NCBI GenBank assembly: GCA_013388525.1
Contig: JACAFA010000141.1
Location: 1 to 30,619, forward strand
DNA: 30,619 nt
Direction: 5' to 3'
Source: Ignavibacteriaceae bacterium
GTDB taxonomy: Bacteria > Bacteroidota > Ignavibacteria > Ignavibacteriales > Ignavibacteriaceae
Part shown: piece after piece, positions 1 to 30,619 of the stretch
Layout of the letters: every line of letters starts with the position of its first letter
Numbering within the stretch: position 1 is the first letter of the stretch
The notes under the pieces: generated by a model
What the model saw: only the letters and a program-made list of their open reading frames with translations
The model's database searches: none
Told to the model about the DNA's origin: nothing
Translations under genes and position numbers: made by a program

Positions 1-60
1 CAATTCTGATGGAACTTTGCCCCGAACGTCATAAGCCTTAAAGCCTGCTATTTTACTCAT
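1..60 (-). CDS. Phosphomannomutase/phosphoglucomutase, N-terminal fragment (cut by window edge)
   Basis: Only the first 20 codons are present, reading leftwards from the ATG at 58-60. The translation contains 'FKAYDVRGKVPSEL', which matches the conserved N-terminus of bacterial phosphomannomutase/phosphoglucomutase enzymes of the alpha-D-phosphohexomutase family ('FKAYDIRGKVPxEL'). These enzymes interconvert hexose 1- and 6-phosphates for nucleotide-sugar and polysaccharide synthesis in the cytoplasm. A GGAG ribosome binding site lies about 5 bases upstream of the ATG on the minus strand. The catalytic serine and later domains lie outside the window, so mannose versus glucose specificity cannot be judged. 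The gene is divergent from the zinc-ribbon gene at 247. Confidence 0.75.
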   Translation of the reverse strand, partial: MSKIAGFKAYDVRGKVPSEL

Positions 61-164
61 ATTTACTCCATTTTAACTTGGGATGGATAATTTTTTCAAG
101 TACAAAGATATGGATTTTTCTGTCTGATAGATTCATATAAGTTTGGCACGTTATTAAGAATGAA

Positions 165-209
165 GTCCGCTTAAAAATTTAAATGAGAGAAAAATTTTTT
201 AGTGGACTT
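165..209. repeat. Long imperfect inverted repeat between divergent genes
   Basis: The arms 165-180 and 194-209 (starting AAGTCCGCTT and ending AGTGGACTT) pair over 16 positions with one G-T wobble and one mismatch, around a 13-base A-rich loop. It lies in the divergent spacer between the phosphohexomutase gene and the zinc-ribbon gene. It could be an RNA hairpin in the leader of the plus-strand gene, or a bidirectional transcription barrier. No T-tract directly follows on the plus strand. Confidence 0.5.
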
Positions 210-246
210 TTAATATTGAACTTACTACATTTGACATACAAAATTT

Positions 247-567
247 GTGGAGAGCGTTATCGAAACTAAAAATACTGTTAAGTGGCACTTCGCTAAATGC
301 AACAACACTAAATGTAATTCAATATTCCTGGTAGATCCGGAAGAATCTCAAGGGGATCTTGGTTATCTGTGTCCCGATTGCAGCAGAAAAACAACATCAT
401 CTCACATCGTTCAGTGCTCAAGCTGTAAAACAGTTCTGAACTTTGTTCGTGCAGCTCCTAATGAAGAGAAGGTAGTTTTTAATGTGCACAAATGTTCACA
501 CTGTATCGGAACAATTGAAGATGAATGGGAAATAGAACCTCTCTATTTTCCGGAGTCTTACATTTAG
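247..567 (+). CDS. Small double zinc-ribbon protein of unknown function
   Basis: A 106-residue acidic protein with eight cysteines in four pairs: C18/C23, C42/C45, C57/C60 and C83/C86. The spacing fits two tandem zinc ribbons, each made of two cysteine knuckles. There is no signal peptide or membrane segment, so it is probably cytoplasmic. I do not recognise the family. Small zinc ribbons of this kind are often nucleic-acid-binding or accessory proteins, but nothing here shows the role. The start is a GTG. An in-frame stop at 232-234 and the absence of any other methionine codon leave it as the only plausible start, and there is no clear Shine-Dalgarno sequence. It is a single-gene unit, closed by the terminator at 610-640. 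Confidence 0.7.
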   Translation: MESVIETKNTVKWHFAKCNNTKCNSIFLVDPEESQGDLGYLCPDCSRKTTSSHIVQCSSCKTVLNFVRAAPNEEKVVFNVHKCSHCIGTIEDEWEIEPLYFPESYI

Positions 568-609
568 AAAAAGCATCTTTCAAAACATTTGCGAAGAAGT
601 TCTTTTATG

Positions 610-640
610 AACCGGGTGGATTCGTCTATCCGGTTTTTTT
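610..640 (+). terminator. Intrinsic terminator after the zinc-ribbon gene
   Basis: The arms AACCGGGTGGA (610-620) and TCTATCCGGTT (625-635) form an 11-bp stem with two G-T wobbles and a TTCG tetraloop. A run of seven T (634-640) begins in the end of the stem. It lies 43 bases past the zinc-ribbon stop codon and is the expected end of that transcript. Confidence 0.85.
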
Positions 641-656
641 ATTTCCATCTTTCTGT

Positions 657-760
657 CTTTCCTGCCCTGGCTGTCAGGCAGGTAGGTTGTCAGGGATCTT
701 GCTTTACTCAATAACTCCCAGATTCTGGACTCTCCGCTTTCGGCGGATCGCCAGAATGAC
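657..760. repeat. Palindrome-rich intergenic element (REP-like)
   Basis: This block within the 332-base gap 568-899 has two hairpins. One pairs CCTGCC (661-666) with GGCAGG (677-682). The other pairs TTCTGG (723-728) with CCAGAA (751-756), with an inner stem of TCCGC (733-737) and GCGGA (743-747). It is GC-richer than its surroundings. No convincing gene lies in it. It has the look of a dispersed, non-coding palindromic repeat. The remainder of the gap holds the terminator at 610-640 and the promoter candidate at 806-842. Confidence 0.55.
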
Positions 761-805
761 ATAAACTTGGATCGTAGTTTTTTTTGAACGCATTTTTGAT
801 TTATC

Positions 806-842
806 AGAGAATAAATTATTCTCTTTCCACAAAGGATATAAT
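806..842 (+). promoter_or_regulatory. Candidate promoter with operator-like palindrome upstream of the S46 peptidase
   Basis: A perfect inverted repeat, AGAGAATAA then A then TTATTCTCT (806-824), is followed 12 bases later by a consensus -10 box, TATAAT (837-842). The palindrome covers the position where a -35 box would sit. A protein bound there could block or recruit polymerase (inference). The -35 match itself is weak. The S46 start is 57 bases downstream of the -10 box. Confidence 0.4.
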
Positions 843-899
843 CTGAGTAGTTTTGAAAGAGTAATTAAGTTTTATTCTAATCAATAACCTGAAACTAAA

Positions 900-3050
900 A
901 TGAAATTCTGTCCCATCCTTAACAAACTTTTTATTTTAATTGCTGCTTCTCTTTTAATTTATCAAAGTCCAGTAACATTCTCCCAGACCAATTATTCGGT
1001 TAATCTTGATACTGTTAAAGCCGGCAGATTCGATATGGGCAAGATGTGGACATTCGAATATCCTCCAACAGATTATTTTAGTGAAGAATACGGATTTACT
1101 CCTGACAAAGAATGGTATGACCACGTTCAACTGGCAACACTAAAGTTTGCTGATTACTGTTCAGCTTCATTTGTATCTGAGGATGGGCTTATCATGACAA
1201 ATCACCATTGTGCCAGAGAAAGTGTCTCTGATATTATTGGCGAAGGAGAAGAGTTTCATAAAGAAGGTTTTATTGCCTGGGAACTTTCTGATGAAAGACC
1301 TGTACCTGGTTTATTTGTTGAACAATGCATCGGGATTGAAGATGTTACAGAGGAAATTCAGTCTGTGCTAGAGACTGCACAATCAGACAGCGAACGATTA
1401 GTTATTGAATCTGAAATAATTGCTGAGATAGAAAGCAGATATCCCAACGATGAAGAAACATTTGCAAAAGTTACTCCCTTGTATTTCGGCGGAAAGTATT
1501 CGCTTTATTTTTATAAAAGATATAACGATGTGAGACTTGTCTTTGCACCTGAATCCCAGGCTGGTTATTTCGGCGGCGATTATGATAACTTCACTTATCC
1601 CCGTTACAACCTTGATTGCTCATTCTTCCGTGTTTACGATAAGGATGGAAATCCGTTAAAAGTTAATCACTTTTTCAAGTGGAGTAAAAGCGGAGCCGAA
1701 TCCGGAGAAGTTGTTTTTGTTCCCGGCAATCCCGCGTCAACCAACAGGCTAAACACAGTTGTGCAGCTTGAGTTTGCAAGAGATTACACTTATCCACAAA
1801 CCATACAACTTGTAGATAGTTTTATTGAATTTTTGGAAGGAATAATTAAGGAGGATCCGGAAGCATCAAGTTATCTGAATGATCAATTGCTCAACTATTA
1901 TAACTCAAAGAAAGCCTATGGCGGAATGCTTCAAGGTTTGAAAGATCCTGTGTTGATGCAAAAGAAAAGAATTTTTGAAAACAACCTGAAGGAAAAAGTA
2001 CAGTCGAATGATGAGCTAAATAAAAAGTACGGTAACATCTGGACAGAAATAGAAAAAGCAATGAGTGAAATGAAAGAGCTATCAAACCAGCAATCTGCGC
2101 TATCTTATGACAGTTTTGATTCACCGGAATATTTCTCTATTGCAACACAGTTAATTCAAATCGCTGAAGATTTGAAACTTTCTGAGTCAGACAGCAGTTA
2201 TGCTTACACTGATGATGAGCTTACTGAAACAATTGATGCGCTTATACCTGAAGATTTTGACTTTGATAAGAATAACGAGCTTCTCAAAAATAAAATTCAG
2301 CTTCTTTTTGAAACTATTGGAGAGAATGAATTTCTGAAAATTTTTACTAATGGTAAAAAGGGAAATGAAGCAGTTGAAGATATTCTCTCACGATCTTTTT
2401 TAACATCAGCCGAAAAGATGAAAAAGATTGTGAAGGAAGGACCATACGCCGTACTAAGCAGTGGCGATCCTTTTATTGAGTTTGTTCAGTTTTCTGATCA
2501 GAAGTCTGAATTAATATCTGTTCGTATTGATGAGCTTGCTACTAATGAAGCAAGTTCAAATCAGAAACTGGGACGAGCTTTGTTCGAAGTTTACGGAACT
2601 TCAATACCACCGGATGCAACATTCACTTTGAGAATTTCTGATGGAATAGTAAAAGGCTTTGACTACAACGGAACAATTGCACCACCGATTACCACATTTT
2701 ATGGAATGCTTGACCGTTATTATTCATTCGATAGAAATTTTCCCTGGAATCTTCACGAACGCTGGCTTGATGCACCAGAAGAATTTGATTTCTCAACTCC
2801 GTTTAATTTTGTTTCGACGAATGATGTTGTCGGCGGAAACTCCGGCAGCCCGATAATAAACAAGAATGCTGAAGTCGTCGGTGTTGCATTTGATGGAAAT
2901 ATCCAGAGTCTGCCGGGAGATTTTATTTACGATCCCGAAGTGAACAGGTCGGTTGGAGTCCATTCTACAGGAATGCTGGAAGCAATTAGAGATTTATATA
3001 AGTTTGAAAGACTGGCTGAAGAATTGGAAACCGGGAAATGTTGTTATTAG
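900..3050 (+). CDS. S46-family dipeptidyl-peptidase (DPP7/DPP11 type), exported
   Basis: A 716-residue serine exopeptidase of MEROPS family S46, chymotrypsin-like, releasing dipeptides from peptide N-termini in the periplasm. A signal peptide covers about residues 1-28 ('LFILIAASLLIYQSPVTFSQ'). The catalytic triad is visible as H103 in 'TNHHC', D239 in 'RYNLDCSFF' and S648 in 'GGNSGSP'. Length fits the family (about 700). The residue 18 after the catalytic serine, which sets P1 preference in this family, is glycine (G666 in 'FDGN'). That points to the DPP7 side (hydrophobic or broad P1) rather than the arginine-bearing, acidic-P1 DPP11 side. The gene stands alone behind the promoter candidate at 806-842 and has no Shine-Dalgarno sequence. 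Family assignment is firm. Substrate preference rests on one residue. Confidence 0.93.
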   Translation: MKFCPILNKLFILIAASLLIYQSPVTFSQTNYSVNLDTVKAGRFDMGKMWTFEYPPTDYFSEEYGFTPDKEWYDHVQLATLKFADYCSASFVSEDGLIMTNHHCARESVSDIIGEGEEFHKEGFIAWELSDERPVPGLFVEQCIGIEDVTEEIQSVLETAQSDSERLVIESEIIAEIESRYPNDEETFAKVTPLYFGGKYSLYFYKRYNDVRLVFAPESQAGYFGGDYDNFTYPRYNLDCSFFRVYDKDGNPLKVNHFFKWSKSGAESGEVVFVPGNPASTNRLNTVVQLEFARDYTYPQTIQLVDSFIEFLEGIIKEDPEASSYLNDQLLNYYNSKKAYGGMLQGLKDPVLMQKKRIFENNLKEKVQSNDELNKKYGNIWTEIEKAMSEMKELSNQQSALSYDSFDSPEYFSIATQLIQIAEDLKLSESDSSYAYTDDELTETIDALIPEDFDFDKNNELLKNKIQLLFETIGENEFLKIFTNGKKGNEAVEDILSRSFLTSAEKMKKIVKEGPYAVLSSGDPFIEFVQFSDQKSELISVRIDELATNEASSNQKLGRALFEVYGTSIPPDATFTLRISDGIVKGFDYNGTIAPPITTFYGMLDRYYSFDRNFPWNLHERWLDAPEEFDFSTPFNFVSTNDVVGGNSGSPIINKNAEVVGVAFDGNIQSLPGDFIYDPEVNRSVGVHSTGMLEAIRDLYKFERLAEELETGKCCY

Positions 3051-3062
3051 TTGGGATACGTA

Positions 3063-3109
3063 GCTCAGGTCTCCAGACCTGAGCAATGAACAGTTCTGGA
3101 GAACTGTTC
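3063..3109. repeat. Twin perfect palindromes with a shared core
   Basis: Two 22-base palindromes stand back to back, separated by three bases, between the convergent S46 and barrel genes. The first (3063-3084) has arms GCTCAGGTCT and AGACCTGAGC around CC. The second (3088-3109) has arms GAACAGTTCT and AGAACTGTTC around GG. Both contain the same inner core TCT-CC/GG-AGA, and bases differing between them change in pairs so that both stems stay perfect. No T-tract follows, so this is not a standard terminator, though it could end transcripts from both sides. Confidence 0.7.
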
Positions 3110-3157
3110 TACGGCTTTTGTTGTTATGGAACTCAGGACTCCAATTCTGTGAGAGTT

Positions 3158-3715
3158 TTAAAAAGTATAAAGCACAAAAGCGTGAATTGACGAATACTGC
3201 GGCAATGCATTAGTAAAAGTAATTCCGTATTCAGCACCGGCACCAAGTTTAAATCCATCAAGATTAAAACCTCTCAAATCAAATCCTCCGTTAATTGAAA
3301 GCACAACTCCGTAATTCCAGTTATCCGTATCGCTGAAAGTTCTGTCGTTCAATGCAAGTAAACCGACACCTTCCTCTAAAAAGTATCTTCCATCAAAATA
3401 TTGAGTGGTCACTCCTTTAAAAGTTATTCCTTGAATCCAAGGGAAATAAGGCTTTTCTACATTCGGTATTATTGCGTTGAAATCTTTAGCAAAGATAAAA
3501 CTGAGTCTTGGAAATACTTCAGAGAATAGTACCGTGTTTGTTTCAATAAAAACAGAAGTTGTAAAAACTCCGACAGATGGGGAGTTGCTTTTAATAAATC
3601 CTCCACCTACAGTTGCACCAGCAGAAAACATAAACTGTGCATTTGCTGTTGCAAAAATTCCTGAGATCAGGATTAAGCAAAACAATAATCGTATTTGCAA
3701 ATAGAATTTTTTCAA
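3158..3715 (-). CDS. Small outer-membrane beta-barrel-like protein
   Basis: A 185-residue protein with a clear signal peptide ('LLFCLILISGIFATANAQ', cleavage likely after ANA near residue 26). The mature part has alternating polar and aromatic/glycine residues and ends in 'HAFVLYTF' with a C-terminal phenylalanine, as is typical of outer-membrane barrels inserted by BAM. The length suits an eight-stranded barrel (inference). I do not recognise a specific family. It is convergent with the S46 gene and divergent from the nuclease gene, with a 60-base shared promoter region (3716-3775). Function unknown. Confidence 0.65.
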   Translation of the reverse strand: MKKFYLQIRLLFCLILISGIFATANAQFMFSAGATVGGGFIKSNSPSVGVFTTSVFIETNTVLFSEVFPRLSFIFAKDFNAIIPNVEKPYFPWIQGITFKGVTTQYFDGRYFLEEGVGLLALNDRTFSDTDNWNYGVVLSINGGFDLRGFNLDGFKLGAGAEYGITFTNALPQYSSIHAFVLYTF

Positions 3716-3775
3716 TTAACTTCAGAAAAGTTTATCAGAAAATTATTTATCAACACACAAAAATAAAGGTAAAAA

Positions 3776-4132
3776 ATGGAGCACACACTATATCATTACA
3801 AAGCAGTTGTGACTGCAGTTTATGACGGAGATACCTGCACAGTTGATATCGATCTCGGTTTAAGTACGTGGATTCGAGGTGAGAAACTGAGACTGAACAG
3901 AATCAACGCACCGGAACTTACCGGGAAAGAAAGACCTGAAGGAATTAAGTCTCGTGACTTTTTAAAATCTAAAATTCAAGGGAAAGAAATAACCATTGAA
4001 ACTATAAAAGACAGAAGAGAAAAATACGGACGATATCTTGCTGAAATCTGGATTGAAGATAAAAAAGGAAAGTTCGTCAACATAAACGACCTGATGGTAA
4101 GTGAAGGTTTTGCCAAATATCAGAAGTACTGA
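3776..4132 (+). CDS. Staphylococcal-nuclease-like (thermonuclease family) protein
   Basis: A 118-residue single-domain SNase-like protein, a calcium-dependent phosphodiesterase fold. Alignment by eye to micrococcal nuclease places D17 and D19 in 'VYDGDTCTV', R39 and E47 in 'RLNRINAPEL', and R86 in 'KYGRYLAEIW' at the positions of Asp19, Asp21, Arg35, Glu43 and Arg87. The calcium ligand Asp40 is replaced by N44, a change also seen in active family members. There is no signal peptide, unlike secreted staphylococcal nuclease, so it probably acts inside the cell unless exported another way. The start at 3776 directly precedes the domain and has an AAAGGT sequence just upstream. It is a single gene, divergent from the barrel gene. 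Confidence 0.85.
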   Translation: MEHTLYHYKAVVTAVYDGDTCTVDIDLGLSTWIRGEKLRLNRINAPELTGKERPEGIKSRDFLKSKIQGKEITIETIKDRREKYGRYLAEIWIEDKKGKFVNINDLMVSEGFAKYQKY

Positions 4133-4188
4133 TTTCGTTTTGATTCTTTCTTGTTGATTGAGAAATCTTGAAAAAATAAGTTAGCTTT

Positions 4189-4217
4189 TTGTTATTAAAC
4201 ATTCCGACGAATATAAA
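4189..4217 (+). promoter_or_regulatory. Sigma-70-like promoter for cydA
   Basis: TTGTTA (4189-4194) and TATAAA (4212-4217) are separated by exactly 17 bases. The -10 box ends 70 bases before the cydA start codon. This is the best-spaced promoter match seen in the 155-base gap upstream of the oxidase genes. No fumarate/nitrate-type (FNR) palindrome was found next to it. Confidence 0.45.
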
Positions 4218-4287
4218 TTCAGCTTCATACTATTAGAATTATTTTTAAGTTTGATTGTAGAAATAAAAATTATTATCTGAAATAAAT

Positions 4288-5664
4288 ATGGACGCTGAAA
4301 TACTTGCCCGTTTGCAATTCGCATTTACAATTGCCTTTCATTACGTATATCCTCCCTTAAGTATTGGTCTTGGCGTTATAATGGTTATTATGGAAGGAAT
4401 GTACCTTAAGACAAAAAATCCTCTTTATGAAAAGATGACAAAGTTCTGGGTGAAGGTTTTCGCACTTACCTTTGCAATTGGTGTAGCAACAGGGATTGTT
4501 ATGGAATTCGAATTTGGAACTAACTGGGCAACTTACTCAAGGTATGTTGGTGATGTCTTCGGAAGTGCGTTGGCTGCAGAAGGTATTTTTGCATTTTTCC
4601 TTGAGTCCGGTTTCCTTGCAATACTCGTATTCGGCTGGGACAAAGTTAAACCACCAATGCATTTTTTTTCAACGATTATGGTTTCACTCGGTTCAATGTT
4701 TAGCGCAGTCTGGATTGTAGTTGCAAATTCCTGGATGCAAACTCCAGCAGGATATCATATTGTTGGTGAAGGAATGAATGCTCGTGCCGAAATTACAGAT
4801 TTCTGGGCGCTGGTTTTTAATCCTTCTTCAGTTGATAGATTGTTACACGTACTTTCAGGGGCATGGCTTGCCGGAGCTTTCCTTGTTATAAGTGTCAGTG
4901 CATATTACCTGTTAAAGAAACGACATCTGGAATTTTCAAAATCATCAATTAAGATTGCTCTGGTGCTTGCATGCTTTGCATCTATCTTTCAGCTTTTTAC
5001 CGGGCACAGCAGTGCTGTTGGGGTTAGTAAAAATCAACCGGCAAAACTTGCTGCGATGGAAGCTGTTTATGATACACAAGAAAATGCACCTTTGTATTTA
5101 TTTGGCTGGGTGAACGATGATAAACAGGAAGTTAATTTTGGAATAGCTGTACCGGGAATGCTCAGTTATCTGATTGGGTTTAATCCTAAAACTCAGGTAA
5201 TAGGATTGAACGATTTTCCGGAAGATCAAAAACCACCAGTAAATATTGTTTTTCAATCTTATCATATTATGGTTGCTATAGGTTTTGCTTTGATTGGAAT
5301 AAGTCTGGTTGGAGTATTTTTCTGGTGGAGAGGAAGTTTATTTGAAAAGAAATGGATGTTATGGGTTTTCGTTTTCTCGGTTCTCGGTCCACAGATTGCC
5401 AACCAGCTTGGATGGATTACTGCCGAAGTTGGTAGACAGCCATGGATAGTTTACGGAATTCTCAGAACATCTGAAGGTCTTTCAAAAGCTGTTGAAAGCG
5501 GACAAATTTTGTTTTCGTTAATTCTGTTTACCATAATTTATCTTTTTCTGTTTGTTCTTTTTATCTATTTACTGAATGAAAAAATAAAACACGGACCTGA
5601 AGATGTGGATAAATTATCATCCGAGTACGAACATCAAAAATCATTATTTAAAAGCACCAAATAA
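4288..5664 (+). CDS. cydA: Cytochrome bd oxidase subunit I
   Basis: A 458-residue membrane subunit carrying all three hemes of the quinol:O2 oxidoreductase, which reduces oxygen to water in the cytoplasmic membrane at high affinity. Heme ligands match those of E. coli CydA: H18 in '[13 protein letters not shown]', H187 in 'DRLLHVLSG' and M328 in 'YHIMVAIGF'. The signature GRQPW is at 382-386. The quinol loop begins at '[20 protein letters not shown]' and is of the short type, which explains the length below the roughly 520 residues of E. coli. About nine membrane helices are apparent. The last codons and stop (acc aaa taa) lie inside the left arm of the inserted element at 5657-6125, so the native C-terminus has probably been altered. 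There is no clear Shine-Dalgarno sequence. Confidence 0.97.
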
Positions 5665-6125
5665 CAAAAAACAAATGACAAATAATTTCGAATGATCAAT
5701 AATCAAAATTCAAAACCCAAATATGATTTTGAGGAAAGAGCTTTTCAATTTGCGAAAGATGTCAGATTATTTGTTAAAACCTTGCCAAAGACAATTGCTA
5801 ATTTTGAAGATATTAAACAACTTGTAAGAGCATCCGGTTCGGTTGGTGCGAATTATATTGAAGCGAATGAATCACTTGGCAAAAAAGATTTTTTAATGAG
5901 AATCAAAATCTGCAGGAAGGAAGCTAAAGAAGGTGTTTATTTCCTTGGGTTAATAAATGAGACAAATGAATTAGAAAATAAAACTGAAGCTGAAAGATTA
6001 ATCCAGGAAGGAATTGAATTAAAGAAAATATTTTCATCAATTATAGAAAAATCTAAATGATACTTAGTTTGAAATTTAGAATTTCGATATTATTATTTAT
6101 TTGTGATTTGAAAATTGTTATTTGG
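5657..6125. mobile_element. IVS-like element with inverted terminal repeats, inserted between cydA and cydB
   Basis: The arms 5657-5685 and 6097-6125 are inverted copies (left arm begins CCAAATAACAA and ends CAAATGACAAATAA) agreeing at 24 of 29 positions. Weaker complementarity continues inward (ATTTCGA against ATATCGA, AATTCAAAAC against ATTTCAAACT). The element encloses one gene, the four-helix-bundle protein, and nothing else. This is the layout of the intervening sequences known from 23S rRNA genes, but the host here is the cydAB operon. It covers the cydA stop codon on the left and ends 18 bases before the cydB start on the right. No transposase is present. Boundaries are inferred from the repeats. 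Confidence 0.6.
5692..6060 (+). CDS. Four-helix-bundle protein of the S23/23S rRNA intervening-sequence family
   Basis: A 122-residue helical protein with the family's hallmark central stretch: 'DIKQLVRASGSVGANYIEAN' followed by 'KKDFLMRIKICRKEAKE'. The family (often annotated 'four helix bundle protein' or S23) is best known as the product of ORFs inside intervening sequences of bacterial 23S rRNA. It forms a small helical bundle and its biochemical role is not settled. Here the gene sits inside an inverted-repeat element between cydA and cydB. It does not belong to the oxidase. It starts 27 bases after the cydA stop, has no Shine-Dalgarno sequence, and would be co-transcribed with both oxidase genes. 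The neighbouring DNA is unusually rich in CAAAT/AATAAC-type words. Confidence 0.9.
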   Translation: MINNQNSKPKYDFEERAFQFAKDVRLFVKTLPKTIANFEDIKQLVRASGSVGANYIEANESLGKKDFLMRIKICRKEAKEGVYFLGLINETNELENKTEAERLIQEGIELKKIFSSIIEKSK

Positions 6126-6143
6126 AATTTCCCGTAGGTTTTT

Positions 6144-7172
6144 ATGGAACTAACTTTTGATTTAAACACAATCTGGTTTTTGCTGATAGGTGCTCTGCTT
6201 TCAGGGTACGCAATACTTGACGGCTTTGACCTTGGTGTTGGGATGTTGCACCTATTTGTTAAAGAGGATAAAGAACGAAGAATAATGATCAACTCCATAG
6301 GTCCGGTCTGGGATGGAAATGAAGTCTGGCTTGTTACAGGTGGAGGTGCTTTGTTTGCTGCTTTCCCTCATGTATATGCGACTGTCTTTTCAGGTTTTTA
6401 TAACGCATTTATGATCCTTCTTTTTATGTTGATTTTTCGTGCTGTCGCAATTGAATTCAGAAGCAAGCAGCCAATGAAATGGTGGAGACAAATGTGGGAT
6501 GTTGCATTCAGCGTCGCCAGTTTTCTAATTGCACTTTTGATGGGAATTGCTCTTGGAAATATTATTACCGGAATTCCTATCGGGTCTGATAAAGAGTTTA
6601 TCGGCACTTTCCTCGGACTTCTAAATCCGTACGCTCTACTCATTGGTATTACAACTGTAGCATTGTTTATGATGCACGGTGCTATTTATGGTGTTATGAA
6701 AACAGAAGGTGAGCTTCAGGCAAGATTGAGAGGATGGGTAAATAATTCGATAATATTTTTTGTGATTTGCTACGTAACTGCAACAATGGCTACATTAATT
6801 TATTATCCTCATATGGTTGATAATTTCAGAGCAGTTCCAATATTGTTTGTAATTGCTTTACTGAATATGCTTGCAATTGCAAACATTCCAAGAGAAATTT
6901 CCAAAGGCAGGGAATTAAGAGCTTTCTTTTCATCGGCTGCATCTATCGCAGCACTGCTTTTGTTATTTGCCATCGGAATATTTCCGAATATCGTTTACTC
7001 AAATCCCAACCCTGAGTACAGTCTTACCATTTACAATGCGGCGAGTTCTGAAAAAACTTTAACGATGATGTTGATTATAGCATTGATTGGAATTCCATTT
7101 GTGTTTGCATACACAATTACGATTTATTGGATTTTCAGGGGTAAGGTTAAGATTGATGAGATGAGTTATTAA
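6144..7172 (+). CDS. cydB: Cytochrome bd oxidase subunit II
   Basis: A 342-residue integral membrane partner of CydA. Signature segments are 'GYAILDGFDLGVGMLHLF' near residue 20 and 'GPVWDGNEVWLVTGGGALF' near residue 55, followed by seven or so further hydrophobic helices. Length is normal for the shorter CydB type. It normally follows cydA directly. Here 479 bases with the inserted four-helix-bundle cassette intervene. No cydX-like small subunit and no cydDC transporter genes are in the window. The start is the ATG just after the element, with a weak TAGGT upstream. The 3' end overlaps that of the convergent AmpG-like gene by four bases (7169-7172), the two sharing TTAA. Confidence 0.96.
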   Translation: MELTFDLNTIWFLLIGALLSGYAILDGFDLGVGMLHLFVKEDKERRIMINSIGPVWDGNEVWLVTGGGALFAAFPHVYATVFSGFYNAFMILLFMLIFRAVAIEFRSKQPMKWWRQMWDVAFSVASFLIALLMGIALGNIITGIPIGSDKEFIGTFLGLLNPYALLIGITTVALFMMHGAIYGVMKTEGELQARLRGWVNNSIIFFVICYVTATMATLIYYPHMVDNFRAVPILFVIALLNMLAIANIPREISKGRELRAFFSSAASIAALLLLFAIGIFPNIVYSNPNPEYSLTIYNAASSEKTLTMMLIIALIGIPFVFAYTITIYWIFRGKVKIDEMSY

Positions 7173-8455
7173 TTTTTTCTTTTCTTCCCGTATTCAGCAT
7201 CAATCTTTATAAATTTTGTGATGATGAATGCAGGTATGGTAGAGATACAAACCCAGATGAAAAAATTCAGATAGCCAACTTGTTCCTGAATCCAGCCGCT
7301 GATCATTCCCGGTAGCATCATTCCAAGTGCCATTAAGCCTGTGGCGATAGCATAATGTGCAGTTTTATATTCTCCATCTGAAATGTAAATGAGATAAAGC
7401 ATAAACGCTGTAAAACCAAAGCCATAACCGAACTGTTCAACTGCAACACAAATGTTTATCAGGATAAAGTTTGATGTTTGCGTCGCTGCGAGATAAACGT
7501 AAACAAGATCCGGCAAATTGATAGCGAGCAGCATCCACCATATCCAGAATTTTAATCCGTGTCTTGATGTAACTATTCCGCCAAGTATTCCACCAAGCGA
7601 AAGTGCAATTATTCCAACCGTTCCGTAAACGAATCCAACTTCACTGGTAGTGAGTGCCAGTCCGCCGACTTTTTTACTATCAAGCAAAAAAGGTGAAGCC
7701 ATCTTAACAAGTTGTGCTTCTGCAAAACGGTAGAGGAGTATGAACAGAATGATGATGATAATTTCTTTTCTCTTAAAGAATGAGATAAATGTTTTGAGAA
7801 ACTCACCAATAAAATGGTTTAATTGAACTTCTTCTCTAGGTGAATCGCTTTTTGGATGAGGAAGAATGAATAGATGATAAATAAAAAACAGAACGAATAA
7901 AGCTGCAAGAATTAAAAAAGTGATCTGCCACGCAAAATGAATCTTGCCAGAACTCTCTTCAAGATGTCCGGCGAGGATTACAAGTAATCCCTGACCTGAT
8001 AACATTGCGATTCGATAAAATGTAGATCTTATTCCAACAAAAAAGGATTGCTGATGTTCCTTCAGACCTAGCATATAAAATCCGTCCGCTGCTATGTCAT
8101 GAGTAGCAGAACTAAAAGCAAGCAGCCAGAAAAATGCAAGCGTGTAACGGAAAAAATTTTCTGTTGGTAGTGTAATTGCAACACCGGCAAGTCCGGCACC
8201 AATAAAGAGCTGCATTATTATTATCCAGAATCTTTTAGTCTTCAGAAGATCAACAACAGGACTCCAGAATGGCTTTATCACCCACGGCAAATAGAGCCAG
8301 CTTGTGTAAAGTGCAATCTCAGTGTTTGAAACATCAAGTCGCTTATACATTATAACGGAAACTGTCATCACAACAACATAAGGAAGACCTTCAGCAAGAT
8401 AGAGAGAGGGAACCCACAGCCAGGGATTTCTTTCTTCGGTTTTTTTACTTTTCAT
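7169..8455 (-). CDS. AmpG-like MFS permease (PAT family)
   Basis: A 428-residue major-facilitator protein with about twelve hydrophobic segments. The N-terminal 'PSLYLAEGLPYVVV' and the mid-protein 'SSATHDIAADGFYML' resemble the AmpG/PAT family (compare AmpG 'TQDIAIDA'). Family members import anhydro-muropeptides in peptidoglycan recycling, and others carry acetyl-CoA. The gene lies 11 bases downstream of a GlcNAc-kinase-like gene on the same strand, so both are probably one transcript. This context favours import of cell-wall amino sugars or muropeptides (inference). The transported substrate cannot be proven from sequence. Its 3' end overlaps cydB by four bases tail-to-tail. Confidence 0.8.
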   Translation of the reverse strand: MKSKKTEERNPWLWVPSLYLAEGLPYVVVMTVSVIMYKRLDVSNTEIALYTSWLYLPWVIKPFWSPVVDLLKTKRFWIIIMQLFIGAGLAGVAITLPTENFFRYTLAFFWLLAFSSATHDIAADGFYMLGLKEHQQSFFVGIRSTFYRIAMLSGQGLLVILAGHLEESSGKIHFAWQITFLILAALFVLFFIYHLFILPHPKSDSPREEVQLNHFIGEFLKTFISFFKRKEIIIIILFILLYRFAEAQLVKMASPFLLDSKKVGGLALTTSEVGFVYGTVGIIALSLGGILGGIVTSRHGLKFWIWWMLLAINLPDLVYVYLAATQTSNFILINICVAVEQFGYGFGFTAFMLYLIYISDGEYKTAHYAIATGLMALGMMLPGMISGWIQEQVGYLNFFIWVCISTIPAFIITKFIKIDAEYGKKRKN

Positions 8456-8466
8456 CTTTATCTGCC

Positions 8467-9390
8467 TCAGGTAGAAGCGAGTCTTTTAGCAAGGAGAATG
8501 GCTCCGCTGACCGGAGGAGTGGCAGGTTTAACGACTTCAACTCTGGGTAAAGTTGATTTGATTTTTTGCCTGACTAAATCCGAGTAGAAATTTTTATTAT
8601 CAATCAGACTTCCTGAAAAAGCCACTCTGAGTCTATCAGTCTGAATTTTATCAAGCAGTGATTTTATGTGGAGAATTAATTCATCAGCTTCTTCATCGAG
8701 TATATCTTCGGCAATTGTATCGCCTTCTTCAGCGGCTTCGATTACAATTTTTGCAACTGACGCAACATCGAGTTTTTCTTTATACACTTTATTTATGATT
8801 GAAATTGAAAAGCTGGAATTCATTTTAGCATTCAGCAATTCTGATATGAGTGTTTCTTCCCCTCTGCCGTCTGATGCTTTTGAAACAGCGTTTAAAGCTT
8901 TTCGTCCAATCGAGTAACCGCTTCCTTCATCACCTATCAATCTGCCGAATCCGCCAACACGATGAATAGCTCCTCTATCATCTTTGCCGAACAGAATTGA
9001 ACCGGTGCCTGCAATTAAAATGCAGCCCGCCGAATCGGGAAAAGCTCCTTCGAGTGCAACGTGTGCATCGCTCAAAACTTTAACGCCCTTGAAATGGACT
9101 CCCTGTTCTTCTGAGTAGTCTTTGAAACTTTTTTCAAGCAGCTTTGCATCTTCATCACGACCTGCGCCAGCAACACCGATTACTATCTGTTTTACATTTG
9201 CAAAGTCCCCGCCAATCTGAAAAAGGTTTTCTTCGATTAAAGCAAAAATATTTTCAACTGCTTCCTGAATTCCGATGATAAGGAAGTTTGACGGTTTGCC
9301 GGAAATCTCATTAATTATTTTGCCAGACAAGTCTGCAATTGCACAATCTGTCTTTGTTCCGCCGCCGTCTATGCCGATTAGGTATTTCAT
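8467..9390 (-). CDS. N-acetylglucosamine-kinase-like ATPase (BadF/BadG/BcrA/BcrD family)
   Basis: A 307-residue sugar kinase of the ASKHA superfamily. The phosphate-1 motif is 'GIDGGGTKTDCAIAD' at the N-terminus. 'ILIAGTGSILFG' then 'VGGFGRLIGDEGSGYSIG' give the phosphate-2 and substrate region, and 'VAFSGSLI' is the adenosine motif. Members phosphorylate N-acetylglucosamine or related amino sugars. Related BcrA/D proteins are reductase activators, but those carry an iron-sulphur cysteine signature that is absent here. I chose the ATG at 9390, which puts the phosphate motif at residues 5-10 as is usual. A start at 9432 would add 14 residues with no family counterpart. It is first in a two-gene operon with the AmpG-like permease. 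Confidence 0.82.
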   Translation of the reverse strand: MKYLIGIDGGGTKTDCAIADLSGKIINEISGKPSNFLIIGIQEAVENIFALIEENLFQIGGDFANVKQIVIGVAGAGRDEDAKLLEKSFKDYSEEQGVHFKGVKVLSDAHVALEGAFPDSAGCILIAGTGSILFGKDDRGAIHRVGGFGRLIGDEGSGYSIGRKALNAVSKASDGRGEETLISELLNAKMNSSFSISIINKVYKEKLDVASVAKIVIEAAEEGDTIAEDILDEEADELILHIKSLLDKIQTDRLRVAFSGSLIDNKNFYSDLVRQKIKSTLPRVEVVKPATPPVSGAILLAKRLAST

Positions 9391-9659
9391 AAATAAATTA
9401 AGTTGTATTCGATTCAAAAATACCGAATTCATCTAACTCTGAAAAAACAAATAATTTTTTTGTATTAGAAATTTTAATGTATACCGAAATAATTAATAAT
9501 TAAATAACGATTTGTTTATCCTGCCAGAATAAATTCTTCTTAAATTATTTCAGTCCATAAACAGGATTTAAAATGATTCATTCTTGTCTACCATACAAAC
9601 TCTTACATACCCTATCTTTCTCGAGAAAGTTGTTGCTATTAAAATAAAAAGGATTTTTT

Positions 9660-11360
9660 ATGAAAAGATTAAGTGTAATAATTTTTATTTCAGTAATGCT
9701 GTTTGTAAACCCGCAGGCACAGCAGATTGTAAACGACGAAGTTAAGAAGAAACTTGCCGAACTATCCCACTATGGTGTGCAATATAAATTTTTAGATGAA
9801 ACTACTATTGAACTGTATAATACACTTACCGGCTGGAAACAAATAAAAACATTAAAGGAACCTGAAGCCGAAACAATTTACAACTGGGCAAACAAGAAAG
9901 GAATACCAGTAATTGAAATAGACCCGGCACAGGTTGATACAACTAAATGGAATGGTTGGTATGATTACTGGACTTATGTACTTGTATCAAATGCTGATAC
10001 TAGAATTCCAACACAGGCCTATGATTTTGATGGAAATGGATTTGTTGAGATATATGGGTTATTTGGCGGTGTCGGATTTGATCCTGAATACCGGATTTTC
10101 GAAATATATCCTGATGGCAGTTCTGTTCAACGTTATGTTTATAATTCAACTCCAGGCGGACTTAGCACTCAAATACTAGATATTGATAAAAATGGATTGA
10201 AAGAAGTGGTTTTTTATCATGGGCAAGATAACTATGTATACGAACAAACCGATACGTTATCACTTCCAACACAACTTAAGTTCGTATTTAATAAATATGA
10301 TGGACTCGGTAACTACCTTTCAATAGAAAAAATGGCATATATGGATGAAGATACACTTATTGATTTTGTTCACAGGGGAGCTGACACTACAGTTTCACCC
10401 GACTATTTATTATATGTGTCAGAATATAATCCCTCCATTAACAATTTTGAAAAAACCTGGTATATCGAACCCTATATCCCACCAATTGGTTTTGATTTTA
10501 CAGATGGATTCAATTTAGGAGACTATGATGGGGACCTGAGAATGGAAATTATCTCTAGTTCATTGTGGGGAAAAATAAGAATAGTTGAGAATGTATCTGA
10601 TAATAATTATGAAGTAATATTTCAGGACAGCTTGCCATTAGTGAATATGTATTACCAGGCATCGGGTGATCTGGATGGTGATGGGAAAAGGGAGTTCTTT
10701 ATTGGTGCAACTATGGGTGATGGAAACTGGACAACTATGTTTGAAACTGATGGAGATAATAGTTACACACCTAAATTTATATTTCATCTTTTGTCAGGCG
10801 GCTCACTTGATGATCCTACTTATTTAACGGATGACATAGATGGGGATGGTAAGCTTGAGTTTGCAATATTGAGCGGGGGTTATCTCTATGTTTTTAAGTC
10901 TGATGGAGAAGATTCTTATTATTTATGGTTCTTGAAAAAGGGTCCAACAAGTTTTACAATAAATTTTTTTGATATGAATGGCGATAGTATAAAAGATATA
11001 CTGTGGACTGCAATAAATGATGAAAGGTGGACTTCTGAAATTTTTATAGGAACTGAATTAATTAATGATGTTATTGATTATAAGTCGGAAATCCCCGATA
11101 AGATAGAATTAAAGCAGAATTACCCAAATCCCTTTAACCCGAGTACAAAAATTCAATATGCATTAAACATCAGGCAATATGTTACTTTAAAGATTTACGA
11201 TTTGCTGGGAAGAGAAATTACAACACTCGTAGATGAGGAAAAAGAAGCAGGAAATTACATAATACAATGGGATGCAGATGGTTTACCATCAGGGATTTAT
11301 ATGTATAGGTTACAAACAGAAAAGCAGAGCATCGCACGAAAGATGCTATTAATTAAGTAA
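9660..11360 (+). CDS. Secreted FG-GAP/VCBS-like repeat protein with T9SS sorting tail (copy 1)
   Basis: A 566-residue exported protein. The signal peptide is at about 1-20 ('IIFISVMLFVNPQAQ'). Six or seven aspartate-rich repeats of the form DxDxDGxxE/D follow near residues 122, 174, 288, 338 ('DLDGDGKREFFIG'), 393 ('DIDGDGKLEFAIL') and 439. These are typical of calcium-binding FG-GAP/VCBS blades, so a beta-propeller is likely. Residues about 480-566 form a type A sorting domain beginning 'LKQNYPNPFNPSTKIQY', which directs export by the type IX secretion system to the cell surface. The biological role is unknown; adhesion or surface carbohydrate binding is possible. It is tandem with a close paralogue starting 32 bases downstream. 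An AAGGA ribosome site precedes the ATG. Confidence 0.88.
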   Translation: MKRLSVIIFISVMLFVNPQAQQIVNDEVKKKLAELSHYGVQYKFLDETTIELYNTLTGWKQIKTLKEPEAETIYNWANKKGIPVIEIDPAQVDTTKWNGWYDYWTYVLVSNADTRIPTQAYDFDGNGFVEIYGLFGGVGFDPEYRIFEIYPDGSSVQRYVYNSTPGGLSTQILDIDKNGLKEVVFYHGQDNYVYEQTDTLSLPTQLKFVFNKYDGLGNYLSIEKMAYMDEDTLIDFVHRGADTTVSPDYLLYVSEYNPSINNFEKTWYIEPYIPPIGFDFTDGFNLGDYDGDLRMEIISSSLWGKIRIVENVSDNNYEVIFQDSLPLVNMYYQASGDLDGDGKREFFIGATMGDGNWTTMFETDGDNSYTPKFIFHLLSGGSLDDPTYLTDDIDGDGKLEFAILSGGYLYVFKSDGEDSYYLWFLKKGPTSFTINFFDMNGDSIKDILWTAINDERWTSEIFIGTELINDVIDYKSEIPDKIELKQNYPNPFNPSTKIQYALNIRQYVTLKIYDLLGREITTLVDEEKEAGNYIIQWDADGLPSGIYMYRLQTEKQSIARKMLLIK

Positions 11361-11392
11361 GTGTTAACATTTGAAAAGAAAGAAGAAAAACA

Positions 11393-13087
11393 ATGAAGAA
11401 TATTTGCTCAATAATTTTTGTTTTTACACTAATGCTAACAAACTTGTTCACAGTATCCATCGGACAGGCACAACAGAACCTAACAGATGAAGTTAAACAA
11501 AAGCTTGAGGAACTATCCCGCTATGGTGTAGAGTATAAATTTTTAGATGACAACACAATTGAGCTGACCAATACACTTACCGGCTTAAAACAAATAAAAA
11601 CACTTAAAGAACCAGAGACCGAAGCAATATACATTTGGGCAAACCGGAAAGGCATACCTGTTCTTGAAATTGACCCGACACAAGTTGACACCAGCCAATG
11701 GAATGGATGGTATGATTACTGGTCGTGGGTACGTACAGGAAATGCTGTAAAAATTCCGACTCAAGTAAAGGATTTCGATGGGAATAGTTTCCCAGAAACT
11801 TATGGACCTTTTGGTATTGTTGGAAATTCAGAGAACCGAATTTTCGAGGTGTTTCCAGATGGGAGTTTTATTCAAAGATATAATTATTTTTCACCTGCAC
11901 CAATCATAAGTACAAATATAGTAGATGTTGACAGTAATGGATTGTGGGAAATTGTATTTCAAAGATCAACCTTTAGCTACTTTTTTGAACAAGATAGCTC
12001 AGCATCGCTACCAATAACTTCCAAGTTTGTTTTTAATAAATATGATGGGCTCAGTGCATACCTCACTAAGGAAGTATTTGCAAATATGGATAACGATTCG
12101 TTGATAGATTATGTTCATCGTGGTGCTGATTCAACAATCAGCTCGGTTTATTTGTTTTATATCTCAGAGTATAATCCAACCATTCATAATTTTGAAAAGA
12201 AATGGTATTTAGAACTAAGGTATGACTTTTATGATGGATTTGATGTTGGTGATTATGACGATGATGGAAAAATGGAATCTATCCTAAGTTCAATTGGTGG
12301 AAGATTAAAAATAATTGAAAACATTGGAAATGATGATTATGGAATAATTTTTCAGGATAGCTTACCACTGGTTAATATGTATTACCAGTCGTCAGGAGAC
12401 CTGGATGGTGATGGTAAGAGAGAGTTTTTTATTGGTGCCACAATGGGTGATGGTAATTGGACAACTATGTTTGAAACTGATGGTGATAACCATTACACTC
12501 CCCGCTTCATATTTCATCTACTATCGGGTGGTTCACTTGACGACCCTACTTATATTACAGATGACATTGATGAAGATGGAAAACTTGAATTTGCAATATT
12601 AAGCGGAGGTTATCTTTACGTCTTTAAATCTAATGGAGATGATTCTTATTATTTATGGTATTTGAAACAAGGTCCTGCAAGCTTCTCAATTAATTTTTAT
12701 GATATGGATGGAGACAGCACTAAAGATATACTTTGGACAGTAATAAAAGATGATCAATGGACATCTAATATTTATAAAGGTTCACCAGTTGTTAGTGTTG
12801 AAGATAATGACACAGTATTGCCGAATCAAATGGAATTGTTACAGAATTTTCCGAATCCGTTTAATCCTGTTACAACTATAAAATATGACATTCAAAAAGA
12901 AGGCGAAGTAAAAATAGTTGTTTATGATATATTGGGTAGAACGGTAAAAGAACTTGTTAATGAAAAAAAACAACCTGGTAGATATGAAGTCCAATTCGAT
13001 GCAAATAATTTAGCAAGCGGAGTATATTTGTACAGGCTAAGTGCTAATGAATTTATTCAAACTAAGAAAATGATTTTAATGAAGTAG
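11393..13087 (+). CDS. Secreted FG-GAP/VCBS-like repeat protein with T9SS sorting tail (copy 2)
   Basis: A 564-residue paralogue of the preceding gene, colinear along its whole length. It has a signal peptide ('LTNLFTVSIGQAQQ'), the shared N-terminal region ('DEVKQKLEELSRYGVEYKF'), the same aspartate-rich repeats, and a C-terminal T9SS domain beginning 'LLQNFPNPFNPVTTIKY'. Similarity is uneven. The block from 'QDSLPLVNMYY' through 'AILSGGYLYVFKS' is almost identical to copy 1 in protein but differs at many third codon positions, whereas the sorting tail is clearly diverged. The duplication is therefore old and the central block is under strong protein-level constraint (inference). It lies in one transcript with copy 1 and is closed by the terminator at 13110-13134. 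Confidence 0.88.
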   Translation: MKNICSIIFVFTLMLTNLFTVSIGQAQQNLTDEVKQKLEELSRYGVEYKFLDDNTIELTNTLTGLKQIKTLKEPETEAIYIWANRKGIPVLEIDPTQVDTSQWNGWYDYWSWVRTGNAVKIPTQVKDFDGNSFPETYGPFGIVGNSENRIFEVFPDGSFIQRYNYFSPAPIISTNIVDVDSNGLWEIVFQRSTFSYFFEQDSSASLPITSKFVFNKYDGLSAYLTKEVFANMDNDSLIDYVHRGADSTISSVYLFYISEYNPTIHNFEKKWYLELRYDFYDGFDVGDYDDDGKMESILSSIGGRLKIIENIGNDDYGIIFQDSLPLVNMYYQSSGDLDGDGKREFFIGATMGDGNWTTMFETDGDNHYTPRFIFHLLSGGSLDDPTYITDDIDEDGKLEFAILSGGYLYVFKSNGDDSYYLWYLKQGPASFSINFYDMDGDSTKDILWTVIKDDQWTSNIYKGSPVVSVEDNDTVLPNQMELLQNFPNPFNPVTTIKYDIQKEGEVKIVVYDILGRTVKELVNEKKQPGRYEVQFDANNLASGVYLYRLSANEFIQTKKMILMK

Positions 13088-13109
13088 TTACATTATACCT
13101 TCTTTATGG

Positions 13110-13134
13110 AACCCCGCAATGCGGGGTTTTTTAT
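13110..13134 (+). terminator. Intrinsic terminator closing the two-gene T9SS operon
   Basis: AACCCCGC (13110-13117) and GCGGGGTT (13121-13128) form a perfect 8-bp GC-rich stem with loop AAT, followed by a T-run to 13132 and then ATT. It lies 23 bases past the copy 2 stop codon. Confidence 0.95.
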
Positions 13135-13226
13135 TAACTCAATTGGTTCAATGAATTAATTAGTGCTTTACTTTTCTCAAATCATTATATTCACATACCA
13201 AAAGATAAAAAGTTGAAGAACAGTCA

Positions 13227-14723
13227 ATGAAAAACCTCGAAGAATATTTCGGTCAATTCAGAGAAAATATTGTAGGCTATCACAAAACCTTCACTTCACC
13301 TTATGGTGAAAAGAGAATTGTGTATGCCGACTGGATTGCAAGCGGACGATTGTATAAACCAATCGAGGAAAAAATCAGCGAAGTATTCGGACCGCTTGTC
13401 GGCAACACTCATTCCGAAGCTAGTGAGACCGGAACTTCAATGACTCACGCTTACCACGAAGCTCACGAGATAATTAAAAAACATTGTAATGCATCAAAAG
13501 ATGATGTGATAATTACAACCGGTTCTGGAATGACGGGAGTAATCTGCAAATTTCAAAGATTGCTTGGTTTAAAAATTCCCGAACAGTTAAAAGATTATCT
13601 TCAGCTTCCTGAAGAGCTTCGTCCTGTAGTTTTTGTTACTCATATGGAACATCACTCAAACCACACAACCTGGCTTGAAACAATTGCAGATGTGATTGTC
13701 ATTGCTCCAACGGATGAAGGTTTGGTTGATGAGAATGATCTTGAAAGATTATTAATCAAGTATAAAAATCGTCAACTCAAAATTGGTGCATTCTCTGCTT
13801 GTTCGAATGTTACAGGAATTGAACCTCCTTACTATAAGCTTGCAAAGATTGTTCACAAACACGGCGGATATTGTTTTGTTGACTTTGCGTGTTCAGCTCC
13901 TTATGTAAAAATTGATATGCATCCTTCTGACCCGGAAGAAAAACTTGATGCGATTTATTTCTCACCGCATAAATTTCTTGGTGGTCCCGGTTCCTCAGGA
14001 GTTTTGATATTTGATTCACAGCTCTATAAAAATAAAGTTCCAGATCAACCCGGAGGCGGAACTGTTGATTGGACAAATCCCTGGGGTCAGCATAAATTTG
14101 TTTCAAGCATCGAAGCTCGCGAAGACGGAGGAACTCCAGCATTTCTACAAGCAATAAAAGCAGCCCTTTGCATTAAGCTGAAAGAAGAAATGACAGTTGA
14201 AAAAATGCGGGAAAGGGAAGAAGAGCTGGTGGATATTGCTTTCAGAGAAATGAGCAAGATTCCCGGTTTACATATTCTCGCTCATCACATTAAAAAACGT
14301 CTTGGTGCAATTTCATTTTATGTGGATGATATTCATTATAATCTTCTTGTTAAACTATTAAATGATCGTTATGGAGTGCAGACAAGAGGTGGCTGTTCTT
14401 GTGCCGGGACTTACGGGCATTATCTTCTTCACGTTGACCCTCAGCGTTCAAAACGCATTACAGACAAAATTGATCAGGGAGATCTTTCAGAAAAGCCCGG
14501 GTGGGTGAGAATGTCAATTCATCCGACAATGACAAATGACGAGCTCTATCTGATTACCAACGCCATCAGAGAAATAGTTGAGAATATTGATGACTGGCAA
14601 AAAGATTACAACTATGATATTCACAAAAATGAATTCTTCCACAAATCCTCAGACGGAAAAGAAAAAGATCGGATAAAAAGCTGGTTTGACCTCTCGCAAA
14701 AAGAATCTGTTAAGATAGACTAA
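13227..14723 (+). CDS. Class V PLP-dependent aminotransferase / cysteine-desulfurase-like enzyme
   Basis: A 498-residue fold-type I PLP enzyme of the class V (NifS/CsdA-like) group. 'AFSACSNVTGIEPP' and 'YCFVDFACSAPY' carry the cofactor-binding aspartate. K249 in 'YFSPHKFLGGPGSSG' is the PLP lysine. 'TRGGCSCAGTYGHYL' carries C390 and C392 in the loop where cysteine desulfurases have their catalytic cysteine. The protein is longer than typical SufS/IscS (about 400) and ends in an extra C-terminal region of roughly 30 charged residues. No fes-cluster genes (iscU, sufBCD) are near, so a housekeeping iron-sulphur role is not supported. Cysteine desulfurase, selenocysteine lyase or another carbon-sulphur lyase are all possible. 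Weak Shine-Dalgarno. The 3' end runs into a large palindrome. Confidence 0.82.
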   Translation: MKNLEEYFGQFRENIVGYHKTFTSPYGEKRIVYADWIASGRLYKPIEEKISEVFGPLVGNTHSEASETGTSMTHAYHEAHEIIKKHCNASKDDVIITTGSGMTGVICKFQRLLGLKIPEQLKDYLQLPEELRPVVFVTHMEHHSNHTTWLETIADVIVIAPTDEGLVDENDLERLLIKYKNRQLKIGAFSACSNVTGIEPPYYKLAKIVHKHGGYCFVDFACSAPYVKIDMHPSDPEEKLDAIYFSPHKFLGGPGSSGVLIFDSQLYKNKVPDQPGGGTVDWTNPWGQHKFVSSIEAREDGGTPAFLQAIKAALCIKLKEEMTVEKMREREEELVDIAFREMSKIPGLHILAHHIKKRLGAISFYVDDIHYNLLVKLLNDRYGVQTRGGCSCAGTYGHYLLHVDPQRSKRITDKIDQGDLSEKPGWVRMSIHPTMTNDELYLITNAIREIVENIDDWQKDYNYDIHKNEFFHKSSDGKEKDRIKSWFDLSQKESVKID

Positions 14724-14755
14724 TTGATGCTATCGCTTTAAGCGATAGTATCAAT
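14723..14755. repeat. 33-base palindrome overlapping the stop of the class V PLP gene
   Basis: The two halves ATTGATGCTATCGCTT and AAGCGATAGTATCAAT are complementary at all 16 positions with one G-T wobble, and a single T is at the centre. The left arm begins on the last base of the stop codon. As RNA this would be a long stem with a TTTAA-type loop. No T-tract follows, so it could stabilise the 3' end or act as a weak terminator. Confidence 0.65.
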
Positions 14756-14903
14756 CACCAAAAATGGAGAGATTTTGTTTCCTACTGTTGCTTTTCATCT
14801 TTAAAAAATTATATTACCAATTGTAAGTAAAGTTTCTTATAAAAATTCTTGCTGACAGTAAAACATTGTCATCTAACGAAGCTTTTAAGAAAGGAGAACT
14901 GCA

Positions 14904-15626
14904 ATGGCAATAGGTGCTTATGAAAAATGTAAAAGATACATCGAATCCCACACACAAAAACCAGAGACACCAGCCATAAAGAAGGAAGTATATCCCTGCA
15001 TTACAATTTCAAGACAGACAGGTGCGGGTTCAAAACCTGTGTGTGAAAATCTTATTAAGATTATGGATGAGTATTCTGAAGCTGAAGGAGTGAAGTGGGC
15101 ATATTTTGACCGAAACTTAATTGAAAAAGTTTTGGAAGACCACAACCTTCCTAAACAGATTTCAGAATTTATGCACGAAGGTAAATACAAACATCTCACG
15201 GCGGTTGTATATGAAATGCTTGGTTTGAAACCTGCGGAATGGACACTTGTCCATAAAACCACCGATACAATTCTTCAGCTTGCCAGAATGGGAAACGTGA
15301 TAATTGTTGGAAGAGGTGCTAATATCATTACTTCAAAACTGAAAAATACTTTTCACGTTAGACTAATTGCATCTCTTGAAAAAAGAGTTGAGCATATAAA
15401 ATCTTTAATGAATATGAGTGAGAAGGAAGCATTAAATTATATAAAGAAGGAAGACGAGAACAGGAAGCAGTATATCAAATCATATTTTCATGCAGATGTT
15501 GATGATCCCCTGCTGTATCATATGACGGTTAACACAGATTTGCTTACACATAAAGGAACGGCATATCTGATTGCTGAAGCAGTAGTATTGAAATTTTCGC
15601 ATCTGTTTCTGCAGTTTGCGCATTAG
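14904..15626 (+). CDS. Cytidylate-kinase-like P-loop protein
   Basis: A 240-residue protein matching the cytidylate kinase-like family (Cytidylate_kin2). Its N-terminal strand and loop are 'CITISRQTGAGSKPVCENL'. 'ARMGNVIIVGRGANII' and 'FHVRLIASLEKRVEHI' are the other recognisable segments, and a lid-like basic stretch runs 'KKEDENRKQYIKSYFHAD'. True CMP kinase has GxGKGT in the P-loop. Here the loop is GAGSKPV, so the nucleotide substrate is uncertain and the function may not be CMP phosphorylation. A strong AAGGAG site ends 7 bases before the ATG and fixes the start, one of the few good Shine-Dalgarno sites in the window. It is convergent with the aldehyde dehydrogenase gene, 7 bases apart with no terminator. 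Confidence 0.8.
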   Translation: MAIGAYEKCKRYIESHTQKPETPAIKKEVYPCITISRQTGAGSKPVCENLIKIMDEYSEAEGVKWAYFDRNLIEKVLEDHNLPKQISEFMHEGKYKHLTAVVYEMLGLKPAEWTLVHKTTDTILQLARMGNVIIVGRGANIITSKLKNTFHVRLIASLEKRVEHIKSLMNMSEKEALNYIKKEDENRKQYIKSYFHADVDDPLLYHMTVNTDLLTHKGTAYLIAEAVVLKFSHLFLQFAH

Positions 15627-15633
15627 GGAAAAG

Positions 15634-17229
15634 TTAAGAAGAAAATTCTCTGATTATTTTTTTAATCTCTTCTTCTGTAATTCCTGTTCCGTAAGTAACA
15701 GGTTTTGCAAGTTCTGATTTTTCTTTTACTAACTTTTCTTTTTCAGAATAAGTATAAACATCTTTTAATGGAGGATTACCTGCTCGCTCACGCAATCTTT
15801 CCTCAATCTCTTTTATGAACCAGTCTTTTCCGCCTTTGTATTTCTGCACTTCAAACTTATCAACAGTTTTACCTTTGTTGATCGGATTAGTTTCGAAAGC
15901 AAGCGATTTAATGTTGAGAAGATGTTTCGCACTTACGTTATCTGAAACAATTGATCCACCCCACGTTCCGGGTCCGATAGTCATTGAAGGATCGAGAGCT
16001 GTTGTGTAACCCACTGCACCAATGGATGCAACAGTGTTAACAAGAATCCTGAATGCAGGTTTCTCAAGAGCAAATTTCATTATTATCGGTTCATCATTCG
16101 AATGTATTACAAGTGTGTGTCCCATTCCTCCAAACTGCAGAAGATCAATACAGCGGTGGCATCCTTCAAGCCAGCCATCAACGACATAAAAAGATAACAC
16201 AGGAGAAAGTTTTTCAATTGAGAGTGGTTCTGTTTTTCCAACCTCATTGCATTCAGCTATTAAAACTTTTGTGTTTTCAGGAACAGAAAATCCGGCATAG
16301 TTTGCAATGAATGTGGCAGGCTTTCCAACAATATCAGGATTTATTTTAAGGTTTGTCTGGATTGCTTTCGCAAGTTTTTCTTTTTCTTCTGCATTAACAA
16401 AATAACATCCTTGAGCTGAACACTCTTCAATTACTTTTTCTTTTAAAGGAAGATCAACAATCATTGATTGCTCGGATGAGCAAAGAGTTCCGTTATCGAA
16501 TGTTGTCCCATAAACAATATCGGCAACTGCTTTCTGATAATTAGCAGTCCGTTCGATGAACGCAGGGACATTTCCCGGTCCGACTCCATACGCAGGTTTA
16601 CCGGAACTATAAGCAGCTTTCACCATTTGAGAACTTCCGGTTGCAAGAATTATTGCAATATTCTTATCGTGCATCAAAGCATCAGTTCCTTCGATGGTTG
16701 GTTCGCTCATACATTGAATCAATCCTTTTGGTGCGCCTGCTTTTTCAGCAACATCAGACAAAATCTTTAAAGCTTCAAACGTACACTTAGCAGTTTTTGG
16801 ATGGGGACTTGCAACAATTGCATTTCTGCTTTTCAGAGAAATCAATGCTTTGAACATTGCTGTGGAGGTTGGATTAGTGGATGGAATCAAAGCACCAACA
16901 ACTCCCATTGGTTCAGCAATCTTTAAAACTTTTCCGTTTGCTTCCTCTGCAATAATACCAACCGTTTTTAAATTCTTTATTGATTCATAAACATTCTTCG
17001 TGCTAAACTGGTTCTTAATAATTTTATCTTCGTAAACACCGAAGCCGCTCTCACCGCAAGCCATCTTTGCTAATTTTTCTGATGCAGCGTAGCCAGCTTC
17101 TGCCATTGCTTTAACAATTTTATCAACCTGCTGTTGAGAGAAATGTTTGTATTCAAGCTGCGCCTCTTTAGCCTTTGCAGCTAAGTTGCGGGCTTCCTGA
17201 ATTGAAAGAAGGTCTTTATCAAGTATCAT
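15634..17229 (-). CDS. CoA-acylating aldehyde dehydrogenase with C-terminal extension
   Basis: A 531-residue enzyme of the acetaldehyde dehydrogenase (acylating) group, related to the AdhE N-terminal half, PduP/EutE and SauS. It would convert an aldehyde and CoA with NAD(P)+ to acyl-CoA. Family marks are 'EPMGVVGALIPSTNPTSTAM' near residue 110, 'YGVGPGNVPAF' for cofactor binding, and catalytic C250 in 'FDNGTLCSSEQS'. The classical domain ends near residue 465. About 65 further residues follow: a charged helix, a linker ('AKPVTYGTG') and a final amphipathic helix 'TEEEIKKIIREFSS'. That tail resembles encapsulation peptides of microcompartment enzymes, though no shell genes are in the window. 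The AdhE alcohol dehydrogenase half is absent. Substrate is unknown. Confidence 0.88.
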   Translation of the reverse strand: MILDKDLLSIQEARNLAAKAKEAQLEYKHFSQQQVDKIVKAMAEAGYAASEKLAKMACGESGFGVYEDKIIKNQFSTKNVYESIKNLKTVGIIAEEANGKVLKIAEPMGVVGALIPSTNPTSTAMFKALISLKSRNAIVASPHPKTAKCTFEALKILSDVAEKAGAPKGLIQCMSEPTIEGTDALMHDKNIAIILATGSSQMVKAAYSSGKPAYGVGPGNVPAFIERTANYQKAVADIVYGTTFDNGTLCSSEQSMIVDLPLKEKVIEECSAQGCYFVNAEEKEKLAKAIQTNLKINPDIVGKPATFIANYAGFSVPENTKVLIAECNEVGKTEPLSIEKLSPVLSFYVVDGWLEGCHRCIDLLQFGGMGHTLVIHSNDEPIIMKFALEKPAFRILVNTVASIGAVGYTTALDPSMTIGPGTWGGSIVSDNVSAKHLLNIKSLAFETNPINKGKTVDKFEVQKYKGGKDWFIKEIEERLRERAGNPPLKDVYTYSEKEKLVKEKSELAKPVTYGTGITEEEIKKIIREFSS

Positions 17230-17310
17230 TTTATTTCCCGTGAATGGTCAGGTCAAATATATTTATGAAAGTGGAGAGATTCAATTTCCCAGCGATAAAA
17301 TATGTAAATT

Positions 17311-17450
17311 TAGTTATTAGTTGGTTGTTTATTGGTTTTAGTTATTTGGTTTTCGGGAGAGTAAATTTTATGCAATACAGATAACTAATCAGCTATAAGC
17401 AGTAACTAATAAACCAGAACTAACAACCCAAAACCAATAACCAATAACTG
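17311..17450. repeat. Low-complexity inverted repeat region of TTATTGG/CCAATAA-type words
   Basis: In the 228-base gap between the response-regulator and aldehyde dehydrogenase genes, a left block (17311-17353) of words such as TAGTTATTAG and TTATTGGTTTT is mirrored on the opposite strand by a right block (about 17397-17450) of AACTAATAAACC and CCAATAACCAATAACTG. Pairing is imperfect. The composition is like the flanks of the four-helix-bundle element at 5657-6125. No gene lies inside. Confidence 0.5.
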
Positions 17451-17457
17451 AAAATTG

Positions 17458-18210
17458 CTATAAAGTATTACGAAGTTTAGCCAGCCCAGTTTTACTCACA
17501 GGAAGCTGTTTGCTGTTTTTGAGAATAATTTGGTAGGATTCTTTTCCGGTTTGCTCGAGGTGCTGGATGAAGTCAACATTGATGATATATGAGCGATGTA
17601 TCCTGATGAAGTTATTTTCGTTGAGGTGGTTCTCAAAGTATTTCATAGTTTTTTGTTTCAGGAATCTTCCCTGGTCACAGTTTATCATTACATAATCGTC
17701 CTGTGCTTCAATCCATTTTATTGTTTCAACCGGAATGATTGAAATCTTTGAGCCTTCTTTAATTACAACTCTTTCAAGATACTCTATCTTTTCATCTTTA
17801 TAATCAATGATGTTTTTTATAACCGCATCGTGCTCAAATTTATCCTGAAGAAAATTAAAAGATTTTTTCAACGCATCATTGAATCTTTCTTCAGAAAATG
17901 GTTTCAATAAATAATCTGCAGCGTTAACTTCAAAAGCTTTTATTGCATAATGATCGAATGCAGTTGTGAAAATTATAACGGGTGGTTCTTCGAGCAGTTC
18001 CAGCATTTCAAAACCGCTTATCTTCGGCATCTGGATATCGAGGAAAATAATATCAGGTTTCAGTTCGTTAATCTTTTTTATTGCATCAAATCCGTTTGAA
18101 CATTCTGCAACAATCTCAACTTCAGGATGATTTTTGAGGTAACCCTTGGTTATTTCCCGGGCTAACTTTTCATCATCGATTATGATTGTTGTTATTTTGC
18201 TTTTCTTCAT
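17458..18210 (-). CDS. LytTR-family response regulator
   Basis: A 250-residue two-component regulator. The receiver domain (about residues 5-125) has acidic D12/D13, phosphoacceptor D58 in 'PDIIFLDIQMPKISG', T/K positions in 'IIFTTAF' and 'YLLKPF'. It is followed by a LytTR DNA-binding domain (about 145-250; 'IEAQDDYVMINC', 'FIRIHRSYIINVDFI'). Such regulators bind direct-repeat promoters and pair with LytS-type kinases. The partner kinase is encoded upstream at 18752-19828, now separated by the GxxExxY cassette. It is the last gene of the operon, so its expression depends on readthrough across about 540 bases of inserted DNA unless it has its own promoter (inference). Confidence 0.93.
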   Translation of the reverse strand: MKKSKITTIIIDDEKLAREITKGYLKNHPEVEIVAECSNGFDAIKKINELKPDIIFLDIQMPKISGFEMLELLEEPPVIIFTTAFDHYAIKAFEVNAADYLLKPFSEERFNDALKKSFNFLQDKFEHDAVIKNIIDYKDEKIEYLERVVIKEGSKISIIPVETIKWIEAQDDYVMINCDQGRFLKQKTMKYFENHLNENNFIRIHRSYIINVDFIQHLEQTGKESYQIILKNSKQLPVSKTGLAKLRNTL

Positions 18211-18226
18211 TTTTTTTAATTAAATA

Positions 18227-18275
18227 TTTAGTGAAAATTCGTGAAATTAGTGGCAAATCTTCTTTAGCCACGAAT
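18227..18275. repeat. 49-bp direct repeat, left copy
   Basis: Identical to 18681-18729. It contains GTGGC and GCCAC 12 bases apart, and ATTCGTG mirrored by CACGAAT, so two competing hairpins are possible in its RNA. It lies between the response-regulator start and the GxxExxY stop. Confidence 0.9.
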
Positions 18276-18293
18276 TACTCTAATTAACACGAA

Positions 18294-18668
18294 TCAAAGA
18301 ACTAATCTTTTATATTTCAATGAATCTTCACCAAAGTTAACGATAATACCAAGTTTATTTTTTGATGCACTTAAGTAGTTTAACGTTTGTTTGATGAATT
18401 CATCTATTATTCCGTTTACTGCTTTTACTTCTAATATGATTTTATCGAAAACAACAAAGTCAGCATTGTAAGAATGTTTTAGAATTATTTCTTTATAAGG
18501 AATTTTGTATTCTTTTTCGCGCTCATAAGGAATATTATTTTTCTTGAATTCATATTCAATTGCGTCTTTGTAAACAATTTCTAAAAATCCTCTGCCTAGT
18601 ATTTTGTGCACTTCCATGCAGATACCGATAATCTTATAAAACTCCTCTTTGTAAATCAGTTCAGTCAT
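18294..18668 (-). CDS. GxxExxY protein (PD-(D/E)XK nuclease-like, PDDEXK_3)
   Basis: A 124-residue protein with the name-giving motif 'GRGFLEIVY' (G, E and Y spaced as GxxExxY) and 'EVHKILG' before it. Further on, 'YNADFVVFDKIILEVKAV' has D then ExK, the core of a PD-(D/E)XK nuclease site, in line with the PDDEXK_3 assignment of this family. The biological role of the family is not established. I start it at the ATG 18666-18668, giving 'MTELIYKEEFYKIIG'. A longer form would begin with a GTG inside the direct repeat and translate repeat DNA. The gene sits between the kinase and regulator genes of a LytS/LytTR pair, flanked by 49-bp direct repeats. It is probably mobile cargo rather than part of the signalling system. 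Confidence 0.9.
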   Translation of the reverse strand: MTELIYKEEFYKIIGICMEVHKILGRGFLEIVYKDAIEYEFKKNNIPYEREKEYKIPYKEIILKHSYNADFVVFDKIILEVKAVNGIIDEFIKQTLNYLSASKNKLGIIVNFGEDSLKYKRLVL

Positions 18669-18680
18669 TATGTATTTAAT

Positions 18681-18729
18681 TTTAGTGAAAATTCGTGAAA
18701 TTAGTGGCAAATCTTCTTTAGCCACGAAT
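18681..18729. repeat. 49-bp direct repeat, right copy
   Basis: Identical to 18227-18275. It lies between the GxxExxY start and the kinase stop codon. A 22-base insert containing the palindrome TCCGCCAAAGGCGGA separates it from the CTAATTAACACGAAT word that ends the kinase gene. Confidence 0.9.
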
Positions 18730-18751
18730 CCGCCAAAGGCGGACAGGTTTA

Positions 18752-19828
18752 CTAATTAACACGAATATCTTCCTCAATTGGGATAAATAACGTCACTCTA
18801 AAAATACCTTTTTCTTTTTTCACTTCCATAAGATCATTACGGTGATAAATTAAATTAAGTCTGTCCGCAATATTTTTTAATCCAACACCTGCACCTTTTC
18901 GCGATTTTGAGGTTTCATCAAAATTATTTTCAAGTTGGATTTTTAAAAAACCATCATTGTAACTGCATCGCAAAGTTAAATGTACTTTATCGAGAGTTTC
19001 ATACACTGCATGCTTAATAACATTTTCAAATAAAGGCTGCAAGATCATATTTGGAATTTCTGCTTTGTTACATTCATCATTTAGTTCTTCAGAATAATCA
19101 AACTTATCTTCAAAGCGTATCTTTTCAATATCGAGATAAAGACGAATATTTTTCAACTCTTCGCTCAGCTTGTTTTTTTCTCTTTCGTTTGTAGCAAGAA
19201 TGTAACGCAGAAAATCTGCAAGCTTAATTATCATTTCCTTTGCTTTCTTCGGATCGATTTCTGTCAAAGCGCTCATCGAGTTCAGACTATTAAAAATAAA
19301 ATGAGGATTTATCTGAAACTTAAGTGAACGTAGTTCCGCCTGTGTAACAAGGTTTTTCAATTCTGATTCTTTAAGTGATCTTTCCTGAAGCTCTGCATAG
19401 TATGAAACCAGGTAATAAAATGAAACCACAATTGCATAAAGCAGAAATCCAACAAGAAATCGCCAGAGAATAGTTTTATAGTAATAGTTTTCGTAAGTCT
19501 CGCCAAATCCAAGAATCGTAACCATCACGATATAAATAAATAAAACCCACAAGCCTGATGAGATTATCGCGCTAATCGCATGACTAAAGAATACTTTTAA
19601 GAGATGATATTGCTCAATTGAAATATACTTTGCAGGATAATGCCAGATGATTGTAAGACCGCATAATAAAATTGAAGAGACCACGCTTTCCACAACCGAC
19701 GAATTCAGATCCAGCCCCAATCCAAAAAATAAAATAAGAAAACTTATTACAGCGAAAGAAAAAGAATAAAGCAGAAGAATAATAACGTTTCTGAAATTCC
19801 GAAGAATTGGATTGTCTTGCATTGCCAA
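18752..19828 (-). CDS. LytS/YehU-type sensor histidine kinase
   Basis: A 358-residue membrane kinase. Four hydrophobic segments lie in residues 12-145, then a short helix and a His_kinase domain with phosphoacceptor H176 in 'FQINPHFIFNSLNSM'. The ATPase domain has N269 in 'LQPLFENVIKHA' and the glycine box 'KGAGVGLKNIADRL'. There is no periplasmic sensor domain of note, so the membrane region or the preceding LiaF-like protein may sense the signal (inference). The start has a second methionine two codons on; either may be used. The C-terminal residues 'IRVN' and the TAG stop are encoded by the repeat word shared with the GxxExxY cassette, so the original end of the protein has probably been replaced. 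It would phosphorylate the LytTR regulator at 17458-18210. Confidence 0.93.
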   Translation of the reverse strand: MAMQDNPILRNFRNVIILLLYSFSFAVISFLILFFGLGLDLNSSVVESVVSSILLCGLTIIWHYPAKYISIEQYHLLKVFFSHAISAIISSGLWVLFIYIVMVTILGFGETYENYYYKTILWRFLVGFLLYAIVVSFYYLVSYYAELQERSLKESELKNLVTQAELRSLKFQINPHFIFNSLNSMSALTEIDPKKAKEMIIKLADFLRYILATNEREKNKLSEELKNIRLYLDIEKIRFEDKFDYSEELNDECNKAEIPNMILQPLFENVIKHAVYETLDKVHLTLRCSYNDGFLKIQLENNFDETSKSRKGAGVGLKNIADRLNLIYHRNDLMEVKKEKGIFRVTLFIPIEEDIRVN

Positions 19829-19834
19829 ACTTTA

Positions 19835-20554
19835 TCAGAGATAAGTTTTTACTTCGCCGCCGCCAAACATCGCCAGTCCTTTAATGTGCAAAGTTCGTGA
19901 TTGATCTATTACAATACTTGGATTTCTGATTGCCTTATTTGAAAAACCTCCGAGCACTGAAGTTACATTTATCACAACATTCCATTCTTTCGGAAGAATA
20001 ATTGTCGTGCCGCCGAAAATGCAAAGCACATCGAGTACATTATCACCTTCAGCAAGCTGGCAGTTAATCAGATTAATTTCTGAACCACCGAATATTGCGG
20101 TAATACTTCCTCCCTGGAAATTATTTGAGGAAATTATTTTTGTGCCTCCACCAAAGATGGAAACATCATCAATTTTATCTTTATTGATTTTTAAATTGTC
20201 AGCAGAGAACTCTGAACCCGTTTCTGTTTTTCTTCTTTTAAGAATGATGTATGCACCGAGAGCAATTAAAAAGATCGGGATAATAATACTGCCATCATAA
20301 TCAACCTGCGGAAAAATTCTTGGTATTAAAAATAAAGCACCGATACCTGAAAGTATTCCTCCGAGAAATTTCTTTTCAGTATTTACAAGTACAAATAATC
20401 CTATAACAAGCATAATGAATGGCCAGGAAAAGACAACTCTGGTCAATCTGAAGTCAAGAACATTCATAGAATCCAGCAGAAATAAACCACCAAGAACAAT
20501 TAGTATTCCTCCAAGTAAAACCCTTTTATCTACAGCACTTTTGTTTTCGGACAT
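19835..20554 (-). CDS. LiaF-like membrane protein (LiaI/LiaF-type TM region plus C-terminal domain)
   Basis: A 239-residue protein with four closely packed membrane helices in the first 108 residues ('LLGGILIVLGGLFLLDSM', 'WPFIMLVIGLFVLV', 'GGILSGIGALFLIP', 'IPIFLIALGAYIIL'), then a basic stop-transfer 'KRRK'. The soluble C-terminal domain has repeated beta hairpins around 'FGG' ('SIFGGGTKI', 'AIFGGSEINL', 'CIFGGTTIIL', 'AMFGGGEV'), the beta-solenoid-like pattern of LiaF/DUF2154-type domains. In Firmicutes, LiaF inhibits a two-component system that senses envelope damage. Six bases separate it from the kinase gene, which supports the same pairing here. An AAAGGAG ribosome site precedes the ATG. 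It is first gene of the operon LiaF-like, kinase, regulator. Confidence 0.8.
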   Translation of the reverse strand: MSENKSAVDKRVLLGGILIVLGGLFLLDSMNVLDFRLTRVVFSWPFIMLVIGLFVLVNTEKKFLGGILSGIGALFLIPRIFPQVDYDGSIIIPIFLIALGAYIILKRRKTETGSEFSADNLKINKDKIDDVSIFGGGTKIISSNNFQGGSITAIFGGSEINLINCQLAEGDNVLDVLCIFGGTTIILPKEWNVVINVTSVLGGFSNKAIRNPSIVIDQSRTLHIKGLAMFGGGEVKTYL

Positions 20555-20665
20555 TTTTTGCTCCTTTAATTAAATCTCAACCAAAACCTATGTAAAAATA
20601 TGAAAGCAAAAAATAAAAAATCGGTGAGTAGTGGAAAAAGCTCGGTGAAAAGGGGAGAAATGGAT

Positions 20666-20715
20666 GCATGGTTGCATGACTGCATGTTTTAATGTAGCGC
20701 TACATGCATCCATGC
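20666..20715. repeat. Nested palindromes in the spacer upstream of the LiaF-like gene
   Basis: A perfect 14-base palindrome ATGTAGCGCTACAT (20692-20705) lies beside an outer inverted pair, GCATGGTTGCAT (20666-20677) and ATGCATCCATGC (20704-20715), which match at 11 of 12 positions. The area repeats the words GCATG and TGCAT many times. It follows the stop of the trans-sulfuration gene and precedes the LiaF-like operon, so it could be a 3'-end structure or an operator. No T-tract is present. Confidence 0.55.
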
Positions 20716-20741
20716 AATCATACAAAGTTCGCATCAGCCAA

Positions 20742-21956
20742 TTATGCTATTTCTTCAATCAGATGAGCTTCTTTAACTTTTTCAAGAGCTTGTTCAAGAT
20801 CTGCAATGAGGTCATTCACACTTTCGATTCCAACTGAAATTCTTACTAGACCATCTGTAATACCGCCTGCTAATCTTGCTTCCTTTCCCATTGAGTAATG
20901 AGTCATACTCGCAGGATGCTGAATCAGAGATTCAACTCCGCCAAGGCTGACAGCAAGCTGATGAAGTTTAACGGAGTTCATAAGAATTTTTCCAGCTTCA
21001 ATTCCTCCTTCAACTTCAAAAGTTATCATTCCACCGTGACCTTTGTGCTGTTTCAATCCAATTTCATAATGCGGATGACTTTTTAATCCGGGATATCTTA
21101 TACTTTTTACAAGCGGATGTTTTTCGAGCCATTCAGCAATTTTCTGAGCGTTCTCACAATGTCTTTGCATTCTGATTGCAAGTGTTTTTAACCCGCGATG
21201 AACAAGAAACGAATTGAAAGGATCAATTACGCCTCCAAGCTGGTTGAGTGTTTTTCTGAAATGTTTATAAGTCTCTTCATCCTTTACAACTATGATTCCA
21301 CCAACAACATCTGCATGACCATTCAGGAATTTTGTTAAGCTGTGCATCACAACATCAGCACCAAGTGCAAGAGGGTTTTGGAGAGCAGGACTCATAAAAG
21401 TATTATCAACTACAACTTTAGCTCCATGCTTGTGTGCTATTTTGGAAATCTCTTCAATGTCTGAAATACAAAGAGTCGGATTGCCCGGAGTTTCAACGTA
21501 AACAACTTTCGTGTTTGTTTTGATCGCATTCTTAACATTTTCCAGAACAGCAGTGTCAACAAATGTAGTTTCAATTCCAAACTTTTTCATTATTGTGTTC
21601 AGCAAGGTAGTTGTTGGTCCATAAACGGCAGCAGAACAAACAACGTGATCGCCTGCTGATAAAAGTGCAGCAAAAATTGTTTGAACAGCAGCCATTCCGC
21701 TTCCGCAGCCGAGAGCTTTGTGTCCGCCTTCAAGTGCAGCTATAGCATTTTCCATTGCTTCGATAGTTGGATTGAGCATTCTTGTATAAATATAACCCTT
21801 CTCTTCTCCTGCAAATAATGAAGCGCCGTGCTGCGCTGATTTAAATTTAAATGTTGAAGTCTGATAAATTGGCGGAACTACTGAACCGTATTCGTATTCA
21901 TCAATTCCCGAATGAACACATTTTGTTAGAAAGTCTAGTTTTGAATGATTTTTCAT
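20742..21956 (-). CDS. Trans-sulfuration PLP enzyme (cystathionine gamma-synthase/lyase or methionine gamma-lyase type)
   Basis: A 404-residue Cys/Met-metabolism PLP enzyme of fold type I. Visible marks are 'YIYTRMLNPT' with Y57 and R59 for cofactor phosphate binding, 'LGCGSGMAA', Y112 in 'VYGPTTTLL', 'VVVDNTFMSPALQNPLALGA', and PLP lysine K209 in 'VMHSLTKFLNGH'. The cysteine typical of methionine gamma-lyase next to the active-site tyrosine (YGCT) is replaced by proline (P114), so gamma-lyase activity on methionine is less certain. The start is the ATG at 21956: GGGAG lies five bases upstream, inside what would otherwise be a six-codon extension from a GTG. It stands alone, divergent from metG, within a 178-base shared promoter region. 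Exact reaction not decidable by eye. Confidence 0.88.
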   Translation of the reverse strand: MKNHSKLDFLTKCVHSGIDEYEYGSVVPPIYQTSTFKFKSAQHGASLFAGEEKGYIYTRMLNPTIEAMENAIAALEGGHKALGCGSGMAAVQTIFAALLSAGDHVVCSAAVYGPTTTLLNTIMKKFGIETTFVDTAVLENVKNAIKTNTKVVYVETPGNPTLCISDIEEISKIAHKHGAKVVVDNTFMSPALQNPLALGADVVMHSLTKFLNGHADVVGGIIVVKDEETYKHFRKTLNQLGGVIDPFNSFLVHRGLKTLAIRMQRHCENAQKIAEWLEKHPLVKSIRYPGLKSHPHYEIGLKQHKGHGGMITFEVEGGIEAGKILMNSVKLHQLAVSLGGVESLIQHPASMTHYSMGKEARLAGGITDGLVRISVGIESVNDLIADLEQALEKVKEAHLIEEIA

Positions 21957-22134
21957 TTTATCTCCCTTTTCCACATAGTTAATGTAGGAAATTTATATTC
22001 ATTAAAATTATGATTGTAAAGTTACTGATTTTACTAATTAATAGAAGGTCGGATTCATTTTACTAATTCGGTTTCAAACTAAATTCTTATATTTCCTCTC
22101 AATATTTTAATAATCATTCAAATAGCAATAGCTC

Positions 22135-24171
22135 TTGAGTAAAGAAAAAGTATTAGTGACCTCAGCCTTACCGTACGCAAACGGACCGATTCACCTCGGA
22201 CATCTTAGCGGCGCATATCTTCCGGCGGATATTTATGTTCGTTATAAAAGATTAAACGGCGACGACGTTCTTTATATCTGTGGTTCTGATGAACACGGAG
22301 TTCCGATCACAATTTCTGCAGATAAAGAAAAAGTTTCTCCCCGGGTAATCATTGATAGATTTCATGAAGCGAACAAAAATGCCTTTGAAAAATTCGGGAT
22401 GAGCTTTGATAATTACTCACGCACAAGTCTTCCTATTCATCACGAAACAGCAAAAGAATTTTTTCTGAACTTCTTTAATCGTGGACTTTTTGTAGAGAAG
22501 AAGTCAAATCAGTTTTATGATGAAAAAGCCAAAATGTTTTTACCTGACAGATACGTTGAAGGAACTTGTCCAAAATGCGGCAACGAACAGGCAAGAAGCG
22601 ATGAGTGTGAAAATTGTGGTTCACTTTACGATCCTTCGGAATTAAAAAATCCCAAAAGTAAAGTGAGCGGTGAAACGCCTGTTCTAAGAGAAACAACTCA
22701 CTACTTTTTCCCACTCGGGAAATATCAACAAGCATTGGAAAAGTACGTTGATGAAATGAACGCAAAGTATAGCTGGAAAGAAAATGTTCTTCAATACTGC
22801 CGAGGATGGTTTAAGGAAGGATTAAAAGACAGAGCAATTACAAGAGATCTTGACTGGGGAATTAAAGTTCCTGTTGACTCAGCCGCCGGAAAAGTAATCT
22901 ACGTTTGGTTTGAAGCTGTGCTTGGTTACATTTCTTCAACGAAAGAGTATTCGCTGAAGAAAAATCAGCCTGAACTTTGGAAAAGATATTGGCAGGATGT
23001 CAACACAAAGTATATCGCTTTTATCGGAAAAGATAATATTGTTTTTCACACAATAATTTTCCCGGCAATTCTGATGGCGTGGAATGATGGCAATAATGAA
23101 AAATATTGTCTTCCTCAGAATGTTCCTGCTAATGAATTTCTGAATTTTGAAGGAAAGAAATTTTCTAAAAGCAGAAACTGGGGAATTGATGTAGATGAAT
23201 TTCTGAAATTATTTCCTGCAGATCCATTGAGATATACACTCGCTGCTAATCTTCCCGAAAATAAAGACACAGATTTTTACTGGAAGGAGTTTCAACTTAG
23301 AAACAACAGTGAGCTTGCTGACATTCTTGGAAATTTTATTAACCGAACATTTACATTCGTTCATAAACATTTTGATGGAAAAATTCCCGCCCGAAGCAAG
23401 CTTGAAAAGATTGATGAGAATATGCTGAACGAAATCTCTGAATATCCGGAGAGGATTGCCAATCTTTTTGAAACATTTAAAATCCGCGACGGTGTTAATG
23501 AAATGATGAACCTTGCAAGAGATGGCAATAAATATTTTAATGATTCAGAACCCTGGGTTACAGTTAAATCAAATAAAGAAAAATGTGCAACAACATTAAA
23601 TATTTGCTTGCAAGCCATTTTTACACTTGCTGAATTGTTTTACCCTGTAATGCCATTTTCGTCTGAAAAACTTTTTAGCATGTTGAACCTGACTCCGGTA
23701 GAATGGAAAGAAAGCGGCAAATCCTTTTTGAAAGAAGGACATCAAATAAAAAGTGCAGAAATATTATTTCCTAAAATAGAGGACCAAGTGATAGAAGAAC
23801 AAATATCAAAACTCGGATCAACTGAAACTGAGAAGAAAGAGGATGAATTAATTTCATACGATGAATTTATGAAAACGAAGCTGAAGGTTGGCGAAGTTTT
23901 AAGTGCAGAGAAAGTTGCAAAAAGTAAAAAGCTTATGAAACTGAAAGTAATGCTCGATGATGGTGAAAGACAGGTAATTGCAGGAATTGCTGAACATTAT
24001 AACCCGGAAGATTTGATTGGTAAAAAAGTAGTTGTGGTTGCAAATCTTCAACCGGCAAAGCTCATGGGTGAAGAATCGCGTGGTATGATTTTAGCCGTTG
24101 ACAAAGAATCTGGAGGTTTGCAAGTTCTGAGTGTAGATAATTCTGTTAAAAACGGAACCCGCGTTAAGTAG
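22135..24171 (+). CDS. metG: Methionyl-tRNA synthetase
   Basis: A 678-residue class I synthetase charging tRNA-Met. The HIGH motif is 'PYANGPIHLGHL' (HLGH at 20-23) and the KMSKS motif appears as KFSKS (342-346). A four-cysteine zinc knuckle is formed by C145, C148, C158 and C161. The anticodon-binding helical domain follows, then a linker and a C-terminal EMAP/Trbp111-type tRNA-binding domain (about 575-678, 'GEVLSAEKVAKSKKLMKLKV'), which dimerises the enzyme. The start is a TTG. An in-frame TAG at 22129-22131 excludes anything further upstream, and the next residues already begin the conserved domain. No Shine-Dalgarno sequence is seen. The subtilase gene follows after 32 bases and may share its transcript. 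Confidence 0.97.
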   Translation: MSKEKVLVTSALPYANGPIHLGHLSGAYLPADIYVRYKRLNGDDVLYICGSDEHGVPITISADKEKVSPRVIIDRFHEANKNAFEKFGMSFDNYSRTSLPIHHETAKEFFLNFFNRGLFVEKKSNQFYDEKAKMFLPDRYVEGTCPKCGNEQARSDECENCGSLYDPSELKNPKSKVSGETPVLRETTHYFFPLGKYQQALEKYVDEMNAKYSWKENVLQYCRGWFKEGLKDRAITRDLDWGIKVPVDSAAGKVIYVWFEAVLGYISSTKEYSLKKNQPELWKRYWQDVNTKYIAFIGKDNIVFHTIIFPAILMAWNDGNNEKYCLPQNVPANEFLNFEGKKFSKSRNWGIDVDEFLKLFPADPLRYTLAANLPENKDTDFYWKEFQLRNNSELADILGNFINRTFTFVHKHFDGKIPARSKLEKIDENMLNEISEYPERIANLFETFKIRDGVNEMMNLARDGNKYFNDSEPWVTVKSNKEKCATTLNICLQAIFTLAELFYPVMPFSSEKLFSMLNLTPVEWKESGKSFLKEGHQIKSAEILFPKIEDQVIEEQISKLGSTETEKKEDELISYDEFMKTKLKVGEVLSAEKVAKSKKLMKLKVMLDDGERQVIAGIAEHYNPEDLIGKKVVVVANLQPAKLMGEESRGMILAVDKESGGLQVLSVDNSVKNGTRVK

Positions 24172-24203
24172 AAATTTTATTTAATTAAAATAAAGGAATA
24201 AAA

Positions 24204-25952
24204 ATGCGTCTGTTAAGTATTACCATTATTCTGTTCGCAGGAATAATGTTTGCCCAGTCATCTGTTGAGAAGTTTACTCCTCAGCTGAATGCTGTTGTAA
24301 GCAGTGTCGGAGGTAATGAGGAATTATTAGTCTGGGTTTTCTTTACTGATAAAGGAAACGAAACCCAAAATTATTTTCTGAAACCATCGACAGTTGTTAG
24401 TGAGAAATCACTGAAGCGCAGAGCAAAAGTTTTAAGTCAGGAAAATATTATTTCTGAGAATGATCTGCCTGTAAATCAAAATTATATTGATCAGATAAAA
24501 TCTCTTGGATTTCAATTGAAGCAAAAAACTAAATGGTTTAATGGAGTAAGTGGATGGGCTACAAAAGCTGAACTAGCTCAATTTGCTAATCTGCCGTTTG
24601 TAAAACAGCTTGATATCGTTTACAGATTCAGGAAGGATAATTTTGAAGAAGAAATCCATAATGAGATACCTGAAGAATCAAATCAGAATTTATCAAAACC
24701 CACGGGAACGAATTCACTTAATTATGGTCAATCTCTTACACAAGTTAATATAATATCTGTTCCTCAGGTTCACGATCTTGGATATACAGGAAATGGAATT
24801 ACAATCTGTATGATGGACGCTGGTTTTGATAAATGGACTACGCATCAGGTTTTCAGCACAATGAATGTTATTGCAACCTGGGATTTTGTTAATGGTGATG
24901 CTGATGTAGAAAATGGTATTGATATGGGCGAAGGTTCACATGGAACATCTACTTTATCCTTAATTGGAGGATTCTATGAAGGACAACTCATCGGTCCTGC
25001 TTTCGGTGCTGAATTTATTCTTGCAAAGACTGAGAATACCGAAAGCGAAACCCCGATTGAAGAAGATAACTGGCTCGCAGCAATGGAATGGGCTGACAGC
25101 ATTGGAGTTGATTTAACTTCCACTTCATTGGGCTATATTGATTTCGATCCTCCATATCCAAGTTATACCTGGATGGATATGGATGGAAACACCTGCAGAA
25201 TTACCAATAGCGCTGATTATGCAGTTAGTCTCGGAATTTTTGTGGTTAATTCCGCAGGCAACAGTGGTTATGATGTTCATAATACACTTGGTGCACCTTC
25301 TGATGGAGATAGTGTCATTGCAGTGGGTTCTGTAAACAGCAGTGGAACCAGATCTGGATTCAGCAGCGTGGGTCCGACTGTAGACGGCAGGATAAAACCG
25401 GATTTGATGGCAATGGGTTCAAATAATTATGTAGCTTGTAACGGTTCAAATAATTGTTATAGCAGCTGGGGCAGTGGAACTTCCTGGAGTTGTCCAATGG
25501 TTGCTGGTGCAGCCGCACTTTTACTTGAAGCAGATCCAAGTTTAACACCAATGCAGCTGGCTGCATTAATGAAAAGTACGGCATCGAAAAGTACTAATCC
25601 TGACAATCTTTATGGTTGGGGAATTATAAATACTTATGCAGCTCTTCAATCATTGCTAACAAATGCTGATAACACAACTAAAGTTCCTGAAGATTTCTAT
25701 TTGCTTCAGAATTATCCGAATCCATTTAATCCATCAACAAAAATTCGTTTCGCCGTACCTGAAAAATCAAATGTTAAAATTTATTTATATGACATTCTTG
25801 GTAGCGAAATTTCAGTTATTTTGGATGAAGAGGTTAATCCCGGAGTTCAGGAAATTGAATTAAACGGAAGCAACCTTACAAGTGGTGTTTATCTTCTCAG
25901 GATGATTGCAAATAATTATCAGCAAACAATCAAAATTTCACTTCTCAAATAA
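24204..25952 (+). CDS. Secreted subtilisin-like (S8) serine protease with T9SS sorting tail
   Basis: A 582-residue exported protease. The signal peptide is about 1-17 ('LLSITIILFAGIMFAQ'). A pro-region to about residue 190 resembles an inhibitor-I9-like chaperone domain. The peptidase domain has D205 in 'ICMMDAGFD', H246 in 'GSHGTSTL', an oxyanion Asn in 'VVNSAGNSG' and nucleophile S427 in 'GSGTSWSCP'. A type A T9SS sorting domain begins 'LLQNYPNPFNPSTKIRF' and covers the last 85 or so residues. It would act at the cell surface or outside, cleaving proteins, and could feed the periplasmic S46 exopeptidase (inference). An AAGGA site precedes the ATG. It lies 32 bases after metG, an unlikely functional partner. 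Confidence 0.94.
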   Translation: MRLLSITIILFAGIMFAQSSVEKFTPQLNAVVSSVGGNEELLVWVFFTDKGNETQNYFLKPSTVVSEKSLKRRAKVLSQENIISENDLPVNQNYIDQIKSLGFQLKQKTKWFNGVSGWATKAELAQFANLPFVKQLDIVYRFRKDNFEEEIHNEIPEESNQNLSKPTGTNSLNYGQSLTQVNIISVPQVHDLGYTGNGITICMMDAGFDKWTTHQVFSTMNVIATWDFVNGDADVENGIDMGEGSHGTSTLSLIGGFYEGQLIGPAFGAEFILAKTENTESETPIEEDNWLAAMEWADSIGVDLTSTSLGYIDFDPPYPSYTWMDMDGNTCRITNSADYAVSLGIFVVNSAGNSGYDVHNTLGAPSDGDSVIAVGSVNSSGTRSGFSSVGPTVDGRIKPDLMAMGSNNYVACNGSNNCYSSWGSGTSWSCPMVAGAAALLLEADPSLTPMQLAALMKSTASKSTNPDNLYGWGIINTYAALQSLLTNADNTTKVPEDFYLLQNYPNPFNPSTKIRFAVPEKSNVKIYLYDILGSEISVILDEEVNPGVQEIELNGSNLTSGVYLLRMIANNYQQTIKISLLK

Positions 25953-25961
25953 ATTTTTGGA

Positions 25962-25993
25962 CCTGATCCGGTGAATAATCTTGCCGGGTCAGG
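25962..25993 (+). terminator. Hairpin after the subtilase gene, terminator-like
   Basis: CCTGATCCGG (25962-25971) pairs with CCGGGTCAGG (25984-25993) over 10 bp with one G-T wobble and a 12-base loop. It lies 9 bases after the stop codon. Only a weak T-rich stretch (CAATTTCCCTT) follows, so terminator strength is uncertain. Confidence 0.55.
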
Positions 25994-26074
25994 CTCAATT
26001 TCCCTTGATTTTCAGGCGCACTATAGCTAAAATTCTGCTCTCATTTTTCAGAAATTTATAGGAGAATAGATAAT

Positions 26075-28051
26075 ATGCAATCAAATTGTATTGTAAGAAC
26101 ATTTCTTTTAATTCTTTTTTTTCAAATAATTGGCCTTATTAGCGTTCCGGCTCAGGTAGTTGCTGAGTTTGGAAGCTATGATATTACTCTTGATGAGTTT
26201 GAGCACGCTTATGCAAAGAATGTAGGTGGCTGGGAAAACGCAATGAAACAGGATATTTCTGATTATAAAAACTTTCTGGATCTTTACGTTAAATTCAGAA
26301 TGAAATTGCGTGATGCTCAGGTCAGAGCTTATGATCAGGATGCAGACCTTATGAAGGAATTAAAGGATTACCAGAAGCAGGTTGGTGTTTCCTATATTGT
26401 CGAAAAGAGAATTAACGAACCGGGAGTAAAACAACTTTATGAAAGAAGAAAGGAAGAATTTCGTGTCAGTCATATAATGATAAGACCTGATTCTCTTGGT
26501 GAAGAAGCTGCCCGGAAAAAAGCTCAGGCAATTTTGGATAGCATTAAGAATGGACAATCTTTTGAAAATATGGCTATCATTCATTCTGATGATAAATTTT
26601 CAGCAGTTAGTGGTGGTGATATTTATTACATTACTGCCGGATTACTGCCCTATGAATTCGAAGACCCGATGTACACTCTTAAACCCGGCGAGGTTTATCC
26701 TGAAGTTGTAAAAACAAGATTTGGTTATCATCTGATAAAAGTTACTGAAAGACAACATCGCTATCCTAAAGTCCAGGCAAGTCATATTCTTATCGGTTAT
26801 CATAATAAAGAAGGACAGATTGATACTTTAGCATCAAAAATGCGTGCCGATTCTGTCATGGCTAAGTTAAAAGCGGGAGAATCATTTGAACAACTCGCAT
26901 TAAATTACAGTGATGATCCGGGTTCAAAGGAAAAGGGCGGAGATTTAGGTTACTTTGAACGAAGAATGATGGTTAAGGAATTTGATGAAGTTGCTTTTAG
27001 TATGAACGTCGGTGATATTGCGGGTCCTGTACAGACTAATTTTGGCTATCATATAATTAAGTTAACTGATAAAATGGATACACAACCTTATGAATCAGAA
27101 TATGAAAATTTGAAAAGTATGTTCAACAAGCAGCGATATCAGCATGAGAGAGATATTTTAATTGAATCACTTAAGAAAAAATATGACTTTAATATTGATG
27201 AAACTGTATTAACTCAATTTGTAAATATGAGTGACTCTTTAAGGTTTGGAATGGTGCATCCCAAATATGATGAGTTAGCAGAAAATATTTTATATTCAGT
27301 TGCAAAGAAACCTGTTACCATCGGTACTTTTCTTGAATCAGCCAATCGTAATTCAAAAATTACCGGCAAACCGATGGACAATGAAACCGAAGTTAAAAAT
27401 GCAATAAATATTCTTGCAGAGGATATGTTACTTGAAGAAGAAGCTATGAATCTTGATAAAATCGATCCTCAGTTTGCACAACTGATGGCAGATTACCGGG
27501 ATGGCATTTTCATTTTCAAAATTCAGGAAGAGGAAGTCTGGAACAAAGTGAAAATTGACAGCGCAGATGTTTACAGTTATTGGAATGCGAATAAAGAAAA
27601 ATATTCCTGGCCTGAAAGAATAAGCTTCAGCGAAATATATTCAACCAAAGATTCTCTGATACAGAAATATTATAATATGCTGAAAGAAGGTGCGTCATTC
27701 GATTCACTTGCTGCACTTTATACTGAGAGAGCAGCAAAGAAAAAAGATCAGGGTAAATATGATCTTCAGGCTGTAGATTACTCTGATTTCTACAAAGAAG
27801 CTAATAAAATTTCGGAGGTTGGTTCATACTCCGAACCGGTAGTTTTTTCAGGAGGATATTCAATCTTCAAACTAACCGATAGACAACCGGCAAGATTAAA
27901 AACTTTCGAGGAAGCAAGAGCCGAAGTTTCCGGTGAATATCAGGAAATGCTTAGTAAAAAACTGGAAAACGATTACGTGGCTGGTCTGGAGATGAGATAT
28001 AAGCCGAAAGTTTATTATGATAAACTTGAAGACGCTTTTAAGCAGGAATAA
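26075..28051 (+). CDS. Periplasmic parvulin-type peptidyl-prolyl isomerase (PpiC/SurA-like)
   Basis: A 658-residue exported folding factor. The signal peptide is at about 1-27 ('FLLILFFQIIGLISVPAQ'). A SurA-like N-terminal helical region is followed by two parvulin domains. The first is about residues 129-226 ('FRVSHIMIRPDS' to 'RFGYHLIKVTERQ') and the second about 233-332 ('VQASHILIGYHN' to 'FGYHIIKLTDKM'). A third, degenerate parvulin-like segment (about 514-604, ending 'GGYSIFKLTDRQ') lacks the conserved histidine pair. These proteins isomerise prolyl bonds and escort outer-membrane proteins in the periplasm. A clear AGGAG site precedes the ATG. It is first of three consecutive genes of this class and overlaps the next by 35 bases. 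Confidence 0.92.
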   Translation: MQSNCIVRTFLLILFFQIIGLISVPAQVVAEFGSYDITLDEFEHAYAKNVGGWENAMKQDISDYKNFLDLYVKFRMKLRDAQVRAYDQDADLMKELKDYQKQVGVSYIVEKRINEPGVKQLYERRKEEFRVSHIMIRPDSLGEEAARKKAQAILDSIKNGQSFENMAIIHSDDKFSAVSGGDIYYITAGLLPYEFEDPMYTLKPGEVYPEVVKTRFGYHLIKVTERQHRYPKVQASHILIGYHNKEGQIDTLASKMRADSVMAKLKAGESFEQLALNYSDDPGSKEKGGDLGYFERRMMVKEFDEVAFSMNVGDIAGPVQTNFGYHIIKLTDKMDTQPYESEYENLKSMFNKQRYQHERDILIESLKKKYDFNIDETVLTQFVNMSDSLRFGMVHPKYDELAENILYSVAKKPVTIGTFLESANRNSKITGKPMDNETEVKNAINILAEDMLLEEEAMNLDKIDPQFAQLMADYRDGIFIFKIQEEEVWNKVKIDSADVYSYWNANKEKYSWPERISFSEIYSTKDSLIQKYYNMLKEGASFDSLAALYTERAAKKKDQGKYDLQAVDYSDFYKEANKISEVGSYSEPVVFSGGYSIFKLTDRQPARLKTFEEARAEVSGEYQEMLSKKLENDYVAGLEMRYKPKVYYDKLEDAFKQE

Positions 28052-28850
28052 TTTAATTGAGGGAATTCTGTTCCCTCTTTTTATTCTTAGTGCTTGTGGT
28101 GAACCAGAAAAACCTGTTTCCTATATTGCAAGAGTAAATGATTCATACCTGACTGAATCAGATTTAACTGAACTAACCGATTCACTATCGGTTTCAGAAA
28201 AAAGTAAATCTTCAATAATTAAGAATTGGGTGAAGCAGGAAATCCTTTACCAGGAAGCTATTAAACAAGGACTTACTGACACGAAGGAATTCAAAAGAAC
28301 AATCGAAAATACAAAAAGACAATTAGCATCAGCTATGGTTCTGGATAGATTTTCTGCATCCTCAAAACCGGTATATTCAGATAAAGATCTGGAAAATTTT
28401 TATAAAGAAACTCAAACCAGTTTCCGTCTTCCATTTAATTCTTACTACTTTAATCGGATAGACTTTTCTGATAGAGAAACTGCGGTAAAATTCCGTACGG
28501 AGTTAATATTAAATGGCTGGAATGAAGCATTAAATAAATTTGCCAAAGACACCTGCCTCGTCAATATTTCAAATGGAAGCCTGATTGCCGAGCAGGATAT
28601 TTATCCCGTCAGATTGCTTCGTATTCTTGAGGGACTTTACCCACTGGAAATTAGCATTGTCATTCCGGATGAGAGAGGTTATTATTCAGTTGTGCAGCTG
28701 TTGGATAAATACTCGGCTCAGGCTATTCCGCCTTTTGAAACTGTTAAGCAGGAAGTTGAAAACAGATATAAGTCTGCATTGATTGAACTTGCACTTGAAA
28801 ATTATATGAACGATCTTTATTCTAAAAATGAAGTAGAAATTAATAAGTGA
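28017..28850 (+). CDS. SurA-related lipoprotein without a recognisable active parvulin domain
   Basis: A 277-residue protein with a lipoprotein signal: 'GILFPLFILSACGE' places lipobox LSAC with cysteine 27. The mature part starts 'YIARVNDSYLTESDLTEL', like the N-terminal helical region of SurA/PpiD, and continues with 'GLTDTKEFKRTIENTKRQLA' in the same style. The parvulin core (SHIL...GYH) cannot be seen; the matching region ends 'GYYSVVQLLDKYS'. It is therefore probably a non-catalytic chaperone-like member of the group (inference). The start at 28017 overlaps the upstream gene by 35 bases; a TTG at 28026 is an alternative. The signal-peptide codons coincide with a terminator-like hairpin (28059-28082). 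Six bases separate it from the next gene. Confidence 0.75.
   Translation: MINLKTLLSRNNLIEGILFPLFILSACGEPEKPVSYIARVNDSYLTESDLTELTDSLSVSEKSKSSIIKNWVKQEILYQEAIKQGLTDTKEFKRTIENTKRQLASAMVLDRFSASSKPVYSDKDLENFYKETQTSFRLPFNSYYFNRIDFSDRETAVKFRTELILNGWNEALNKFAKDTCLVNISNGSLIAEQDIYPVRLLRILEGLYPLEISIVIPDERGYYSVVQLLDKYSAQAIPPFETVKQEVENRYKSALIELALENYMNDLYSKNEVEINK
28059..28082 (+). terminator. Terminator-like hairpin inside the signal-peptide codons of the lipoprotein gene
   Basis: GAGGGAA (28059-28065) and TTCCCTC (28071-28077) form a perfect 7-bp stem with loop TTCTG, followed by TTTTT (28078-28082) and ATT. It lies 7 bases after the stop codon of the upstream isomerase gene and 42 bases inside the downstream lipoprotein gene. 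It has the form of an intrinsic terminator or attenuator. Ribosomes translating the overlapping gene would melt it. Confidence 0.55.
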
Positions 28851-28856
28851 TGTAAT

Positions 28857-30131
28857 ATGTTGACAAGAATATTTAGTATAGTTGTTCTGATTGCAGGAAG
28901 TCTATTAGCACAATCGAACGTTATTGATAAGGTAGTAGCTGTTGTTGATAACGAAATTATTTTGCAAAGCGAGCTCGAATTCCAGGCTTCAGTATATGCT
29001 TCACAACGCTCAATGGATCCAAAATCACCCGAACTAAAAAATCAAATCCTGAATGCTATGATTGATGAAAAACTTGTTTATGCTCAGGCAGAGCTTGACT
29101 CGATTGTGGTTACAGATGCTGAAGTTGCTCAGAGAATTGAATACCAGTTAAATGTGCTGAAACAGCAATATGGTTCAGAAGCCAATATTGAAAAAATGTA
29201 CGGAATGAGCCTCGAAAAAATCAAAAGAGAACTTCGTGATGATGTACGAAAAAATCTAATGGTTCAAAAGTTACGTGAAAAGAATTTTGCACCTGTTGAA
29301 GCATCACGCCGCGAAGTAGAGGAATTTTATCAGACTTATAAGGACAGTCTCGGTATGATTCCCGAAAAGCTGAGAATATATCATATCTTCAGAAATCCAA
29401 AAACAACAGACAGACTCAAAAATCAATATCGCGAATTTGCTCAGGCTGTACTTGATTCAATTAAGCAAGGTGCGAGCTTTGAGGAAATGGCAAAAAAATA
29501 TTCTGAGGATCCGGGAAGCAAAGCATATGGCGGTGATCTTGGTTTCGTTAAGAAAGGTGTTTTTTATCCACAGTTCGAAGCTGCTGCTTTTGCTCTTGAG
29601 GTTGGTCAGATTTCGGATATTGTGGAGACACCGGTTGGTTATCACATTATTGAATTACTTGAAAGAAGAGGAGAATCTATTCGCACACGACACATTCTCT
29701 TTAAATTCAAGACTGACGAAGGTGCAGATCTGGAAACGATTGAATTCCTTACTGAACTCAGAGACAGCATAGTAAAAGGAGTAAATACTTTTCAGTATTA
29801 CGCTAAAAAGTATAGTGAAGATAAAGAAACTGCACCATTCTCAGGTGATCTTGGTACTTTTTATATCAACCAGCTTGACAAAAATTTGCTTGACATAGTC
29901 TCTAAGATGAAACAAGGTGAAATCAGCTTTCCGAAAAGAATTGATTACGGACAGGGAACTTATGGATATCATATAGTATTTCTTCAGTCAAGAATTCCTC
30001 AGCATCCTCCGAGCCTTGAGGAAGATTATGCAGAGTTGAAAAGACTCGCAGATGAATACAAAAAGCAAAAGCAGTACGAAGAATGGGTTGCTTCTCTCAG
30101 AAATAAAATTTATTGGGAAGTAAGACTTTAA
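28857..30131 (+). CDS. surA: SurA-type periplasmic chaperone / peptidyl-prolyl isomerase
   Basis: A 424-residue exported chaperone. The signal peptide is about 1-19 ('IFSIVVLIAGSLLAQS'). 'VIDKVVAVVDNEIILQSELE' is the classical SurA opening, and helical N-domain follows to about residue 165. Two parvulin domains come next: about 171-272 ('LRIYHIFRNPKT' to 'VGYHIIELLERRG') and about 276-382 ('RTRHILFKFKTD' to 'YGYHIVFLQSRIP'), then a C-terminal helix that completes the chaperone domain. The order and length match E. coli SurA (428). It delivers outer-membrane barrels to BAM. It is last in the three-gene folding operon, six bases after the lipoprotein gene. Confidence 0.93.
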   Translation: MLTRIFSIVVLIAGSLLAQSNVIDKVVAVVDNEIILQSELEFQASVYASQRSMDPKSPELKNQILNAMIDEKLVYAQAELDSIVVTDAEVAQRIEYQLNVLKQQYGSEANIEKMYGMSLEKIKRELRDDVRKNLMVQKLREKNFAPVEASRREVEEFYQTYKDSLGMIPEKLRIYHIFRNPKTTDRLKNQYREFAQAVLDSIKQGASFEEMAKKYSEDPGSKAYGGDLGFVKKGVFYPQFEAAAFALEVGQISDIVETPVGYHIIELLERRGESIRTRHILFKFKTDEGADLETIEFLTELRDSIVKGVNTFQYYAKKYSEDKETAPFSGDLGTFYINQLDKNLLDIVSKMKQGEISFPKRIDYGQGTYGYHIVFLQSRIPQHPPSLEEDYAELKRLADEYKKQKQYEEWVASLRNKIYWEVRL

Positions 30132-30157
30132 GTAAGATAAAAGATTAAAGTAAAAAG

Positions 30158-30186
30158 TTCGTCACAAGTTAAATTATAGTGACGAA
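30158..30186. repeat. Inverted repeat after surA
   Basis: TTCGTCAC (30158-30165) and GTGACGAA (30179-30186) are perfect 8-bp arms around a 13-base AT-rich loop. No T-tract follows. It is the only clear structure in the 180-base gap before the MoxR gene and could mark the end of the folding operon. The rest of the gap ends in word-like low-complexity DNA (near 30262-30292, CTGAATC/AGCATCC-type words). Confidence 0.5.
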
Positions 30187-30311
30187 GTCTCGTCTCGTAA
30201 ATCGAAACGGAATCAAAGTTGCAAAGTAAATCACAAAGTTTTAACTGGTAATTAGAATAAATCCGGTATCCTGAATCTAGCATCCAGTATCAAAAAATTA
30301 AGGAATTAAGT

Positions 30312-30619
30312 TTGAAAGAAAATACAGTTGTAACAAAAGATGTTGAGCTCGTTGAAAAGCTCTCAGGAAAAGTAAAAAATATTAAATCTGAAATTGCAAA
30401 AGTAATTGTCGGTCAGGATGAAATTATTGATCAGCTTTTAATTTCACTTTTTTCAAAAGGACATTGTCTGCTTGTCGGTGTTCCCGGGCTTGCAAAAACG
30501 CTTCTGATAAAAACTGTTGCAGAAGTACTTGATTTGAAATTCAGCAGAATACAGTTTACTCCCGATTTAATGCCGAGCGATATTACCGGTACGGAAATTA
30601 TTGAAGAAGACGCTGTAAG
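30312..30619 (+). CDS. MoxR-family AAA+ ATPase, N-terminal part (cut by window edge)
   Basis: The first 102 codons are present. The N-terminal '[20 protein letters not shown]' and Walker A '[19 protein letters not shown]' followed by '[20 protein letters not shown]' are the standard MoxR opening. MoxR ATPases are chaperone-like, often encoded with DUF58 and von Willebrand factor A proteins, and help mature membrane or periplasmic complexes. Walker B and sensor regions lie beyond the window. The start is a TTG with AAGGA eight bases upstream, which fixes it; the reading frame has no ATG before the conserved region. It probably heads a new operon. Confidence 0.92.

Follow-up and report, generated by a model that had tools for sequence, protein, structure and literature searches.

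Palindromic modules around a GxxExxY nuclease-like gene suggest a small, little-studied kind of mobile DNA

REP/RAYT is the nearest known system to the locus described here. In parts of two reports on it, the palindromes and the enzyme co-vary and gene-less inverted doublets are dispersed in genomes (PMC3116915; PMC3733652). RAYTs themselves are described, in parts of that literature, as single-copy and apparently not self-mobile. With regard to other small elements, the intervening sequence (IVS) of 23S rRNA has a small ORF within inverted terminal repeats and is called a selfish element in a portion of one paper (PMC4990558), and Rpn (YhgA-like) nucleases are linked to RecA-independent horizontal transfer in part of another (PMC5350276). 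GxxExxY occurs in passages of two papers as an incidental label only (PMC8934634; PMC12085832), the accession PF13366 occurs once in the part concerned of a third (PMC9756366), and a Bacteroidota MITE paper deals, in the part concerned, with an IS982 derivative (PMC9769881). In the open-access literature, a scope outside which most subscription papers and preprints lie, we found no description of GxxExxY repeats and no function assigned to GxxExxY genes.

Here we analysed a GxxExxY gene in DNA of an Ignavibacteriaceae bacterium (GCA_013388525.1, contig JACAFA010000141.1). The window, by which we mean the whole stretch of 30,619 nucleotides that was analysed, carries this gene between a LytS-type kinase gene and a LytTR regulator gene, all three on the minus strand, as follows.

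17458..18210, minus strand: LytTR response regulator ORF (PF00072 and PF04397), downstream neighbour; from the ORF list and Pfam
18227..18294, minus strand: downstream module, 68 nt, a right end-loop-left end palindrome; from repeat comparison and folding
18227..18275, no strand: 49-bp repeat, copy on the regulator side; from direct-repeat search
18297..18668, minus strand: GxxExxY gene, 124 aa, predicted PD-(D/E)XK nuclease, stop codon at 18294-18296; from ORF, profiles and model
18681..18766, minus strand: upstream module, 86 nt, a right end-loop-left end palindrome; from repeat comparison and folding
18681..18729, no strand: 49-bp repeat, copy on the kinase side; from direct-repeat search
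18730..18751, no strand: 22 nt of the upstream module around a small palindrome (4 nt in the downstream module)
18752..19828, minus strand: LytS-type histidine kinase ORF (His_kinase, PF06580), upstream neighbour; from the ORF list and Pfam

The preliminary description of this DNA had reported two 49-base copies, each with a 15-base word, that bracket one small gene between the kinase and the regulator. Both copies are exact and lie where it placed them: the 49-mers at 18227-18275 and 18681-18729 are 100% identical, the 15-mers at 18280-18294 and 18752-18766 are identical as well, and the ORFs and family matches agree with the naming of the genes. The 49-bp repeat is well above chance in a 3-kb stretch, in which the runner-up direct repeat is 26 nt at 73%. 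What the 49-mer represents is only part of the actual signature, and each copy belongs to a palindromic module of 68 or 86 nt that reads, in gene sense, ATTCGTG..AATTAG..ATTCGTGGC, a short loop and GCCACTAATTTCACGAATTTTCACTAAA, namely a right end followed by a loop and then a left end. The window element is a composite form (right end-loop-left end, gene, right end-loop-left end) with the word CACGAAT/CACTAAT, of which CACTAAT and CACGAAT stand upstream and CACGAAT stands twice downstream, and the whole unit is as small as 540 bp. Because each module is a palindrome, the order right end-left end-gene-right end-left end looks like a direct repeat; the general signature across relatives is an inverted repeat rather than a direct repeat. 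DNA folding of the whole modules is strong (z -4.2 and -4.9; 0 of 200 shuffles equal) and that of the 49-mer by itself is weak (z -1.9; 10 of 200 shuffles equal). Each module forms its own closed local hairpin, in which the pairings GTGGC/GCCAC and ATTCGTG/CACGAAT, earlier taken to compete, are nested together. The kinase gene takes its final codons, IRVN and the stop, from the outermost word of the upstream module (18752-18766). The upstream module is longer by 18 nt than the downstream one, around a small palindrome at 18730-18743. This palindrome, CCGCCAAAGGCGGA, is like the centre CCGCC-TTT-GGCGG of a repeat (L155) in genome G005. Directly after the LytTR gene, at 17329-17447, there is also a gene-less inverted array of 'accaataac'-type words, which resembles the arms of a four-helix-bundle gene (see below).

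The window GxxExxY protein matches PF13366 (PDDEXK_3; E 1.9e-33, 115.8 bits against a cut-off of 22) and TIGR04256 (GxxExxY; E 1e-38, 132.3 bits against a cut-off of 35), and the search of Pfam (E <= 0.001) and NCBIfam yielded these two families alone and no known transposase family. Inside the window element there is no further ORF of at least 80 aa. E30, D70, E80 and K82 are invariant across 34 aligned sequences, which comprise the window protein and 33 proteins hand-picked for spread from those of 80 relatives, and D70, E80 and K82 bear out the D...ExK nuclease-like core that had been proposed from the first reading. The structure model (pLDDT 94.5) has SSO0001 as its nearest solved fold, and the protein is a predicted PD-(D/E)XK nuclease. 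It is under purifying selection, and no family among the PADLOC profiles matches it at E <= 1. PF13366 genes are common, being present in 132 of the 164 genomes of the order of G001, which includes the genomes of L002 (Ignavibacteriales) and L008 (Ignavibacteriaceae).

For comparison we collected 80 loci by protein similarity and 58 by family from further genomes. The resulting set of 135 loci consists of the 80 and 55 of the 58 (L139, L170 and L176, where the gene was not located, were left out), does not count the window, and contains three repeat loci of one place each (L005/L186, L006/L188 and L007/L181). Upstream flanks carry words such as GCCACAGATTCACAGATT, GCCACGAATTACACTAATT and ACCGCAAATTCGCAAATT, or CACAGAG and CACGGAG series, and downstream flanks carry similar words as the reverse complement. 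Judged from these flanks, the modules or simple arms around PF13366 genes are inverted arrays of the 7-mer word C[AG]CN[AG]A[TG]. The word is found on both sides, in inverted sense, in 118 of the 135 loci, and an identical 7-mer is common to both sides in 106 of those 118, compared with a mean of 24.1 and a maximum of 38 when partners were shuffled (1000 trials). Removal of the repeat loci gives 116 of 132 and 104, respectively. Around control ORFs of the same loci, the word was on both sides in 12 of 469 cases and an identical word in 0 of 469. Since the word was defined after the flanks had been seen, the weight rests on these control ORFs and shuffles. The preliminary description had raised the question whether GxxExxY genes are always bracketed; usually they are, as the counts above indicate, but 17 of the 135 loci are without words on one or both sides. 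Moreover, we aligned the upstream flank locally with the downstream flank in inverted sense, for the window and 79 of the 80 loci (L012 was left out for its short flank). The score was above the 99th percentile of the control ORFs (n = 471) in 42 of 80 cases and above the 95th percentile in 63 of 80; with mismatched partners it was above the 99th percentile in 67 of 800.

The words follow the protein. Four word classes (CAC or CGC, ending in T or G) need 16 changes on a tree of 127 proteins, compared with 50.1 on average for shuffled labels (0 of 200 shuffles as low as 16), although near-copies in the tree favour such clustering; the tree leaves out, from the 135, six proteins without a word label and two with an in-frame stop (L002 and L050). 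Paralogues of one genome, G061, differ in their words (L112, CACGGAG; L171, CGCAAAG; L182, CACAGAT). In 26 of the 135 loci, mostly of Flavobacteriaceae, the gene lies between a Sua5-like gene and cca, names that come from a reading of translated ends and not from a family search, and this Flavobacteriaceae-type site looks like one of long residence. There, the genes for nine proteins of one clade are flanked on either side by CCGCAAATTCGCAAATT or a near variant, CCGCAGATTCGCAGATT stands on both sides in L077, and L066 has a CACTAATT form; therefore, both arms change in step at one place. L057, L060 and L077 retain CAC-type remnants outside CGC-type arms, and some arms at this site look overlaid by a newer element. 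In some Flavobacterium loci the same junction holds long hairpins or gene-less word arrays instead (L260, L262, L268, L269, L275 and L277; examples only, the cca start having been misplaced or not located in several of the 30 loci surveyed). It looks like an insertion hotspot. Contigs labelled as Klebsiella pneumoniae and Bifidobacterium breve MAGs (L070 and L076) also carry Flavobacterium-type GxxExxY loci, and their labels are likely binning errors.

Similar arms exist without the gene. The pattern GCCACNNATTN{0,3}CACNNATT, counted with the arms beside genes included, was present in 15 of 15 gene-bearing genomes, and its reversed control gave 0; the maximum per genome was 143 matches, in G005, which has only 5 GxxExxY genes. 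Across the 164 genomes of the order of G001, the pattern occurred in 52, and the control gave three matches in two genomes. It was found in 48 of 132 genomes with PF13366 versus 4 of 32 without (p 0.010), a split in which 12 unlisted genomes were identified by exclusion; the other 84 of the 132 are without the one motif searched, and other word classes exist. No gene was found in G143, yet it has 5 motif matches. Many matches are inverted pairs about 27-190 nt apart, and L081 retains the apparent start of a degraded gene. In a sample from G005, 19 of 20 stretches are palindromes of stacked words in the expected order (L158 is the exception), and gene-less palindromes at different places are up to 98.3% alike. 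Many of these dispersed palindromes (L141-L160) have the centre AAAACAACC..GGTTGTTTT, some being near-identical. In the closest copies of G005, the repeated unit continues past the palindrome or word arms for a further 60-75 nt or so. An outer inverted repeat, GTAACTACTCAG..CTGAGTAGTTAC or similar, encloses some GxxExxY units or gene-less palindromes (L021, L033, L045 and L082), as if these were nested in a different small element. Given the extension in G005 and this outer repeat, another mobiliser may act there. Matches to the 68-nt module of the window itself, some full and many partial, occur with 71-100% identity in 42 of the 164 genomes of the order of G001. Thus, the module, which the preliminary description had proposed to look for in other genomes, is neither confined to this place nor always attached to a gene.

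Like units were also found at unrelated sites. Gene-spanning DNA is at least 76% identical in 260 pairs among the 135 loci, 96 of which share surroundings and 144 of which do not (500 nt or more of flank left unaligned on each side). After removal from the 144 of five pairs with a common neighbour family and of pairs with duplicate loci, 137 different-site pairs from 46 loci were left. Their similarity extends a median of 34 nt (maximum 90) before and 18 nt (maximum 60) past the aligned gene and typically stops inside the arms. Examples are L021/L037 (90.1% over 446 nt), L033/L045 (89.5% over 487 nt) and L043/L046 (88.3% over 445 nt), the last being a pair of sites in Flavobacterium terrigena whose neighbours differ. 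The similarity is limited to the gene and arm sequence, and the homologous unit therefore consists of the gene together with its arms.

To describe the kinase/regulator junction in relatives, we used the response regulator, which was found in 121 of the 164 genomes of the order of G001, and read 30 listed loci by eye. Twenty have no insert, three have the gene (G049, G001 and G002, the last with an in-frame stop), two have a decayed gene (L234 and L235), three have repeats without the gene (L224, L226 and L242), and in two the regulator has no kinase beside it (L240 and L247). The nearest insert-free relatives have regulators 99% (G050 and G053), 98% (G052), 91% (G051) and 90% (G048) identical, and in G050, G053 and G052 the kinase end overlaps the regulator start; the regulator of the occupied G049 is 97% identical. 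Fixation of the arrangement in all relatives, which would have spoken against the earlier suggestion of mobility, is thus not what we observed. Occupied and empty junctions were compared, and the relatives are too diverged to define a target-site duplication. Upstream of the gene, the orthologous element of G049 keeps an ATTCGTAATAATTAG word but neither the ATTCGTGGC word nor the loop, and in G001 nothing more than a left end is present there. For this reason, the second full 49-mer of the window may have arisen by local copying or conversion in the lineage of the window, or may represent an older state that was partly deleted elsewhere. The absence of the cassette from the same junction in close relatives, together with like cassettes at unrelated places, indicates that it has been gained, lost or moved, in agreement with the possible mobility first put forward. 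Over 91 distinct site types, the gene shares the direction of its downstream neighbour in 77 of 84 cases and that of its upstream neighbour in 72 of 88, the baseline for adjacent ORFs being 201 of 284 (p 4e-5 for the excess on the downstream side). This bias can be explained by selection against operon damage or by dependence on host transcription.

The window contains one more small gene with inverted word arms, as follows.

5692..6060, plus strand: four-helix-bundle/23S-IVP gene, PF05635 (Pfam), with arms at 5657-5685 and 6097-6125

This gene lies between cydA-like and cydB-like genes (names from a reading of the ORFs), and its arms are CCAAATAACA..ACAAATAA. Among 25 of 30 four-helix-bundle loci (L189-L218; five short loci were left out), the 25 being from 12 genomes, 21 pass an arm score of 26, compared with 31 of 600 mismatched pairs, and the arms mostly carry words of their own, for example agttacaagttacaagtt and ggttaaggttaagg. 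The shared layout is notable because the PF13366 and PF05635 families match different Pfam models. We tentatively raise a wider possibility, about which we remain in some doubt, that a single, so far unrecognised class of minimal mobile element exists in Bacteroidota and Ignavibacteriota, with one branch headed by GxxExxY genes and another by four-helix-bundle (PF05635/TIGR02436) genes. In such a class, a single small protein would lie between inverted arrays of a drifting 7-11-nt word read by that protein alone, protein and word would co-evolve as a private code, gene-less palindromes would be non-autonomous derivatives, and no transposase of a known type would be needed.

At the level of sequence, matched arms that track the protein clade, gene-less palindromes, presence and absence at one junction and like units at unrelated sites are established. 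The reading that we favour, and regard as reasonably probable, is a minimal mobile element in which a solitary PD-(D/E)XK nuclease gene lies within inverted arrays of an element-specific short word; we infer that the GxxExxY cassette is mobilised by its own product. The nuclease would recognise its own words and would nick or cut a hairpin or cruciform of the arms, either in single-stranded DNA at replication forks or upon cruciform extrusion, and host repair or replication would then place a copy of the unit at another intergenic position or on top of a palindrome already there. That units are kept upstream of co-directional genes would stem from the same selection against operon damage or the same need for host transcription. 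Its working mode would be like that of RAYT with REPs, but with an unrelated enzyme.

Gene and arms may also be mobile as a mere passenger, moved by a transposase in trans or by host recombination between palindromes, with the nuclease serving defence or hairpin repair. The gene-less units of G005 that run past the palindrome, the outer inverted repeat around some copies and the one resident site in 26 loci fit this explanation, and purifying selection on the protein equally fits a host function; we nevertheless think it unlikely, as word classes track the nuclease tree and vary among the paralogues within a single genome, genomes that lack the gene have the motif less often, and PADLOC gave no family match. 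Another explanation places the function in RNA: the arms would pair in mRNA around the gene, RNase III would cut the stem as in the 23S rRNA IVS, and the DNA repeats would merely record the stem. It would account for the orientation of the gene with its downstream neighbour and for the similar arms of four-helix-bundle genes, which are known from 23S IVS, and part of one paper has the inverted IVS ends cut by RNase III (PMC4990558). A selected mRNA stem should, however, favour G-U-compatible changes among arm mismatches, and 120 arm pairs gave no such excess (138 versus 161 reverse transitions, p 0.20; 696 transversions). In addition, the window modules are closed local hairpins and gene-less palindromes are dispersed, and we consider an RNA element improbable.

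Words that stand directly before and after the gene and track its protein might also be binding sites for autoregulation of the operon, spread by ordinary horizontal transfer. The inverted order downstream, the many gene-less copies and the confinement of homology between unrelated sites to gene and arms argue against binding sites of this kind and make them quite improbable. Finally, the 49-bp repeat could be a chance local duplication unrelated to the gene. The shorter upstream ends of G049 and G001 leave room for one full 49-mer to have been copied locally, but the copied sequence is the end module of GxxExxY elements, present around other such genes and alone, and chance duplication has hardly any credibility left. 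As a full explanation of the repeat, we rejected local duplication on the basis of the arms in relatives, the control ORFs and the module matches elsewhere.

With matched, protein-tracking arms, a role and a substrate that can be tested become available for GxxExxY genes for the first time. Should the nuclease indeed move or copy its arms, this would be a REP/RAYT-type system on an unrelated fold and would offer a natural series of protein-word pairs for studying the drift of DNA recognition. The likeness to four-helix-bundle genes would also connect the locus with the long-standing problem of the spread of 23S intervening sequences.

Compared with nucleases of the same fold, the predicted PD-(D/E)XK fold of the GxxExxY protein is close to that of Cas4. 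Cas4 carries a four-cysteine iron-sulphur cluster. The GxxExxY protein has no four-cysteine iron-sulphur site because it has a single Cys in its 124 aa, and in this size and cysteine content it differs from Cas4 and from RecB-like and lambda-exonuclease-type PD-(D/E)XK nucleases. Rpn nucleases also have the PD-(D/E)XK fold, but the window protein has no Rpn/Transposase_31 match at E <= 0.001, and we know of no word arrays around rpn genes. The unit shares with the 23S rRNA IVS a small ORF within inverted terminal repeats and differs from it in carrying PF13366 and not PF05635, in lying between two protein genes and not in rRNA, and in showing no sign of RNA pairing; Rfam gave no match at gathering score within the window. 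We rejected identity with a 23S intervening sequence on account of the protein-coding junction and the family, although the four-helix-bundle parallel points that way. Like insertion sequences and MITEs, the unit has one gene between terminal inverted repeats and gene-less derivatives, but unlike insertion sequences it is unusually small and its only gene lies outside known transposase families. As in REP-RAYT, the gene is flanked by palindromic repeats, gene-less doublets occur elsewhere (observed in relatives), and the repeat type co-varies with the enzyme. On the other hand, the window enzyme has a PD-(D/E)XK fold (its sole Pfam match is PDDEXK_3) and is no HUH-tyrosine (Y1) transposase, there is no GTAG at the ends of the window modules, the ends consist of arrays in which a 7-mer word recurs, and gene-plus-ends units are found at many sites, unlike RAYTs. 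With the HUH-tyrosine transposase and the GTAG tag both absent, membership of REP-RAYT was rejected, and the best reading of the locus is a REP/RAYT-like mobile element with an unrelated nuclease.
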